A DNA stretch of 64,000 bases from Ensifer oleiphilus. Its GTDB lineage: Bacteria > Pseudomonadota > Alphaproteobacteria > Rhizobiales > Rhizobiaceae. The notes under the pieces were generated by a model, which saw nothing but the letters and a program-made list of their open reading frames with translations, made no database searches and was not told the DNA's origin. The stretch is taken from NCBI RefSeq assembly GCF_013371465.1, contig NZ_JABWDU010000002.1:971666-1035665 (forward strand). Reading direction: 5' to 3'. The position numbers and the translations under genes are program-made. The first letter of the stretch is position 1, and each line of letters opens with the position of its first letter. Below are positions 1 to 64,000 of the stretch, piece after piece.

Positions 1-494
1 TCGGCGGCACCGCCGGCTATATCGTCGGGACGACAACCGGCCTTAGCGAGCCGACGAAGCTTGCTTCAGCACGCAACTGGCTCGACGACATCGCCGACTA
101 TCACCGCATCTATTCACGCCAGAAGGAACGTCTCGTCGAGGTTCCTGCCTCCGAAGCACCTGTTATCGAGACCTGGCTTGCCTCCAGCGTCGGCGTGCCG
201 TTCACCATCCCAAACCTTACCGGCAAGGGGCTGAACTTCGAGGGCGCACGTCTGCTGGTCGCAAGCGGCAGACCCGTCGCCCAGCTCGTCTATCGCAATG
301 CCGATGGAGACGTATTTGCAATCTGTTTCCTCAAGGACAGCGACAGCCCGCAATCCGACAGGTTCTCCGAAAGCATCCGCGACGATCTCGGCATGGTTTC
401 CTGGCAGCGCGGCGGCGCATCCTTCGTCGTCGTCGGTCCGTCCGCAAATCCCGGCCTGCACGATCTGGCCGAAGCGGTCTCGACGACGATCTGA
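1..494 (+). CDS. Anti-sigma factor family protein, 3' part (5' end outside the window)
   Basis: An open frame enters from the left edge (first whole codon at base 3) and runs about 163 codons to the TGA at 492-494. It starts with a Gly/Thr-rich hydrophobic stretch that looks like the end of a membrane helix. An Asp/Arg-rich globular part follows (ARNWLDDIADYHRIYSRQKE, later DVFAICFLK and VSWQRGGASFVVVG). This is the pattern of transmembrane anti-sigma factors (RsiW/ChrR-like) that sit beside ECF sigma genes in Rhizobiaceae. The family call is from memory. The N-terminal zinc-binding part and any sigma partner lie outside the window. Confidence 0.65.
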   Translation, partial: GGTAGYIVGTTTGLSEPTKLASARNWLDDIADYHRIYSRQKERLVEVPASEAPVIETWLASSVGVPFTIPNLTGKGLNFEGARLLVASGRPVAQLVYRNADGDVFAICFLKDSDSPQSDRFSESIRDDLGMVSWQRGGASFVVVGPSANPGLHDLAEAVSTTI

Positions 495-950
495 CCCCGC
501 ACCTTCACACCGCAGTGCCTCTACGTCGAGACGGATCCGTCCGCTGGCGTGCCATTCGTCAGACTGGATATCGTCGGTGTGAAATCCAGGTCGGCCGCCG
601 GTGCGGCAGAAAGAAAAACTGCCCAACCCCCGGCAGCTATTTATTCACATAACCAAAGAGTTAAAGCCGCTCAGGCTGCCGAAAATACATCTGCCGCGCC
701 CTGCAAATACTGGCTCCGAATTATGGTGTCGGCACGCCCGGAAAATTGGTAAATTTCAGCAAATAAAAACCAAAGGTTGACATTGCAATACTTTATCTCT
801 ATCTCTTGCAAATCGATATTTGCTTGCTGAGCTTTGGTTACCGCGCATTTAGCAACCGCGCCCTGAACGAACCTTCCTTTCAAAAATCGCTATCATCATC
901 CGCAGCGCTTCCGCGCGGCGGTCATTCAATATGCTATGAAAGGGTTCATC
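495..950. other. Intergenic region upstream of cspA, no gene seen
   Basis: This 456-bp stretch holds no convincing coding frame. It turns markedly AT-rich from about 630. It carries the candidate cspA promoter at 777-805, which would give a 5' leader of roughly 140 nt before cspA. Long leaders of this kind are typical of cold-shock genes. I see no repeat or terminator in it. Confidence 0.6.
777..805 (+). promoter_or_regulatory. Candidate sigma70 promoter of cspA
   Basis: A perfect TTGACA at 777-782 is followed after 17 bp by TATCTC at 800-805. Transcription would start near 812, leaving a ~140-nt untranslated leader before the cspA start at 951. Promoter assigned by eye from hexamer match and spacing only. 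Confidence 0.4.
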
Positions 951-1160
951 ATGACCACTGGCACAGTTAAATGGTTTAATTCCACCAAGGGCTTCGGCTT
1001 CATCCAGCCTGACAACGGCGGCCCGGACGCATTCGTCCACATTTCCGCCGTCGAGCGCGCTGGCATGCGCGAAATCGTCGAAGGCCAGAAGGTCGCCTAC
1101 GACATGGAGCGCGACAACAAGTCGGGCAAGATGTCTGCCTGCAACCTTCAGGCAGCTTAA
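951..1160 (+). CDS. cspA: Cold-shock protein, CspA family
   Basis: A 69-residue single OB-fold protein that binds single-stranded nucleic acid and acts as an RNA chaperone in the cytoplasm. It shows the family signature GTVKWFNSTKGFGFIQ near the N terminus (RNP1, KGFGFIQ) and DAFVHIS (RNP2). The length is standard for the family. An in-frame ATG exists at 936, but the MTTGTVKWF start at 951 matches the family and was chosen. A long AT-rich leader with a candidate promoter precedes it and a strong hairpin terminator follows at 1223. Rhizobia carry several csp paralogues, so the exact number is not assignable. Two small charged proteins lie directly downstream. Confidence 0.93.
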   Translation: MTTGTVKWFNSTKGFGFIQPDNGGPDAFVHISAVERAGMREIVEGQKVAYDMERDNKSGKMSACNLQAA

Positions 1161-1222
1161 ATCGGTATCGGCTCTCCCTTGACCACGGATGTACTGGCAC
1201 TGTCGAGAGCATGATACCTATC

Positions 1223-1250
1223 AAGGTCAGGCACTATGCCTGGCCTTTTT
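1223..1250 (+). terminator. Rho-independent terminator after cspA
   Basis: An 11-bp stem (1223-1233 pairing with 1237-1247, one G-T pair) closes a 3-nt loop and runs into a T-rich tract (1246-1251). It ends the cspA transcript about 60 bp after the stop codon. Confidence 0.85.
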
Positions 1251-1399
1251 TATTACTGCGTGTTGCCTGCATGATCCCGTGGATCGGAACCGGTCCGGAG
1301 ATGAAACCATGTGGGAACCAAAGGGATAGCGCGGTTGTAGCGCGCCTTCATGTGGAGGTGCACCACCGCAGGCGAGCCCTTTTTAAGTCGGGAAACCCC

Positions 1400-1624
1400 A
1401 TGACAGAGACACACAACAAATCGCGCCAGCGCGCCGAGATCGCCTTTGCCAAGGAGCAATCGCAGTTCTTTGCCCGTGACAGCGCGGTCGAAGAGCTCGA
1501 CTCGATCGTCCAGGCTCGCGAGGAGAAGACCTTGCGCCTGCGGGAAGCCCGCCTGGCAAAAGAGTTGCAGGATCGCCTGGCGGCGGCCGCCGCCCCCGTT
1601 TCGAAACGTGTCAGAAAGGCCTGA
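1400..1624 (+). CDS. Small charged hypothetical protein downstream of cspA
   Basis: A 74-residue protein, MTETHNKSRQRAEIAFAKEQ onward, rich in Glu, Arg, Ala and Lys. It is predicted to be almost entirely helical (AREEKTLRLREARLAKELQDRL) with a basic tail KRVRKA. GGGA lies 6-9 bp before the ATG at 1400; the longer upstream frame from 1211 crosses the cspA terminator and was not used. The next gene (1662) encodes a similar Ala/Arg/Glu-rich helical protein, so the two look like a pair. No function is recognised. The cspA-linked position suggests a stress or RNA-related role, which is inference only. Confidence 0.6.
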   Translation: MTETHNKSRQRAEIAFAKEQSQFFARDSAVEELDSIVQAREEKTLRLREARLAKELQDRLAAAAAPVSKRVRKA

Positions 1625-1661
1625 CTTTCAGTCAGGGTGACACCTCAACTGGAATAGAGAC

Positions 1662-2042
1662 TTGAGAAACATCAGAAACAACGAACTCACCGACCGTCGC
1701 AGCGCCGCCAACGACGCGAAGGCAGCGCTTCTCCAGGCCTATCGCGCCGCGAAGGAAGCAGCCGAGCCGACCCAGCTCGCCCGCCAGGCCGAACGCCAGG
1801 CTGTCGCTGCCGCCCGCGAGGAACGGCGCATCGAACGCGAACGGGTAAAGACCGAGGAGCGCGATCGCGCGCAGGCGGAGGCCGCCGAGCGCGAGGCGGC
1901 AATCGCCGCTGCAGCAACGGCTGAGGCCGAAGCACGCGAAGCAGCCGACAAGAACCGCATTTCACGCGTCATCGAAGACGAAGCTGCGCGCAAGGCCGAA
2001 CGCGACCGGCGCTACGCCAACCGCAAGGCCCGGCAGGGCTAA
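1662..2042 (+). CDS. DUF6481-type highly charged helical protein
   Basis: A 126-residue protein read from a TTG codon at 1662 (LRNIRNNELTDRRSAANDAK). Nearly the whole length is an Ala/Glu/Arg-rich helix without Pro, Cys or Trp except near residue 36, typical of long single helices. I recall this N terminus as the DUF6481 family found next to csp genes in Rhizobiales. GGAATAGAGA just upstream is a weak ribosome site. A bidirectional terminator separates it from convergent leuA. Function unknown. Confidence 0.7.
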   Translation: MRNIRNNELTDRRSAANDAKAALLQAYRAAKEAAEPTQLARQAERQAVAAAREERRIERERVKTEERDRAQAEAAEREAAIAAAATAEAEAREAADKNRISRVIEDEAARKAERDRRYANRKARQG

Positions 2043-2119
2043 AGCGCTCGGAGTTCGGCCCGAAATCGACCCTGTCGGTCGGGCCGTCCATCGCATGCCA
2101 GCGAATGACATTCCAATTG

Positions 2120-2155
2120 AAAACGCCGCGCATCGATCACGACGCGCGGCGTTTT
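2120..2155. terminator. Bidirectional terminator between the DUF6481 gene and leuA
   Basis: A perfect 12-bp stem, AAAACGCCGCGC (2120-2131) with GCGCGGCGTTTT (2144-2155), and a 12-nt loop. The A/T ends supply a T-run in both directions, so it can end both convergent transcripts. Confidence 0.85.
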
Positions 2156-2160
2156 GTTGA

Positions 2161-3870
2161 TCAGGCGTTTTTCATGTCCAGCACGCGGTTGGCGGCTGAA
2201 ACGATCGCTTCCAGCGAAGCGGCGACGATATTGGTGTTGATACCGGCACCGAACAGTTTTCCGCCCGGGTGCTCCATCTCGACATAGGCGATGGCGGCGG
2301 CGTTCGAGCCGTGCTGCAGCGAATGTTCGGAATAGTCGGCGACCGAGAGGTCGATACCGAGGTAGATCGACAGCGCATTGATGAAACCATCGATCGGACC
2401 GGTGCCCTTGCCCTCGATGCGCTTCGTCTCGCCATTGTCGGTGATCTCGGCTGCAACCACGCGCACGCCCTTGTGCTCGCCGACCGGATAGGTGTGGTGA
2501 TCGACGAATTTTATGCGCGCGCCGGGCTGGTCGACATAACGCTCGATAAAGCGTTCATGGATCCGCTTGGAGGGCAGCTCCTTGCCTTCCTCGTCGGTGA
2601 TGCGCTGGATATCTTCACGGAACTCGACCTGCAGATTGCGCGGCAGGTTGATGCCGTAGTCTTCCTGCAGGATGTAGGCAATGCCGCCCTTGCCCGACTG
2701 CGAGTTGATGCGGATGATCGCCTCGTAGGAGCGACCGACGTCGCGCGGATCGATCGGCAGGTAAGGCACTTCCCACTGCGGCTTGTTGGCGGTCTTGATC
2801 GCCTTCATGCCCTTGTTGATCGCATCCTGGTGCGAGCCGGAAAACGCGGTATAGACCAGCTCGCCGACGTAAGGGTGGCGCTCAGGGATCACCATCTGGT
2901 TGGAATATTCGTAGACTTCCTTGATCCGCTCGATGTCGGAGCAATCCAGGTTGGGGTCCACGCCCTGGGTGAACATGTTCAAGGCCAGCGTCACGACGTC
3001 CACATTGCCCGTGCGCTCGCCATTGCCGAACAGCGTGCCTTCGACGCGGTCGGCGCCGGCCATCAGGCCAAGCTCCGTCGCCGCGATGCCCGTGCCGCGG
3101 TCATTGTGCGGATGCAGCGAAATGATCAGGCTCTCGCGATTGTCGAGGTTACGGCACATCCATTCGATCTGGTCGGCATAGATGTTCGGCGTCGCCATCT
3201 CAACCGTCGACGGCAGGTTGAGGATCAGCTTGTTGTCAGGCGTCGGCTTAACGATTTCGGTGACGGCGTTGCAGATCTCCAGCGCCACTTCCAGCTCGGT
3301 GCCGGTGAAGCTCTCCGGCGAATATTCGAAACGATAGCCGCCGCCGGCCTTGGCCGCCATGTCGGTGATCATCTTGGCCGCATCGGTCGCGATCTGCTTG
3401 ATGCCCGCAACATCCTTGGCAAACACCACACGGCGCTGCAGCTCGCTGGTGGAGTTGTAGAAATGTACGATCGGCTTGTGAGCGCCCTGCAGTGCTTCGA
3501 AAGTCCGGGTGATCAGCTCCGGCCGGCACTGCACCAGCACCTGCAGCGAAACGTCTTGCGCCACATTCCCCTCTTCGATGCACCAGCGAGCAAAGTCGAA
3601 GTCCGTCTGCGAGGCCGAAGGAAAGCCGATCTCGATTTCCTTGAAGCCCATGTCGAGCAACAGCTGGAACATGCGCGCCTTGCGGTCATGGCCCATCGGG
3701 TCGACGAGCGACTGGTTGCCGTCACGCAGGTCGACCGAGCACCAGATCGGCGCCTTGGTAATCGTCTTCGACGGCCAGGTGCGATCAGTCAGCGCGACCT
3801 GCGGATAAGGCTGATACTTGACCGCCGCTTCCGGCATGCCGTTCTTGATGGAATGGGATTTCTGGATCAT
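2161..3870 (-). CDS. leuA: 2-isopropylmalate synthase
   Basis: A 569-residue enzyme that condenses acetyl-CoA with 2-oxoisovalerate in the first committed step of leucine synthesis. The HMGL-like TIM barrel fills about residues 35-310. It includes the catalytic SVDLRDGNQSL segment (R49, D50) and the metal-binding LHPHNDRGTG near residue 255. The C-terminal allosteric domain covers about 430-565. The opening KYQPYPQVALTDRTWPSK is characteristic of the longer, yeast-type LeuA subfamily. A purine-rich GAAGAGAAG precedes the ATG. A leucine-codon leader peptide lies upstream at 4031-4156, which implies regulation by charged leucyl-tRNA. The terminator at 2120 ends the unit. Confidence 0.95.
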   Translation of the reverse strand: MIQKSHSIKNGMPEAAVKYQPYPQVALTDRTWPSKTITKAPIWCSVDLRDGNQSLVDPMGHDRKARMFQLLLDMGFKEIEIGFPSASQTDFDFARWCIEEGNVAQDVSLQVLVQCRPELITRTFEALQGAHKPIVHFYNSTSELQRRVVFAKDVAGIKQIATDAAKMITDMAAKAGGGYRFEYSPESFTGTELEVALEICNAVTEIVKPTPDNKLILNLPSTVEMATPNIYADQIEWMCRNLDNRESLIISLHPHNDRGTGIAATELGLMAGADRVEGTLFGNGERTGNVDVVTLALNMFTQGVDPNLDCSDIERIKEVYEYSNQMVIPERHPYVGELVYTAFSGSHQDAINKGMKAIKTANKPQWEVPYLPIDPRDVGRSYEAIIRINSQSGKGGIAYILQEDYGINLPRNLQVEFREDIQRITDEEGKELPSKRIHERFIERYVDQPGARIKFVDHHTYPVGEHKGVRVVAAEITDNGETKRIEGKGTGPIDGFINALSIYLGIDLSVADYSEHSLQHGSNAAAIAYVEMEHPGGKLFGAGINTNIVAASLEAIVSAANRVLDMKNA

Positions 3871-3905
3871 TGCAGCTTCTCTTCATCACTGAGCGCTCTG
3901 GCCGC

Positions 3906-4044
3906 TTTGCCATAACCGATCGGGGATCGGATTGCGATGGCAAATGCCGCGGCGGGCGCGCCTTTGTCCTAAAACTCTATGGGATTCGAGGAGCATCTGC
4001 CGGCATGGCTTTTCGGCCGCCGGGCGCTCCTCAGCGAACCCGGC
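3906..4044 (-). promoter_or_regulatory. Candidate leuA attenuator hairpins
   Basis: On the minus strand, downstream of the leucine leader, three stems can form. GCCGGG/CCCGGC (4039-4044 with 4019-4024) overlaps a longer GAGGAGC/GCTCCTC hairpin (4026-4032 with 3988-3994), so these two are mutually exclusive. A third pairs TTTGCCAT with ATGGCAAA (3906-3913 with 3937-3944) and has an inner CCGATC/GATCGG stem. Mutually exclusive stems after a Leu-rich leader are the layout of a ribosome-mediated attenuator. However, no stem is followed directly by a clear U-run, so the termination step is uncertain. Confidence 0.45.
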
Positions 4045-4156
4045 AACCGCGAGTAAGGCCGAGAAGAAGAAGCGAGGCGAAGGCGCGCAGCGGCGCACGA
4101 TTGTCATCGTGTGCGGCAGAGATCGTAGCGATCCGATATGCCCTGGCCTTGGTCAT
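4031..4156 (-). CDS. leuA leader peptide with tandem leucine codons
   Basis: A 41-codon frame from ATG (4156-4154) to TGA (4033-4031) on the minus strand, about 160 bp before leuA. Residues 28-34 read S-L-L-L-L-G-L, encoded by CTT CTT CTT CTC GGC CTT. Such a leucine run is expected of a leu attenuator peptide. No strong ribosome site precedes the ATG. A shifted frame over the same bases gives Phe-Phe-Phe but has no link to leuA. The assignment rests on codon pattern and position. Confidence 0.5.
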   Translation of the reverse strand: MTKARAYRIATISAAHDDNRAPLRAFASLLLLGLTRGCRVR

Positions 4157-4254
4157 GCCAAAGCCTATACACGGCTTGCCGAAACGGAGCAAGGCGTGGA
4201 TTCAGGAAACATGGAGCAGCTCCACGGGCGCTTCAATCCGCCGCCCCGCAAAAC

Positions 4255-4289
4255 AAAAAGGGCACCGGCGCGACAACCGATGCCCTTTT
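4255..4289 (-). terminator. Terminator after clpP
   Basis: AAAAGGGCA (4256-4264) pairs perfectly with TGCCCTTTT (4281-4289). Read on the minus strand, the hairpin is followed by TTTTTGTTTT. It lies 36 bp after the clpP stop and before the leuA leader. Confidence 0.8.
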
Positions 4290-4324
4290 CCAATTCAGCC
4301 CGCCGCTTCCGGCGAGTATCGGTC

Positions 4325-4903
4325 TCAGATATCCGAAACCGAGGTGATGATGCGCGAAACGAGGCCGTAGCTCTTGGCCTCTTCAGCCGACAGCCAGTAG
4401 TCGCGTTCGGTGTCCTTGGCGATCTTTTCGACCGTCTGGCCGGTCGCTTCGGAGAAGATCTTGTTCAGGCGCTCGTTCATCTTGATGATTTCGCGCGCCT
4501 GGATTTCGATGTCGGACGCCATGCCGCGGGTGCCACCAGACGGTTGGTGAAGCAGGAAGCGGGTGTTCGGCAGGCAAAGGCGACGCTCCTTGGGAACGCC
4601 GACATAGATCAGCGCGCCGGCGGAAGCGACCCAGCCGGTGCCGATCGTCCAGACCTTCGGCTTCACGAACTTGATCATGTCGTGAATGCTGTCGCCGGAT
4701 TCGACGTGGCCGCCCGGCGAGCTGACGAAGAGACGGATATCGTCATCGCTGGCCGAGGCAAGTGCCACGAGCTGCGAGCACACCTTCTGCGCCAGTTCCT
4801 GGGTGATCGTGCCGTAGATGAAAATCGAGCGCGACTTGAAAAGGTTCGCCTCCGTTTCCTTGCCCAAGGGCAGTTCGGTGTTCTTGTCTTCCTCGTCGCT
4901 CAT
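4325..4903 (-). CDS. clpP: ATP-dependent Clp protease proteolytic subunit (short divergent paralogue)
   Basis: A 192-residue serine peptidase of the ClpP family, which forms the barrel that degrades proteins unfolded by ClpA/ClpX in the cytoplasm. The catalytic triad is visible: Ser95 in GWVASAGA, His119 in FLLHQPSGG, and Asp164 in AKDTERD. The N terminus is acidic and short ([16 protein letters not shown]), unlike the main housekeeping ClpP. Rhizobia carry several ClpP paralogues, and this resembles an accessory one (ClpP3-like, from memory). The start at 4903 was chosen because GGAGAA lies 6 bp before it; an ATG seven codons upstream has no such site. It is monocistronic, with its own terminator. 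Confidence 0.93.
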
Positions 4904-5143
4904 CGATGATTCTCCGGCGTCCAATAAATTTCTTTGTCAAAGTCAGATAATGCGACTCGACCGCGAAGACAATGCAACAAACCGAAGGGGCGACAAAGCG
5001 GCATTCCGGAATGTGCCTATGGTAAACACGGCCACCGCCAAATGCCGTATGGACAGCCGAACAAGCGGTAATAAGATCAGCGCGTCAACGAACAGCAAGA
5101 ACGGGGCTTACCTCCCAGGCCCTGTCGATCCATGGGGACAAGC

Positions 5144-5722
5144 ATGAACAAACGCATCCTGATTGCGGCGGCGGCGCTGATGGCATCCGCAGCACCCGCC
5201 TTCGCACACCTCAACCCGCAAGAGCACGGCTCGTTTGCCGCCGGTTTCTCGCATCCGCTCTTCGGCCTCGACCATATCCTGGTCATGGTCGCCGTCGGGC
5301 TCTGGGCCGCCCAGATCGGCGGCCGCGCGCTGTGGGTGGTGCCGACAGCCTTCGTCGCCATGATGGCGGTCGGTTTCGCGCTGGCAACCGCCGGCATCGA
5401 CCTTCCGTTCGTCGAGCCCGCGATTCTCGCCTCTGTCGTCGCACTGGGCCTGCTGGTGGCCATGGCCGTGCGCCTCGATGCGGCCGGTTCAGCTACCGTC
5501 GTCGGCCTCTTTGCGCTCTTCCACGGCCATGCCCATGGCGGCGAACTCGGCAGCGCCGGCGCCCTTTCCTTCGCCATCGGCTTCATGATCGCAACTGCCG
5601 CCCTGCACGCAGCCGGCATAGGCCTTGGCGTGATGCTTGGCCGCCTCTCGGGCGGCGGCACGCTGGCGCGCGTGCTCGGCGGGATTACGGCGCTGGCCGG
5701 AACGGCCCTGATCTTCGGCTGA
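5144..5722 (+). CDS. hupE: HupE/UreJ family metal permease
   Basis: A 192-residue inner-membrane protein expected to bring nickel (or cobalt) into the cell. An N-terminal signal peptide (about residues 1-21, ending APAFA) is followed by about six hydrophobic segments. Both family signatures are present: HX5DH as HPLFGLDH (residues 37-44) and FHGHAHGGE (127-135), the histidine motifs needed for nickel transport in HupE. The ATG at 5144 follows GGGGACAAGC; an in-frame ATG at 5132 overlaps that site and was rejected. No urease or hydrogenase genes lie nearby, so the user of the metal is unknown. Confidence 0.9.
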   Translation: MNKRILIAAAALMASAAPAFAHLNPQEHGSFAAGFSHPLFGLDHILVMVAVGLWAAQIGGRALWVVPTAFVAMMAVGFALATAGIDLPFVEPAILASVVALGLLVAMAVRLDAAGSATVVGLFALFHGHAHGGELGSAGALSFAIGFMIATAALHAAGIGLGVMLGRLSGGGTLARVLGGITALAGTALIFG

Positions 5723-5745
5723 CGATCGCGACGAGAGGCAAAATG

Positions 5746-5771
5746 AAAATGGCGGGCCAGGCCCGCCATTT
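5746..5771. terminator. Bidirectional terminator between hupE and queF
   Basis: AAATGGCGGGCC (5747-5758) pairs with GGCCCGCCATTT (5760-5771) around a single A; in practice the inner pairs open to form the loop. A- and T-rich ends fit use from both sides of this convergent pair. Confidence 0.75.
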
Positions 5772-5772
5772 C

Positions 5773-6237
5773 TTATCCCCGTCCGCGATAGGTCGGCACG
5801 CCCTGATCGGGCAGCCACAGCCCTTCGGGCGGCTTGCCGGTCTGCCAGAACACGTCGATCGGGATGCCGCCGCGCGGATACCAATAGGCGCCAATGCGCA
5901 GCCAGCGCGGCGACAACAGCGTCACCAGCCGGTTGGCGATGTCGATGGTGCAATCCTCGTGAAAGGCGCCGTGGTTGCGGAAGGAATGCAGGAAAAGCTT
6001 CAGCGACTTCGATTCCACCAGCCACTCATCCGGGACGTAATCGATGACGATATGGGCAAAATCCGGCTGTCCGGTCATCGGGCAGAGCGAAGTGAATTCC
6101 GGCGCGGTGAACCGCACCAGGAAATCCGCGCCACGATTGCCGCTCGGCACCCGCTCAAGCACCGCTTGATCGGGGCTTTGCGGCAGATCGACCTTCGCGC
6201 CCAGTTGCGACAGGCCGGATACGTCAGTCTGGCTCAT
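5773..6237 (-). CDS. queF: NADPH-dependent 7-cyano-7-deazaguanine reductase
   Basis: A 154-residue unimodular QueF that reduces preQ0 to preQ1 in queuosine (modified tRNA base) synthesis. The active-site Cys52 lies in [12 protein letters not shown] with Asp59 close by. The QueF signature [14 protein letters not shown] (from Glu75) binds [12 protein letters not shown] further on is also typical. The length is normal for the short form. Its ATG overlaps the stop of the cation exporter gene by 4 bp (ATGA), so the two are translationally coupled. Confidence 0.95.
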
Positions 6238-7151
6238 TTCCGTACTCCACTTACCTTTACGCGCACACCGTGCGCCGTTTCGCCTTCCGGCTCCACATGA
6301 ATGGCGATCTTGGCGCCGGGATGAACGGCCCGGATCGCGTCCTCAATGCGGTCGCAGATATCATGCGCCTCTCCGACCGCCATCTTTTCCGGCACGACCA
6401 TATGGAAATCCACAAAGATCACCGCGCCAGCCTGGCGAGTCTTCAAGTCGTGCACGCCAAGCGAACCCTTGGCATTGGCGGCAATCGCCTGCTTGATCGC
6501 CTCCTCTTCCTCATCCGGCACGGCTCTGTCCATCAGCCCGTCGATCGAGCGTGAGATGACAATCCAGCCCTGGAACAGAATGTTGCAGGCAACGATGACG
6601 GCAAGCAGCGGATCGAGGATCGCGTAGCCGGTGGCAATGGCAAGAACAAGGCCGATCAACACGCCGATCGAGGTGACGACGTCCGACAGGATATGATGCC
6701 CGTCGGCGCTGAGCGCAGGCGAGCGATATTGCCGGCCGGCGCGGATCAGCACATAGGCCCAGATAGCATTGATGACGCCGGCGACAAAGTTGATCGCGAG
6801 CCCGAGGACGGGCGCATCGAGAAGGACCGGCGCCATCATAGCGGGAACCGCTTCCCAGACGATCAGCAGCGCGGCAACGACGATCAGCACGCCCTCGATA
6901 ACGGCGGAGATATACTCCGCCTTGTGATGGCCGAAAGGGTGCCCGGCATCCGCCGGCTTGGCAGCATATCCGATCATGGCATAGGCGATGACGGCCGCAA
7001 TCACATTGACGGTCGATTCAAGGCCGTCGGACAGAAGCGCGACGGAGCCGGTCACCCACCACGCCAACATCTTCAGGCCCATGACGCCCAAAGCAAGCGG
7101 AATGCCCCAGAAGGCAAGCCTGAGGACGGTTCTGTTATCGGATACGGACAT
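6234..7151 (-). CDS. Cation diffusion facilitator family transporter
   Basis: A 305-residue inner-membrane protein of the CDF family, which exports divalent metals such as Zn, Fe, Mn or Co by proton antiport. Six hydrophobic segments cover about residues 10-205. Helix 2 carries [11 protein letters not shown] and helix 5 carries [13 protein letters not shown], where the HxxxD pair forms the metal site. The cytoplasmic C-terminal domain (about 205-290) is the ferredoxin-like dimer module. The start at 7151 has GAGGA 9 bp before it; two ATG codons further upstream abut that site. It shares an ATGA overlap with queF downstream. Metal specificity cannot be read from sequence. Confidence 0.9.
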
Positions 7152-7206
7152 CTTCATCATTCCTCATGCAGATGCAAACGAGTTGCAAACGCAAGCCCAT
7201 TGAAAC

Positions 7207-7241
7207 GCAAAACCGCCCGCGCGAATTTCGCGCAGGCGGTT
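7207..7241 (-). terminator. Terminator after the MFS pump gene
   Basis: AACCGCC (7211-7217) pairs with GGCGGTT (7235-7241), and GCGCGA pairs with TCGCGC inside, with one mismatch between the stems. On the minus strand it ends in TTTT. It lies 65 bp beyond the MFS stop. Confidence 0.7.
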
Positions 7242-7305
7242 GATGGCAGACATATGTGCCATCGATGGCGGCTTGTCAAAGGTTTGATCGGACAGTGCGC
7301 ATCTT

Positions 7306-8856
7306 CTACGGGTCCATGGCTGTGCTCGGCACCAGATCAGGGTCCTCGGCGGCACTTTCCACAACGTCCGTGCCCTTGCCAAGGTACAGAAAGACGATCA
7401 CGGCCGTTGCCGCGGTAATGGCCGTCAACAGCCAGAGCAACGCGCCGAACGCATCGCCATAGGCCTGAAACAGGACAACGCGCTCGATCGACGGCACGAC
7501 GCTGGCGGCCGCAGCCACGTTGCCGGTGACGAGCCTTTGGGCGATACCGGCGGCGTTGGCGCCCGCCGCCGAAGCCAGGTTCATCTGCGTAAAGGCCGAC
7601 AGAAGCGCCGTCACCACCGCAAGCGCGACCCCTTCACCGGCAACGCGGGTGGTGCTGAAGATGCCTGTCGCCATGCCAGCGCGCTCCTTCGGCACGACGC
7701 TGACGGCAAGACCGTCCATCAGGCCCCAGGGCAGGCTGATGCCGATACCGATGGTGATCAAGGGCGCGACCAACAGCGCCGGCTGGGTCCCCACCGGAAA
7801 CTGGCCGAGCCAGGCAAGGCCGGCCGCCGACACCAGCAGGCCGGTCCCGCAGATGGCTGCCGGCGCGAACCAGCGCGTCAACAGACCCGCGGCGATCGGC
7901 AGGACGAGAAGCGGCGCCGACAACGCAATCATCATCCGCCCCCCGTCGATTTCGCTTGCGCCTTCGATACCGATAAACCGCACAGGCAGGAGAATAAGCA
8001 GCACGACGAAACCATAGGCAGGCGCTGCGGCCAGCAACTGTACGCCAACAAAGCGAGGGTATCTGAACAGCGAAAGATCCAGCATCGGCTGTGCCACGGA
8101 GCGCTCGATCCGGTAGAAGATGAAGAAGAAGACGGCAGCGGCGGCCAACACTGCCAGGACAAGCGGATCGCTCCAACCGGCCTCAGGCATCTGCAGGATG
8201 CCGAAGGTCAGGAACGCCAGCGCGAGTGTGAATGTTGCCGCCCCCTTCCAATCGAGCCCCCCGGCATTCGGATCGCGTGTTTCCCTCAAAAAGATGCCAC
8301 CGAGCACAAGGGCAAAGACCGCAAGTGCAACAACGAGCAGAAAGATCGCCGGCCAGCCGAATGCCTCGACCACGAGGCCGGACGCGATCGGGCCGAAGGC
8401 GAGGCCCACGCCGAAACTCGCACCGACGATACTGAACGCCCGCAGCCGCTCGCCCTCTTCAAATTCCTGCGCCAGCGATGCCATTCCGCCGGAAAAGGCG
8501 GCTGCGGCGCCGACACCCTGCAGGGCTCTCAGACCATCGAACCAGACGATGTCGCCGGCAAAGGCGAGGCCGAGCGAGAATAGCCCGAAGGCTGCAAGCC
8601 CGCCAAGGAACATGCGCTTGCGGCCATAGGCATCGGCAAGCGCGCCTGCGGCCATTAAAGTGCTGCCGAAGGTCAGCATGAAGGCGTTGGTGACCCAATT
8701 CAGCGCCAGCGGGCTTCCACCCAGCGTCCGGCTGATTGCGGGCAGCGCGACGGCCGGTCCGGTGAAGGTCAGCGGCATCGCGGCTGCGGCACAGCAGACC
8801 GCCACAAGAACGCACAACCGTTCGGCGTTACCCCTACTCCTGGTGTTTTCTCTCAT
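7306..8856 (-). CDS. MFS transporter, DHA2 (14-helix) drug/proton antiporter type
   Basis: A 516-residue inner-membrane protein with about 14 hydrophobic segments and the DHA2 layout of multidrug exporters. The motif between helices 2 and 3 reads ADAYGRKRMF. The motif in helix 5 follows GASFGVGLAFGPIASG (motif C, antiporters). The start MRENTRSRGNAERL at 8856 was preferred to an ATG 22 codons upstream because the extra residues are not membrane-like. It is divergent from a LysR regulator gene 182 bp away, a common arrangement for a pump and its regulator. Substrate unknown. Confidence 0.85.
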   Translation of the reverse strand: MRENTRSRGNAERLCVLVAVCCAAAAMPLTFTGPAVALPAISRTLGGSPLALNWVTNAFMLTFGSTLMAAGALADAYGRKRMFLGGLAAFGLFSLGLAFAGDIVWFDGLRALQGVGAAAAFSGGMASLAQEFEEGERLRAFSIVGASFGVGLAFGPIASGLVVEAFGWPAIFLLVVALAVFALVLGGIFLRETRDPNAGGLDWKGAATFTLALAFLTFGILQMPEAGWSDPLVLAVLAAAAVFFFIFYRIERSVAQPMLDLSLFRYPRFVGVQLLAAAPAYGFVVLLILLPVRFIGIEGASEIDGGRMMIALSAPLLVLPIAAGLLTRWFAPAAICGTGLLVSAAGLAWLGQFPVGTQPALLVAPLITIGIGISLPWGLMDGLAVSVVPKERAGMATGIFSTTRVAGEGVALAVVTALLSAFTQMNLASAAGANAAGIAQRLVTGNVAAAASVVPSIERVVLFQAYGDAFGALLWLLTAITAATAVIVFLYLGKGTDVVESAAEDPDLVPSTAMDP

Positions 8857-8939
8857 ATCTGTCAGTCCGCTGTGTTCGAGCAAAGGAAAGACCTGCCTGC
8901 GCACGCAAGGTGGGCCGGCCAAATGGTCTACGTCAGTGA

Positions 8940-8964
8940 CTATCGATTGACTTGATCAGGATAG
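8940..8964. promoter_or_regulatory. Possible LysR-type operator between pump and regulator
   Basis: CTATC (8940-8944) and GATAG (8960-8964) form an interrupted inverted repeat in the 182-bp divergent gap. This resembles a dyad of the ATC-N-GAT kind bound by LysR proteins. Short arms make it tentative. Confidence 0.25.
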
Positions 8965-9038
8965 ATTGGACACAATGAGCGGAAAATGCCGCCGATGTTC
9001 CGGGCATGGCGGAACAGAACGCTCGAATAGGAGAGACG

Positions 9039-9962
9039 ATGGATCGCTTGAGCGGACTGACGGCCTTTGTGCGAACCGCCGACCTCGGCAGTTTTGTCGC
9101 TGCCGGTCGCGTGCTCGGCCTCTCTGCTTCGGCCATCGGCAAGGCGGTGACGGGACTTGAGAAGCAGCTCGGTGTCCGCCTCTTTCAACGCTCGACCAGA
9201 AGCCTCCGGCTGACGGACGAAGGCCGGTTGTTTCACGAGCGCTGCCGCCGGGTGCTTGACGATCTAGACGATGCCGAGGCATCGCTCGCCCAGGCTGTTG
9301 CCGCCCCGCGCGGGCGCCTGCGCGTCAGCGTTCCGATCGTCAGCTATCACCTGCTGTTGCCAGTGCTTCCTGAATTCGTCGAGCGTTACCCCGAGGTCGA
9401 ACTCGACCTCGACTTCAACGATCGAATCGTCGACTTGATCGATGAGGAGGTCGATGTCGCCATTCGCAGCGGCGACCTGCCCGACTCCCGGCTGATGTCG
9501 CGAGCGCTCAGGCCGTTTCGGCTGCTGCTGTGTGCCGCACCGTCCTACCTCGCCGACCGCGGCATCCCTGAATGCCCGCGGGATCTCGACGGCCACCGGG
9601 CAATCCGGTTCCGGTTTCCCAACAGCCGCAAGCTACAGGACTGGCCGATCGTTATACAGGGTCCCGTCACCTTGCCGCCGATGCAGACGGTTCTGACCTG
9701 CAACAATATGGAGGCCCTGCGTGGCGCGGTGATCAGCGGCCTCGGTATCGGCTGCATGCCCGACTTTCTGGCGCGCGGACCGCTTGGCGATGGCACGCTC
9801 AAGACCGTGCTCGATGCCCATCTCGATGCGCCCGGCCAGTTCCATCTTCTCTGGCCATCGAACCGGCATCTGTCGCCGAAGGTCCGCGTCTTCGTCGATT
9901 TCCTCAGTGAGCGGCTGTTTGCCGACCGCTGTCAAATTCCTGATGCGCCAAGCGTCCTGTGA
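9039..9962 (+). CDS. LysR-family transcriptional regulator
   Basis: A 307-residue DNA-binding regulator. The N-terminal winged helix-turn-helix (residues 1-60) includes AFVRTADLGSFVAAGRVLGL and SAIGKAVTGLEKQLGVRLFQR. The effector-binding domain (about 90-290) is of the CrgA/DmlR type, with EVDVAIRSGDLPDSRLMSR. AGGAGAG precedes the ATG at 9039; 11 codons upstream are open but lack a ribosome site. It is divergent from the MFS pump, which it probably controls together with itself. Confidence 0.9.
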   Translation: MDRLSGLTAFVRTADLGSFVAAGRVLGLSASAIGKAVTGLEKQLGVRLFQRSTRSLRLTDEGRLFHERCRRVLDDLDDAEASLAQAVAAPRGRLRVSVPIVSYHLLLPVLPEFVERYPEVELDLDFNDRIVDLIDEEVDVAIRSGDLPDSRLMSRALRPFRLLLCAAPSYLADRGIPECPRDLDGHRAIRFRFPNSRKLQDWPIVIQGPVTLPPMQTVLTCNNMEALRGAVISGLGIGCMPDFLARGPLGDGTLKTVLDAHLDAPGQFHLLWPSNRHLSPKVRVFVDFLSERLFADRCQIPDAPSVL

Positions 9963-9985
9963 AGACGCTGGCAAAATAGCAAACG

Positions 9986-10018
9986 AAAAACGCCGCCCCC
10001 TGGTCAAGGAGGCGGCGC
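9986..10018 (-). terminator. Terminator after trpE(G)
   Basis: Read on the minus strand, GCCGCCTCC pairs with GGGGGCGGC around a 7-nt loop, followed by GTTTTT. It separates convergent trpE(G) and the LysR gene and may work for both. Confidence 0.75.
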
Positions 10019-10038
10019 CGACTGTCTGCAATGGATCT

Positions 10039-12228
10039 TTAAGCAGCCTTGACCTTCGCCCGCTTGGCCAGGTGCGCCACCACGTTTTCGATCATGCGCA
10101 TGCCGGCATCGCCGCCGAGCGTCATGATCGATTCCGGGTGGAACTGAACGGCCGCAACCGGCTCCTTGGTATGCTCGATGCCCATGATCGTGCCATCTTC
10201 GCTTTCGGCGGTGATCATGAAATCGCGCGGCAGGCTCGACGGATCGGCAAAGATCGAGTGGTAGCGACCGACGGTCACTTCCTTGCCGAGGCCGGAAAAG
10301 ACGATGCCGGGCTCCAGCACGCGGATGCGCGAAGGCTTGCCGTGCATCGGGATCGCCAGCTGACGCAGGTCGCCGCCATAGGCCTCGGCCAGTGCCTGTA
10401 GGCCGAGGCAGACGCCGAAGATCGGCAGGTCGCGGGCGCGCGCCTTCTTGATCGTCGCCTTGCAATCGAAATCTTTCGGATTGCCCGGACCTGGCGAAAG
10501 CACGACGAGATCCGGTTTCACCCGGTCGAAGATTTCCTCGGCCACCGGCGTGCGCACCGTCGTCACCGTCGCGCCCGTCTGGCGGAAGTAATTCGCCAGC
10601 GTGTGCACGAAGCTGTCTTCGTGATCGACGAGCAGGATGTTGACGCCAGCACCGACGGCCGCGACGTCGCGGCCGGCCTTGCCGGCATTGGCGGATTTCG
10701 CGTCACGAATGGCTGCAATCATGGCAGAGGCCTTCAGTTCGGTTTCGGCTTCTTCTTCTTCCGGATTTGAATCGTAAAGCAGCGTCGCGCCCGCCCTCAC
10801 CTCGGCAATGCCATCCTTGATGCGGATAGTGCGCAGCGTCAGACCGGTGTTCATGTCGCCGTTGAAGCCGACCATGCCGATGGCGCCACCATACCATGCG
10901 CGCGGGCTCTTCTCGTGGCTCTCGATGAAGCGCATCGCCCAGAGTTTCGGCGCGCCGGTCACCGTTACGGCCCAGGCGTGGCTCAAGAAGCCGTCGAAGG
11001 CGTCCATGTCGTCGCGCAGGCGACCCTCGATGTGGTCGACCGTGTGGATCAGGCGCGAATACATCTCGATCTGGCGGCGACCGATGACCTTGACCGACCC
11101 GGGCACGCACACACGGCTCTTGTCGTTGCGGTCGACGTCCGAGCACATGGTCAGCTCGGATTCGTCCTTCTTGGAGTTCAGGAGCTTCAGGATCTGCTCG
11201 CTGTCGGCGATCGGGTCGTCGCCACGCTTGATCGTGCCCGAGATCGGGCAGGTCTCGATGCGGCGACCGGAGACGCGCACGAACATTTCCGGCGAGGCTC
11301 CGACCAGATATTCCTGGTTTCCCAGATTGATGAAGAAGGAATAGGGCGACGGGTTGATCGCCTTCAACCGGTTGGAGATTTCCGACGGCTTGCTGTCGCA
11401 GCGCTCGAAGAATTTCTGGCCGGGCACAACCTCGAAGAGGTCGCCGCGGCGGAAGCTCTCCTTGGCCTTGACGACGAGTTCGGCATATTCGCCGGGGCGA
11501 TGGTCGCCGTGCGGCGGAATGCTGTCGACAGTCTGGAAGGGTTCGCTTGCGATCTCTTCCGTCTTGCCTTTGGTCGAAGCGCCGTCCTTGGCAAAATCGT
11601 AACGGTCGATCCAGGCCTTGGCGGCGTAGTGGTCGACGACCAGGATTTCGTCGGGCAGGAACAGCACCATGTCGCGCTGGTCGTCCGGGCGCTTCAGCTT
11701 CAGCTCGATCGCATCGAACTGGAAGGCAAGGTCATAACCGAAGGCGCCGTAGAGCCCGAGATTTGCATCCTCTGCCGAATGAAAGAGATTGGTGACGGCC
11801 CGCAGCACGGTAAAGACCGTCGGCATCTTCGAGCGTTCTTCCTCGGTGAAGACGCGGTCGGGTGCGTTGATCGTCAGGTCGAGACGAGTTGTCGTCGACG
11901 AGACGAGCGTGATGTCGGCAACCGTCTTCAGATGGTCTGCGATGATCGACAGCAGCACTTCGCCGCGACCGTTATAGGCTTCGATCCAGAGCGAGCGGCC
12001 GAAGGAGGAAATGCCGAGCGGCGGGTCGACGACGGCGGTATCCCAGCGGGTGTAGCGGCCGGGATATTCGTAGTTGGACGAAAACACCGCGCCGCGGCGC
12101 TCATCCAGCCTGTCGACATAGCTGGATATCGCATCCGCATAGGAGGCCTCGCGCCGCCTGCGGGTAACGACGATGCCGCCCCTGGTGGTATAGCTTTCCG
12201 CGCCGTCTTCGAGAATTGCCGTTGCCAT
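10039..12228 (-). CDS. trpE(G): Fused anthranilate synthase TrpE(G)
   Basis: A 729-residue cytoplasmic enzyme that makes anthranilate from chorismate and glutamine, the first step of tryptophan synthesis. The chorismate-binding TrpE part fills about residues 1-505 ([47 protein letters not shown]). The glutamine amidotransferase TrpG part covers about 520-729, with the triad Cys607 (FGVCLGLQ), His697 and Glu699 (FHPES). The single-chain fusion is a hallmark of Rhizobiaceae. The start at 12228 gives the 729-residue length I recall for the Sinorhizobium protein; 16 codons upstream overlap the attenuator and were dropped. A Trp-codon leader and terminator lie just upstream. Confidence 0.97.
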
Positions 12229-12274
12229 TCGTCTCGCTCCGTAAATGCCCGGTTTTCCCATGCGGCCAGAATAC

Positions 12275-12304
12275 AAAAAAGCCGCCTCGAAATCTCCGGG
12301 CGGC
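12275..12304 (-). terminator. trpE(G) attenuator terminator
   Basis: On the minus strand GCCGCC pairs with GGCGGC (12299-12304 with 12281-12286) and is followed by six T residues (12275-12280). It lies 37 bp after the leader-peptide stop and 46 bp before the trpE(G) start. This is the expected position of a Trp attenuation terminator. Confidence 0.9.
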
Positions 12305-12341
12305 TTGGTGTCTCAATCACGCATGACTGGTCAAGGCCGCC

Positions 12342-12386
12342 TTAGCGAGCCCACCACCAGATCGAAATGTTGCGTGCATTTGTCAT
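12342..12386 (-). CDS. trpL: Trp leader peptide
   Basis: A 14-codon frame, [14 protein letters not shown], on the minus strand, with three tandem Trp codons (TGG TGG TGG) near the end and TAA at 12344-12342. From memory the S. meliloti peptide is [14 protein letters not shown], so the C-terminal part is the same and the start differs. Ribosome stalling at the Trp codons controls the downstream terminator. The frame is leaderless or nearly so, 9 bp after the -10 box. Confidence 0.9.
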   Translation of the reverse strand: [14 protein letters not shown]

Positions 12387-12395
12387 GGGCGAAAG

Positions 12396-12424
12396 TGTTA
12401 GCGCGGGTTGCGCCCTTGCGCAAG
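12396..12424 (-). promoter_or_regulatory. Promoter of the trp leader and trpE(G)
   Basis: On the minus strand CTTGCG (12424-12419), a 17-bp spacer and CTAACA (12401-12396) fit the S. meliloti housekeeping consensus CTTGAC-N17-CTATAT moderately. The predicted start is at the leader ATG, 9-10 bp downstream. Confidence 0.5.
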
Positions 12425-12505
12425 CGGGAAAAAGCGGCACCGCAAAGGCGAAAGAAAAGGCGGCCACAAGGACCGCCCTTTCGACTGGAGCGTGTCCGCG
12501 ATCGA

Positions 12506-14611
12506 TCAGAACTTGGCCTTCGCGGTGACCAGGAAGGTGCGGCCGCGACCGGTGTCGATCGTGCTGCCGGCAATGGTGCTTGACGACGGGGTATAGGCCT
12601 TGTCGAACAGGTTCGTCACCGTTCCCGTCACCTCGAAGCCATTCTCGAACTTGTAGTTGGCGAAGATATCGACCAGGCCGTAACCCGGAACGGTCGGCGG
12701 TGTGCGGTTGATCGCACCAACGTCAGCGCTGGATACGGCGTAGAAACGCGTGCCGACCGTCAGGCGCTGATCTTCGAGGAAACGCGCGCCGAGCGTGGCG
12801 CTGACAATGTTGTCCGGCAGATAGCTCTGCACGCCAAACCCGTTGACCTGCGATGGCAGCTTGCTGTCGGTATAGGTATAGGCGAGGTCGCCGAACACGA
12901 AGCCTGCATCATAGGCCGCCTGCAATTCGAAACCCTGAACCGTCGAGGTGCCAGGGTTGTTGGCGAAGAAGATCTGTCGGCCACCGTTGAGCAGGACTGC
13001 AGTGATGTAGTTGTCGATCCTGTTGTGGAAGTAATTGGCCTTCACGCGCAGGCTGTCGCTGGAATCGAGCAGGCCGTCGAAGGAGAAGTTGGCGCCGACT
13101 TCCCAGCCCTTGGAGGTTTCAGGCTCCAGGAACGGGTTGGGGAAGAAGGACTGACCGCTCGGACCCGGATGTGTACCACCGGCAAAGGTTTCGTTGACGG
13201 TCGGCGAGCGCGAGGTCTCGGCGTAGGTCACGTAGGGCTGGAACCAGTCGGTCGGGTTGAGTGCCAGCGTGACGCTCGGGTTGAGGCGGCCGTCGGACTT
13301 GTCGACCGAATAAGGGCCTGCCGGAAGTCCAATCGGGTTGCCAGCAACGACAGCGCCCGAGCCGTCGAGGCTGTAGTGGTCCCACCGCAGGCCGGCCGTC
13401 AGGTCGACGATGCCATAGGTGAAGGTCGTGTTGCTGAAGACGCCCGTCGTGGCATTGGTGCCACTGCCGTTGACGCCAGCGCCCGGCCGCGCCGTGCTGT
13501 TGATGACGTCGTAGTCGTCACGGAAATACTCGACGCCGTAGTTGGCCTTGACCGCCACTTCGCCGAGATCGAACAGCGAGGTGTTGGAGATGTCGAAGCC
13601 CTTGCCGGTATCGGTGATGCGGCGACCGGCGGCCGTACCGGCACCGTTCACATCGGTGTCGTACTTCATCTTCAGCCGGTTCCAATAGGCATTGGCGCGG
13701 AAATCGATGAGCTCGTTGTCGGGCGTATAGGAATAGCTCGCCGCCAGCGTCTGGTTCTTCACGTTCTGGAAGTAGGAGTTGGCGAAGAAGTCGTTGTCAT
13801 AGGTGATGCCGCTGAACTTGAAGGTATGATCCTTGTCCGGGGTCACTTCGAACTTCAGCATGCCCGACAGCAGGTCTTCCTCGGTGTAGGGAACCTGAAC
13901 GCCGTTGCCATTGTCGTAGTTGCCCGGATCGGCCTTGCTGATACCGCCCAATACCGAGAAGATGTCGTTGAAGCGATAGGCGCCGATCAGCGATTCCGAC
14001 CAGCCGGCACCGTTGGTGCCGTAGGTGGCGGAGGCAATGCCGCCGTAATTCTTGCCGTCCTGGATCAGGTCTTCGATGTCATAGGTCCGGAAGTTGACCG
14101 AACCGGCGAGCGCGCCACCGCCGACACCGTTGACCGCGCCCCGCGTTACATCGATCTCGGACAGGAATGCCGGATCGAAATAGGCAAAGCCCTGCGCTTC
14201 GTGACCGGTGAAGCGGAAGTTCTGTCGTACGCCGTCGATCATCATGTTGACGCGGCCGGAGCCTTCGAAACCGCGAATGTTGACGGCGACGCCCGGGTTC
14301 TGCGGGTTGTTTGCCGTGGACGTGCCGGGAACGCCGCGCAGCAGGTCGTCGGTTTCAAGTCCGGATTGAAGATCGATCTGGTCGGTCGTCACCACGCTGA
14401 CCGGGCCGGCCTTCGCATAGGGATCGCCGGTGCGCGCGCCCTTGACGACGATTGGCGACAGGAAGGTTTCGCCCTTCTTGGCAGCCTCGGTCTTCTGTTC
14501 GTTTGCCTTCTGCTCGGTCGTCGCGGTCTGCGCGAAGGCACCGGTGGCAGCGGAAAGAGCAAGTGTAGTCGTGCAAGCCAGAAGTGCCAGGCGACGGTGC
14601 CGGTTGAGCAT
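12506..14611 (-). CDS. shmR: TonB-dependent haem/haemoglobin receptor (ShmR-like)
   Basis: A 701-residue outer-membrane beta-barrel receptor that takes up haem, energised by TonB. It has a signal peptide (about residues 1-27, ...AATGAFAQ), a plug domain with the ETFLSPIVVKGAR region and NPGVAVNIRGFEGSGRVNMMIDG, then a barrel ending in the aromatic C-terminal Phe (VTAKAKF). The position beside trpE(G) and the haemoglobin-receptor style match what I recall of Sinorhizobium shmR. AAGGA lies 9 bp before the ATG at 14611; other upstream ATG codons lack a site. An iron-responsive box overlaps the -35 (14736-14750), so induction under low iron is expected. Confidence 0.88.
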   Translation of the reverse strand: MLNRHRRLALLACTTTLALSAATGAFAQTATTEQKANEQKTEAAKKGETFLSPIVVKGARTGDPYAKAGPVSVVTTDQIDLQSGLETDDLLRGVPGTSTANNPQNPGVAVNIRGFEGSGRVNMMIDGVRQNFRFTGHEAQGFAYFDPAFLSEIDVTRGAVNGVGGGALAGSVNFRTYDIEDLIQDGKNYGGIASATYGTNGAGWSESLIGAYRFNDIFSVLGGISKADPGNYDNGNGVQVPYTEEDLLSGMLKFEVTPDKDHTFKFSGITYDNDFFANSYFQNVKNQTLAASYSYTPDNELIDFRANAYWNRLKMKYDTDVNGAGTAAGRRITDTGKGFDISNTSLFDLGEVAVKANYGVEYFRDDYDVINSTARPGAGVNGSGTNATTGVFSNTTFTYGIVDLTAGLRWDHYSLDGSGAVVAGNPIGLPAGPYSVDKSDGRLNPSVTLALNPTDWFQPYVTYAETSRSPTVNETFAGGTHPGPSGQSFFPNPFLEPETSKGWEVGANFSFDGLLDSSDSLRVKANYFHNRIDNYITAVLLNGGRQIFFANNPGTSTVQGFELQAAYDAGFVFGDLAYTYTDSKLPSQVNGFGVQSYLPDNIVSATLGARFLEDQRLTVGTRFYAVSSADVGAINRTPPTVPGYGLVDIFANYKFENGFEVTGTVTNLFDKAYTPSSSTIAGSTIDTGRGRTFLVTAKAKF

Positions 14612-14722
14612 GGACCAATCCTTTGAAATCATGGGCCGGGCTTGCTGGTTGAGCGGCGAACTCAAGGGGCTGGCTGGGCGTGGGGTCGAAAACGTTGCGA
14701 CATTGCGTCGCCTCATTTATGC

Positions 14723-14751
14723 CGCATAAAAAACATGACTATTGTTGTCAA
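14723..14751 (-). promoter_or_regulatory. Promoter of the haem receptor gene
   Basis: On the minus strand a perfect TTGACA (14751-14746) is followed after 17 bp by TATGCG (14728-14723). The start would be near 14716, giving a ~105-nt leader before the ATG at 14611. Confidence 0.6.
14736..14750. promoter_or_regulatory. Iron-responsive operator (RirA-type box)
   Basis: TGA-N9-TCA (TGACTATTGTTGTCA) matches the iron-responsive operator consensus described for rhizobial RirA. It covers the -35 element of the haem receptor promoter, so binding would block polymerase when iron is plentiful. Confidence 0.6.
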
Positions 14752-14904
14752 CATAGAAACGCTTCCCCCACAATTTATGGGATCGTCCCAATTCGGGGCG
14801 TTGCCGAACTGCAACGCTCTTTGCGCAAGGCCGATGAAACCAGATGACCTCCCATGCGTTCCCTTCCTCGGGGCCTGCCCTCACGGACATGTGAAAGGAA
14901 ACGC

Positions 14905-15843
14905 ATGCGTTGCCATATCTCCCTGATTTTCCTGTCGACATTGATCCTCACGGGCGCGAGCCTCCCGAAAACCGGCCCCCTTCCCTCCGACAAACCGCCG
15001 ACCGAAACGCAAGCCGAAGCACCGATACCCGCGCCTGAAAAGAAGCCGGAGACGCCGGCGAAAACGGACGAGGAGAAAAAGCGCGAACCATCGGCGGACG
15101 GCGGGCAGGGCAACGAAGCGCCGACGCCTGATCCGAAGCCGGCTGACGGCAAGGACACCGGAAAACCCGACGACAAGGCAAGCGACGGCAAGAAGAGCGA
15201 CGCCGCCGGTGACGAAAAGGACAAGCCGGCCGACGAAAAAGCGGAGGAGCCCCCGATCACCTACCCGCCGGTCGAGAACGAGAACCCTGTCGAATACGCC
15301 AAATGTGTTTCGGACCTGAAAGCCCTGGGCGCCGTCTTCACCGAAGCCAAGCGGATTGACGATGGCAAGGGCTGCGGTATCGACAAGCCGCTCGATGTCA
15401 CCAGCGTGCTGCCCGACGTCAAGCTGGCGCCAAAAGGGCTGATACGCTGCGAGGCAGCGCTCGCCCTGGCGCGCTGGACGAAGGAAGCGGTGCAGCCGGC
15501 GGCCGACGTGGCCTTTGCAAAGGGCACAACGGTCAAGACGCTGAACCAGGCGTCCACCTATATCTGCCGCCTGCGCAACAATGCGACGACCGGCAAGATT
15601 TCGGAGCATGCGCACGGCAACGCCGTCGACATCGCCTCGTTTACCTTGAGCGACGGCAAGACCATCGAGATCCAGCCGCGCGACGAGGACGGCACCATGA
15701 CCGGCGCCTTCCAGCGGGCGATCACTGCTTCCGCCTGCCTCTATTTCAAGACGGTGCTCGATCCCGGCAGCGATGCGGCGCATGAGACGCACCTGCATCT
15801 CGATGTGATCGAACGCCGGAACGAATACCGCTACTGCCGCTAG
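14905..15843 (+). CDS. Extensin-like C-terminal domain protein, secreted
   Basis: A 312-residue exported protein. A signal peptide (about residues 1-20, HISLIFLSTLILTGAS) leads into a ~100-residue Pro/Lys/Glu/Asp-rich linker of low complexity (about 25-128). An extensin-like C domain fills the rest (EYAKCVSDLKALGA, then SEHAHGNAVDIASF and HETHLHLDV). The His/Asp residues in the last two motifs resemble metal-binding peptidase sites of the VanY/MepA type. The family may therefore act on peptidoglycan in the periplasm. The ATG at 14905 follows AAAGGAAACGC. Its stop overlaps that of the convergent thioesterase gene. Confidence 0.85.
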   Translation: MRCHISLIFLSTLILTGASLPKTGPLPSDKPPTETQAEAPIPAPEKKPETPAKTDEEKKREPSADGGQGNEAPTPDPKPADGKDTGKPDDKASDGKKSDAAGDEKDKPADEKAEEPPITYPPVENENPVEYAKCVSDLKALGAVFTEAKRIDDGKGCGIDKPLDVTSVLPDVKLAPKGLIRCEAALALARWTKEAVQPAADVAFAKGTTVKTLNQASTYICRLRNNATTGKISEHAHGNAVDIASFTLSDGKTIEIQPRDEDGTMTGAFQRAITASACLYFKTVLDPGSDAAHETHLHLDVIERRNEYRYCR

Positions 15844-16292
15844 CTCTCGCTGTGTCCGAGGGCGACGAACTCGCCTTCGAAACGCCCGGCAAGCTCGCCG
15901 CCATCCAGCAACTCCGCGGCAACGACGATGCGGGCTTTGCCCCGACGGTGAAACATGCGCAGGAAACCCGGCCATTGCCCGATGTCCGCAAGGGTTGACC
16001 GCGCGGAAAATGCACCGGCAACAGGCTTCAGATACTCCATCCGGTTGCTCTGGATCACGAGGCGGGCCGGAACGCCGGCACCGCTCAGGCGCACGTGCAG
16101 CAGGGACCAGGCCGAAAGGATCGACAGCGCCGAGGCGCTGCCGCCAAACACCGTCTCGCGATGGTTGATGTTGGGCGCCAGCGGCGCAGACAGCCGCACG
16201 TGCTCTTCCGTCATCTCCTCGACATGAACCTGCATCGCAGCCGACAGGGGAATATGCGCGTGAAGATAGGCTTCAAGGTCCAGCGGGGTCAT
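15840..16292 (-). CDS. YiiD-type thioesterase domain protein
   Basis: A 150-residue cytoplasmic protein with the hot-dog fold of the YiiD C-terminal thioesterase family. The recognisable parts are APLAPNINHRETVFGGSASAL (the helix with the active-site region) and the closing strands. It would hydrolyse an acyl-CoA or acyl-ACP; the substrate is unknown. The start MTPLDLEAYLHAHIP at 16292 was chosen because the 79 codons open upstream read as non-protein-like, Cys/Trp/Arg-rich sequence. The stop codon is interleaved with that of the extensin-like gene in a shared CTAG. Confidence 0.8.
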   Translation of the reverse strand: MTPLDLEAYLHAHIPLSAAMQVHVEEMTEEHVRLSAPLAPNINHRETVFGGSASALSILSAWSLLHVRLSGAGVPARLVIQSNRMEYLKPVAGAFSARSTLADIGQWPGFLRMFHRRGKARIVVAAELLDGGELAGRFEGEFVALGHSES

Positions 16293-16522
16293 GGGCGGCT
16301 CTTTTCCGTTTCGGCTCAAGACGTTGCAATCGCAAGTGGTCACGAGATGAGCACAAGGGCCTCGACACCCACAATAGCCCCGTGCACTTCGCCACCATTC
16401 ACTTCGCATTCCGCGGGGGCATGGGGCAATAAAGGCGGTGCAGCCGCCTTGTAGGATCTGCTTGTGTTTCCCAGATAGCAGTCCAGGCAAATCGAAGTCC
16501 CCCAACGCCCGAGGAACCACCC

Positions 16523-17029
16523 ATGGCACTCACGATGTACCGACTCTCCGTCCCCACCTTCGTCCATGGCTTCGGTGTCCTTGGCAAATTGCTCGACAAG
16601 GCCGAGGCCCATGCCAACGAAACGGGTCTTTCGCTCGACGACCTCGTCAACGCCCGGCTCACCGCCGACATGCTGCCGCTCTCCGGCCAGGTCCAGCGCG
16701 CCAGCGACACGTCGAAGGGCACCATCGCCCGGCTGACCGATCTGCAAGTACCGAGCTTCCCTGACGAGGAGAAGACGTTTTCGGATCTGCGCGAGCGCAT
16801 CGCAAAGACCGTTGCCTTCCTTGAAACGGTCCGGCTTGCCGATCTCGACGGCAGCGAGACCCGCGAGGTCACCTTGAACTTCACCAAGCTGAAGATGACA
16901 CTGAGTGGAGAGGATTACCTCCTGAAGTTCGTTCTGCCGAACTTCTATTTTCACCTGACCACGGCCTACGACATCCTGCGCCACAAGGGCGTACCGGTCG
17001 GCAAGGCGGACTTCATCAGCCTCAGCTGA
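16523..17029 (+). CDS. DUF1993 family protein
   Basis: A 168-residue cytoplasmic protein, MALTMYRLSVPTFVHGFGVL onward. The N terminus, the central RLTADMLPLSGQVQRASDTSKG and the C-terminal FVLPNFYFHLTTAYDILRHKGVPVG are the conserved blocks of DUF1993, a helical DinB-like fold. Length is normal. AGGAACCACCC precedes the ATG. Function is not known. About 230 bp upstream contain only a small 7-bp hairpin at 16432-16450. Confidence 0.88.
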   Translation: MALTMYRLSVPTFVHGFGVLGKLLDKAEAHANETGLSLDDLVNARLTADMLPLSGQVQRASDTSKGTIARLTDLQVPSFPDEEKTFSDLRERIAKTVAFLETVRLADLDGSETREVTLNFTKLKMTLSGEDYLLKFVLPNFYFHLTTAYDILRHKGVPVGKADFISLS

Positions 17030-17059
17030 TGCCGCGCAGTGGAGCTTTCAGACCAGCCG

Positions 17060-17095
17060 GCAACGCCTCGAATTGATTCGATTTTGAGGCGTTGC
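17060..17095. terminator. Hairpin between DUF1993 gene and fhs
   Basis: GCAACGCCTC (17060-17069) pairs perfectly with GAGGCGTTGC (17086-17095). No clear T-run follows on either strand, but its place between two convergent genes suggests a shared terminator. Confidence 0.5.
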
Positions 17096-17111
17096 GGCGG
17101 GTCGGGAGTGG

Positions 17112-18791
17112 CTAGAACAGCCCCTCGATATAACCCTGCTGGTTGAGGTAGATCTTCTCGGAGGATGGCACCTTCGGCAGACCCGGCATGGTCATGATCT
17201 CGCCGGTGATGACGACGACGAAGCCCGCACCTGCGGCAAGCCTGACTTCGCGGACCGGAACGGTATGACCGGTCGGCGCGCCCCGCAGGTTGGGATCGGT
17301 CGAAAACGAATACTGCGTCTTGGCCATGCAGATCGGCAGGTGGCCGTAGCCCTGGTCCTCCCAGGTCCGCAGTTGCTCGCGCACCGACTTGTCGGCGATC
17401 ACTTCGCTGGCGTGGTAGATGTCCTTGGCGATGGTCTCGATCTTGTGGAAGAGCGGCATCTCGTCGGGATAGAGCGGCGAGAATTGCGAATGCCCGCCCT
17501 CGGCGAGATCTGCCACCTTTCGCGCCAGTTCCTCGATGCCGGCAGAGCCCTCGGCCCAGTGGCGGCAGAGCACCGCCTCGGCACCGAGCGTGGCAACATA
17601 GTCCTTGATTGCCTGCACCTCGGCCTCGGTGTCGGAGGTGAAGTGATTGATGGCGACGATCGCCGGCACCCCAAATTTTTTCACGTTCTGGACGTGGCGG
17701 CCAAGATTGGCGCAGCCCTTGCGCAACGCCTCCAGGTTCTCCTTGCCGAGGTCGTCCTTCTTCACACCGCCATTCATCTTGATGGCGCGCACGGTGGCGA
17801 CGATGACGGCGGCGTCGGGCTTCAGCCCCGCCTTGCGGCACTTGATGTCGAAGAACTTTTCGGCGCCGAGATCGGCGCCAAAGCCGGCTTCGGTCACGAC
17901 GTAATCCGCAAGCTTGAGCGCCGTCGTCGTCGCGATCACCGAGTTGCAGCCATGGGCGATGTTGGCGAACGGGCCGCCATGGACGAAGGCGGGGTTGTTC
18001 TCCAGTGTCTGCACCAGGTTCGGCTGCATCGCATCCTTCAAAAGCACCGTCATTGCGCCATCCGCCTTGATGTCGCGGGCAAAGACCGGGCTCTTGTCGC
18101 GCCGGTAGCCGATGATGATATTCCCGAGGCGCTTTTCCAGGTCCTTCAGATCGGTCGAAAGGCAGAGGATTGCCATGACCTCGGAGGCGACGGTGATGTC
18201 GAAGCCGGTTTCGCGCGGATAGCCATTGGCGACGCCGCCAAGCGAGCCGACGATGTTGCGCAGCGCCCGGTCGTTCATGTCCATCACCCGACGCCAGGAA
18301 ATGCGCCGGATGTCTATATTCTGCTCGTTGCCCCAATAGATATGGTTGTCGAGCAGCGCCGCAAGCAGGTTGTGGGCGGAGGTGATGGCATGGAAGTCGC
18401 CGGTGAAATGGAGGTTCATGTCCTCCATCGGCACCACCTGGGCGTAGCCGCCGCCGGCAGCCCCGCCCTTGACGCCAAAGCAGGGACCGAGCGACGCCTC
18501 GCGGATGCAGACGACCGCCTTCTTGCCGATGCGGTTGAGCCCATCGCCGAGACCGACCGTGGTCGTCGTCTTGCCTTCGCCGGCAGGTGTCGGGTTGATC
18601 GCCGTCACCAGGATCAGGTGGCCGTTTTTCCGCTCCTTCTGGGCTGCGATGAAATCGGCGCTGATCTTCGCCTTGTCGTGGCCGTAGGGCAGCAGATGCT
18701 CCGGCGGAATGCCGAGCTTTGCACCGATCTCCAGGATTGGTTTCTTCTTCGCGGCGCGCGCGATTTCGATATCGGACTTGACCTCCGCCAT
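17112..18791 (-). CDS. fhs: Formate-tetrahydrofolate ligase
   Basis: A 559-residue cytoplasmic enzyme that joins formate to tetrahydrofolate with ATP, feeding one-carbon units to purines and other pathways. The ATP-binding [11 protein letters not shown] loop sits at residues 68-78. [22 protein letters not shown] and [17 protein letters not shown] are strongly conserved family segments. The start [11 protein letters not shown] has a Gly/Ala-rich purine stretch upstream. A 6-bp CACCCC/GGGGTG hairpin (18830-18845) lies just upstream, of unknown role. It is the last minus-strand gene after the DUF2333 cluster but 107 bp away, so probably its own unit. Confidence 0.96.
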
Positions 18792-18898
18792 GGGTTTTCC
18801 CCTCCCCCCAAGCTCGTATTCTTTTACTGCACCCCTTATGGGGTGAAGCTCGATTTCAGCGGTTCCGGCTTAGAGCCGCCATCGTCAGGCATTGATGT

Positions 18899-20122
18899 CT
18901 ATCGGGCGAGAATGTCGCGCATCTCGACGATGTTGGAGCGCACCCGAAGGATGTAGAAGCCCATTGTCGCCAGATGCGTCGGCATGATCCAGCCGGCCTC
19001 CTCGCCGTTGGAAATGATGAACGGCTGGATGCGCAGCGCCGAGCGCAATTGCTTGATCGTCTCCGTCCAGATTGGCGTCAGGCCGCGCTGGGCGACGACG
19101 TTCTCGAAGTCGGCGCCGGCAGCCGACAGGATGCCGTAATAGCCGTAGAGCTGGCCGTAGGCGAACCAGAAACGGTCGTCGGCGCGGGTGTCGAACCAGC
19201 CGCCATTGTGGTTTTCCGAGCGCTCGCGAATGATCGCCGAGGTGTTGCCCAGATCGTTTGCGATGCGGTCAAGGAATTCGACCAGGTTGTCGGCGCGGCC
19301 GTCAAACACGGCGTCGCACTTGGCAAGCGTGGTGTTGAAGGCGCGCAGGTCCTTCATGGCCGCACGATAGAAGCTCGGCGTCGGCGTCTTCGGGCCGAAC
19401 GGATTGAGGCCGAAGTACCAGGTCTCCTCGTCGAACTGGATGTTGCCGCGCGCCCGCTGCAAATCGTTGTTGATTCCGGAGGTGCCGCGAACGCGACCGA
19501 GCGAATCCACCAGCTCGACGGAGGTGCGGCGGACCGCCTGATTGATGCCGCGCTGGAACGACGCCTTGTTGTCGAGCCAGGGCGTATCGTCCCAGTCGAG
19601 ACCGAAGAAGCCCACCTTGTAGAGCAGCATCGACGAGATCCAGGCATTCTCGTTGACGTTGAAATCGATGAGGTCGGCCGCGACATCGACGATCGCCGAG
19701 GTCTGGCACTGGGTGCCGGCCGGCAGTTGTACGGCGGCAAGCGTCTCGGGCGTGACTTCCGCCGGTTGATTGGCGACTGCAGCCTGGTTGGTTGCAGCCG
19801 CGCCGGGCGTCGCCTGTCCGGTCGTCGCGCCCGGACCGGCCACTGGCGACCCGGCAGGCACCTTGCGCTCGGCGAGCTTGTAGCGATCGACATAGTCGGG
19901 GTTGAAGTTCGTCCAGGCTTGGGTCTGCCAGACGAAATAGCCATAGAAGAAGATGAGGCCGAGCAGGATGATGCCGATCGGGCCCTTGATGATCCAGCTG
20001 CGCTGGCGATACCAGTTTCCAAGCAAAACGAACGGCCATAGCAGCCAGGCAACGGCCAGGCCGATGCCGCGGCCGATCGCGGTAAAGACACGCTGGAAAA
20101 ACGCAACGATCGGATCAAACAT
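18899..20122 (-). CDS. DUF2333 family membrane-anchored protein
   Basis: A 407-residue protein, apparently bitopic or with two N-terminal hydrophobic segments (about residues 15-38 and 46-66). A Pro/Ala/Thr/Gln-rich linker (about 85-125) and a large soluble domain with many Trp and Asp residues follow. Family identity (DUF2333) is from the conserved VNENAWISSMLLYKVGFFG and EETWYFGLNPFGPKTPTPSFYRA blocks. The C-terminal domain is probably periplasmic. It starts 3 bp after the stop of the DUF6638-type gene, so both share a transcript. It is the last gene of the cluster 18.9-26.3 kb. Function unknown. Confidence 0.8.
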   Translation of the reverse strand: MFDPIVAFFQRVFTAIGRGIGLAVAWLLWPFVLLGNWYRQRSWIIKGPIGIILLGLIFFYGYFVWQTQAWTNFNPDYVDRYKLAERKVPAGSPVAGPGATTGQATPGAAATNQAAVANQPAEVTPETLAAVQLPAGTQCQTSAIVDVAADLIDFNVNENAWISSMLLYKVGFFGLDWDDTPWLDNKASFQRGINQAVRRTSVELVDSLGRVRGTSGINNDLQRARGNIQFDEETWYFGLNPFGPKTPTPSFYRAAMKDLRAFNTTLAKCDAVFDGRADNLVEFLDRIANDLGNTSAIIRERSENHNGGWFDTRADDRFWFAYGQLYGYYGILSAAGADFENVVAQRGLTPIWTETIKQLRSALRIQPFIISNGEEAGWIMPTHLATMGFYILRVRSNIVEMRDILAR

Positions 20123-20125
20123 GTC

Positions 20126-21415
20126 CTATTCCTCTCTGAGGCCGTAAAGCTTGCGGCGGAAGGCCGCCTTGTCTTTGAGATATGTCCCGGTCAGTGTCGC
20201 AACAACATATTCCCTGAACTTTTCACTGTAACGCTCGTAGGCATCATAAAACCCCTGCTTGTCGAAGACGAAGCGGGAGACGAAGTCGCGCGGAACGAGC
20301 TGGGCGATCAAACGGTTGACCAGCCACTGGTCGGGATGAGTGGGCGATGCCCTCACCAGCATGAAGCGGTTTGCCGGGGCCACATCCTGCATCCGGATGC
20401 TGCCGGTCGTCTGCACGGCACGCAGCATTTCCTGCAGAAATGGATAGGCACCGTCGCTCGCGACAAGCGCGGCGTTACGATGCATCCAGGTCTGCAGCCA
20501 GATCCGGTCGACCCGGGCGAGATCCGTCGTCGGATCGGCATCGTTTATGAGCCCACGCACGATCATGTCGGCGCGATGCTGGTAGAGCCCTGAATCCTCG
20601 ACCCACGACGCCTGCGGCAATTGCAGCCGCTTCGTCGAAGCAAGGAAATCGTAGATTCGGGCGTGATCGTCGATCGAGATGTAGCTCACCTGCCAGGGCC
20701 GCGACCGGCGAAAACCGGGCACGGACGGATCGCAGATAACCGTCGTCGTCTTGTCGTCGAGGAAGACATAGACGCCGCCGAAATGATTGGCCCAGAAGGC
20801 ATCATGGCGGAAGACCAGCTGATCGGGCACCAGCGCATTCTGGCGGATATCCCCTGTCACCTTGGCCAACTCGACCATGCGGTTGAGCATCTCGTCGTCT
20901 GTCCAGGCTGTCGGCACCTTCTTCAGCCGGTCGACGAGACCGCGCAGTTCGGCCGCCTTGCCCAGCATGTCTTCGGCCGAAAGCACCCGGAAGCGCACTT
21001 CATTGATCGAGAGGAGGTCGTCGATATCATCGACGATCGAAACCGAATCCTCGATCTCGCCGTAGAGCGCATCCTTGATCGTCACCGCGTTGATGGCGCG
21101 GCTGTTGGCGTTGAAGAACTCGTGCATCAGCGCCGCCGTGTTGGAAAAGCTGGTGTGCACCACCGGCAGCTCCGCCTGGTCCGGCGTCATGATGATGAAG
21201 CGGCGGTTGACCCGGTTCGGGTCGAGATAGTCGCGATCGCCAAGTTCGTCGGCAATCTCGGGCGAAAACCCGGTCATGTCGATGCTGAAGCGCGTGAGCG
21301 CTGTCGGACGCAGGCCAAAGCCCTCAAGCGCCTTGTTGTAGCGCGCGATCAGGTGCGGCTCGGAAATTTCCAGCAGTCGTCCATAAATGAGCTCGGCTTC
21401 GAGAAGGCGTTTCAT
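20126..21415 (-). CDS. DUF6638-type protein of the AAA+ cluster
   Basis: A 429-residue soluble protein, MKRLLEAELIYGRLLEISEP onward. No enzyme motif or membrane segment is evident. It has several Asp-rich loops and segments such as RRFIIMTPDQAELPVVHTSF and FGGVYVFLDDKTTTVICDPS. I recall this as DUF6638, which in Rhizobiales occurs with DUF2333 and a AAA ATPase. Here it is separated from the ATPase gene by the DUF559 unit and follows it on the same strand. Role unknown; by context part of a multi-protein assembly. Confidence 0.7.
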   Translation of the reverse strand: MKRLLEAELIYGRLLEISEPHLIARYNKALEGFGLRPTALTRFSIDMTGFSPEIADELGDRDYLDPNRVNRRFIIMTPDQAELPVVHTSFSNTAALMHEFFNANSRAINAVTIKDALYGEIEDSVSIVDDIDDLLSINEVRFRVLSAEDMLGKAAELRGLVDRLKKVPTAWTDDEMLNRMVELAKVTGDIRQNALVPDQLVFRHDAFWANHFGGVYVFLDDKTTTVICDPSVPGFRRSRPWQVSYISIDDHARIYDFLASTKRLQLPQASWVEDSGLYQHRADMIVRGLINDADPTTDLARVDRIWLQTWMHRNAALVASDGAYPFLQEMLRAVQTTGSIRMQDVAPANRFMLVRASPTHPDQWLVNRLIAQLVPRDFVSRFVFDKQGFYDAYERYSEKFREYVVATLTGTYLKDKAAFRRKLYGLREE

Positions 21416-21493
21416 GCCCGCACCTCTCCCGTGGCGATATCGCCAAGTCGCTCGACTTTATCGAGCTTGTGTAGGCCGAACAGACGTCCTCGT

Positions 21494-21533
21494 CCCCTCT
21501 CCCCGCTCGCGGGGAGAGGGTTAGGGTGAGGGG
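21494..21533. repeat. Left inverted copy of a REP-like palindrome flanking the DUF559 gene
   Basis: A palindrome of two 12-bp arms (CCCTCTCCCCGC, TC, GCGGGGAGAGGG; 21495-21520) is followed by a TTAGGGTGAGGGG tail pointing into the unit. It is the inverted counterpart of the copy at 21961-22000, with about three differences over 39 bp. Confidence 0.85.
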
Positions 21534-21547
21534 CAAATCGCCATTGC

Positions 21548-21955
21548 TCAGTCATGGCATTCGTCCGCTGGAATGAATGTCAAATCCAATGTCCTCACTT
21601 CACCCGTCAACCGCTTCTCCAGAATTGCGACAACCGTGTCGAGGACTGCTTCGCGGTCCTTGAATACCTGCGTATTCCAGAAGCGAACGACGCTCCATCC
21701 ATTGGCGACCATGTACATATCGCGAATTGAATCGCCACTCCTATTCGCGTGCTGACGACCATCGACTTCGACGACAAGATGGTGATCCCGACAGGCGAAG
21801 TCAGCAAAATAGCGACCTATCGGAAACTGTCGCACGAACTTGTAACCGTTGAGCCGCCGGGCTCTGAACTCCAACCACAAAATTGCTTCTGCTTCGTTGT
21901 CCGAGCGGCGCAGAAGGCGTGCACGTTCGGTGGCGCTTTCGTTTGCTCCTCTCAT
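21548..21955 (-). CDS. DUF559 endonuclease-like protein
   Basis: A 135-residue protein of the DUF559 family (Vsr/restriction-endonuclease-like fold). The expected pattern is clear: E22 in NEAE, NGYKFVRQFPIGRYFADFAC with D52, and VVEVDGRQHA with E63 and D65. Together these give the PD-(D/E)XK-type metal centre. It sits alone between two inverted REP-like repeats and breaks the cluster of unknown genes. The ATG at 21955 is only 6 bp inside the right repeat and the stop 15 bp inside the left repeat, so gene and repeats form one compact unit of about 507 bp. The biological role of DUF559 proteins is not known to me. Confidence 0.85.
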   Translation of the reverse strand: MRGANESATERARLLRRSDNEAEAILWLEFRARRLNGYKFVRQFPIGRYFADFACRDHHLVVEVDGRQHANRSGDSIRDMYMVANGWSVVRFWNTQVFKDREAVLDTVVAILEKRLTGEVRTLDLTFIPADECHD

Positions 21956-21960
21956 GCCGG

Positions 21961-22000
21961 ACCCTCACCCTAGCCCTCTCCCCGCTCGCGGGGAGAGGGG
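21961..22000. repeat. Right inverted copy of the REP-like palindrome
   Basis: An ACCCTCACCCTAG tail, then the 26-bp palindrome (21974-21999). The tail points inward to the DUF559 gene, mirroring the left copy. Confidence 0.85.
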
Positions 22001-22070
22001 ATGACCTCGCACGCTGCGGTCGACCACGGCGCAGAAAGCAGACCAAAGGAATCGTGGCTTACAAAAGACA

Positions 22071-23987
22071 TCACCCTTGCCACCGCCCGTCGCGTTTCAT
22101 CGCCTCGATCTCGCGGATCGCCTTTTCGCGCTGGCGCTCGCGGCGGATGATGTCGGTGACGGCGGCATCGTCGGATTTATCGGTGTAGCGGAACTCGCTG
22201 TCGGCGTAGCGGTTGATTTCCTGCAGCACCATCTCGATGGTGATCGGGCCGCGCAGCGCCTCGATCATCGCTTTCTTCTCGTCGTAACCCTTGTGCATGA
22301 ACGAGCCGGCATCCTTGAACCAGTCGTCCGGCAGTTCGACGTCCATGGCCCTCAGCTTGACGGCGTCGGTGATGTTCTTGATCGCCCGACCGGTAAAGCG
22401 CGGCTCCGCTTCCTTGATCATGTGCAGATAGGCGCCGACGTCGGCAAGCGTGGCAAGCGCCCCCTTCTCCTTCTGGTATCGCTCCCAGACGGAAACGAGG
22501 CCCTCTTCCTGCGGCCGCGAATGCGCCTCGTAGGATTGCGACACGGCGCGCTTGATCTCCTGTCCCTCAAACAGCGCGTGTTCGCCGAGCGGGATCTTGT
22601 GGTTCTTGCCGACCAGCAGCGCGAAGATGTCGATATAGTCGTCTTCCGTCTGCGGCCCGTCGACCAGCCAGCGGGCACCGGCGCGCTGTCTGAGCGCGTC
22701 ATCGACATTCTCAGGATAGTTGGAGAACATGCCGAAGGTGCAGTTGCCGCGAACGACCGTCGAGGCGCCGGCGAAGCTCTCCATCAGCACCGCCGTCACC
22801 TCGTGCTGGCCGGCCGATGCCCGGTCGTCGGAGCGCTTGGCCGCAACCTGGTCGACATCGTCGATGGTGCCGAAGCCGATGGCGCGCGGGTTGATGACGT
22901 TGTTGACGAACTCCTTGCAGTTCTGCCCCGATTTGCCCTGATAGGACGAAATCTGGTCGACGCCGAAGTTTTCGTAATGGAAGGCGTAGCCGGCGATCTC
23001 GCAATATTCGTTGAGCATGCCGGCGAGCATCTGGATCAGGATGGTCTTGCCCGTACCCGGCATGCCGTCGCCGATGAAGGTGAAGAGGAAGCCGCCAAGC
23101 TCGACGAACGGGTTCGCCTGCCGGTCGAAATCATAGGCCATCAGCATCTTGGCAAGCTTCAGCGCCTGATACTTGGCGATGTGGTTGCCGATGATCTCTT
23201 CCGGCTTCTTGAAGGTCATGACCAGCGGCTTGCGCTTCTGGCCGGGTGCGACGTCGAAGCCGTTGAGCGTGAAGTCGTCCTGGTCGAGCCGGATATGCAC
23301 ATTCTCGAAGCTCTGCAGGCCGGTAAAGCGCCCCTTGCGCGCAATCAGCCCTTCGATGGCGACGCGCGAAAAGGCGCGGGCACGCGCCGTCAGCGCCAGG
23401 TCGTCGGCCGCACCTGAAATGCTGCGGTCGAGCGCTGCGATCAGCCCCTTCAAGGCATCCTGCGGCGTGTCGAACAGGAAGTCCGGCTCGACGGCATCAT
23501 CGACCGGCTCGCCCTCGCCCGAGAGCGTCGCGCCGAGATAGGCGGCCAGCGTGAACGCGGAGATGTAGGCAGAGGCGTTGAGCAGCGCCTTGAACTGATT
23601 GGCGTCCTCGCCGGCAAGCGGCGCAGTCGCATTGCGCGCCTGCAGCTGTTCGAGGTTCGTCTGGCGCGCAAAGACGTCGGCAACAGCCAGCGCCACCTGG
23701 ATGCCGCGGCGGGTCCGGTAGAGCACGGCGTGTTGCGCCGGCGACAGCATCGGGTCGCCCTGCCGCACCGCCTGGACCGTGCGGGTGAGCTCGACCTCGC
23801 GGGTACGGCGCTGGCCGCCGGTCGAAACCGTCGAGACGAACCGCCGTCCGGTCCCGGCGAGCGGGGCGCCGGCCGGGCCCTCGTCGCGCTCGAGGATCAC
23901 CAGCTTGGTCACCAGCCCCTGCGCGACCGCCTGGTGCCTGGCGATATCGTCTTCGTGCAGCGTCGTCAGCCCGGCATTGAGTGTCAT
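22071..23987 (-). CDS. AAA+ ATPase of unknown system
   Basis: A 638-residue protein. An N-terminal part (about residues 1-250) has no recognisable domain. A AAA+ module follows: Walker A GDGMPGTGKT at 306-315, Walker B GTIDDVD with D376/D377, a sensor-1-like Asn423 in FGMFSNYPENV, and an arginine-finger-like DDALRQRAGARW near 430-440. A charged helical tail ends the protein (RRERQREKAIREIEAMKRD). The start at 23987 lies 2 bp after the upstream gene's stop, giving tight coupling; 88 codons open further upstream lie inside that gene and read as unlikely protein. It is probably the motor of the cluster. Substrate unknown. Confidence 0.85.
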   Translation of the reverse strand: MTLNAGLTTLHEDDIARHQAVAQGLVTKLVILERDEGPAGAPLAGTGRRFVSTVSTGGQRRTREVELTRTVQAVRQGDPMLSPAQHAVLYRTRRGIQVALAVADVFARQTNLEQLQARNATAPLAGEDANQFKALLNASAYISAFTLAAYLGATLSGEGEPVDDAVEPDFLFDTPQDALKGLIAALDRSISGAADDLALTARARAFSRVAIEGLIARKGRFTGLQSFENVHIRLDQDDFTLNGFDVAPGQKRKPLVMTFKKPEEIIGNHIAKYQALKLAKMLMAYDFDRQANPFVELGGFLFTFIGDGMPGTGKTILIQMLAGMLNEYCEIAGYAFHYENFGVDQISSYQGKSGQNCKEFVNNVINPRAIGFGTIDDVDQVAAKRSDDRASAGQHEVTAVLMESFAGASTVVRGNCTFGMFSNYPENVDDALRQRAGARWLVDGPQTEDDYIDIFALLVGKNHKIPLGEHALFEGQEIKRAVSQSYEAHSRPQEEGLVSVWERYQKEKGALATLADVGAYLHMIKEAEPRFTGRAIKNITDAVKLRAMDVELPDDWFKDAGSFMHKGYDEKKAMIEALRGPITIEMVLQEINRYADSEFRYTDKSDDAAVTDIIRRERQREKAIREIEAMKRDGRWQG

Positions 23988-23989
23988 GC

Positions 23990-25138
23990 TTAAACCTCGC
24001 TCACGACCTGGTTTCCGGAGATGACATGCACTTTGTAGTCGCCGAAGACCTGGGCCGCCTCGCCCGAGGCATAGAGCGCCTGATAGGCATCGTGCGGCAC
24101 CAGCGCGTGCTTTTCGTACGACGACACGCCCATGCGCGTGGCCTCCAGATTGTCGGTATCGATGTGGAATTCTTCCTGCGCCGGCGTCGTCGACCAGAAG
24201 CCGCGCTGTGCGGCACGTTCGGCCTTGGAAAACACTTCCTGGACGGTCCATGTCAGGAGCCAGGCATTTTCCGGCTTGCGCACCTTGGACAGGATCTCGT
24301 TGATCTTCGCATTGTTCTCGGTGATCCCGGCCGAATAGAACGGGCCAAGCACGATCCGCCGCAGCTGCTTGGGGTGAAGCTCGGGAAAATCCTTGTCCAT
24401 GTTGGTGGCGATCGTGATCGGCGTCAGCGAATAGGTGCTGTTCTTCGAGGCGAAGTCATCGAAGCGGCTGGCAAGCTCGGGATTGAGCAGGCCGCCGACC
24501 GGCAAAGGAATCTCCACCTGAGGGTTGAGCTTGCCGTCCTCGGTCACCAGCATCTCGACGATCTTCTCGGAAGAATCCTCGATCGTCGCCATGTAGACCA
24601 TCGGCAGGGTCTGAGTGCCGTCGAAGGCGCCCCAGCTCACCACGTAATAGGGCCTCATCGTCTTCGGATTGACGGCGACGCGGATCGTTTCCGGCAGGAT
24701 GAAGGGCGAAAAAATCTCGCCCTTGCCGATCTGCTCGAGATAAAGCCGCTCCGCCATGCGCGCTTGCAGCGCCTCGGGAAAAGCCTTCTGTCTCAGGATG
24801 AAATCGGCCATCTCTTCGCGCAGTGCATCTGCCGGCGGAATATCCGCAAGCCGCTTGCCCGCCGTCTGGCGGTCGTTTTCCAGTTCGAGCACATTCTGGA
24901 AAACCGGAAAGCCGCTCTCGGCCCGCGAGATCCTGAACTGGTCGACGAAGCCGATGCGGTTCTCCCAGCAGGCGATCGAGGCCTTGAGCCGGACGAGATA
25001 GGGAACGATCACCTCACCGACCACACTGTTGCGATAGAGCGGCGAATTGCGGTCGCCGAGAAACAGCTCGAGCCCGGCCAGCGCCGAATGGATCGAGCCG
25101 AAATACTGCGCAACGGCAGGGGATGCAGCGATTTTCAT
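23990..25138 (-). CDS. Hypothetical protein of the AAA+ cluster
   Basis: A 382-residue soluble protein, MKIAASPAVAQYFGSIHSAL onward. I do not recognise a family. It has a helical first part (to about 150), a likely alpha/beta middle (VAVNPKTMRPYYVVSWGAF, LPMVYMATIEDSSEKIVEMLV) and a DLHPKQLRRIVLGPFYSAG-like segment before a Trp-rich stretch (AWLLTWTVQEVFSKAER). No signal peptide or catalytic motif is evident. GGGAACGGC precedes the ATG at 25138. It lies between the coiled-coil gene and the ATPase gene on one strand and probably works with both. Confidence 0.75.
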   Translation of the reverse strand: MKIAASPAVAQYFGSIHSALAGLELFLGDRNSPLYRNSVVGEVIVPYLVRLKASIACWENRIGFVDQFRISRAESGFPVFQNVLELENDRQTAGKRLADIPPADALREEMADFILRQKAFPEALQARMAERLYLEQIGKGEIFSPFILPETIRVAVNPKTMRPYYVVSWGAFDGTQTLPMVYMATIEDSSEKIVEMLVTEDGKLNPQVEIPLPVGGLLNPELASRFDDFASKNSTYSLTPITIATNMDKDFPELHPKQLRRIVLGPFYSAGITENNAKINEILSKVRKPENAWLLTWTVQEVFSKAERAAQRGFWSTTPAQEEFHIDTDNLEATRMGVSSYEKHALVPHDAYQALYASGEAAQVFGDYKVHVISGNQVVSEV

Positions 25139-25210
25139 GCCGTTCCCCCTGGCGCGCAACGCAAGGCAAAGTCGAACCGTTTCATCCGCATGCCCGTGTG
25201 CTCGCGCCGA

Positions 25211-26299
25211 TCACTGCTTCACGTAGTTGGCAGTGTTGTGCTTGTCCATGACCGCCTGGAAGCGGCGGGCAAAGGCGTCGTCGGCCAGCTTCTTGCGGCG
25301 CTGGATATCCTGCGTCGACAGCATGTTCTTCTCGTGCATTTCCAGGAGATCGCCGATATGGCGCTGGGCGGCAGCACCGATGCCGGCCATCGTCTCTTCT
25401 GCGGCCGTGTCGACCTGGCTTCCGAGCGTGTTGATCTTGTGGGCGACATCCTGCTGGGCGGCCGTCTTCAACGAATCCTCAAGCGCCTTGTAGAGCACTA
25501 TGCGCTGTTCGGTATCGATGGTCAGCTTGTTGATCAGGGTGTTCTGAGCCGCGATCTGGTTGTTGAGCGAATCGACGAAGGTCTGGAACATCGAGGTGTA
25601 GCGCTCGAGTGTCTGGCTCTCGGCCAGAAGCTCCTGCTCCTTCGCCTGCTTCTCGTTGTATTCCGTCGCCAGCGCCGAGCGCTCGCCTTCAAGCTCGGTG
25701 CGCACCTTCTGTTCGGTCGAGGCGGCAATGCGGTTCTCGATGTCGAGCAGCAGCGGGTTCAATTCTTCGATGCGCTTCTGCACCGTTTCCAGATTGGACA
25801 TGGTGCCCTTGCGGCGCTCGATCACCTGGATCAGGCTCTGCTCGGAGGTCTTGTACCGCTGGTCGAGGATCGACTTCTGGTCCTTGAGGATGCCGACGAT
25901 GGTGTCGGACTTCGACAGCAACTCCTGCAGGTTGCCGGCAAGCGACATGTTGCGCACCCGGTCGGTGCGCAAACGCTGCATCTTCTGCTTGGAAAAGATA
26001 CCGATGAACTTCTCGTAGCCGGAATAGTTCTTCATGCTCTCGAACTCGGTACCGAAGATGTTCGTCGCATCTTCCAGCCCGATGATCAGGTCAGCGATGT
26101 TGGCCTCCATCACCTTCTGCTGGTTGATCACGTCCTGAATGCGGGCGTTCTCGATATCGAAATTGACGTCGCCGAGCTTGGTCTCCGACTTGGCAAACTG
26201 CTCCAGCACGACGCCGGATTGCTCAAGCTTGCCGCGCATCTGCTCGACTACGCTTTTCGTCTTCTCGATCTCCGCGTCAAAATTCTGAAGAGAAGCCAT
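25211..26299 (-). CDS. Long coiled-coil protein with TelA-like architecture
   Basis: A 362-residue cytoplasmic protein, predicted mostly alpha-helical coiled coil. Heptad-like stretches are separated by a globular KNYSGYEKFIGIFSKQKMQRL segment at about 85-105. The layout, and a C-terminal run of the kind NQIAAQNTLINKLTIDTEQR then LYKALEDSLKTA, resemble TelA (toxic-anion/tellurite resistance) proteins. In TelA the same place reads as repeated helices ending in a T/S-rich segment. This is similarity of pattern, not shown homology. GGGGGATGAT precedes the ATG at 26299. First gene of the cluster; an AT-rich TTATATAAC about 70 bp upstream could be its -10. Confidence 0.7.
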   Translation of the reverse strand: MASLQNFDAEIEKTKSVVEQMRGKLEQSGVVLEQFAKSETKLGDVNFDIENARIQDVINQQKVMEANIADLIIGLEDATNIFGTEFESMKNYSGYEKFIGIFSKQKMQRLRTDRVRNMSLAGNLQELLSKSDTIVGILKDQKSILDQRYKTSEQSLIQVIERRKGTMSNLETVQKRIEELNPLLLDIENRIAASTEQKVRTELEGERSALATEYNEKQAKEQELLAESQTLERYTSMFQTFVDSLNNQIAAQNTLINKLTIDTEQRIVLYKALEDSLKTAAQQDVAHKINTLGSQVDTAAEETMAGIGAAAQRHIGDLLEMHEKNMLSTQDIQRRKKLADDAFARRFQAVMDKHNTANYVKQ

Positions 26300-26464
26300 A
26301 TCATCCCCCTGGATCGGTCGAGGCAACAGATGCCATCCGGGCCAAATTATTCAGCCTTCGATTGCAGTTATATAAAGGGTGTTTATCGAAAGAGAACAAG
26401 CCTAGCTGGCCGGCTTTTTTGGTCAACCGTACCGTCGAAGTGCTTGAGATATCGAAGGCATTGC

Positions 26465-26851
26465 CTATTTGGCGGCAGATGGGTCCTTGAGGTAGGCAAT
26501 GACGTCGGCAATGTCCTGCGGCTTCTTCAGTCCGACAAAGCTCATCTTGGTACCGCCCACCATCGCCTTGGGGCTCATGAGATATTCACTCAGCGTCGCC
26601 TCGTCCCAGACATGCCCTTCCGCGCCGAACGCCTTCATGGCATCCGAATAGCTGTAGTCGGGGATGGATGCGGCTGGGCGACCGATGAGACCCATCAGGC
26701 TCGGGCCCACCCGGTTGTTCGGTTCGGTTGCCGTGTGGCAGGCCCCGCATTTGCGGAAAACGGCGGCCCCAGTCTTGGCATCGCCGCCGGCATAGACGGG
26801 CGCCGCCCCGAGACAGAGACAGAGCAGGAGAGACGAAAACAGACGCGGCAT
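26465..26851 (-). CDS. Class I c-type cytochrome, periplasmic
   Basis: A 128-residue exported haem protein. A signal peptide (about 1-21, ...APVYA) precedes the CGACH haem-binding motif (Cys35, Cys38, His39). Met103 in GGTKMSFVG is the expected sixth ligand. The size and KMSFVGLKKPQDIADVIAYL ending are those of mitochondrial-type/cytochrome c2-like carriers. The start at 26851 gives a good signal peptide; upstream open codons add a Cys/Ser-rich stretch and were excluded. It probably carries electrons in respiration; partners are not in the window. Confidence 0.9.
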   Translation of the reverse strand: MPRLFSSLLLCLCLGAAPVYAGGDAKTGAAVFRKCGACHTATEPNNRVGPSLMGLIGRPAASIPDYSYSDAMKAFGAEGHVWDEATLSEYLMSPKAMVGGTKMSFVGLKKPQDIADVIAYLKDPSAAK

Positions 26852-27020
26852 CGGAGACCTCATCGAGCAACTACGGGACCAGCATGACATCCCGCATGCA
26901 TCGTCCTCAAGACGCCATGCCGTCGCACCACGGCACCGTCCATCAATCGGTGCCTGAAGGAAATGTCACGACGCTGCAAAATCGCGGCATAAGGCCTTGA
27001 ACAGACTCCGGTTTACGCCG

Positions 27021-27614
27021 TCAGGCAGGGTCGCAGCGCATCTTGTCTTCCCAGTGGCGCCGGCAATAGGAGACATATTTCTCGTTGCCGCCGACCTCGA
27101 CCTGGGCACCCTCGCGAACGACGTTGCCGTGCCCGTCGAGGCGAACGACCATGGTCGCCTTGCGACCGCAGTCGCAGATGGTGCGCACTTCGCGCAGTTC
27201 GTCGGCAATGGCCAAGAGCGCCATCGAGCCCGGAAAAAGTTTGCCCTGGAAATCGGTGCGCAATCCGTAGGCCATGACGGGGATCCCGATCCGGTCGGCG
27301 ACCCGCGCCAGTTGCCAGACCTGCTCCTCGTCGAGGAACTGGGCTTCGTCGACGAAGACGCAGGCAATCTTGCCCATGCCGTCGGTGTTGAGCGTTTCGA
27401 TCAACGCGTAAAGATCGTCGCCGCCGTGGAAGGGAATGGCGTCCGCATCGAGACCGATGCGCGACGAGATGCGCCCGGTGCCAGCCCGATCGTCGAATGC
27501 CGCGATCAGCATGACGACGCGCATGCCGCGTTCCTGATAGTTGTAGGACGCCTGCAGCAGCAACGTGCTCTTGCCTGCATTCATCGTGGCATAGCTGAAA
27601 TAGAGTTTGGCCAT
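27021..27614 (-). CDS. tdk: Thymidine kinase
   Basis: A 197-residue type II thymidine kinase that salvages thymidine with ATP. It shows the P-loop SYATMNAGKST (from residue 7) and Walker B-like CVFVDEAQFL. The structural zinc site has CDCG and YCRRHWEDKMRC. Length is normal for the family. It is divergent from choX (269 bp gap) and has no obvious partner downstream. Confidence 0.94.
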   Translation of the reverse strand: MAKLYFSYATMNAGKSTLLLQASYNYQERGMRVVMLIAAFDDRAGTGRISSRIGLDADAIPFHGGDDLYALIETLNTDGMGKIACVFVDEAQFLDEEQVWQLARVADRIGIPVMAYGLRTDFQGKLFPGSMALLAIADELREVRTICDCGRKATMVVRLDGHGNVVREGAQVEVGGNEKYVSYCRRHWEDKMRCDPA

Positions 27615-27764
27615 ATCCTACCGTTTCCGGAATCGTCTCGCCGGTACATGACGAGGCTTGGCCCCGAAGGCCAGAGCCTGTTTGCGCGACCCACAGTTTT
27701 TCGCCCGACTTGACCATTTCGTGGGCATTGCGACATTCTGCGTCGCAGCGTGCATCCCGTCCGC

Positions 27765-27779
27765 GTATTGACGCAATAC
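27765..27779. promoter_or_regulatory. Inverted repeat in the tdk-choX gap
   Basis: A perfect 6-bp-arm palindrome, GTATTG ACG CAATAC, about 105 bp before choX. It could be an operator for choline-responsive control. No regulator is assigned. Confidence 0.35.
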
Positions 27780-27820
27780 ACTTCCTTCGACATCAAAGCG
27801 CTTGAATTCGCTATCCAATG

Positions 27821-27856
27821 GTGTTTGGCTAAAACTCCAAAGTGTTTGGCTAAAAC
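27821..27856 (+). repeat. Tandem direct repeat just upstream of choX
   Basis: GTGTTTGGCTAAAAC occurs twice (27821-27835 and 27842-27856), identical, with starts 21 bp apart, which is two helical turns. The second copy ends 27 bp before the choX ATG. Two same-facing sites at this spacing are the usual target layout of AraC-family dimers. Which protein binds is unknown. Confidence 0.6.
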
Positions 27857-27883
27857 AATAATAGAGGCAGGGGAACGACAACG

Positions 27884-28840
27884 ATGAACAAAGCACTCTC
27901 TCTCAAATTCATGCTCGCGGGCGCCGTATCGGTGGCTGCCCTGGTTGCGGGAAACGCCGCGGCAGCCGAGCCTGAAAGCTGTGGCACCGTCCGTTTCTCC
28001 GACGTCGGATGGACGGATATCACAGCCACCACCGCCACGGTCTCCGCCGTGCTCAAGGGCCTCGGCTATCAGACGGATATCAAGGTTCTCTCGGTGCCGG
28101 TCACCTACACCTCGCTGAAGAACAAGGACATCGACGTCTTCCTCGGCAACTGGATGCCGACCCAGGAAAACGACGTTCGCCCCTATCTCGACGACAAATC
28201 GGTCGAATCCTTCGGCCCGAACCTCGAAGGCGCGAAATACACGCTGGCGACCAACGCCAAGGGTGCCGAACTCGGCATCAAGGACTTCAAGGACATCGCC
28301 GCCCAGAAAGACGCGCTCGAAGGCAAGATCTATGGCATCGAGCCGGGCAATGATGGCAACCGCCTGATCATCGACATGGTCGACAAGGACACGTTCGGCC
28401 TCAAGGGCTTCGAAGTCGTCGAATCCTCCGAACAGGGCATGCTGGCGCAGGTCGCCCGCTCCGAAAAGGACGGCGCTCCCATCGTGTTCCTCGGCTGGGA
28501 GCCGCACCCGATGAACGCCAATTTCAAGCTCACCTATCTCTCCGGCGGTGACGATATCTTCGGCCCGAATTTCGGCGGCGCCACCATCTTCACCAACGTT
28601 CGTGCCGGCTACACCACCGAATGCCCGAACGTCGGCAAGCTGCTCACGAACCTCAAGTTCTCGCTGCAGATGGAAAACGAGATCATGGGCAAGATCCTCA
28701 ACGACGGCAAGGAACCGGACGCCGCCGCCACGGAATGGCTGAAGGCCAACCCGACGGCGATCGAACCGTGGCTCGCCGGCGTCACCACCAAGGATGGCGG
28801 CGAAGGCCTCGCCGCGGCCAAGACCGCGCTCGGACTCTGA
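27884..28840 (+). CDS. choX: Choline-binding protein of the Cho ABC importer
   Basis: A 318-residue periplasmic binding protein for choline (and acetylcholine in S. meliloti). The signal peptide covers about 1-27 (...AAAA, then EPESCG). The mature part opens GTVRFSDVGWTDITATTATV and holds aromatic residues in VFLGNWMPTQ and VFLGWEPHPMN, which form the cation-binding aromatic box in ProX/OpuAC-type folds. It is followed by a strong terminator, then choW and choV. GGGGAACGACAACG precedes the ATG. Tandem repeats upstream suggest activator control. Imported choline serves as osmoprotectant precursor and carbon/nitrogen source. Confidence 0.95.
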   Translation: MNKALSLKFMLAGAVSVAALVAGNAAAAEPESCGTVRFSDVGWTDITATTATVSAVLKGLGYQTDIKVLSVPVTYTSLKNKDIDVFLGNWMPTQENDVRPYLDDKSVESFGPNLEGAKYTLATNAKGAELGIKDFKDIAAQKDALEGKIYGIEPGNDGNRLIIDMVDKDTFGLKGFEVVESSEQGMLAQVARSEKDGAPIVFLGWEPHPMNANFKLTYLSGGDDIFGPNFGGATIFTNVRAGYTTECPNVGKLLTNLKFSLQMENEIMGKILNDGKEPDAAATEWLKANPTAIEPWLAGVTTKDGGEGLAAAKTALGL

Positions 28841-28848
28841 CCGACGAC

Positions 28849-28876
28849 AAGGCGGGGCAAGACCCCGCCTTTTTTT
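28849..28876 (+). terminator. Intra-operon terminator between choX and choW
   Basis: AAGGCGGGG (28849-28857) pairs with CCCCGCCTT (28863-28871) around CAAGA and runs into seven Ts. It probably lets most transcripts stop after choX, yielding more binding protein than permease. Confidence 0.85.
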
Positions 28877-28923
28877 CACCGCATCGCGCGATATTGTTGA
28901 TCTGACGAGACGGATTTACCCCT

Positions 28924-29769
28924 GTGGAATTTCTGACCGAATACCGCATTCCCATCGGCGGCTGGGCCAAGGCGTTCGTCGACTGGCTGACGACGAACTT
29001 CGAGCTGTTCTTCGACCAACTTGCCCGTTTCCTGTCGGGCGTCGTCGGCATCCTGCTCTATATCCTGCAGACGCCGCACCCGCTGATCGTGGTGGCGGTC
29101 ATCACTGGGCTCGCCTGGTGGTTCCGCCGTTCGATCGGCATTACGCTTTTCACCGGCCTCGGTCTTCTCCTGATCATCAACCAGGGCTACTGGAAGGAGA
29201 CGACGGAGACGCTGGCGCTGGTTCTGGCCGCCAGTGTCGTCAGCATGGCCGTCGGCGTTCCGCTCGGCATTGCCGCTGCGCGCCGGGCCTGGGTCTATTC
29301 CGTCATGCGGCCGATCCTCGACCTGATGCAGACGATCCCGACCTTCGTCTACCTGATCCCTGCGCTAATCCTCTTCGGCCTCGGCATGGTGCCCGGCCTG
29401 ATCGCTACGGTGATCTTCGCCATTCCGGCGCCCATCCGCCTCACCCGCCTCGGCATCATCTCGACGCCGCCATCGCTGGTGGAAGCAGCACAGGCCTTCG
29501 GCGCAACGCCCGGCCAGGTGCTGCGTAAGGTCGAGTTGCCCTTCGCCATGCCGCAGATCATGGCGGGTCTGACCCAGACGATCATGCTCTCGTTGTCGAT
29601 GGTGGTCATCGCCGCTCTCGTCGGCGCCAACGGCCTCGGCGTTCCCGTGCTGCGGGCGCTGAACTCGGTGAACGTCGCCAAGGGTTTCGAGGCCGGTCTC
29701 TGCATCGTCATCCTTGCCATCATTCTCGACCGCCTGTTCCGCTCGTCCGACGAAGGAGAAGGCGCATGA
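28924..29769 (+). CDS. choW: Choline ABC transporter permease
   Basis: A 281-residue inner-membrane permease of the ProW/OpuAB type for choline import, read from a GTG at 28924. About six to seven hydrophobic segments are seen. The BPD-type permease loop motif appears as EAAQAFGATPGQVLRKVELP (the EAA loop that contacts the ATPase). It has no strong ribosome site upstream, fitting partial read-through from choX. It overlaps choV by 4 bp (ATGA). Confidence 0.93.
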   Translation: MEFLTEYRIPIGGWAKAFVDWLTTNFELFFDQLARFLSGVVGILLYILQTPHPLIVVAVITGLAWWFRRSIGITLFTGLGLLLIINQGYWKETTETLALVLAASVVSMAVGVPLGIAAARRAWVYSVMRPILDLMQTIPTFVYLIPALILFGLGMVPGLIATVIFAIPAPIRLTRLGIISTPPSLVEAAQAFGATPGQVLRKVELPFAMPQIMAGLTQTIMLSLSMVVIAALVGANGLGVPVLRALNSVNVAKGFEAGLCIVILAIILDRLFRSSDEGEGA

Positions 29770-30815
29770 CCGACGCCGTCATTTTCAAGAATGTCGACAT
29801 CATCTTCGGCAACAACCCGCAGACCGCACTGCAGATGGTCGATCAGGGCAAGACCCGCGACGAGATCGGCGCCGCCACCGGCCTGGTGCTCGGCGTCGCC
29901 GGTGCGACGCTATCGATCAAAGAAGGCGAGATCCTTGTCTTGATGGGGCTCTCGGGCTCGGGCAAATCGACGCTGCTTCGCGCCGTCAACGGCCTTGCGC
30001 CAGTCGTTCGCGGCGAGGTCGAGGTGAAGACGGCAAACGGGCCGCTCAATCCCTACCGCACTAGTCCCAAGTCGCTGCGCGATTTCCGCATGCACACCGT
30101 GTCGATGGTGTTTCAGCAGTTTGCGCTCCTGCCCTGGCGCACCGTCGCCGACAATGTCGGCTTCGGCCTCGAACTGGCCGGCATGCCCGACGCCGAACGC
30201 AAGGCCCGCGTCGGCGAACAGCTTGAACTCGTCAATCTGACGAAGTGGGCAGGCCGCAAGGTCAACGAGCTTTCGGGCGGCATGCAGCAGCGCGTCGGCC
30301 TTGCCCGCGCCTTTGCGACCGGTGCGCCGATCCTGTTGATGGACGAACCGTTCTCGGCGCTGGACCCGCTGATCCGCACGCGGCTTCAGGACGAACTGCT
30401 TGAGTTCCAGCGTCGACTGAAGAAGACCATCGTCTTCGTCAGTCATGACCTCGACGAGGCGTTCCGCATCGGCAACCGCATCGCCATAATGGAAGGCGGC
30501 CGCATCATCCAGTGCGGCACGCCGCAGGACATCGTCAGAAACCCGGCCAACCAGTATGTCGCCGATTTCGTCCAGCACATGAACCCGATCACCATGCTGA
30601 CGGCCAAGGACGTGATGCAGACCGGCGTCCAACGCGGTGCGACCGTTGCGGGCGTGACGGCAACCGCCAAGCCGACGACACCGCTCGTCGATATCCTCGA
30701 CGCCATGTCCCGCCAGCCGGGCAGCGTCGGCGTCGTCGACAACGGCTCCGTGGTCGGCACGATCAACGCGCAGAACATCGTCGAAGGCCTGACGCGACAC
30801 CGCAACAAAAGTTGA
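29766..30815 (+). CDS. choV: Choline ABC transporter ATP-binding protein
   Basis: A 349-residue ATPase of the quaternary-amine (ProV/OpuAA) class that powers choline uptake. Walker A is GLSGSGKSTLLR, the Q-loop region VFQQFALLPWRTV, the ABC signature LSGGMQQRVGLARA, and Walker B ILLMDEPFSALD. The ~40-residue N-terminal extension before the P-loop domain and the short C-terminal extension (ITMLTAKDVMQTGV onward, CBS-like remnant) are typical of this subfamily. The gene is coupled to choW by overlapping start and stop. A good terminator follows. Confidence 0.95.
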   Translation: MTDAVIFKNVDIIFGNNPQTALQMVDQGKTRDEIGAATGLVLGVAGATLSIKEGEILVLMGLSGSGKSTLLRAVNGLAPVVRGEVEVKTANGPLNPYRTSPKSLRDFRMHTVSMVFQQFALLPWRTVADNVGFGLELAGMPDAERKARVGEQLELVNLTKWAGRKVNELSGGMQQRVGLARAFATGAPILLMDEPFSALDPLIRTRLQDELLEFQRRLKKTIVFVSHDLDEAFRIGNRIAIMEGGRIIQCGTPQDIVRNPANQYVADFVQHMNPITMLTAKDVMQTGVQRGATVAGVTATAKPTTPLVDILDAMSRQPGSVGVVDNGSVVGTINAQNIVEGLTRHRNKS

Positions 30816-30837
30816 CTAAAGCGCACAAGAAGCCAAT

Positions 30838-30866
30838 AAAAGCCCGGACCCTGTTCCGGGCTTTTT
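30838..30866 (+). terminator. Terminator of the choXWV operon
   Basis: AAAGCCCGGA (30839-30848) pairs with TCCGGGCTTT (30855-30864) and continues into further Ts. Confidence 0.85.
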
Positions 30867-30903
30867 CGTCTGGAACCGGACCGAAGATCAGGAAGGACGA
30901 CGA

Positions 30904-31647
30904 ATGACCGACAAGCCGAATGTACTGCGCGAGACCGATGACGAAGCGCGCAAGCTGGCGCATACGCTTTTGCGCGGCGCGCGCAGCGGTTCGCTTGCGG
31001 CCATCGAACCAGAGAGCGGCGGCTTCCCCTTCGTCAGTCGCGTCCTCGTCGGCATGGACGTCGACGGTGTGCCGCTGATCCTGATTTCCAAATTGTCGAC
31101 CCACACAAAGGCACTGCTCGCCGACACGCGCGCTTCGCTGCTGACGGGGGAACCGGGCAAGGGCGACCCCCTCGCCCATCCAAGGCTCACGGTACAGTGC
31201 GAGGCCGAAGCGGTTGCACGCGATTCGGAGGCGCATGCCCGCATCCGCGAGCGGTTCGTCCGTCGTCACCCGAAATCGAAGCTCTATGTCGACTTCCCCG
31301 ACTTCGGTTTCTTCCGTCTGAACCCGTTACGTGCCAGCCTTAACGGTGGCTTTGGTCGGGCTTACGTGCTCACGGCAGAGGATCTGGTGATCGAATCAGC
31401 GGCAACCGTATCGCTCGCAGCGATGGAAGCCGGCGCCATCGCGCACATGAACGCCGATCACGCCGAAGCGGTCAAGTTTTACGCTGAAAGGCTCTGCAAT
31501 GCCCCGGAAGGCGACTGGAAGGTCGTCGGCATCGACGCCGCCGGCCTGGATCTGGCCTATGGCGACCAATTGAAACGGCTCGAGTTTCCTGCGCCAATGC
31601 GGGACAGCTCGGAGTTACGGCCACTTTTACGCGAACTTTACGGTTAA
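30904..31647 (+). CDS. HugZ-family / pyridoxamine-phosphate-oxidase-like protein
   Basis: A 247-residue protein. An N-terminal FMN-binding-like split barrel (residues about 10-160) shows LRGARSGSLAAIEPESGGFPFVSRV and SKLSTHTKALLADTRASLLTGEPG. A C-terminal DUF2470-like part follows, with IAHMNADHAEAVKFYAERLCN. That two-domain layout matches HugZ-type haem-iron utilisation proteins. The haem receptor is 16 kb away, so no operon link. AGGAAGGACGACGA precedes the ATG. Confidence 0.85.
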   Translation: MTDKPNVLRETDDEARKLAHTLLRGARSGSLAAIEPESGGFPFVSRVLVGMDVDGVPLILISKLSTHTKALLADTRASLLTGEPGKGDPLAHPRLTVQCEAEAVARDSEAHARIRERFVRRHPKSKLYVDFPDFGFFRLNPLRASLNGGFGRAYVLTAEDLVIESAATVSLAAMEAGAIAHMNADHAEAVKFYAERLCNAPEGDWKVVGIDAAGLDLAYGDQLKRLEFPAPMRDSSELRPLLRELYG

Positions 31648-31694
31648 TCGCTCGCAAGCTACCCCCATTTCTTGCAGTAGGTAGTTGCCCTTTT

Positions 31695-31710
31695 ATGCAT
31701 CACGACTAAT
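31695..31710. promoter_or_regulatory. Candidate NolR box in the nolR promoter
   Basis: AT-N9-CTAAT (31695-31710) is the exact reverse of the (A/T)TTAG-N9-A(T/A) NolR target I recall. It lies 45 bp before the nolR start, consistent with negative autoregulation. Confidence 0.5.
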
Positions 31711-31754
31711 TATCGTCCTTCGTCAACCATAACTACGTGTGATGTAATTTTCGC

Positions 31755-32111
31755 ATGGAGCACGCAATGCAGCCACTTTCGCCTGAAAAACATGATGAAG
31801 CTGAGATAGCAGCCGGCTTCCTCTCGGCCATGGCAAACCCTAAGCGCCTTCTCATCCTCGATTCCCTTGTCAAGGAAGAGATGGCAGTCGGCGCATTGGC
31901 CAATAAGGTGGGCTTGAGCCAGTCCGCTCTTTCCCAGCACCTGTCCAAACTGCGAGCCCAGAATCTGGTCAGCACTCGCCGTGACGCTCAGACGATCTAC
32001 TATTCCAGCTCGTCCGACGCCGTCATGAGGATTTTGGGTACGCTCTCCGATATCTACGGCGTCGACGCAAATGCCGTGGAAGAAAAGACCTTGGTCCGCC
32101 GCTCGGCCTGA
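31755..32111 (+). CDS. nolR: NolR-type transcriptional regulator (ArsR fold)
   Basis: A 118-residue winged-helix repressor. In Sinorhizobium NolR controls nodulation, exopolysaccharide and conjugation genes. FLSAMANPKRLLILDSLVKEE, LSQSALSQHLSKLRAQNLVS (recognition helix) and RRDAQTIYYSSSSDAV are almost as I remember NolR. The codons upstream spell N-F-R before this ATG, as in S. meliloti, but the triplet where that protein starts is TGT here, so translation must begin at 31755 (or 31767). S. meliloti 1021 has a broken nolR as I recall; this copy is intact. Confidence 0.92.
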   Translation: MEHAMQPLSPEKHDEAEIAAGFLSAMANPKRLLILDSLVKEEMAVGALANKVGLSQSALSQHLSKLRAQNLVSTRRDAQTIYYSSSSDAVMRILGTLSDIYGVDANAVEEKTLVRRSA

Positions 32112-32146
32112 CCTTCTCAGTCCGCAACAGGGATCAAGCCCTGAAG

Positions 32147-32183
32147 TAGCCCCACACGAGAAATCGCGCGGGGCTTATTCTTT
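32147..32183 (+). terminator. Terminator after nolR
   Basis: AGCCCC (32148-32153) pairs with GGGGCT (32170-32175) as the base of a hairpin, followed by TATTCTTTT. Confidence 0.7.
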
Positions 32184-32327
32184 TCTGGAAGATCGGCTGA
32201 CGACGCAGGCCATTGCCCGGCAGAAGCGCCCCGCTGCCCAGGCAGCCTCCATTTTGAAGGTTGCCTGGGGCTTGCCGCCGTTGTTTACGCGGCATTGAGG
32301 TTTCCGGGGCAGGATGCGCCCGGGCAC

Positions 32328-32432
32328 TACAGCGCCGCGCGTCAACGATGACGCGCAAAGGACGCTGTATCGCTTTAAACCTGCTGCATAATTTTATCCT
32401 TAAAATCGGATCCGATTTAAGGAATTATGCAG
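32328..32432. repeat. Two-hairpin intergenic repeat
   Basis: Two adjacent palindromes: TACAGCG...CGCTGTA (32328-32369, with inner GCGCGTC/GACGCGC) and CTGCATAATT...AATTATGCAG (32384-32432, with inner CCTTAAaATCGG/CCGATTTAAGG). I recognise this pair as a sequence widely repeated in Rhizobiaceae genomes, comparable to RIME elements, but cannot confirm its name. It lies directly before the oxidoreductase at 32455. Confidence 0.6.
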
Positions 32433-32454
32433 TGACAGCCGGGACATCGGGTTT

Positions 32455-33501
32455 ATGAAGGACAAGGTCCGTTGGGGCATCGCCGGTACCGGCGTGATCG
32501 CAAACAGCTTCGCGTCCGACATCCAGTTTGCCGGCAACGCCGTGCTGGCAGCTGTCTATTCCCGAAGCCAGGAGAAGGCCGATGCCTTCGCCAAGCGTCT
32601 CGGCGGCGTTGCCCCCCATTCCAGCATCGAGGCCTTTGCTGCCGATCCTGAAATCGACGCGGTTTACGTCGCTTCGCCGAACGCGGTGCATCTGGAGCAC
32701 GCCATCGTCTTTCTTTCGGCGGATAAGGCCGTTCTGGTCGAAAAGCCGCTGACGACCTCGTTCGACGACGCGCGTTCGCTATCGGCTTTGGCCGCAACCA
32801 AGGGCCTCTTTGCCATGGAGGGCCTGTGGACCTGCTTCCTGCCGGCGATCGCCAAGGCACGCGCCCTGCTCGATGGTGAGGCCCTCGGGCGCATTCGGCA
32901 TGTGACGGCGGAACTTGCCTATGAAAAGCCGTTCGACCCCACCGACCGCTTTTTCGACGCCAAGCTCGGCGGCGGGTCGCTGCTCGACCTCGGCATTTAT
33001 CCGCTTTCGCTGTGTCTGAACCTTTTCGGGCGCCCGCATGCGATTGACGGCCGCTGGCAAAGCGCGCCGACAGGCGTCGACCTCTCGGCCGAAATGCGCC
33101 TCGCCTATACCGGCTTCAACGCACATCTTTCCTGCGGCTTCGACCGCGATGGAGACAACCGGTTCGTCATCGATGGAGACCGCGGCACACTTGTCATCGA
33201 CGCGCCGTTTCTGAAGGCCAGCAGGCTGTTCCTCGCCACCAACGGCCTGGTGCGCAAGGTTATTGCACCCAGAGGACAGGGCCTGTGGGCGAAGACGCTG
33301 ACGCGCGCCGCCAGGCGCATCTCCCTGCCTGGTCTTCAGCGTTTCGATCTGCCGTTCCCGGGCAACGGGTTGCAATTCGAGATCGAGGCGGCAAGCGCTG
33401 CAATCCTGGAAGGTTGGCACGAACACATCCTGATGCCGACATCGCGCAGCGTCCAGGCAATCGAAATCATCGAAACGATCCGCGCTTTGCCTCCGTCATA
33501 G
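32455..33501 (+). CDS. Gfo/Idh/MocA family oxidoreductase
   Basis: A 348-residue NAD(P)-dependent sugar or polyol dehydrogenase. The Rossmann nucleotide site is WGIAGTGVIANSFASD at the N terminus. VEKPLTT (with the catalytic-region Lys) sits near residue 98, and EGLWTCFLPA then GGGSLLDLGIYPL mark the substrate domain. Family members oxidise inositols, glucose or aminosugars; the exact substrate cannot be read. It ends in a 6-bp overlap with a convergent paralogue-type gene on the other strand. Confidence 0.88.
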   Translation: MKDKVRWGIAGTGVIANSFASDIQFAGNAVLAAVYSRSQEKADAFAKRLGGVAPHSSIEAFAADPEIDAVYVASPNAVHLEHAIVFLSADKAVLVEKPLTTSFDDARSLSALAATKGLFAMEGLWTCFLPAIAKARALLDGEALGRIRHVTAELAYEKPFDPTDRFFDAKLGGGSLLDLGIYPLSLCLNLFGRPHAIDGRWQSAPTGVDLSAEMRLAYTGFNAHLSCGFDRDGDNRFVIDGDRGTLVIDAPFLKASRLFLATNGLVRKVIAPRGQGLWAKTLTRAARRISLPGLQRFDLPFPGNGLQFEIEAASAAILEGWHEHILMPTSRSVQAIEIIETIRALPPS

Positions 33502-34635
33502 ATCGCGTGGGCGGTAGCCCTGACGGCCGCTGTTGAGCGCAAGCACGATTTCGGTCAGGTGGCGTGCCGTGGCTCCGGAAAAGAATGGCGTCTCCCCACG
33601 TGTGATCGCCTCGGCCAGGGCTGCAATGCCGCCGACAAAATCGATTTTCGAGGGATAGGCGGGCAAGGCCGCGGTTTTGGCCTTGGCGGGATAGCGCACC
33701 CTGTTGCCGGCATAGAGCCGGACAGGCAGCTTGCGACCGACCTTCCACTCGACCCAGTCGAGGATGCGGTGTTGCAGCGAGCGCTTCGCGCCGAAAGCCT
33801 CGAGATGAACGGGCGAGCGGTTGTCCCAGAGATCGCGTACGACGATAGTGCCCTTGTCGCCGATGATGGTCAGCGACCGGTCGCGCGGGGCCGCAAGCCC
33901 GCAGGTCACCCGCGCCGTCACGCCCGAGCGGAAGGAAAGGCAGCCGACCGAGAAATCCGGACCGAGGTGCAACCGTTCCGTACCCGGTCCCTTGTCAGGG
34001 AAGGTCAGGGCGGAAACGGCACTGACCTCGGCAACCGGACCGAAAAGTGAAACGAGCCAGCTTGCGGCGTAGCCGGCGTGCTCGAGCGTGCAGCCGACCT
34101 CGAACTCATGCACGCCCGGCCAGCGAGCGCCGGAGCGGCTACGCCATTCCCGCCAGTTCGCCTTGAACACCGGGCCGTCTTCCATTTCCGCGTAGACGAG
34201 GCGCGGCGTGCCGATGGCACCAGCCGCCAGCAGCGAGGCACAGAGCGCGTGCGCCTCGCTGAGCGCATTGGCCGGCGCGCCGCCAAGCACCAGCGCCTGC
34301 TCTCGCGCCAGTTCCACGAGTTCGCTCGCCTCATCGACGTCCATGGCCAGCGGCTTTTCGCAATAGACATGCTTGCCGGCGACAAGGGCTGCGCGATTTA
34401 CCGTATAGTGGCTTTCCGGCGTCGTCAGGTTGACGACGATGGTGACCGCCGGATCAGCGAGAACCTCCTCCAGGGTTGCATAGCGGTGGACCTTCCAATA
34501 GCCGGCAAACTCCGTCAGGCGGGCTTCATCGCGGTCCCATACGCCGGTAAGGCGCAACTGCGGATGGTTGGCAAGCGTCGTCATGTAGTAGTCGGCGACG
34601 AAGCCGGTTCCGACAAAGGCTATCCCGGTCATCAC
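33496..34635 (-). CDS. Gfo/Idh/MocA family oxidoreductase, second copy
   Basis: A 379-residue member of the same family as the gene at 32455 but not close to it. The Rossmann motif reads AFVGTGFVADYYMTTL, then YCEKPLAMDVDEASELV (the EKP signature) and MEDGPVFKANWREWRSRSGARWPGVHEFEVG. It starts 9 bp after the stop of the GH9 glycosidase gene on the same strand. The two therefore appear co-transcribed, perhaps to process a sugar released by the hydrolase. Convergent 6-bp overlap with the preceding gene. Confidence 0.85.
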   Translation of the reverse strand: MMTGIAFVGTGFVADYYMTTLANHPQLRLTGVWDRDEARLTEFAGYWKVHRYATLEEVLADPAVTIVVNLTTPESHYTVNRAALVAGKHVYCEKPLAMDVDEASELVELAREQALVLGGAPANALSEAHALCASLLAAGAIGTPRLVYAEMEDGPVFKANWREWRSRSGARWPGVHEFEVGCTLEHAGYAASWLVSLFGPVAEVSAVSALTFPDKGPGTERLHLGPDFSVGCLSFRSGVTARVTCGLAAPRDRSLTIIGDKGTIVVRDLWDNRSPVHLEAFGAKRSLQHRILDWVEWKVGRKLPVRLYAGNRVRYPAKAKTAALPAYPSKIDFVGGIAALAEAITRGETPFFSGATARHLTEIVLALNSGRQGYRPRDL

Positions 34636-34644
34636 TGCAGCCCC

Positions 34645-36924
34645 CTAGCGTGCGTCGGCAAGGAACGACGCGACATAGACGAGCGGCGCATTCCAGTTGA
34701 TGGTGATCTCATTGGATCCGTAGGCCTCGATATCATCGACATAGCAGGTCTGGGGCGCGCAACCCTGCAGCCGCTCCTTGGCGATCGCATCGACAGGCGT
34801 CGAATTCGGCCCGCCGGCAAGCGATCCGACAGGCGGATTGGGCAAGGTCGGATCCACCTGATGCGCATACCAACGGCTATGCTGGTTCTGCGGCGAGCGC
34901 GCGCCGTAGCCGGTAATGTAGGACATCGCCAGGGCATTACGGCCGAGAAGATAGTCCATGCTTTCACGCGCGGCATTGAGAAAAGTCTTGTCGCCAGAGA
35001 GGTCGAAGGCCGCCGACAGGACGATGACGTTCTGCAGGATCAACTGGTTCGATCCCCAGTCGTACTGGTGATTGGCAGGGCGATAGATTTGTCCGAACGG
35101 CTCGGCCGCCTGCAGCGGCAGGAATGTCCTGGCCGCCGCCAGAACCGAGCGTCGCACCATGTCGAGATCGGCCTTGGGCAAAGCTTCACCGTAGAGCGCC
35201 AGCTGCAGCCGGGCGAAGCCGGCAACATTGCGCCAGTGGAAGGCGCCCGTCGGCGGCAGCACATCGCCAGACCAGTGCGGTGATGCGCGCAAGACGTCGA
35301 GATACTTTGCGTCTCCGGTGGTCAGGAAAAGCTCGGTCGCAGCCCAATAGAGTTCGTCGGAAACGTCGTCGTCGTCGTAGTCGCCACCGCCTGAGTGCCC
35401 GTCCGATTTCGGCGCGGGCAGGACCGGATTGGCATTGGCCGCCACCCATGCCTTGCGGGCGGTCGCCAGCAGCTCTCCGGCAAAGGTCGGATTGTCGTTG
35501 GCAAAGAGCCGCGAAGCCTGTGCGGCAACCGCTGCCACGTCGAAGGTCGCAGCCGTCGAGGGTTGGTGTAGCGCCCGCGGCTTGGGATCCTCGCTCGGCA
35601 GCATCGGCGGCGACGTCCACTCGGTGTCATGGATCTTGTGATGAACCATGCCGGCAAGCGGTTCGCCATCCGGCACCATCATCGAAAGCAGGAACTGCAG
35701 CTCCCATCGCGCCTCGTCGAGCAGATCGGGAATGCCGTTACCGCTCTCGGGAATGCGCGAAAGCCGATCGCCGAGCGCTGGCGATTGGGGCCCGCCAAAG
35801 GCGCGAGCGCGCTCGAAGGTCGCCAACAATTGCGCAGCGGAGATGGCGCCGTTGACCGCATACTTGCCGTGATCGCCGGCGTCGTACCAGCCGCCGGAAA
35901 CATCGAGACGATAGGTGCAGGACCAATCGCCGTAGAGCACCCTGGCCTGGTCACCAGTCAGGCAACCGACCGATTTGTCGCCCTCGTTTGGCGCGACGCC
36001 GACATGGCCGGCGGGCCGCGCATAGGCCTTGCCGGCGATATCACCGCGGATCTTAATGCCGCTGCGCTGCGGATAGAACCAGGAGAGCGCGTCGACGGTG
36101 AGGCGACCATAGAGATTGTCGGAGATCGAAAACCGGTCGCTCGTCCAGTCGCCGGAGACCAGACGATAGCCGTCACCGGGAACGGCATAGGCGGAAAAGT
36201 CCGCCACATGCGTCCGCACCCCGGCCGACGGATCGAAACCGCTCGGCCGCGTCGTTCCCTCACCGACGACCGCGTCGCTGGCGTCGACCAGCTGAAAGGA
36301 AATCGCCTTGCGCGCGTCCGAGATCACCGTCGCCCGCTTCGGACCGTCGGGGAAATAGCCGAGCTGGTTCACCCGGATGGCCGGGCCCCTGTTCGCCCGG
36401 TTGGCGGCTGCGGGAGGTGCGGCAATCTCTACCAATGACACATCGTCGATGCAGAAACGCGAGGGCTTATCGAAACCGCCGAGTGGGAAGATCAACTGAG
36501 CCTCCTCCTCGTCCGACGCCATGAAGTCCGCCGAAAACGATGTGCGCACAGACGCACCGCCGATGCTGAACGCGCTCTGCACCGTCCAGGGCTCGGCTGC
36601 GCGCTGGATGCGGGCCGGCACGGCACGAGCGGTATCGACCGTGGCCGCCAGCGAAAGCCTGTAGTAAAGCCCCGGCTCCAGTTTCACACCGTTGACGCCG
36701 ATGAGCCTGTCCCAGATATCGCCGCCCGCCGAGACATCGGCGCAAAGCTCGCCCCCGTCCCGCGCCAGCGCCACGCCGTCACCAGCCCAGAACCCGTCCT
36801 GGCCATGCTCGAAACGGCCGTCGACGATCAGCTCGGCGCCTGCTGCCACGCCGGGCAGAAATAGGACGACCATGGCCGCCTGCGCGATCCCCAACCTCGA
36901 CACCGTCTCGCCACTCCGCTTCAT
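34645..36924 (-). CDS. Glycoside hydrolase family 9 (endoglucanase-like), secreted
   Basis: A protein of about 759 residues. A signal peptide (…VVLFLPGVAAGA) is followed by an N-terminal jelly-roll-like region (about 30-170, carbohydrate-binding-module-like), a CelD_N immunoglobulin-like domain (IRVNQLGYFPDGPKRATV), then the (alpha/alpha)6 catalytic domain. GGWYDAGDHGKY carries the two catalytic-base Asp residues. EAYGSNEITINWNAPLVY holds the acid Glu. It probably cleaves beta-1,4-glucans. The ATG at 36924 was used. A GTG at 36903, 8 bp after a GGAG, would also keep the signal peptide and is a good alternative. Confidence 0.88.
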   Translation of the reverse strand: MKRSGETVSRLGIAQAAMVVLFLPGVAAGAELIVDGRFEHGQDGFWAGDGVALARDGGELCADVSAGGDIWDRLIGVNGVKLEPGLYYRLSLAATVDTARAVPARIQRAAEPWTVQSAFSIGGASVRTSFSADFMASDEEEAQLIFPLGGFDKPSRFCIDDVSLVEIAAPPAAANRANRGPAIRVNQLGYFPDGPKRATVISDARKAISFQLVDASDAVVGEGTTRPSGFDPSAGVRTHVADFSAYAVPGDGYRLVSGDWTSDRFSISDNLYGRLTVDALSWFYPQRSGIKIRGDIAGKAYARPAGHVGVAPNEGDKSVGCLTGDQARVLYGDWSCTYRLDVSGGWYDAGDHGKYAVNGAISAAQLLATFERARAFGGPQSPALGDRLSRIPESGNGIPDLLDEARWELQFLLSMMVPDGEPLAGMVHHKIHDTEWTSPPMLPSEDPKPRALHQPSTAATFDVAAVAAQASRLFANDNPTFAGELLATARKAWVAANANPVLPAPKSDGHSGGGDYDDDDVSDELYWAATELFLTTGDAKYLDVLRASPHWSGDVLPPTGAFHWRNVAGFARLQLALYGEALPKADLDMVRRSVLAAARTFLPLQAAEPFGQIYRPANHQYDWGSNQLILQNVIVLSAAFDLSGDKTFLNAARESMDYLLGRNALAMSYITGYGARSPQNQHSRWYAHQVDPTLPNPPVGSLAGGPNSTPVDAIAKERLQGCAPQTCYVDDIEAYGSNEITINWNAPLVYVASFLADAR

Positions 36925-37251
36925 TCGGCGCCGGATCGCACCGTCCGGATGACGGCAAAAAGCACGAGCCATGGATCCGGCGATACACGGCGCGGTAGCG
37001 TTGACGCAAACAGGTTAAACTTGAGAAAACGTCCGCGCCTGCAACGAAAAATCCCGCGCGCCGCCTCGAATGAATAGGCGATTTTTGCGGCAGAACATGC
37101 CCGGTCACTAAATTGGAGCGCCCCCTCAACCAATGCTCGCGCCGGCTCTCCAGGCTTGACCCGAACCGGTGCCCTGATAGTTTGACCAAAGGGTAAAAGA
37201 ATCCGAGCGGGCACGACCGCCCGACACAGGACCATGCCGAGGAGAACTGGA
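36925..37251. other. Divergent intergenic region
   Basis: 327 bp between the GH9 gene and the aminotransferase. It contains a candidate promoter at 37155-37183 on the plus strand and a short CGGGC/GCCCG hairpin at about 37207-37224. No coding frame of interest. Confidence 0.5.
37155..37183 (+). promoter_or_regulatory. Candidate promoter of the aminotransferase gene
   Basis: CTTGAC (37155-37160), 17 bp, then TAGTTT (37178-37183). The -35 equals the S. meliloti consensus exactly. It would give a ~60-nt leader. Confidence 0.4.
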
Positions 37252-38580
37252 ATGTCGAACCGCCTGAACACCACGCCGAACGACCTGCGCGCCTTCTGGA
37301 TGCCGTTTACCGCCAACCGGCAATTCAAGAAGGAACCGCGCCTGTTCGTCGGCGCAAAGGACATGCACTACACGACCCATGACGGTCGCACGGTGCTCGA
37401 CGGCACGGCCGGTCTCTGGTGCGTCAATGCCGGCCATTGTCGCCCTAAAATCACTGAAGCGATCCGCGAACAGGCGGGCGAACTCGACTATGCGCCGGCC
37501 TTCCAGCTGGGCCACCCCAAGGCATTCGAACTGGCAAATCGCCTGGTCGATATTGCGCCTGAAGGCATGAACCACGTTCTCTACACCAATTCCGGATCTG
37601 AGTCGGTCGACACAGCACTGAAGGTGGCGCTCGCCTACCACCGGGCCAAGGGCGACGGCTCGCGCTTTCGCCTGATCGGCCGCGAGCGCGGCTATCACGG
37701 CGTCAATTTCGGCGGCATCTCGGTCGGCGGCATCGTCTCCAACCGCAAGATGTTCGGCACGCTTTTGACCGGCGTCGACCATATGCCGCACACGCACCTG
37801 CCGGCCCAGAACGCCTTTACCCGCGGCGAGCCCGAGCATGGCGGCGATCTGGCGACCGAACTCGAGCGCATCGTAACCCTGCACGACGCCTCGACGATTG
37901 CCGCCGTCATCGTCGAGCCGGTTGCGGGCTCGACCGGCGTGCTGATCCCGCCGAAGGGCTACCTCCAGAAGCTGCGCGATATCTGCACCAAGCACGGCAT
38001 CCTGTTGATCTTCGATGAAGTCATCACCGGTTTCGGCCGCCTCGGCACGCCTTTCGCCGCACAGTATTTTGGCGTGACGCCCGACATCATCACCACGGCG
38101 AAGGGTCTGACCAACGGCGTGATCCCGATGGGCGCGGTGTTCGTGACCTCGGAAATCCACGACGCCTTCATGAACGGCCCGGAACACCTGATCGAGTTCT
38201 TCCACGGCTACACCTATTCCGGCAATCCGATCGCCTCGGCCGCAGCGCTTGGCACTCTCGACACCTACAAGGAAGAGGGTCTTCTGACCCGTGCTGCCGA
38301 GCTTGCCTCCTATTGGGAGGATGGCCTGCATTCCCTCAAGGACTGCCCGAATGTGATCGACATCCGCAATGTCGGCCTGATCGGCGCGATCGAGCTGCAG
38401 CCGATCGCCGGCGAACCGACCAAGCGCGCCTTCAGCGCCTTCCTCAAGGCCTATGAAAAGGGCCTGCTGATCCGCACCACCGGCGACATCATCGCGCTGT
38501 CGCCGCCGCTGATCATCTCCAAGGCGGAGATCGACGAGCTGTTCGACAAGCTGCGCGACGTGCTCGTCAACAATATCTGA
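37252..38580 (+). CDS. Omega-amino acid-pyruvate aminotransferase (class III)
   Basis: A 442-residue PLP enzyme, closest in style to beta-alanine-pyruvate transaminases. The fold markers are [38 protein letters not shown] (phosphate loop), [10 protein letters not shown] with Asp255 that contacts the pyridine nitrogen, and TTAKGLTNG with Lys284 as the Schiff-base lysine. GAGGAGAACTGGA precedes the ATG at 37252. A REP-like palindrome separates it from adenine deaminase. Natural amino donor unknown (beta-alanine, omega-amino acid or amine). Confidence 0.92.
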
Positions 38581-38600
38581 TACCATAGACCCGAGAATAC

Positions 38601-38630
38601 GACCCTTTCCCTGGCAACGGGGAGAGGGTC
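38601..38630. repeat. Shorter REP-like palindrome
   Basis: GACCCTTTCCC pairs with GGGAGAGGGTC around 7-8 nt. The CCCTTTCCC/GGGGAGAGGG core resembles the palindromes at 21495, 21974 and 58137, but with a different loop and one mismatch. It may also end the aminotransferase transcript. Confidence 0.5.
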
Positions 38631-38665
38631 AATCGTATCCAGCGACTGAAATAAGGAGTGCAGAG

Positions 38666-40363
38666 ATGTCCAAGGCTTTGGAACGAATGATCGACCAGGG
38701 CGTCGGCCGCGAGCCGGCCGACATCGTGCTCAAGGGCGGACGCTTCTTCGATCTGGTGACAGGCGATCTCGTCGCCTCCGACATCGCCATTTCAGGTGGT
38801 CGTATCGTCGGCACTTACGGCGATTATCAGGGCCGCGAAGAGATCGACATCTCCGGCCGCATCGTCGTGCCCGGTTTCATCGACACGCATCTGCACATCG
38901 AATCCTCGCTCGTCACCCCGCATGAGTTCGATCGCTGTGTGCTGCCGCTCGGCATCACCACCGCCATCTGCGACCCGCACGAGATCGCCAACGTGCTCGG
39001 CACCGAGGGCATCCAGTTCTTTCTCGATTCCGCCCTCGAGACCATCATGGATATCCGCGTGCAGCTGTCGTCCTGCGTGCCGGCGACGCACCTGGAGACG
39101 TCAGGCGCCGACCTGCCGATCGAACGGCTCCTGCCCTTCCGCGACCATCCGAAAGTGATCGGCCTTGCCGAGTTCATGAATTTCCCCGGCGTCGTCCACA
39201 AGGATCCGGTTTGCCTCGCGAAGCTGGAAGCGTTCCAGGGTGGCCACATCGACGGCCACGCGCCGCTTCTTAGCGGCAAGGATCTGAACGGCTATCTCTC
39301 GACCGGCATCCGCACGGAGCATGAATGCACCACGGCTGAAGAGGCGATGGAGAAGATCCGCAAGGGCATGCACATCCTGGTTCGCGAGGGCTCGGTCTCC
39401 AAGGACCTGCACGCGCTGATGCCGATCATTACCGAACGGCTCTCGCCCTATCTGGCGCTCTGCACCGACGACCGCAATCCGCTCGACATCGCCGAGCAGG
39501 GCCACCTCGACTACATGATCCGCACTGCGATCTCAGCCGGCGTCGAGCCGCTGGCGATCTATCGGGCCGCCTCGATTTCGGCCGCGCGCGCCTTCGGCCT
39601 GCGCGACCGTGGCCTTGTCGCACCCGGCTGGCGCGCCGATCTCGTTGTGCTCGACAGCCTCGAAAGCTGCCGCCCGCAAATGGTGTTTTCCGGCGGCCGC
39701 CGCGTCACCGACGCACTGTTTGCCACCCGCAAGCCGGTTGCCCCCGTCGGCCTCGACAGCGTCAAGGCCGGCCATGTCAACGCCAGCGACTTCGGCGTGC
39801 CCTATTCCGACAACGACACGTCCGTCATCGGCGTTCTGCCGGGCAAGATCATCACCGAGCACCGCCGCTACAAGCTGCCGGCCGATGGCAACGAGACCGG
39901 CGTCGACCTTGGCCACGACATCATCAAGGTCGCGGTAATCGAGCGCCACGGCGTCAACGGCAACCATGCCAACGGTTTCGTCCAGGGTTTTGGCCTGAAA
40001 AAGGGCGCGATCGCCTCCACGGTCGGCCATGACAGCCACAACATCTGCGTCGTCGGCGTCAACGTCGAGGACATGGCGACCGCCGCCAATCGGCTTGGTC
40101 AGATCAAGGGCGGCTTCGTCGTCGTCGAGGATGGCAAGGTCACCGGCGAGATCGCATTGCCGGTCGCCGGCCTGATGAGCCTCGAGCCGCACGAATCCGT
40201 GCGCGATACCCTGCATCACCTGCGCCAGGCGGCCTTTGCGCTGGGCGCGACCCTGGAAGAACCCTTCCTGCAGCTCGCCTTCCTGCCGCTGCCGGTGATC
40301 CCGCACCTGAAGATATCGGATCGCGGGCTTGTCGACGTCGACAAGTTCATGCTGATCGGCTGA
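38666..40363 (+). CDS. ade: Adenine deaminase
   Basis: A 565-residue amidohydrolase that converts adenine to hypoxanthine. The metal-binding [12 protein letters not shown] and [16 protein letters not shown] occur early. [32 protein letters not shown] and a long C-terminal segment with [15 protein letters not shown] and [11 protein letters not shown] complete the family pattern. Length is typical. AAGGAGTGCAGAG precedes the ATG. Together with xdhAB and guaD 18-25 kb away it feeds purine breakdown. Confidence 0.95.
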
Positions 40364-40378
40364 GCCGGACAGCGTCGC

Positions 40379-40843
40379 TCAGTTATCGGCGGACGTGCCG
40401 GAAAGCTCCTTGCGGAAATAGATCACGCGCTCGGTTTCCTCGAAGCCGAGCGCCACATGCAGGCCGTGGCTCTCGAGGTTGTCGATGTCGGTGTCCGACG
40501 CCAGCTCGCGACAACCATGGCTGATCGCCCAGCGTTCTGCAGCCGTGATCAGCGCCCGCGCCACACCATGGCGGCGGTAGCGGGGAAGCACGTAGATGCC
40601 TTCGAGGAAGGCCACGGGCGATGTCTCGCAGCCGTTGACGTAATCGCTGCGCAGCGACACTTCGGCAAACCCGGCTGCAACGCCGGCATCGTCCTCGCAG
40701 AGAAACGCCGCCTGCCGTTCGGCCGCCGCAAGACAGCCGTCGATCTCCTCGCGGTGCACCGCTGCCGGCGTATCGGACCAGAGGGCAAGCCGCATCTCCA
40801 GCCAGCGCCCGACCATTTCCCTATCCATCAGCAACACACGCAT
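40379..40843 (-). CDS. AAC(6')-like GNAT acetyltransferase
   Basis: A 154-residue GNAT enzyme. The acetyl-CoA site RYRRHGVARALI is followed by GCRELASDTDIDNLESHGLH and GFEETERVIYFRKEL. LRSDYVNGCETSPVAFLEGIYVLP and the C-terminal GFEETER block are very like the aminoglycoside 6'-N-acetyltransferases of the AAC(6')-Ig/Iz type that I remember. It may therefore modify aminoglycosides, but this is unproven. Its start overlaps the stop of the upstream alpha-glucosidase gene (TGATG), so it is translationally coupled. Confidence 0.8.
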   Translation of the reverse strand: MRVLLMDREMVGRWLEMRLALWSDTPAAVHREEIDGCLAAAERQAAFLCEDDAGVAAGFAEVSLRSDYVNGCETSPVAFLEGIYVLPRYRRHGVARALITAAERWAISHGCRELASDTDIDNLESHGLHVALGFEETERVIYFRKELSGTSADN

Positions 40844-42480
40844 CAGAGTTTCCCGCAATAGGCGCTGAGGCCACCGAGCTTCAGCACGCCACCGACAACC
40901 CCAGCCGATTGGCCCGGCAGCGGAACGGTCTCGACGGACGTGCCGGAAACGAGGAACTCCTGAGGCTCCTGCGTCAGGTTGAAGACGAAGAGCAGTCGTT
41001 CACCATCCTTCTCGCGGGTGAACGCCAGGAGATCGCGGTTGCTCTCCAGGAACGCCATATCGCCATCGTGCAGGGCCGCGTGCGACCGGCGAAAGGCGAG
41101 CATGGTCCGGTAATGGTTGAGGACCGTGTCTGCGCCGCTCTCCTGCGTATCCACCGCCAGCCGTGCCTGTTCCGCCGGCACCGGCAACCACGGTTTACCG
41201 GCAGAGAAACCGGCATTTATTGCGGCCGTCTCCCATACCATCGGCGTACGGCAACCGTCCCTGCCCTTGAAGGATGGCCAGAAGCGGATGCCATAGGGAT
41301 CGCGCAGATCCTCGAAGGCAACGTCCGCCTCCGGCAGGCCGAGCTCTTCGCCTTGATAGAGGCACACCGAGCCGCGCAGGGTCGCAAGCAGCGTGATCGC
41401 CAGCTTTGCGACGACCTCCCGTTCCGCCTCGTCTTGGGAAAAGCGGCTGACATGGCGCATGACGTCGTGGTTGGAAAAGGCCCAGCACACCCAGCCGTCG
41501 GTGACCGCCTTCTGGAAATTGTCGACGCAGCGGCGGATATGGCTGGCGCTGAAGTCCGGCCCGAGTAGATCGAACGTGTAGCACATGTGCAGCTTGTCGC
41601 CGCCGCTGGTATAGGCGGCCACGGTTTTCAGCGAGCGCGCACCGTCTCCGACTTCCCCCACGGTCGTACGTCCACCATAGCCATCGAGAAGAGCCCTGAA
41701 GCGCTGGAGGAAAGCGACGTTTTCCGGCTGGCTCTTGTCGTAGAGATGATCCTGCATGCCGTAAGGGTTGACGTCGGGCGCATCGTTGCTGGTCGCATTC
41801 GGGTCCGGCACCAGCGGCGGATTGTCCCTGAGATGACGATCGTGGAAATAGAAGTTCACCGTATCGAGCCGGAAGCCGTCGACACCGCGGTCGAGCCAGA
41901 AACGCGCGGCGTCAAGCACCGCGTCCTGAACCTGCGGATTGTGAAAGTTGAGATCGGGCTGCGAAGCCAGGAAATTGTGCATGTAATACTGCTTGCGCAC
42001 GCCGTCCCATTCCCAGGCGGGCCCGCCGAAAATCGAAAGCCAGTTGTTGGGTGCCGTGCCATCGGGCTTCGGATCGGCCCAGACATACCAGTCGGCCCTC
42101 GGGTTCTGACGGCTGCTGCGGCTTTCGACAAACCAGGGATGGCGGTCGGACGAGTGCGAAATCACCTGGTCGATGATCACCTTAAGGCCGAGCCGGTGCG
42201 CTTCCGCCAGCATGTCGTCGAAATCGGCAAGCGTGCCGAACATCGGATCGACATCGCAATAATCCGAGACGTCATAGCCCATGTCCGCCTGAGGTGAGGT
42301 GAAGAAGGGCGACAGCCAGATGGCATCGACGCCGAGCGAGGCGATGTGGCCGAGCCGCCGGGTTACGCCTTTCAGGTCGCCGATGCCATCGTCATCGGTA
42401 TCCTGAAACGAGCGCGGATAGACCTGATAGATCACCGCGCCGCGCCACCAATCGTCACCCGAACCCTGCTGAGACGCCAT
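40843..42480 (-). CDS. GH13 alpha-glucosidase
   Basis: A 545-residue cytoplasmic enzyme that hydrolyses alpha-glucosides (maltose/sucrose/trehalose-type or oligo-1,6-glucosides). The barrel opens WWRGAVIYQVYPRSFQDTDDDG. Nucleophile Asp206 lies in GVDGFRLDTVNF, acid/base Glu276 in TTVGEVGD, and transition-state Asp339 in FSNHD. GGGGGCAGGGC precedes the ATG at 42480; upstream codons are open but unlike protein. It is divergent from a PfkB sugar kinase. In Sinorhizobium similar enzymes sit in an agl operon; here no transporter is adjacent. Confidence 0.93.
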   Translation of the reverse strand: MASQQGSGDDWWRGAVIYQVYPRSFQDTDDDGIGDLKGVTRRLGHIASLGVDAIWLSPFFTSPQADMGYDVSDYCDVDPMFGTLADFDDMLAEAHRLGLKVIIDQVISHSSDRHPWFVESRSSRQNPRADWYVWADPKPDGTAPNNWLSIFGGPAWEWDGVRKQYYMHNFLASQPDLNFHNPQVQDAVLDAARFWLDRGVDGFRLDTVNFYFHDRHLRDNPPLVPDPNATSNDAPDVNPYGMQDHLYDKSQPENVAFLQRFRALLDGYGGRTTVGEVGDGARSLKTVAAYTSGGDKLHMCYTFDLLGPDFSASHIRRCVDNFQKAVTDGWVCWAFSNHDVMRHVSRFSQDEAEREVVAKLAITLLATLRGSVCLYQGEELGLPEADVAFEDLRDPYGIRFWPSFKGRDGCRTPMVWETAAINAGFSAGKPWLPVPAEQARLAVDTQESGADTVLNHYRTMLAFRRSHAALHDGDMAFLESNRDLLAFTREKDGERLLFVFNLTQEPQEFLVSGTSVETVPLPGQSAGVVGGVLKLGGLSAYCGKL

Positions 42481-42658
42481 GCCCTGCCCCCGTGAAACCG
42501 ATCTGTACACCAAGATGTAGCCGCGCCCGGCGTGGGAGTAAACGCCGACTGCGGGCGCAATGTCGCGCAATTGCGTTACATAGAAAAACAATCTCTTGCC
42601 GAGACCAGCCTTGAACCTTATCCCGTCAGCACGGGGAAAACCAAAGGGAGAGAAGACG

Positions 42659-43573
42659 TTGGCCGGAACGATGCTGTCGATCGGGGAGTGCATGGTCGAA
42701 TTGATGCAGGCCGAGGGCGGCCTGCTGCGCAAAGGCTATGCTGGCGATACCTTCAACGCCGCCTATTACGCTCGCCTGTTCCTGCCGACCGACTGGACGG
42801 TCGGCTATTGCTCTGCCGTCGGCACCGACACGATCTCCGACGAAATGCTCGCCTTCATGGCCGAGAAAGGCATCGAGACGGCCTCCGTGCGCAAGATCGA
42901 GGGCCGCACGCCAGGCCTTTACATGATCCACCTGAAAGACGGCGAGCGCAGCTTCTCCTATTGGCGCTCGGCTTCAGCCGCACGGCTCTTGGCCGACGAC
43001 CCCGACCATCTGCGCCGCGCCACCGAGAGCGCCGACCTCATCCTGTTTTCCGGCATTACGCTCGCGATCCTTTCGCCCGACGCCGTGGAAACCCTGCTTG
43101 CCGAACTGCGCCGCGCCAAGGCGGCGGGCAAACGCGTCGTTTTCGATCCCAATATCCGCCCACGCCTGTGGGACGATGCCGAGCGAATGCGCCGGACGCT
43201 GACCGACGGCGCCCGCGCCGCCAGCCTGGTGATGCCGAGCTTCGATGATGAAGTCACGCATTTCGGCGACACCTCGATCGCAGCCACGATCGCGCGCTAC
43301 AAGGCGCTGGGTGTGGCGGACGTGGTCGTCAAGGACGGGGAAAAGGGTGTGACCCTGGCTTTCGAGGGACCAGACATAAGCCACGTCCCGGCAACGCCTG
43401 TCGAGCGCGTGGTCGATACCACAAGTGCCGGCGACAGCTTCAACGGCGCCTTCCTTTCCCGCCTTGTCACGGGCGACACGCCGAGCGAGGCTGCAGCCTT
43501 TGCGGCTCGCATTGCTGCGGGCGTCATCGGCCATCACGGCGCGCTCGTCGATAAGGCCAAGCTCGTCGGCTGA
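42659..43573 (+). CDS. PfkB-family sugar kinase (2-keto-3-deoxygluconate kinase-like)
   Basis: A 304-residue kinase of the ribokinase/PfkB fold. SIGECMVELMQ near the start, GYAGDTFNAAYYARL (sugar-binding region), VVFDPNIRPRLW, and DTTSAGDSFNGAFLS (anion hole with catalytic Asp) match KdgK best. GGGAGAGAAGACG leads to a TTG at 42659, chosen over the ATG at 42671 for spacing. It is divergent from the GH13 gene with a 178-bp gap. Substrate is by similarity only. Confidence 0.88.
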   Translation: MAGTMLSIGECMVELMQAEGGLLRKGYAGDTFNAAYYARLFLPTDWTVGYCSAVGTDTISDEMLAFMAEKGIETASVRKIEGRTPGLYMIHLKDGERSFSYWRSASAARLLADDPDHLRRATESADLILFSGITLAILSPDAVETLLAELRRAKAAGKRVVFDPNIRPRLWDDAERMRRTLTDGARAASLVMPSFDDEVTHFGDTSIAATIARYKALGVADVVVKDGEKGVTLAFEGPDISHVPATPVERVVDTTSAGDSFNGAFLSRLVTGDTPSEAAAFAARIAAGVIGHHGALVDKAKLVG

Positions 43574-43608
43574 CGCGCCGCTTCGGCGTTGCCATCGCCG
43601 CACGCATT

Positions 43609-43644
43609 GATCGGTTCGGCGCCAAGTTTGATCCGTTCGGCGCC
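43609..43644 (+). repeat. Tandem 21-bp repeat upstream of the YbhB gene
   Basis: GATCGGTTCGGCGCC (43609-43623) and GATCCGTTCGGCGCC (43630-43644) are direct repeats with one difference and starts 21 bp apart. This is the classical spacing of AraC-family half-sites. It lies 57 bp before the YbhB gene, with an AraC-type gene 0.7 kb downstream. Confidence 0.6.
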
Positions 43645-43700
43645 GAAGGGATCGCCGTTTGCGCTAATTTTCCCGCATCTACTTGAAGGAGATGCAGGAA

Positions 43701-44246
43701 ATGAACCGTTTTCACACTCTGGCGTTTGCCGCCTCGATGCTTACCGCCGGCGCCGCGGAAGCAGCCGATTTCACCGTGACCAGCCCAGACTTTGCCGGGG
43801 GCCAGGTGCAGCAGGCGCAGTTTGCCGCGGGCATGGGCTGCATCGGCAAGAATCTGTCGCCAGCGATCACCTGGGCCAATGCGCCTGAGGGCACCAAGAG
43901 CTTCGTCGTCACCCTCTACGACAAGGATGCGCCGACCGGCTCGGGCTGGTGGCATTGGGTGGCGATCGACATCCCGGCCGACGTCACCGCACTCGATGGC
44001 GGCGCCGGCAGCGACATCTCGAAAATGCCGGCAGGTGCGGTGACGATCGCCAATGACGCCGGTCAGCGCGGTTTTGGCGGCGCCTGCCCACCAGAAGGCG
44101 AAGTCCACGACTACACCATCACCGTCAAGGCGCTGAGCGTCGAGAAACTGCCGGTGCCGCCAGAGGCATCGCCCGCTCTGGTCGGCTTCGTCAGCAACAT
44201 GAACACGCTCGCCTCAGCGACGATATCCGCCAGGGGAAGCCGATAG
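43701..44246 (+). CDS. YbhB/YbcL family (PEBP-like) exported protein
   Basis: A 181-residue protein of the phosphatidylethanolamine-binding/Raf-kinase-inhibitor-like family. It has a signal peptide (about 1-21, ...AAEAAD), then NLSPAITWANAPEGTKSFVV, LYDKDAPTGSGWWHWVAIDIPA and FGGACPPEGEVHDYTITVKAL, all family hallmarks. It is periplasmic. Function unknown in bacteria. GGAGATGCAGGAA precedes the ATG at 43701. It is probably controlled by the AraC-type regulator encoded next. Confidence 0.9.
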   Translation: MNRFHTLAFAASMLTAGAAEAADFTVTSPDFAGGQVQQAQFAAGMGCIGKNLSPAITWANAPEGTKSFVVTLYDKDAPTGSGWWHWVAIDIPADVTALDGGAGSDISKMPAGAVTIANDAGQRGFGGACPPEGEVHDYTITVKALSVEKLPVPPEASPALVGFVSNMNTLASATISARGSR

Positions 44247-44350
44247 CCCCGCCCGCCCGCCACGGTGATCGAACGCCGCTCGGCTTGCCCGCAGCGGCGT
44301 TTCCGCGCTACCACCGATCTCCGGGCCGCTCGCCGAGGGAATGAAGCCGC

Positions 44351-45154
44351 GTGAACCACAAGATCTCCGTTCGGCCAGGCGCTGGCGCTGCGGCCCAAAT
44401 CGTTCAGTACAACCGGCTGCGCTACTCGAACATCCTCATCGAGCAGCCGGTCATCATTGTCGTCGAACGCGGCACGAAGATCCTGCGCCAAGGTGATTTC
44501 GAATGTGTGATCGCGCCCGGCGAGGCCGTTGCCCTCCAACAGGGCCAGGTGTTCGATGTGGTCAACGCGGCAGAAAACGACGCCGCCTATCTCGCCCGAT
44601 GGGTCGCCTTCGATCCGCAGATCATCGCGGCCTTCCATCCAACGAAGGATATCGGCACACCGATCGACAAGGCGCATCTCCTCACGGGTCTGCAGCCAGC
44701 CTTTCTCGACGCCTTCAGTGCGGCGGCAAGGGCCGTCGCAGAGCCCGAGTGCATCCCCTTGCCTGTCGCCCGACACCGGGTCGGCGAGTTGCTCATCTGG
44801 CTGAATGTTTCAGGCGGCTTCTTTCGTCCCGTCAACACCACAAGCTTTGCCGAGAGGGCTCGGCAGAACCTCATGGGCGATCCGGGCACGCCATGGACGG
44901 GCAGCGCCCTTGGCAAGCGGCTCGGCGTCAGCGAGGCGACCTTGCGGCGCAAGCTTTCCGCCGAAGGCTGGTCGTTTCAGCAGCTCTTGACCGACGTGCG
45001 CATGTCCGCTGCCATGCAGATGCTGCAGTCATCTGACGTGCCCGTGCTGCATATCGCCCAGCAGGTCGGTTACGAATCGCAGTCGCGTTTCGCCGCCCGC
45101 TTCCGCCAGCGCTTTGGCTTTCCGCCGAGCGCGATCCGCGGCCACAGGCGCTGA
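44351..45154 (+). CDS. AraC-family transcriptional regulator
   Basis: A 267-residue regulator read from a GTG at 44351 with GAGGGA upstream. The N-terminal cupin-like effector domain (about 1-155) precedes a double helix-turn-helix (about 170-265). That region includes LGKRLGVSEATLRRKLSAEG and LHIAQQVGYESQSRFAARFRQRFGFPPSAIR. The same strand and proximity to the YbhB gene and its tandem repeat make that gene a likely target. Convergent with der, 10 bp apart. Confidence 0.9.
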   Translation: MNHKISVRPGAGAAAQIVQYNRLRYSNILIEQPVIIVVERGTKILRQGDFECVIAPGEAVALQQGQVFDVVNAAENDAAYLARWVAFDPQIIAAFHPTKDIGTPIDKAHLLTGLQPAFLDAFSAAARAVAEPECIPLPVARHRVGELLIWLNVSGGFFRPVNTTSFAERARQNLMGDPGTPWTGSALGKRLGVSEATLRRKLSAEGWSFQQLLTDVRMSAAMQMLQSSDVPVLHIAQQVGYESQSRFAARFRQRFGFPPSAIRGHRR

Positions 45155-45164
45155 CGCCTTGGGC

Positions 45165-46595
45165 TTAGCGCTTCTTGCGCTTGTTTTCGAAGGGGTTCTC
45201 CGACGCGCGATAGTGGATGCGGATCGGCACGCCCGGCAGATCGAAATCATTGCGCAAGCCGTTGATCAGGTAGCGCGTATAGGATTCCGGCAGCGCGTCG
45301 GGGCGCGTGCACGAGATCATGAAGCCCGGCGGGCGGGCCTTCACCTGTGTCATGTATTTCAGCTTCAGCCGGCGGCCGGAGACGGCCGGTGGCGGATGCT
45401 GCACCTGCTGGGAATCGAGCCAACGGTTGAGACGCGCCGTCGAAATGCGACGGTTCCAGGTTCTGTCGGTGTCGATGATCGCCTGCATCAGGCGGTCGAG
45501 ACCGTAGCCGGTATGGCCGGATATCGGGATGGCGCGAATGCCGCGCGCCTGCGGCAGCAGCCGCTCGGTCTTTTCGCGCAGGTCGGCAAGCACCGCCTGC
45601 CAGTCTTCAACCAGATCCCACTTGTTGAAGGCGATGACGGCGGCACGACCTTCGCGAATGATCAGGTCGACGATCTGCAGATCCTGCTTTTCGAACGGAA
45701 TGGTCGCGTCGAAGACGATGACCACCGTTTCCGCAAAGCGGATGGCGCGCAGCGCATCGGCAACCGAGAGCTTTTCCAGCTTCTCCTGCACCTTGGCCTT
45801 GCGGCGCATGCCGGCCGTGTCGAACATCTTGATGGTGCGGCCGCGCCAGTCCCATTCGACTGAGATCGAATCGCGGGTAATGCCGGCTTCCGGTCCGGTC
45901 AAAAGCCGGTCTTCGCCGAGAAAGCGGTTGATCAGCGTCGATTTGCCGGCATTCGGGCGGCCGACGATCGCCACGCGCAGCGGCTTGGTTTCGTCATAGG
46001 CGGGCTCGGCCTCGTCGTCCTCTTCCCCCGTCTCGCCGGTGGTCGGGCGCAGGTCGATGTCGGTCTCGGCGACGTCGTCTTCCGGCGGATAGGCCCGCTC
46101 CTCGCCGATCGCGGCGACGATCGCGTCGCGCAGATCGAGCATGCCCTGGCCATGCTCGGCCGAAATCGGGCACGGATCACCGAGCCCGAGCGTGAAGGCA
46201 TCATAAAAGCCGCCGTCGGAACCGCGCGCTTCGGACTTGTTGGCGACGAGCACCACCGGTTTGCCGCGCCGGCGCAGCATCTCGGCCAGCGTCTCGTCGG
46301 CCGGCGTCAGGCCCGCCTTGGCATCGACCACGAACAGCGACAGGTCTGCCTCGTCGATCGCAGCTTCCGTCTGCGCCCACATCCGGCCCTGCAGGCTGTC
46401 GGGCGCCGACTGTTCGAGACCGGCGGTATCGATGATGCGGAAGCGCAGGTCGATGAGCTTGGCATCTCCAGGGCGGCGGTCGCGGGTCACACCCGGCGTA
46501 TCGTCGACGAGCGCCAGCTTCTTGCCAACCAGACGATTGAACAAGGTGGACTTGCCGACATTGGGGCGCCCGACGATGGCGACGGTGAAACTCAT
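45165..46595 (-). CDS. der: Ribosome-associated GTPase Der (EngA)
   Basis: A 476-residue protein with two tandem GTPase domains, GRPNVGKST at about 9-17 and GRPNAGKST at about 210, followed by a KH-like domain. It is required for 50S ribosome assembly. [10 protein letters not shown] and [12 protein letters not shown] are the switch regions. The C-terminal tail is short and basic. The start at 46595 was chosen as [15 protein letters not shown]; 11 codons upstream do not fit. A 41-bp palindrome separates it from the YfgM-like gene. Confidence 0.96.
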
Positions 46596-46668
46596 GAACG
46601 TATCCGTTTCCGACTGAAAGCGCTGCACGTCCTCAAGACATACAGCGCCCCAACACTTTGAAAATCAA

Positions 46669-46709
46669 CATATCCTTTCCAGAGACCGGATCCGGTCTCC
46701 AGGGATATG
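46669..46709. repeat. Long perfect palindrome between yfgM-like gene and der
   Basis: GAGACCGGATCCGGTCTC (46682-46699) is an 18-bp perfect palindrome nested in CATATCC (46669-46675) and GGATATG (46703-46709). No T-run follows. It could be a DNA-protein site or an mRNA processing hairpin. Confidence 0.7.
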
Positions 46710-46712
46710 CGC

Positions 46713-47381
46713 TTAGGCTTTGCCGCTCGCGGCAATGACGTCGAGCAGCATCTGCGCCCGGCCTGCGACATTGCGCGGGCTCTGGGCGTCATCGACGATC
46801 TGTTGGAACCAGCTCTTCGCCTTGGCGACATCGCCGGCCTTGTAGGCAGACAGGCCGAGCGCCTCGCGCGCCGAGTGGCGCATGTTGTTCTGCGGTACGG
46901 CGAGTTGCTCGACCTCCGCCGAAACCTGATCATAGGTGCCTGCGTCGACCAGCAGGTAGGCCGCACGCAGACGGGCTGCATCGCGCAGCGCCTCGGGCAG
47001 GCTTGTATCCTTGCCGATTTCGGAGAAGGCCTTGACGGCGGCATCGGTCTCGCCCTTTTCCGCCTGCAGCGTCGCTGCACGAAGACGAGCCAGCACCGGA
47101 TAGGCGCCGTAGCCATCCTTCTGCAGGGCGTCGAGAGCGGTCAGCGCCTCGTCGGCCTTGTTTTCCTTGGCAAGGTTCAGCGCCTGCAGGAACTCGTCGC
47201 CGGACTTCGACGACGCGTTGTCGCTCCAGTAGTCGTAGCCGACCTTGCCGATGGTTCCCACAACGATCAGCACGGCGATCGCCACGATGACGCCGCCGAA
47301 ACGAGCCCAGATGTTCTTCATCTGGTCCGAACGCAGTTCTTCATTCACCTCGCGGATAAAGCTGTCGTCTTGGTTCGCCAT
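46713..47381 (-). CDS. YfgM-like tetratricopeptide protein
   Basis: A 222-residue inner-membrane protein. One transmembrane segment (about 28-48, FGGVIVAIAVLIVVGTIG) is followed by TPR-like helices (LARLRAATLQAEKGETDAAVKAF, LGLSAYKAGDVAKAKSWFQQI). In E. coli YfgM sits with SecYEG and PpiD and lies near der, the same neighbourhood as here. ATG at 47381 preferred; a TTG one codon upstream is possible. Role in export quality control is by analogy. Confidence 0.85.
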   Translation of the reverse strand: MANQDDSFIREVNEELRSDQMKNIWARFGGVIVAIAVLIVVGTIGKVGYDYWSDNASSKSGDEFLQALNLAKENKADEALTALDALQKDGYGAYPVLARLRAATLQAEKGETDAAVKAFSEIGKDTSLPEALRDAARLRAAYLLVDAGTYDQVSAEVEQLAVPQNNMRHSAREALGLSAYKAGDVAKAKSWFQQIVDDAQSPRNVAGRAQMLLDVIAASGKA

Positions 47382-47474
47382 CAATTGCCCCGGCCTCTCG
47401 GCCTTCCCTGCACGCTAATAGGATTTTGCGCCTTCTACCCGATTTTGCGGCAGTTGTAAGGGGGCGCGCGTTAT

Positions 47475-48062
47475 TTAGCCGACAACGATGGGCGAAACCC
47501 CGATCACCAGTTCGTGCAATTTCCAGACGATCACGCCGTAAAGGGCGGCACCAAGCACGATGGCAATGAGGTCATAACGATAGGAAGCGAAGGCCGGATA
47601 AGTGATTTCACCGGCGCGCCAGCGCTTCTTCATCGAGATGCGCAGGATCACCGCCCACACGAGGAAGGTGCCGAACAACAGCACCGACGACGTCTCGCCA
47701 TTGGCAAGCAGGTGGGCGAGCGCCCAGATCTTGATTGCAAGGATAGCGGGATGCTTGGTGGCCGTCCTGATCTTGCCCGGGGGCAGATAGGCGGCGACGA
47801 GACAGATGCTGGCAATCAACATCAGCGTCAGCGCGATATGAGCGAGGAAGACTGGAGGCGTGTAGAGCATGCCGGTGGTGGCGCGTGCCTGGTCGAAGCC
47901 ATAGGCGATCAGGCCGAGACCGGCGAGCGCCGAGATGCCGTGGATCGTATGCCAGGCACCGGTACCACTGCGTGCAATCACAGATGCGCGCAGGCCGGGC
48001 GCAAAACTGCGAACGAGGTGGATGCCCAGGAAGATCACGATACCCAATATCAGCAGCGCCAT
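47475..48062 (-). CDS. NnrU family membrane protein
   Basis: A 195-residue inner-membrane protein with about six hydrophobic segments. The NnrU family blocks IHLVRSFAPGLR, WHTIHGISALAGLGLIAYGF, TKHPAILAIKIWALAHLLANGE and YDLIAIVLGAALYGVI are visible. In denitrifiers NnrU is linked to nitric oxide reduction, and related enzymes (15-cis-zeta-carotene isomerase type) share the fold. No denitrification genes lie here, so the role is open. Confidence 0.85.
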   Translation of the reverse strand: MALLILGIVIFLGIHLVRSFAPGLRASVIARSGTGAWHTIHGISALAGLGLIAYGFDQARATTGMLYTPPVFLAHIALTLMLIASICLVAAYLPPGKIRTATKHPAILAIKIWALAHLLANGETSSVLLFGTFLVWAVILRISMKKRWRAGEITYPAFASYRYDLIAIVLGAALYGVIVWKLHELVIGVSPIVVG

Positions 48063-48194
48063 GTCGTCACCCGTCCTTCATTGTTGTTCTGTCGGCTATC
48101 GACATAGCCGGAGTACACAGAAATTTCCAGACAGATCAAAGGATTGCCGCATTCCTGGATAAAGGGACGGCATACGCAAATCGTCGCAGATATC

Positions 48195-49214
48195 ATGATC
48201 CGAACATTTATTGCCCTTTCCCTCGCCCTTACCCCTGCCCTCGCTTCGGCCAACGAACCTGCGGCCGAAAGTGCCGTGGCTACTGTTCCGGCCAAGGACA
48301 AGCAGCTCGTCATCGTCTCCTTCGATGGAGCGCATGACAACGCGCTGTGGGAAAAGAGCCTTGATATGGCCAAGCGCACCAATGCGCATTTCACCTATTT
48401 CCTTTCCTGCACCTTCCTGATGACGCGCGCCGACGGCAGAGAGATCTACAAGCCGCCAGGAATGAAACCGGGCCGCTCCAATGTCGGCTTTGCCCAGAGC
48501 CGTGATGAGATCGCCACCCGCGCCGGTCATATCTGGCAGGCCCATCTCGACGGCCACGACATTGCCAGCCACGCCTGCGGCCACTTCGACGGAAAGGGCT
48601 GGACGAAGGCCGACTGGCAGAGCGAATTTACGACCTTCGACGCGGCCTTGCGCGATGCCTGGAAGAAGGCTGACAAGCCGGACGCCGAACCGGAAGGCTG
48701 GGCGGAATTTGCCCGCACCGGCATCAAGGGTTTCCGCGCGCCCTACCTTTCGCTGAGCGACGGGTTGTTGCCCGCGCTCAAGGCCTCCGGCTTCACCTAT
48801 GACGCAAGTCTGGTGACCAAGGGACCGGGATGGCCGACGGAGAAGGACGGCCTGCCGCGCTTCGGCCTGCCGCTGATCCCCGAGGGACCATCCAAGCGCC
48901 CGGTCATTGGCATGGACTACAATCTGTTCGTGCGCCATTCCATGGGTGTGGAAAACAAGAAGGACAGCGCCACCTTCGAAGCCCGCACCTACGAGGCCTA
49001 CAGGAAAGCCTTCGACAAGGAATATGCCGGCGACCGCATCCCGCTGCAGCTCGGCTTCCATTTCGTCGAAATGAACGGCGGCGCCTATTGGCGCGCGCTT
49101 GACCGGCTCTTGACCGAGGTCTGCGGCAAGCCGGATGTTGCCTGCGTCAACTACGCTCAGGCGCTACCGATGATTGAGCAGGCAAAAAAGAAGGCGGATC
49201 GCTCCGCCTTCTGA
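48195..49214 (+). CDS. Secreted polysaccharide deacetylase family protein
   Basis: A 339-residue exported protein. A signal peptide (about 1-19) is followed by a NodB-like catalytic fold: LVIVSFDGAHDNALWEK (with the catalytic/metal Asp in the first motif), HDIASHACGHFDG (metal His residues) and GFRAPYLSLSDGLLPALKASGF. The metal-binding Asp-His-His set appears complete. The substrate, cell-wall or exopolysaccharide, is unknown. Its last codons contain the terminator hairpin of convergent bacA. Confidence 0.85.
   Translation: MIRTFIALSLALTPALASANEPAAESAVATVPAKDKQLVIVSFDGAHDNALWEKSLDMAKRTNAHFTYFLSCTFLMTRADGREIYKPPGMKPGRSNVGFAQSRDEIATRAGHIWQAHLDGHDIASHACGHFDGKGWTKADWQSEFTTFDAALRDAWKKADKPDAEPEGWAEFARTGIKGFRAPYLSLSDGLLPALKASGFTYDASLVTKGPGWPTEKDGLPRFGLPLIPEGPSKRPVIGMDYNLFVRHSMGVENKKDSATFEARTYEAYRKAFDKEYAGDRIPLQLGFHFVEMNGGAYWRALDRLLTEVCGKPDVACVNYAQALPMIEQAKKKADRSAF
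49184..49212 (-). terminator. bacA terminator within the end of the deacetylase gene
   Basis: On the minus strand AGAAGGCGGA pairs with TCCGCCTTCT around four bases, followed by TTTTTT (49184-49189). It lies in coding sequence (the K-K-K-A-D-R-S-A-F tail) of the convergent gene. Confidence 0.75.
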
Positions 49215-49235
49215 TTGGTTTGCATCCGGCCCGGA

Positions 49236-50495
49236 TCAGGCCAGCTCTTCTTCGCCACCCACCGCGATGAACTTCTGCTCGATTTGCGGCAGAGGTTCGT
49301 CGTCGATTGCCGCTTCGAAGGCGCGCAGACGCTTGTAGATCGACAAAAGCTCGACAATGGTCGGCCAGGACGAAACCAGGTATTGGAACGACGACGTCAC
49401 CTGTCCGAAGGCGCCCGAAATCTGATTCAACGCACCAAGCGTGATCTTGCCGGCGATGATCGACGGCGCCAGAATCAGCAGCGAGAAGATGCCGTTGATC
49501 TGCAGATAGAAAATACGGGCGATGTTGAAGTAGAGATAGTGGAAATAGAGCCGGAAATAGTTCCGGCGAACGTTTTCGAAGAGATCGGCGACGGTCGGCG
49601 GCTGGGCGCGATCGGCGTGGTCCTCGCCATAAACCAGTTCCTTGCGGTAGGCAGCTTCCACACGCTGGTTACGGAACTCGAGGCCCGGCAGCTTGATACC
49701 GACGATCGCCAGGAACACCGTACCGAACAGCGACCAAAGCACGGCGGCCGTGACCAGTGGATACGGAATGGCGCCGACGATCGGCAGTTCGGTGACATTG
49801 GCCGAAAGCCGGATCAACACCGGCGTAAACGCGATCAGCGTCATCACGCTGTCGATCAGGCTGACACCGAGGCCTTCCACGGTCGTGGAAAAGCGCATCG
49901 TATCTTCCTGCACGCGCTGCGAAGCACCTTCGATATGACGCAGCTTGCCCCAGTGGGCCATGTAATATTCGTTCATCGCTGTGCGCCAGCGGAAGATATA
50001 GTGGCTGACGAAGAAGCGGGTCATGACCGCCACTGCGACTGCGACCATGGCGATGCCGAGGAAGACGGCAATTTCCCCATAGAACTCCGCCGCGGTCACC
50101 ACCTTCGTCTTCGATACGATTGCCTGGATCAGATCCCAGAACGGCCCGTACCAGTTGTTGATCGCGACGCTCACCTGCACCTGAAAATAGGTGACGAACA
50201 GAATGAGGGCCGATCCGAGGATCGACCAGTTCTGCCAGGGGTGTGGCGAGTAGACATACCAGAATGCGGCGAACAACCCGACGACCAGCGCGAAGTACAG
50301 GTAGAACCAGAGGAAGGCAGGCGACCAGAAGGCAGAAATGCCGGTGATCGGCGGCGCATCGGCCGGCAAAGGCGGCATTCCGAAGACGGCACCCAACTGT
50401 TCGCCCCCGCCATACCAGAAGGCAATGGCGACCAGCGACCAGACCACAAAGGAAGTGAAAAAGAGCTTCGGCTTCGGAAAGAAGGATAGGAACAA
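49236..50495 (-). CDS. bacA: BacA peptide transporter
   Basis: A 419-residue inner-membrane transporter of the SbmA/BacA family, which imports peptides by proton gradient. In S. meliloti BacA is essential for survival inside legume nodules. [63 protein letters not shown], and [24 protein letters not shown] are highly conserved. About seven to eight hydrophobic segments occur. It is preceded by a 179-bp gap from an MFS gene and ends at a terminator that lies inside the convergent gene. Confidence 0.95.
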
Positions 50496-50674
50496 AGGAC
50501 GGCACTCTCGTTTCGGGGGAGGAGAACAACTCGCCTCCCGAAGCGCCGAAACTAGGGCAAACCGCCATTTTCAACAATCCGGTAATATGAACCTTACCGT
50601 TATTTCATCATGCCGGAAGGGAATGCCTTGCGACATTCAATCGTCGCCTCGAGGCCATCATCGATGGTCGCATT

Positions 50675-51874
50675 TCAACGGGGCAAGGCGGCCGAAATTC
50701 GCCTCAACTCCACCAATATGATGCCGCCGCAGACAAACAGCACGGCAGCCGCAATCAAGGTCGGTGCGGAAAAGCTGCCGGTGCGCTGTGCGAGCCAGCC
50801 TGCGACCACCGGGCCGACAATCTGGCCGATGCCGAACGCCGCCGTCATCAAGGCGAGTGCCTTGCGCGGGCTTTCAGGCGCGAGATGCCGGCCGATCTGC
50901 AGGCCGTAGGCGGTGATCATCATGAAGGTGGCGCCCAGCATCAGGCCGCCAGCGAGCGGCGCATAGGGCAGCGGTAGGCTGACGGTCAGCACAAGACCCA
51001 CCGCCTCGACCAGGAGGCCGATCGCATAGACCCCGGCAAGGCCGAACCGCGGCACGGCAAAGCGCCAGAGATAGACTGACAATGCAGCGCTCAGGCCCGT
51101 GATCAGCCAGGCGAGGAACTCGATGCTGTGGCCGCCGCTGGCGTCCCGGGCCATGGCAACGAGGAAGGTGGCGGTGATCACGTAGCCGAAGCCGAACAGG
51201 CCATAGGTCAGCGTCACCACCGTCAAGGGCCGCGTCCAGATAAGCGGCTTTTCGCGCACGGCGCCGTTGCCCGAGACGGCACCGGCCGGCAGCATGAGCG
51301 CGACGAGGATCGTGCCGACCAGGCCGACGAGTGCCCCGGTGAACCAGTCGGCTTGCGACGCCGAAAGCCCCGCAGCACCGGCAAGAGGTGCGGCCCAGAC
51401 GCAGAGCGAGGAGAAAGCGATACCGAGCCCGACGCCACCGAAATGCACCGCCGGCACATGTTCGGACCGTGCCAGCAGCCCGTGGCCAAGCACGATGCCG
51501 GAGATGAAGATCATCGAAAACGCGCTCGCAAGACCGGCCAGAAAGCGGATGAGGCTCAGAACAACGACAGAGGATGACAGCCCCATCGCCGCAAGCAGCA
51601 GCGTGGTCGCCAAAAGCGAAGCGAGCCCGATGCGGCGTTCATGCCCATGCGCCCAACCATAGGCGCCGAGCACGGCACCGGCGAGATAGCCGACGAAGTT
51701 CGCCGAGGCGATGACACCGGCATCGGCCGGCCTCAGGCCGAGGTCCGCCATCATCGCCGGCAGGATCGGCGTGTAGGAGAAGCGGCCGAAGCCCATGGCC
51801 ACCGCCATGGCGATGGCGCCGGCGGCAGCGGTCGAGGCGAGACTTGGCGAATGCGATCGATCGAGCGTAGTCAT
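50675..51874 (-). CDS. YbfB/YjiJ family MFS transporter
   Basis: A 399-residue inner-membrane protein with 12 hydrophobic segments. The family start AAAGAIAMAVAMGFGRFSYTPILPAMMADLGL is clear, and GYVITATFLVAMARD marks the second half. It lies between map and bacA on the same strand, with an 80-bp gap from map. Substrate unknown. Confidence 0.88.
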   Translation of the reverse strand: MTTLDRSHSPSLASTAAAGAIAMAVAMGFGRFSYTPILPAMMADLGLRPADAGVIASANFVGYLAGAVLGAYGWAHGHERRIGLASLLATTLLLAAMGLSSSVVVLSLIRFLAGLASAFSMIFISGIVLGHGLLARSEHVPAVHFGGVGLGIAFSSLCVWAAPLAGAAGLSASQADWFTGALVGLVGTILVALMLPAGAVSGNGAVREKPLIWTRPLTVVTLTYGLFGFGYVITATFLVAMARDASGGHSIEFLAWLITGLSAALSVYLWRFAVPRFGLAGVYAIGLLVEAVGLVLTVSLPLPYAPLAGGLMLGATFMMITAYGLQIGRHLAPESPRKALALMTAAFGIGQIVGPVVAGWLAQRTGSFSAPTLIAAAVLFVCGGIILVELRRISAALPR

Positions 51875-51953
51875 AGCAGTTTATCGCACTGCAAAACGGC
51901 CACCACAAATCACTATAATTGAATGTCCTATTGAAGGAATCGAACGATGCCCG

Positions 51954-52706
51954 TCAGCTGGGCAGCGTCACCACCAGCGGGCCGCCCCGCGTGACGACGA
52001 CCGTATGCTCATACTGCACGGTCGGTGCCCGCGGTTCGCTGTAGAGCGTCCAGTCGTCCTTGTCGCCGCTTTCGGCCCAGTCCGCCCCCATCGACAGGAA
52101 CGGCTCGACGGTAAAGACCATGCCGTCGGTCATGCGCCGCCGCTCGCTCGGATCCGGCCAGGTGGCAATCTCCTTCGGCTCCTCGTGCAGGGAGCGGCCG
52201 ATGCCGTGGCTGGCAAGGTTGGTGACCAGCGAATAGCGGTTCTTGCGGGCGAAATCGCCGATGGCATTGCCGATCGCGGCGAGCGGCTGATCGGGACGCA
52301 CCTGTTTCAGGCCGACCCACATCGCCCGCTTGCCGTCGCGGCAGAGCCGGTCGATCGCAGCCGAGACTGGTGGCACCGGGAAGGATGCGCCGGTATCGGC
52401 GAAGATGCCGTCTTTCTCCGCCGAAACGTCGATGTTGACGAGATCGCCTGCGCGGATGATGCGGCTGCCGGGAATGCCGTGGGCGATTTCCTCATTGACG
52501 CTGATGCAGGTGGCGCCTGGAAACTGGTAGCAGAGCTCAGGTGCTGAGCGCGCACCCGATTCCTCCAGCACCTTGCGGCCAATCGCATCCAGTTCCGCCG
52601 TGGTGATGCCCGGCTCGAGCGCTTCGCCCATTGCCTGCAGCGCATTGGCGCAGATGCGGCCGATTTCCTTCAGCCGCAGCAGATCTTCTTCGTTGTTGAG
52701 GGTCAT
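51954..52706 (-). CDS. map: Methionine aminopeptidase, type I
   Basis: A 250-residue metalloenzyme that removes the N-terminal Met from new proteins. The pita-bread fold is marked by YQFPGATCISVNEEIAHGIPG, DLVNIDVSAEKDGIFADTGASF (metal Asp residues), and HGIGRSLHEEP (metal His). VFTVEPFLSMG supplies a metal Glu. No N-terminal zinc finger. Rhizobia often have a second map copy; which is the housekeeping one cannot be told here. Confidence 0.93.
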   Translation of the reverse strand: MTLNNEEDLLRLKEIGRICANALQAMGEALEPGITTAELDAIGRKVLEESGARSAPELCYQFPGATCISVNEEIAHGIPGSRIIRAGDLVNIDVSAEKDGIFADTGASFPVPPVSAAIDRLCRDGKRAMWVGLKQVRPDQPLAAIGNAIGDFARKNRYSLVTNLASHGIGRSLHEEPKEIATWPDPSERRRMTDGMVFTVEPFLSMGADWAESGDKDDWTLYSEPRAPTVQYEHTVVVTRGGPLVVTLPS

Positions 52707-52793
52707 CCGTGTCTCGCTTTCGTGCCCACATGTAGCCTGCCGGCGCCGGATTTTCCAGCGCCGACAGTCGAGACATGAACGGCCTGCGGCGGC

Positions 52794-53852
52794 TTAGGCC
52801 GAAACGGCCTGTCCGGCCTTCTCTTCAGCGAGCGCCTTGCGCACCAGCGGTGCCACCTTGGTGCCGTAGAGCTCGATGCCGCGCATGATCTGGTCGTGGG
52901 GCATCGGGCCGATCGCCATCTGCAACAGGAAGCGGTCGTTGCGGAAGAGCTTCCAGTTCTCGACGATCTTCTCGGCGACGGTTTCGGGATCGCCGAGGAA
53001 GAGATTGCCGGCGGGGCTTCGCGCCTGGTCGAAATGCGCCCGGTTCGTCGGCCCCCAGCCACGCTCGCGGCCGATGCGGTTCATCACTTCGGCCTGCGGC
53101 CCATAAAACTGGTCGGCGGCAAGATCGGTGGTATCGGCGATGAAGCCATGGACGTTGATGCTGGTCTTCAGCTTTGCCGGATCCTGGCCGGCACGGCGGG
53201 CAGCCTCGCGATAGAGGTCGAACAGCGGCGCAAACCGGCGCGGCTCGCCGCCGATGATGGCGAGCGCCACCGGCAGCCCGAGGGCGCCTGCCCGGGCAAC
53301 CGACTGCGGCGTACCGCCGACGGCGATCCACAGCGGCAGCACCGCCTGCAACGGGCGCGGATAGACGCCGCGGTCGCTGATGTCAGGACGCATCTCGCCC
53401 GACCATGAGACCTTTTCCGTTTCGCGCAATGCCATGAGCAAGTCGAGCTTTTCGGCAAAGAGCTGGTCGTAATCGTCGAGCGACTGGCCGAAGAGCGGGA
53501 AGGATTCGATGAACGAGCCGCGCCCCGCCATGATTTCGGCCCGGCCGTTGGAGATGAGGTCGAGCGTCGAAAACTGCTGGAATACCCGCACCGGGTCGTC
53601 CGAGCTCAAAACCGTGACAGCGCTCGTCAGCCGGATTGTCTTGGTTCTAGCAGCGGCGGCGGCAAGGATCACGGCCGGCGCTGAAGCCGCATAATCCGGG
53701 CGGTGATGTTCGCCAAGCCCGAAGACATCGAGACCGACCTGATCGGCAAGTTCGATCTCTTCCAATAGATTGGCAAGCCGCCGCTGGCCTTCCCGGCCCT
53801 TGTCGGCCGCGTTCGGATCGACATCCGCAAATGTGTAGAGCCCGAGTTCCAT
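52794..53852 (-). CDS. Luciferase-like (LLM) flavin-dependent oxidoreductase
   Basis: A 352-residue TIM-barrel monooxygenase family protein using F420 or FMN. It starts [19 protein letters not shown], and [47 protein letters not shown] is the typical strand-turn region. [30 protein letters not shown] is a late family segment. A second ATG at 53861 is three codons upstream and possible. Substrate unknown. It follows glpK on the same strand, 110 bp away. Confidence 0.88.
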
Positions 53853-53961
53853 GATGCCCATCCTGTCCTTGTTTACCGACAGATAGTTGGCGCGGGGACA
53901 AGCGGCAAATGCGCATCCGGGAAACACTGTGTTTCCCGGATGGATCCAAACGGCGCTTTGA

Positions 53962-55455
53962 TCAGACCTGGGTCAGCGTGCGCCTGACCGCATTGCGCCA
54001 GCCCTTGAGCTTCGCCTTGCGCGTCGCCTCGTCCATGACGGGCTCGAAGCGGCGGTCGCGCGCCCAGGACTTGGCAAAGTCATCCTGCTTCGGCCAGACG
54101 CCGGCGCGGCTGCCGGCAAGCCAGGCAACGCCAAGCGCGGTCGTCTCGAGGATGGTCGGCCGATCGACGGGCGCGTCGAGAAGGTCGGAGAGCCGCTGCA
54201 TCGTCCAGTCGGAGGCGACCATGCCGCCATCGACGCGCAGCACCGTTTCCTTGCCGTGGCTGCGCCAGTCCTTGTGCATGGCCTCGAGCAGATCGCGCGT
54301 CTGGTAGCAGACGGCCTCGAGTGCGGCACGGGCAAACTCGGCCGGCCCGGTGTTGCGGGTCATGCCGAAGATCGCGCCGCGAGCATCGGGATCCCAGTGC
54401 GGCGCGCCGAGACCGGTGAAGGCAGGAACCAGATAGACCTCCTGCGACGGGTCGGCGCTTTCGGCGAGCGTGCCGGTGTCGGGCGCCGCCTTGATCACCT
54501 TCAGGCCATCACGCAGCCATTGCACGGCAGCACCGGCAACGAAGATCGAGCCTTCGAGCGCATAGGTGGTTTCGCCATCCAGCCGATAGGCAATTGTGGT
54601 GAGCAGCCGGTTCTTCGAGCGCACCATGTCCTTGCCGGTGTTGAGCAGCGCGAAGCAACCGGTGCCATAGGTCGATTTCAGCATGCCCGGCTTGAAGCAG
54701 GCCTGGCCGATGGTCGCTGCCTGCTGGTCGCCGGCAACGCCGAGGATTGGGATCGCGGCACCGAACAGCGCTTTGTCGGTGACGCCGAAATCGGCGGCGC
54801 AGTCCTTGACCTCCGGCAGCATGGCGCGGGGCACGCGCAGGATGTCAAGCAGCTCGTCGTCCCAGGCATTGTCGGCAATGTTGTAGATCAGGGTGCGCGA
54901 GGCGTTGGTCGCATCGGTGACGAAGGACTTTCCGCCCGTCAGCCGCCAAATGAGAAACGTATCGATGGTGCCGAAACAAAGTTCGCCCTTGGCGGCGCGC
55001 GCATGGGCGCCCTTTACGTTCGACAGCAACCACTGAAGCTTGGTGCCGGAGAAATACGGGTCGAGCAGCAGCCCGGTTTTCTTGGTGAAGGTCTTTTCCA
55101 GACCCTGCTTCTTCAGCTTGTCGCAATAGGCAGCGGTGCGGCGGTCCTGCCAGACGATGGCATTATGGATCGGCTTGCCGGTCTGCCGATCCCAGACGAC
55201 GACGGTTTCGCGCTGGTTGGTGATGCCGATGCCGGCGAGATCGCTGGCCGAGATCCCCGCCTTCTTGATCGCCTCGTTGACGGTGAAGAGGACCGTCTCC
55301 CAGATTTCCTCCGGATCGTGCTCGACCCAGCCGGATTTCGGAAAATGCTGCTTGAATTCCTTCTGGCCGACGCCCGCCACCTGCTGCTTGCCGTCGAAGA
55401 CGATCGCCCGGCTCGATGTCGTGCCCTGATCGATCGCGAGAATATATCCGCCCAT
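53962..55455 (-). CDS. glpK: Glycerol kinase
   Basis: A 497-residue cytoplasmic enzyme that phosphorylates glycerol with ATP. The FGGY kinase fold shows [17 protein letters not shown] (phosphate loop), [44 protein letters not shown] and the C-terminal AAAGVALAVGWLAGS-like helix region ([15 protein letters not shown]). Length is standard. Three AAACG repeats at 11-bp steps precede it, a likely operator. Confidence 0.96.
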
Positions 55456-55542
55456 ATGCCCCTCCCCGGCCTCACATCACGTATTTCCACGCACTTCCTC
55501 AAGCACGCGGCGTCCATTTCGAAAAACTTCAATACGATGGCA

Positions 55543-55570
55543 AAACGAATGTCAAACGAAAACAAAACGC
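55543..55570. promoter_or_regulatory. Possible GlpR/DeoR-type operator upstream of glpK
   Basis: AAACGA at 55543 and 55554 and AAACGC at 55565 recur every 11 bp. Reversed they read TCGTTT/GCGTTT, similar to the repeats bound by DeoR-family repressors. Tentative. Confidence 0.3.
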
Positions 55571-55719
55571 AAGAAACCGTGACGAAGTTTCCCGCCGCAA
55601 CTCTGCGTCGGCGGCCTGAAAAACACAATTGTCACCTCAGCGGTTTTACGCGTAGGTTGGCGCTGTTGCGTCGCAAAAACCGGCAAGATTGGGCGACGCT
55701 GCAAAGGGAGAGTTGAGGA

Positions 55720-56496
55720 ATGACGAGAACTGCGGTCATCACCGGTTCGACAAGCGGCATCGGCCTTGCCATTGCCAAGGCTTTCGCCAAGGGCGGCGCC
55801 AACATCGTGCTCAACGGTTTCGGCGCGCCGGACGATATCAAGGCTGCGACGGAGGAAGTCGCCGCACTTGCCACCGGAACTGTCATCTACCACCCGGCCG
55901 ACATGACGAAGCCGGACGAGATCACGGACCTGATGGCAACGGCTGAAAAGCGCTTCGGCAGCGTCGACATTCTCGTCAACAATGCCGGCGTTCAATATGT
56001 CGAAAAGGTCGAGGACTTCCCGGTCGAGCAATGGGACCGGATCATCGCCATCAATCTCTCCTCCTCCTTCCACACAGTTCGCGCCGCCCTGCCCGGCATG
56101 AAGGCCAAGGGTTGGGGCCGCATCATCAACATCGCCTCGGCGCACGGGCTCGTCGCATCGCCGTTCAAATCGGCCTATGTCGCCGCCAAGCATGGCGTCA
56201 TGGGGTTGACGAAGACCGTAGCACTCGAAGTCGCCGAGGATGGCATCACCGCCAATTCGATCTGCCCGGGCTATGTGCTGACGCCGCTGGTTGAAAAGCA
56301 GATCCCCGACCAGGCCCGCACCCGCGGCATCACCGAACAGCAGGTGATCAACGACGTGATGCTCAAGGGGCAGCCGACCAAGAAATTCATCACCGTCGAA
56401 CAGGTGGCATCGCTCGCCGTCTACCTTGCCGGCGACGACGCGGCACAGATCACCGGCACCCATGTTTCCATGGACGGCGGCTGGACGGCGCAATAG
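55720..56496 (+). CDS. bdhA: D-3-hydroxybutyrate dehydrogenase
   Basis: A 258-residue short-chain dehydrogenase that oxidises 3-hydroxybutyrate, from the storage polymer PHB, to acetoacetate with NAD. TGSTSGIGLAIAKAF binds NAD; NNAGVQYV, then NIASAHGLVASPFKSAYVAAKHG with the catalytic YxxxK, complete the active site. CPGYVLTPLVEKQIPDQA is characteristic of BdhA. GGGAGAGTTGAGGA precedes the ATG. It is followed, 119 bp on, by xdhA. Confidence 0.95.
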   Translation: MTRTAVITGSTSGIGLAIAKAFAKGGANIVLNGFGAPDDIKAATEEVAALATGTVIYHPADMTKPDEITDLMATAEKRFGSVDILVNNAGVQYVEKVEDFPVEQWDRIIAINLSSSFHTVRAALPGMKAKGWGRIINIASAHGLVASPFKSAYVAAKHGVMGLTKTVALEVAEDGITANSICPGYVLTPLVEKQIPDQARTRGITEQQVINDVMLKGQPTKKFITVEQVASLAVYLAGDDAAQITGTHVSMDGGWTAQ

Positions 56497-56615
56497 AGCG
56501 CCGTCCCTCCATTGAGACGAGGCGGACGACGCCCTAACTTTATCAATATGCGCAAGGGTCAGCCGCCGGAACCGTGTCAGGCTTTCGCGGCCCCGCATCA
56601 GCAGGAATGGATGGT

Positions 56616-58100
56616 ATGCCGCAGGTCAGGGAACGCAAGGACGACAGCATTCGCTTCATCCTCAACGACAGCGAGGTGGCGCTTTCCGACGTTGCGCCGA
56701 CCGCCACGCTGCTCGATTATCTCCGGCTTGAGTGCCGACTGACGGGCACCAAGGAAGGCTGCGCCGAGGGCGATTGCGGCGCCTGCACCGTGCTCGTCGG
56801 CAGGCTTGCCGGCGAAAAGCTTGTCTATGAAAGCATCAACGCCTGCATCCGTTTCGTCGGATCGCTGCATGCGACCCATGTGGTAACCGTCGAACATCTG
56901 GCCGCCCGCGACGGAACGCTGCATCCCGTGCAGCAGGCCATGGTCGATTTCCACGGTTCGCAATGCGGCTTCTGTACTCCCGGCTTCGTCATGTCGCTTT
57001 ACGGCCTGTGGCTGTCGAACGACGATCCCAGCCGCGCCGACATCGAAAAGGCGCTGCAAGGCAATCTCTGTCGCTGCACCGGCTACGAGCCGATTGTCAA
57101 GGCGGCCGAAGCCGCCGCCAGCGCGCGGCCCTCCGCCATCTTCGATCCGATCACAGCTGTGCGCGATGAAACGATCGCCCGCCTCAGGGCGCTTCAGCCG
57201 GCAAAGACGATCACCATCCGCCATGGCGAACACTGTCTGATCGTGCCGGCGGATACCCCCGGCCTCGCGACGGCCCTTGCCGAACACGAGGGCGCAACGG
57301 TGGTCGCCGGCTCCACCGATGTCGGCCTCTGGGTCACCAAGCAGATGCGGCCGATCAATCCGGTCATCTTCATCAACGGCATCGCCGAACTTCAACAGAT
57401 CACGGAAAGCGAAACCGGCCTGACCATTGGCGCCGGCGTCAGCTATTCAGCGGCCTTCGCAGCCCTCAGCAAGGCCTATCCGGCCTTCGGCCGGCTGATC
57501 GACCGCATCGGCGGCGAGCAGGTGCGCAACATGGGCACGATCGGCGGCAACATCGCCAACGGCTCGCCGATCGGTGACAGCCCACCGCCGCTGATCGTGC
57601 TTGGGGCAACTTTGACGCTGCGATCGACGGAAGGAACCCGCACCCTGCCGCTCGAAGATTTCTTCATCGCCTATGGCAAGCAGGACCGAAAGACAGGCGA
57701 ATTCGTCGAGAGCATCTTCGTGCCGAAACTGCCGGCAGATGACCTCTTTGCCGCCTACAAGATTTCCAAGCGCCGCGACGAGGACATTTCCGCATTGCTC
57801 GGAGCCTTCCGCATTTCGATTGAAGACGGCAGGGTAAGGTCCGCCCGCATCGCTTTCGGCGGCATGGCCGGTACGCCAAAGCGCGCCGCAAGCGTGGAAG
57901 CTGCCCTCATAGGCAAGCCCTGGACCGAAGAAACCGTGCGCACCGCTCAAGGTGCCTTCGAGACCGACTATCAGCCCTTGAGCGACTGGCGCGCCACCAG
58001 CACCTATCGCATGCTGGCGGCGAAGAACCTGCTGATACGCTTCTTCCTCGAAAGCAGCGGCGAGGCGGCACAACTCCACCGCTTCGAGCCGGCGATATGA
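56616..58100 (+). CDS. xdhA: Xanthine dehydrogenase small subunit (FeS/FAD)
   Basis: A 494-residue subunit that carries two [2Fe-2S] clusters and FAD. EGCAEGDCGACTVLVG and CGFCTPGFVMSLYGLW then GNLCRCTGYEPIVKAAE hold the eight cluster cysteines. The FAD domain includes VVAGSTDVGLWVTKQ and VRNMGTIGGNIANGSPIGDSPPPLI. AGGA lies 9 bp before the ATG at 56616; nearby ATG codons are possible. With xdhB it oxidises hypoxanthine and xanthine to urate. XdhC, needed for cofactor insertion, is not in the window. Confidence 0.94.
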   Translation: MPQVRERKDDSIRFILNDSEVALSDVAPTATLLDYLRLECRLTGTKEGCAEGDCGACTVLVGRLAGEKLVYESINACIRFVGSLHATHVVTVEHLAARDGTLHPVQQAMVDFHGSQCGFCTPGFVMSLYGLWLSNDDPSRADIEKALQGNLCRCTGYEPIVKAAEAAASARPSAIFDPITAVRDETIARLRALQPAKTITIRHGEHCLIVPADTPGLATALAEHEGATVVAGSTDVGLWVTKQMRPINPVIFINGIAELQQITESETGLTIGAGVSYSAAFAALSKAYPAFGRLIDRIGGEQVRNMGTIGGNIANGSPIGDSPPPLIVLGATLTLRSTEGTRTLPLEDFFIAYGKQDRKTGEFVESIFVPKLPADDLFAAYKISKRRDEDISALLGAFRISIEDGRVRSARIAFGGMAGTPKRAASVEAALIGKPWTEETVRTAQGAFETDYQPLSDWRATSTYRMLAAKNLLIRFFLESSGEAAQLHRFEPAI

Positions 58101-58124
58101 GAGCGAGCAGCGATTGGGGCCTGC

Positions 58125-58240
58125 CCCTGACCCTAGCCCTCTCCCCGCAGGCGGGGAGAGGGAACGCACAGGTCGCGGCGATGCCCCTCCTCCCCGTTGT
58201 GAGGGGGGAGAAGGCAGCCGGCAGGCCGGATGAGGGGCAT
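58125..58240. repeat. RIME/REP-like mosaic element between xdhA and xdhB
   Basis: A CCCTGACCCTAG tail and 26-bp palindrome (58137-58162, loop AG) of the type at 21495 and 21974, followed by a second hairpin unit bounded by ATGCCCCTC (58181-58189) and GAGGGGCAT (58232-58240). Two palindromes in ~116 bp resemble Rhizobium RIME elements. Located inside an operon. Confidence 0.75.
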
Positions 58241-58263
58241 GTCCTTCGAAAGGATTGAGTAAG

Positions 58264-60603
58264 ATGGATAAGTCGACCTTCGAGGAACGCAAGGCGATCA
58301 ACGGCCAGATGCATTCGCGCCAGCGCCACGACAGCGCCCACAAGCACGTCGCCGGCACCGCCGACTATATCGACGACATGCCTGAGCCGGCGGGCACCCT
58401 GCATGGCGCATTGGGAATGACCGATCGCGCCCACGCCGAAATCACCGAGATGGATCTCTCGGCCGTCATCGCGGCGCCCGGCGTGATCTGCGTGCTGACG
58501 GCGCGCGACATGCCACATTCCAACGACATCAGCCCCAGCCACCTGCATGACGAGCCGGTGCTTGCCGACGGCATCGTGCAGTTCCATGGCCAGCCGGCCT
58601 TTGCCGTCATCGCCGAGACACGCGACATCGCCCGCCGCGCCGCCCGGCTGGCAAAGATCAGCTATCGCGACCTGCCGCATTTCACCGATATCACCGACGC
58701 CGTCGCCCACGGTGGGCAGCTCGTGACACAGCCGCTGACCCTGCAGCGCGGCGATGCCGAAGCCGAACTGGAAAAGGCACCACGCCGGCTGCGGGGCCAG
58801 ATGCGCATCGGCGGCCAGGAGCATTTCTACCTCGAGGGCCATATCGCTCTAGCCATTCCCGGTGAGGACGACGAGGTCACCGTCTGGTCGTCGACCCAGC
58901 ACCCGAGTGAAATCCAGCACATGGTCTCGCATGTGCTCGGCGTTCCCTCCAATGCGGTGACCGTCAATGTGCGCCGCATGGGCGGTGGCTTCGGCGGCAA
59001 GGAAACGCAGGGCAACCAGTTCGCGGCGCTCGCGGCCGTTGCGGCGAAGAAGCTCAATCGCGCCGTCAAGTTCCGCCCCGACCGCGACGAGGACATGACC
59101 GCCACGGGCAAGCGCCACGACTTCCTCGTCGACTATGACGTCGGCTTCGACGATGATGGCCGCATCCACGCGGTGCACGCCAACTACGCGGCGCGCTGCG
59201 GCTACTCATCGGATCTCTCGGGCCCCGTCACCGATCGCGCCCTGTTCCATGCCGACAGCTCCTATTTCTATCCGCATGTGAAACTGACGTCGCAACCGCT
59301 GAAGACCAACACCGTCTCCAACACCGCCTATCGCGGCTTCGGCGGGCCTCAAGGCATGGTCGGCGGCGAGCGCATGATCGAGGAGATCGCCTACGCGCTC
59401 GGCAAAGATCCGCTCGAAATCCGCAAGCTCAACTTCTATGGCGAGACTGGTTCGGGCCGGGATATCACGCCCTACCACCAGCACGTCGAAGACAACATCA
59501 TCGCCCGCGTCGTCGCCGAGCTTGAAGCCGATGCCGACTATCAGGCGCGCCGCAAGGCGATCATCGACTTCAACCGCACGAGCCGGGTCATCCGCAAGGG
59601 CATCGCGCTGACCCCGGTGAAGTTCGGCATCTCCTTCACGCTTACCGCCTTCAACCAGGCGGGCGCGCTGGTGCATGTCTATCAGGACGGGTCGATCCAT
59701 CTGAACCATGGCGGCACCGAGATGGGCCAGGGCCTCTACGTGAAGGTCGCCCAGGTCATTGCCGACAGCTTCCAAGTCGATCTCGACCGCGTGCGCATCA
59801 CCGCAACCACGACAGGCAAGGTTCCGAACACGTCGGCGACCGCCGCCTCCTCCGGCACGGATCTGAACGGCATGGCCGCCTTCGATGCCGCGCGCCAGAT
59901 CAAGGAGCGGCTCGTCGCCTTTGCCTGCGAACGGTGGCAGACGACGGCGGAAAACGTCAGCTTCGTTCCCGATCACGTGAAGATCGGCGAGGAACGGGTG
60001 GCCTTCCCGGAATTCATCAAGCTTGCCTATATGGCGCGTGTGCAGCTGTCTGCCGCCGGCTTCTACAAGACGCCGAAGATCCATTGGGATCGCGCTACCG
60101 GCCGCGGAACGCCGTTCTATTACTTCGCCTACGGTGCCTCGGTATCGGAAGTCTCGATCGACACGCTGACCGGCGAATACATGGTCGACCGGGTCGACGT
60201 GCTGCACGATGTCGGCCGCTCGCTCAATCCGGCAATCGACCTTGGCCAGATCGAAGGCGGCTTCGTGCAGGGCATGGGGTGGCTGACGACGGAGGAACTG
60301 TGGTGGGACGACAAGGGCCGGCTGCGCACCCATGCGCCTTCGACCTACAAGATCCCGCTCGCCTCCGACCGACCGAAGATCTTCAACGTCAAACTGGCCG
60401 AGTGGGCGGAAAATGCGGAAAAAACCATCGGCCGGTCGAAGGCGGTGGGCGAACCGCCCTTCATGCTGCCGATCTCGGTGCTCGAGGCCCTGTCGATGGC
60501 GGTTGCAAGCGTCGCCGATTATCGCGAATGCCCGCGCCTTGATGCGCCGGCGACGCCGGAGCGTGTGCTGATGGCCGTCGAGCGCCTGCGCCAAACCCGT
60601 TAA
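58264..60603 (+). CDS. xdhB: Xanthine dehydrogenase large subunit (molybdopterin)
   Basis: A 779-residue molybdenum-binding subunit. KHVAGTADYIDDMPEP opens it. GGQEHFYLEGHIAL, RRMGGGFGGKETQ, NTAYRGFGGPQGM, HLNHGGTEMGQGLYVKVAQV and KAVGEPPFMLPISV (with the essential Glu) are the Moco-binding family blocks. The ATG at 58264 follows AAGGA by 9 bp; a TTG at 58255 is possible but overlaps that site. It shares a transcript with xdhA across a RIME-like element. Confidence 0.95.
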   Translation: MDKSTFEERKAINGQMHSRQRHDSAHKHVAGTADYIDDMPEPAGTLHGALGMTDRAHAEITEMDLSAVIAAPGVICVLTARDMPHSNDISPSHLHDEPVLADGIVQFHGQPAFAVIAETRDIARRAARLAKISYRDLPHFTDITDAVAHGGQLVTQPLTLQRGDAEAELEKAPRRLRGQMRIGGQEHFYLEGHIALAIPGEDDEVTVWSSTQHPSEIQHMVSHVLGVPSNAVTVNVRRMGGGFGGKETQGNQFAALAAVAAKKLNRAVKFRPDRDEDMTATGKRHDFLVDYDVGFDDDGRIHAVHANYAARCGYSSDLSGPVTDRALFHADSSYFYPHVKLTSQPLKTNTVSNTAYRGFGGPQGMVGGERMIEEIAYALGKDPLEIRKLNFYGETGSGRDITPYHQHVEDNIIARVVAELEADADYQARRKAIIDFNRTSRVIRKGIALTPVKFGISFTLTAFNQAGALVHVYQDGSIHLNHGGTEMGQGLYVKVAQVIADSFQVDLDRVRITATTTGKVPNTSATAASSGTDLNGMAAFDAARQIKERLVAFACERWQTTAENVSFVPDHVKIGEERVAFPEFIKLAYMARVQLSAAGFYKTPKIHWDRATGRGTPFYYFAYGASVSEVSIDTLTGEYMVDRVDVLHDVGRSLNPAIDLGQIEGGFVQGMGWLTTEELWWDDKGRLRTHAPSTYKIPLASDRPKIFNVKLAEWAENAEKTIGRSKAVGEPPFMLPISVLEALSMAVASVADYRECPRLDAPATPERVLMAVERLRQTR

Positions 60604-60611
60604 AAAATGAT

Positions 60612-60646
60612 AGCGCCGCGCATCCTGTTCGACGCGCGGCGCTTTC
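60612..60646. terminator. Bidirectional terminator after xdhB
   Basis: AGCGCCGCGC (60612-60621) pairs with GCGCGGCGCT (60634-60643), then TT; on the minus strand the hairpin leads to ATTTTTT. It serves convergent xdhB and the small gene at 60658. Confidence 0.75.
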
Positions 60647-60657
60647 TGGAACTCCGG

Positions 60658-60906
60658 TCAGAACCGGGGCAAGTCAGCGCTGTTGAAGACACGGTGCGCA
60701 TCCTTCTGCGCCTCGGCATCGTCCCCGTAGGGACCCCTGCCATCCATGAAACCCATGTCTCTTTTGATGTAGTCGGACAGCGCATTGACGTCGAGCACCG
60801 GCTTGGCGGCGACAGTGCCGCGAAACAGGGAGGACGTGAACCGCACGACCGCATCCAGCGAAAGAACCTGTTTTCTTTCAGTATGTTCGATAACGTCGCA
60901 AGTCAT
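60658..60906 (-). CDS. Small hypothetical protein
   Basis: An 82-residue protein, MTCDVIEHTERKQVLSLDAV onward, with LSDYIKRDMGFMDGRGPYGD near the middle. AGGTGA lies 7 bp before the ATG at 60906, which decides the start over an upstream ATG at 60996. No domain is recognised; the region around residues 50-60 is faintly like the C-terminal motif of DUF1127. It is divergent from a LysR regulator (102 bp gap). Confidence 0.6.
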   Translation of the reverse strand: MTCDVIEHTERKQVLSLDAVVRFTSSLFRGTVAAKPVLDVNALSDYIKRDMGFMDGRGPYGDDAEAQKDAHRVFNSADLPRF

Positions 60907-61008
60907 TTTGATCACCTGTTCGTCTTGGGAAGTTGACTTGCAGAATGACGTGGAGGAGGATTGAAATCCAATCGAACATCCGTCTGCATGCATCAAGAGA
61001 ACTTATCC

Positions 61009-61950
61009 ATGAAGATGTCCAAGCAGTTTCCGCTGAATGCGCTCCGGGTCTTCGAAGCCGTGGCCCGGCTCGGCAGTTTTACCAGGGCCGGCGAAGAGCT
61101 GGGCATGACCCAGACCGCCGTCAGCTACCAGGTCAAGCTGATCGAGGAGAGCGTCGGCGAGCCCCTGTTCCTGCGCCGCCCACGCCAGATCGCTCTCACC
61201 GATGTCGGCCAGCGGCTGGCGCCACGGGTCACCGAAGCCTTCGAGATGCTGCAGGAGGCCGTCTCCTCGGCACGCGGCGATATCGACAGCACGCTGCTGA
61301 TCAGCTCGACCCCGACCTTCGCCTCGCAGTGGCTCGCCCGCAACATCGGCTCGTTTCAGCTCGCCCACCCCACCATCGCCGTGCGCCTGGACACCAACGA
61401 CAACCTCGTCGATTTTGCCAAGGAATCGACGGATCTCGCCATCCGCTCCGGCGCCGGCGTCTGGCCCGGTCTCGACACGCATCCGCTGATGCGCGTCGAG
61501 TTCAGCCCGATGCTGAGCCCGGCGCTCGCCGAAACCATCGGCGGCATCCGCGAGCCGCGCGATCTCCTCAAGCTCAGGATCATCGATGCCGGCGACCCCT
61601 GGTGGCGGCTCTGGTTTTCCGCAGCCGGCGTCAAAGATCCGGATCTCGAAGGCCGCCCGACGAGCCGGCTCGGCGCACAATCCTTCGAGGCGCGCGCGGC
61701 CATTGCCGGCCAGGGCGTGGCGATCCTGACACCGGAATTCTACGGCGACGACGTGGCGCTTGGCCGGCTCTACCAGCCTTTCGACCTGCGTTGCAGCGAC
61801 GGCTGCGACTACTGGCTGGCATACCCGCATGCGCGCCGCAACACGCCGAAGATCCGCATTTTCCGCGACTGGATCCTCGGCGAACTCTGCCCGTCGGTTC
61901 AGTTCGGGGCTGATTGGGTCAAAGAGCGCAAGGCGGCTTCCGCGAGCTGA
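61009..61950 (+). CDS. LysR-family regulator, GcvA-like
   Basis: A 313-residue regulator. The helix-turn-helix is NALRVFEAVARLGSFTRAGEELGMTQTAVSYQVKLIEE. A substrate-binding-like domain (about 90-300) follows, with STPTFASQWLARNIGSF and TDLAIRSGAGVWPGL, typical of the GcvA branch. It starts at 61009 or 61015 (MKMSK); upstream codons are open from TTG 60961 but lack a site. It is placed between xdhB and puuD and may govern purine genes, or the divergent small gene. Confidence 0.88.
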   Translation: MKMSKQFPLNALRVFEAVARLGSFTRAGEELGMTQTAVSYQVKLIEESVGEPLFLRRPRQIALTDVGQRLAPRVTEAFEMLQEAVSSARGDIDSTLLISSTPTFASQWLARNIGSFQLAHPTIAVRLDTNDNLVDFAKESTDLAIRSGAGVWPGLDTHPLMRVEFSPMLSPALAETIGGIREPRDLLKLRIIDAGDPWWRLWFSAAGVKDPDLEGRPTSRLGAQSFEARAAIAGQGVAILTPEFYGDDVALGRLYQPFDLRCSDGCDYWLAYPHARRNTPKIRIFRDWILGELCPSVQFGADWVKERKAASAS

Positions 61951-62108
61951 CGTAACCCCTTAGAATCCATCAGGTTTATCATCAGGCAGATTTCATCGCG
62001 AAATCGTCCCGATCCCTGCAAAACACGCCCACAGGTGCATGCTCCCCCTTTCCCAACTCCCGGTTTTTGCGCAAGGTGCGCCGACGGAGAGAATAAAGGG
62101 GACCCCGA

Positions 62109-63347
62109 ATGTACGAGTTCGCCATCGCCTGGGAATGGCTGGCCTTTGCCGTGCGCTGGTTGCACGTCATCACCGCCATCGCCTGGATCGGCTCATCGTT
62201 CTATTTCATCGCGCTCGACCTCGGCCTGGTCAAGCGTGATCATCTGCCCGTTGGCGCCTATGGCGAGGAATGGCAGGTGCATGGCGGCGGTTTCTACCAC
62301 ATCCGGAAATATCTGGTGGCCCCCGCGTCGATGCCGGAGCATCTCACCTGGTTCAAATGGGAATCCTACGTCACGTGGCTGTCGGGCTTCGCCATGCTCT
62401 GTCTGGTCTATTACGGCGGCGCCGATCTTTTCCTGATCGACCGCCATGTGCTCGACATCTCCGCGACTACGGCAATCCTGATCTCGCTCGCCTCGCTCGG
62501 CATCGGCTGGATCTTCTATGACCTGCTGTGCAAGTCGCCGCTCGGCAAGAACACCTGGGGCCTGATGGCGCTTCTCTACGTGGCGCTGGTGATCATGGCC
62601 TGGGGCTATACGCAGGTCTTCACCGGCCGCGCCGCCTTCCTGCATCTGGGCGCCTTCACGGCCACGATGATGTCGGCCAACGTCTTCTTCCTCATCATCC
62701 CCAACCAGAAGATCGTCGTTGCCGACCTGATCGCCGGCCGCACGCCGGACCCGAAGCTCGGCGCCCAGGCCAAGCAGCGCTCGCTGCACAACAACTACCT
62801 GACCCTGCCGGTCATCTTCTTCATGCTGTCGAACCACTATCCGCTGGCCTTTGCCACCGCCTTCAACTGGATCATCGCAGCACTCGTCTTCCTGATGGGC
62901 GTCACCATCCGCCACTGGTTCAACACCACCCATGCGCGCAAGGGCAGGCCCACCTGGACCTGGCTCGCCACCGTGCTGATCTTCATCCTGATCATGTGGC
63001 TGTCGACGGTGCCGAAGGTGCTGACCGGCGAGGAGAAGGCCGAGGTCGCACCGGTCTTTGCCCGGTTTGCGCAGAATGCGCACTTCCCCGCCGTCAAGGA
63101 CGCGATCTCGACCCGATGCTCCATGTGCCATGCGGCCGAGCCGGTCTATGAAGGCATCGTGCGTGCCCCAAAGGGCGTGGTGCTGGAAAGCGATCAGGAG
63201 ATTGCCGCCCACGCGCGAGAAATCTATATCCAGGCGGGGCGCAGCCATGCCATGCCGCCCGGCAACATAACAGACATGACGACGGACGAGCGCCAGCTGC
63301 TGGCAGCCTGGTTCGAAAGCGCCGTCGAGGAAGGCAAGACACAATGA
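62109..63347 (+). CDS. puuD: Urate hydroxylase PuuD (membrane, cytochrome fused)
   Basis: A 412-residue inner-membrane protein. About eight hydrophobic segments (HVITAIAWIGSSFYFIALDLGLV, WESYVTWLSGFAMLCLVYYGGADLF, HNNYLTLPVIFFMLSNHYPL) precede a C-terminal cytochrome c domain with CSMCH near residue 340. That fusion defines PuuD, which turns urate into 5-hydroxyisourate. Length fits. It overlaps guaD by 4 bp (ATGA). Confidence 0.94.
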   Translation: MYEFAIAWEWLAFAVRWLHVITAIAWIGSSFYFIALDLGLVKRDHLPVGAYGEEWQVHGGGFYHIRKYLVAPASMPEHLTWFKWESYVTWLSGFAMLCLVYYGGADLFLIDRHVLDISATTAILISLASLGIGWIFYDLLCKSPLGKNTWGLMALLYVALVIMAWGYTQVFTGRAAFLHLGAFTATMMSANVFFLIIPNQKIVVADLIAGRTPDPKLGAQAKQRSLHNNYLTLPVIFFMLSNHYPLAFATAFNWIIAALVFLMGVTIRHWFNTTHARKGRPTWTWLATVLIFILIMWLSTVPKVLTGEEKAEVAPVFARFAQNAHFPAVKDAISTRCSMCHAAEPVYEGIVRAPKGVVLESDQEIAAHAREIYIQAGRSHAMPPGNITDMTTDERQLLAAWFESAVEEGKTQ

Positions 63348-64000
63348 CATCGACGCTCATCCGCGGCCGCCTCCTGAGCTTTCATCGCGCGCCCTTCGCC
63401 ATCGACGACAGCGCCGCCTATGCTTATGAGACGGATGGCGCATTGCTGGTCGAGAACGGCGTGATCGTGGCGTCGGGTACCTATGCGGCCATCAAGGCCG
63501 GGGCTGCGGATGATGTCGTCGAGATCGATCACCGTCCGCATCTGATCGTGCCCGGTTTCATCGACACGCACCTGCATTTCCCGCAGATGCAGGTGATGGC
63601 CTCCTATGCCGCCAACCTCCTGGAATGGCTGAACACCTACACCTTCCCGGAGGAATGCCGCTTCGTCGAGACCGCCCATGCCGAGCGGATTGCCAGCCGC
63701 TTCTTCGACGAGATGGTTCGCCACGGCACGACCACGGCGGCAGCCTATTGCTCGGTCCACAAGGCATCGGTCGATGCCTTCTTCGCCGAAGCACTGCGCC
63801 GCGACATGCGCATGATCGCCGGCAAGGTGATGATGGACCGCAATGCCCCGCAAGGCCTGCTCGACACGCCTGAGATGAGCTATGACGAGACCCGCGCGGT
63901 GATCCGGGAGTGGCACGGAAAGGGCCGCAACCATGTGGCCATCACCCCGCGTTTTGCCATTACCTCGACGCCCGAGCAGATGGACGTTGCCAGGTCGCTG
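63344..64000 (+). CDS. guaD: Guanine deaminase, 5' part (cut by window end)
   Basis: 219 codons from ATG at 63344, still open at the edge. The amidohydrolase metal site [14 protein letters not shown] and GTTTAAAYCSVHKASVDAFF with GKVMMDRNAPQGL are GuaD hallmarks. It converts guanine to xanthine, the substrate of XdhAB. The start overlaps the puuD stop, so both are translated together. The remaining half, including the second metal ligands, is outside. Confidence 0.93.
   Translation, partial: MTSTLIRGRLLSFHRAPFAIDDSAAYAYETDGALLVENGVIVASGTYAAIKAGAADDVVEIDHRPHLIVPGFIDTHLHFPQMQVMASYAANLLEWLNTYTFPEECRFVETAHAERIASRFFDEMVRHGTTTAAAYCSVHKASVDAFFAEALRRDMRMIAGKVMMDRNAPQGLLDTPEMSYDETRAVIREWHGKGRNHVAITPRFAITSTPEQMDVARSL

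Follow-up and report, generated by a model that had tools for sequence, protein, structure and literature searches.

The stretch of DNA analysed here, called the window in what follows, covers 64,000 nucleotides of the Ensifer oleiphilus genome (contig NZ_JABWDU010000002.1, positions 971,666 to 1,035,665). Between the genes of an AAA ATPase and of a DUF6638 protein, it contains a small unit (21490-22004) in which a DUF559 endonuclease-like gene is enclosed by two inverted palindrome-plus-tail repeats whose tails point inward. The features concerned are the following.

20126..21415, minus strand: DUF6638 gene, downstream of the unit (PF20343, E 8.2e-77)
21416..22070, no strand: intergenic spacer of 655 bp between the AAA ATPase and DUF6638 genes, extending beyond the repeat-to-repeat unit
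21490..21532, plus strand: REP-like repeat on the gene's 3' side (palindrome 21495-21520, tail 21521-21532 toward the gene)
21548..21955, minus strand: DUF559 (PF04480) endonuclease-like gene, 135 aa (PF04480, E 1.2e-33)
21962..22004, minus strand: inverted REP-like repeat on the gene's 5' side (tail 21962-21973, palindrome 21974-21999)
22071..24251, minus strand: AAA ATPase gene, upstream of the unit (PF00004, E 1.2e-10; open reading frame as listed, start codon unconfirmed)
58125..58162, minus strand: solo copy of the repeat (palindrome 58137-58162; tail 58125-58136, which deviates from the pattern at 2 positions)

The two flanking palindromes are identical, each consisting of 26 nt with 12-nt arms, a 2-nt loop and hence a stem of 12 bp, CCCTCTCCCCGC. 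In the repeat search of the window, palindrome and 12-nt tail form a 43-nt inverted repeat whose arms are 91% complementary, and the tails stop 15 and 6 bp from the gene. With up to 3 mismatches allowed, the palindrome pattern is matched at three places of the window (21495, 21974 and 58137), and these three repeats are also the ones that match the tail pattern; no match of either is expected in shuffled sequence. As DNA, the 3'-side and 5'-side repeats both give hairpins of -13.6 kcal/mol (z -2.69 and -2.05, respectively), and the z values of the two flanks and of the solo copy at 58137 range from -2.0 to -2.7. The initial annotation, made from the sequence alone, had described a DUF559 gene between opposed palindrome-plus-tail repeats with inward tails and gene edges 6-15 bp away, its inclusion in a co-directional gene cluster, and a solo copy at 58137. 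These three claims hold: the arms are 43 nt long, the DUF6638 and AAA ATPase genes lie on the same strand as DUF559, and the solo copy is real and tailed. The variant copy that it placed at 38601 does not hold, being a degenerate palindrome without tail, which was left uncounted.

The cluster that hosts the unit includes an AAA ATPase with a weak match to the PADLOC TRIP13 model (E 2.1e-6) and a DUF6638 protein of unknown function. A PADLOC defence system at the locus was considered and set aside, the matches being weak and inside large models only. A known RNA family was likewise rejected, the Rfam search of 21400-22100 giving no match up to E 1. In the whole genome, which measures 6.76 Mb and contains a single DUF559 gene, the exact palindrome is present in 21 copies. 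A looser search lists about 35 places (merged rows), among which there is one close repeat pair apart from the unit, and the seven solo copies that we inspected carry the same palindrome and tail as the gene flanks.

The only Pfam families matched in the DUF559 region are PF04480 and PF18741. The AlphaFold (AF2) model of the protein has a mean pLDDT of 83.5, and its best match among solved folds, as found by Foldseek, is the DUF559-like protein 3hrl (E 1.8e-7), followed by the homing endonuclease I-Bth0305I (3r3p, E 3.8e-3) and, among others, PvuRts1I (E 0.02) and AbaSI (E 0.11). The nuclease had been annotated as Vsr-like, a claim which receives weak support, since the Vsr folds match poorly (1vsr, E 0.17; 1cw0, E 0.84) and I-Bth0305I is closer. 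The DUF559 profile also matches 3r3p by sequence (E 7.7e-4), so that a relationship to this known homing nuclease is shown by the profile and by the predicted fold. E23, D52, E63, D65 and H69 are among the residues that are invariant in 18 aligned proteins; we infer, in the absence of activity data, that they would be catalytic.

How general is the association of such a gene with such repeats? For each gene, the score used was that of the best inverted repeat between its upstream and downstream flanks, a score of at least 18 being taken as strong. The named set consists of the best 80 loci of a longer list of DUF559 relatives, two of which have short flanks, leaving 78 that could be scored. 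Forty-eight of these 78 reach 18, one through a run of N, so that the usable result is 47 of 77. None of the 308 neighbouring open reading frames of the same loci does so, including none of the 135 small ones (up to 200 aa), and in a second control, 400 kb of genome G084, the result is 0 of 279. At the lower threshold of 15, the figures are 51 of 77 named loci against 10 of 587 control frames. A coincidental meeting of two common repeats is rejected on the absence of expected matches in shuffles and on the 0 of 587 controls at 18 or more. A further control, which combined the upstream flank of one DUF559 gene with the downstream flank of another, is uninformative because the repeats of different DUF559 genes resemble one another (249 of 1892 such pairs score at least 15). 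Over all fetched loci, a strong inverted repeat surrounds 140 of 215 distinct DUF559 genes and is absent in 75. These 215 genes combine best-scoring matches, hand-picked matches, 6 orthologues of the window gene and the 80 named loci, and on account of this mixed origin the proportion of 65% is not an unbiased rate. The genes were taken from a profile search, a motif-based finder having missed 18 of 70 loci, and the survey has depth in Pseudomonadota only, within which the pairing is present in alpha-, beta- and gammaproteobacterial loci. Over the DUF559 tree, the flanked state changes 46 times against 62 with shuffled labels, and is far from confined to a single clade. We regard it as very likely that the association of DUF559 with inverted repeats is real.

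Among the 140 downstream arms, 121 have a palindrome stem of at least 7, and in these the longer unpaired tail (8 nt or more) faces the gene in 77 arms and away from it in 27, with neither side favoured in the remaining 17. The downstream arm starts ahead of the stop codon in 80 of the 140 flanked genes, and some DUF559 reading frames end in what appears to be translated repeat (by eye also in L025, L033, L048 and L051). In L053, L095, L112, L116, L147 and L165, DUF559 lies within long inverted repeats of a composite kind, which consist of several palindromes and measure about 100-177 bp. Carriage by phages or plasmids as the rule can be discarded, since only 2 phage records out of 50,697 and 41 plasmid records out of 72,556 contain a relative.

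The relation between repeat type and gene lineage was examined in one family, f34, of the same class as the window's genome, where 31 DUF559 genes were compared, 28 of them flanked. Among these 28, repeat similarity rises with protein identity (Mantel test, 0 of 1000 shuffles). When two DUF559 genes share a genome, their repeats are mostly dissimilar (48 pairs, mean similarity 0.34), against a mean of 0.67 for the 8 pairs from different genomes with protein identity of at least 0.6, three of which are weak cases with a repeat similarity of only 0.41-0.45. This comparison shows, for the one family tested, that the repeat type tracks the DUF559 lineage more than the genome; it remains possible that physical linkage alone produces part of the correlation. 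DUF559 is not bound to a single palindrome, the repeat types varying among DUF559 lineages.

Genome G084, sampled as 20 regions of which seven were picked for holding DUF559, has ten DUF559 matches, and six repeat types were found around seven of them. Five of the six types have further copies away from the gene within 400 kb, as singles or doublets, with 0-1 matches for the reversed-probe controls; the sixth, type C, gives only weak cross-matches in this sample and no clear copy away from its gene. Nine gene-free doublets of type B were inspected: their tails point inward and six are 122-123 bp long. In another genome, G055, 24 of the 29 exact palindromes are arranged as 12 pairs with a spacing of 101-104 bp (L264-L280). 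Their tails point outward, whereas those of gene units and G084 doublets point inward.

In Mesorhizobium, 27 loci (that of the query included) carry units 76-84% identical to one query, and their flanks fall into 10 classes, which are taken as sites. The classes rest on blastn with about 790 bp per side; strong divergence would inflate their number and shared repeats would lower it. In the query, the repeats end at 503 and 1032. In all 25 loci off the query's own site, homology starts at query position 498-511; in 23 of them it stops at 1016-1052, and in the other two it breaks off earlier, at 936 and 939, within the gene's 3' end. For the query's own site, 30 loci were inspected from 81 genomes searched (the counts cover these 30 only): 7 have the full unit, 7 are incomplete as loci and 16 lack the unit. 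The repeat core is kept in 13 of these 16 unit-less alleles, as a single palindrome, as a doublet or within other DNA, and is absent in 3. The initial annotation saw no clear target duplication at the window's unit. At the 27 Mesorhizobium junction pairs none was seen by eye, without a formal test. From this comparison, and without movement having been observed, it is very likely that the units have changed chromosomal sites.

Among 16 genomes of the window's own genus, 7 have DUF559 at the junction of the AAA ATPase and DUF6638 genes, 8 have a junction of 19 bp, and in G007 a 136-bp spacer, similar to the occupied ones, contains a single palindrome. The segment missing at the empty sites is broader than the repeat-to-repeat unit. 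On the tree of the DUF6638 gene (21 genomes, five of them outside the genus), occupancy changes 7 times against a shuffled mean of 7.1, and the DUF559 genes of the 7 occupied genomes give a tree that is in large part congruent with that of the flanks, G012 and G014 being sisters in the flank tree only. In the family, DUF6638 is matched in 33 of 61 genomes. Thirty family loci were inspected: DUF559 lies beside DUF6638 in 8 (the window counted), the junction is 178 bp or less in 14, other small reading frames occupy it in 6, and 2 are undecidable. DUF559 stands at this junction in four named loci as well (two of them from Mesorhizobium), where the repeats are of another type or one-sided; L222 and L228 have a repeat type different from that of the window's genus, and in L215, L231 and L307 repeats flank the junction DUF559 on one side only. 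The six loci with other small frames (L306, L314, L317, L321, L327 and L332) hold what we take to be, by eye and without a family search, type II toxin-antitoxin pairs, Phd/VapBC-like and HigBA-like, so that the junction seems open to several kinds of small module. The median dN/dS of DUF559 is 0.10 (21 pairs from the 7 genus genomes) against 0.076 for DUF6638, which shows that the window's gene is under purifying selection. Since occupancy is patchy, the trees are largely congruent and DUF559 stands at the same junction in other genera, the window copy is likely old, and repeatedly lost, lacked or exchanged among relatives; no recent jump is claimed.

The mobile-unit reading put forward in the initial annotation was to be abandoned if the gene were always present at this locus in relatives, without empty sites, or if DUF559 genes elsewhere lacked flanking palindromes. 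Neither is the case, as the sites without the gene and the flanked named loci attest. The reading is thus supported by comparison; movement of the window copy itself is not shown.

Do the repeats depend on DUF559, or on a RAYT? Outside the locus, the exact palindrome is commoner in the occupied genomes (18-31 copies, mean 22.4, n=7) than in the others (2-21, mean 12.6, n=9), with a Mann-Whitney p of 0.008; a phylogenetic sign test is not significant, and cannot be, with just 3 to 5 independent pairs. The seven genus genomes without any DUF559 match keep 2 to 21 exact palindromes each, and the gene is therefore unnecessary for keeping the repeats. Genes of the Y1 family (PF01797, RAYT-type) are found in none of the 16 genus genomes, on which ground a RAYT is rejected as the mover in this genus. 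A Y1 match is present in 5 of 15 genomes chosen for their DUF559 units. The Y1 loci inspected, five in all, are not enclosed by DUF559-type repeats (the search with typed arms being limited to those of G084): four have no inverted repeat above 11 and one has an unrelated repeat at 18.5.

The explanation that we favour, with moderate confidence, is that the unit is a REP-associated nuclease element, similar in its way of life to RAYT and REPIN elements and built on an unrelated nuclease. This rests on analogy, since cutting, binding and movement are unobserved; what is shown by comparison is the recurring pairing, the linkage of repeats to gene lineage, the gene-free singles and doublets, and the units at different sites that end at the repeats. 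Points that count against it are the 75 DUF559 genes without a strong repeat, the palindromes kept in genus genomes devoid of DUF559, the change of repeat type between genera at the window's junction, the outward tails in G055 and the lack of clear further copies of type C. That the DUF559 nuclease acts on its own repeat is an inference without binding or cleavage data, which we hold to be slightly the better bet. The nuclease would recognise and cut its cognate repeat, the probable signal being an extruded hairpin or the junction of palindrome and tail. The cut repeat, solo or paired, would be repaired from a unit or doublet elsewhere by means of the common repeat sequence, and the cut repeat would thereby receive a copy of that unit or doublet. 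As the palindrome at each end of the unit matches both ends of a cut solo repeat, repair would insert the gene. The state of G007, with one palindrome and no gene at the site, would result from deletion between the two palindromes. Such a cut-and-copy model would explain why units stand where relatives have repeats and why their ends are sharp, and also the patchy alleles and the lack of an evident target duplication. The homing-like copying itself is a tentative inference, for which the balance of our judgement is slightly negative.

Three rival explanations were considered, all of which we find unlikely. In the first, DUF559 is a passenger: another enzyme moves the repeats in trans and the gene is cargo caught between two of them. 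The presence of repeats in genomes without a DUF559 match, the occurrence of gene-free doublets and the Y1 matches in 5 of 15 repeat-rich genomes speak for it. Against it stand the absence of a Y1 match from the 16 genus genomes, the five Y1 loci that are not enclosed by DUF559-type repeats (within the limits of the G084-type arm search), the failure of all 308 + 279 control frames to reach the strong-repeat score, and the tracking of repeat type with DUF559 lineage. In the second, DUF559 is a host gene, a repair or defence nuclease whose repeats are terminators, insulators or tolerated insertions. The purifying selection, the long residence at the window's junction, the ability of the repeats to form hairpins and the DNA-damage phenotype of a Caulobacter Vsr-like DUF559 protein (PMC12907096) are in its favour; however, a terminator needs no inverted upstream copy, neighbouring reading frames lack such repeat pairs, and units occur at many sites with homology stopping at the repeats. 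The third, classical transposition with DUF559 as the transposase acting on both ends and the doublets as its MITEs, can point to the near-fixed length of the G084 doublets, whose inward ends are the same as in the gene unit, and to sharp-ended units in about ten flank classes, but it meets with no target duplication by eye, with a repeat core in 13 of 16 unit-less alleles, which repair or deletion at repeats fits at least equally well, and with a fold family that, to our knowledge, contains no strand-transfer enzyme.

Returning to the REP-associated nuclease element, a bolder reading can be formulated. DUF559 would be a second, independently evolved class of REP-mobilising enzymes in Pseudomonadota, which would cut its cognate palindromes and spread units and doublets by homing-like repair, thereby explaining many REP families in genomes devoid of RAYT. 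We put this forward as a possibility that the present data do not yet tip in its favour. REPs are common in bacteria, and a large, mostly alphaproteobacterial class, different from the repeats described here, has been reported without a dedicated transposase (Di Nocera 2013). A nuclease tied physically and phylogenetically to its own palindromes is a testable candidate for the spread of repeats. If the reading is true, it suggests a function for DUF559, a family named as being of unknown function, and the REP way of life has evolved with two unrelated nucleases.

It remains to compare the unit with known systems. The initial statement that no DUF559-REP partnership is known can be upheld in so far as none was found in the open-access literature searched; subscription journals and bioRxiv were largely outside this search, and an earlier report is possible. 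Vsr acts at T:G mismatches arising from deamination and is encoded beside a cytosine methylase; its likeness to DUF559 is limited to weak fold matches. The CGTC-tagged REPs, apparently without dedicated transposase and mostly alphaproteobacterial, are defined by a CGTC tag, an 8-9 bp stem starting with A-T pairs and a CCA-like tail (Di Nocera 2013, PMC3733652). They resemble our repeats as dispersed palindromes, and CGTC directly precedes the stem in 5 of the 7 solo copies inspected in the window's genome; they differ in that the window stem has 12 bp without initial A-T pairs, and in the tail. GTCATTCCCGC and GTCATTGCGAG are motifs of the CGTC repeats, and classic GTCATTCCCGC-type repeats are ruled out, a GTCATTCCCGC/GTCATTGCGAG motif being found within 250 bp at 0 of 215 DUF559 loci.

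I-Bth0305I (PDB 3r3p) belongs to the EDxHD homing endonucleases, is encoded in an intron and is aimed at one allelic site. The unit shares with it the profile and fold match. In homing, the nuclease cuts an empty allele and its gene is copied into it; for the DUF559 units, occupied, empty and repeat-only alleles exist, the cutting being inferred. The unit differs from I-Bth0305I in that the DUF559 gene is free-standing and that the candidate target is a repeated palindrome. The features of RAYTs and REPINs are described in PMC2817692 and PMC3116915, and RepRanger in PMC12306157. A RAYT is a Y1/HUH enzyme (PF01797), whereas the enzyme of the window unit is a DUF559 protein without PF01797. RAYT repeats carry a GT(A/G)G head. 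No such head is present here: neither side of the palindrome shows GTAG or GTGG in the nine copies inspected, two flanking the window's gene and seven solo. A RAYT is, according to PMC3116915, a single-copy gene, whereas DUF559 units of one lineage occupy several sites in Mesorhizobium. REPs are short palindromes present in many intergenic copies, and a REPIN is made of two inverted REPs a fixed short distance apart. Doublets were observed here in two forms, the inward-tailed type-B doublets of G084, of 122-123 bp in 6 of 9, and the outward-tailed pairs of G055, 12 in number at 101-104 bp. The likeness to RAYTs and REPINs consists in a gene between two inverted copies of a genome-dispersed palindrome with an unpaired end, repeat types bound to gene lineage, inverted-repeat doublets and long residence.
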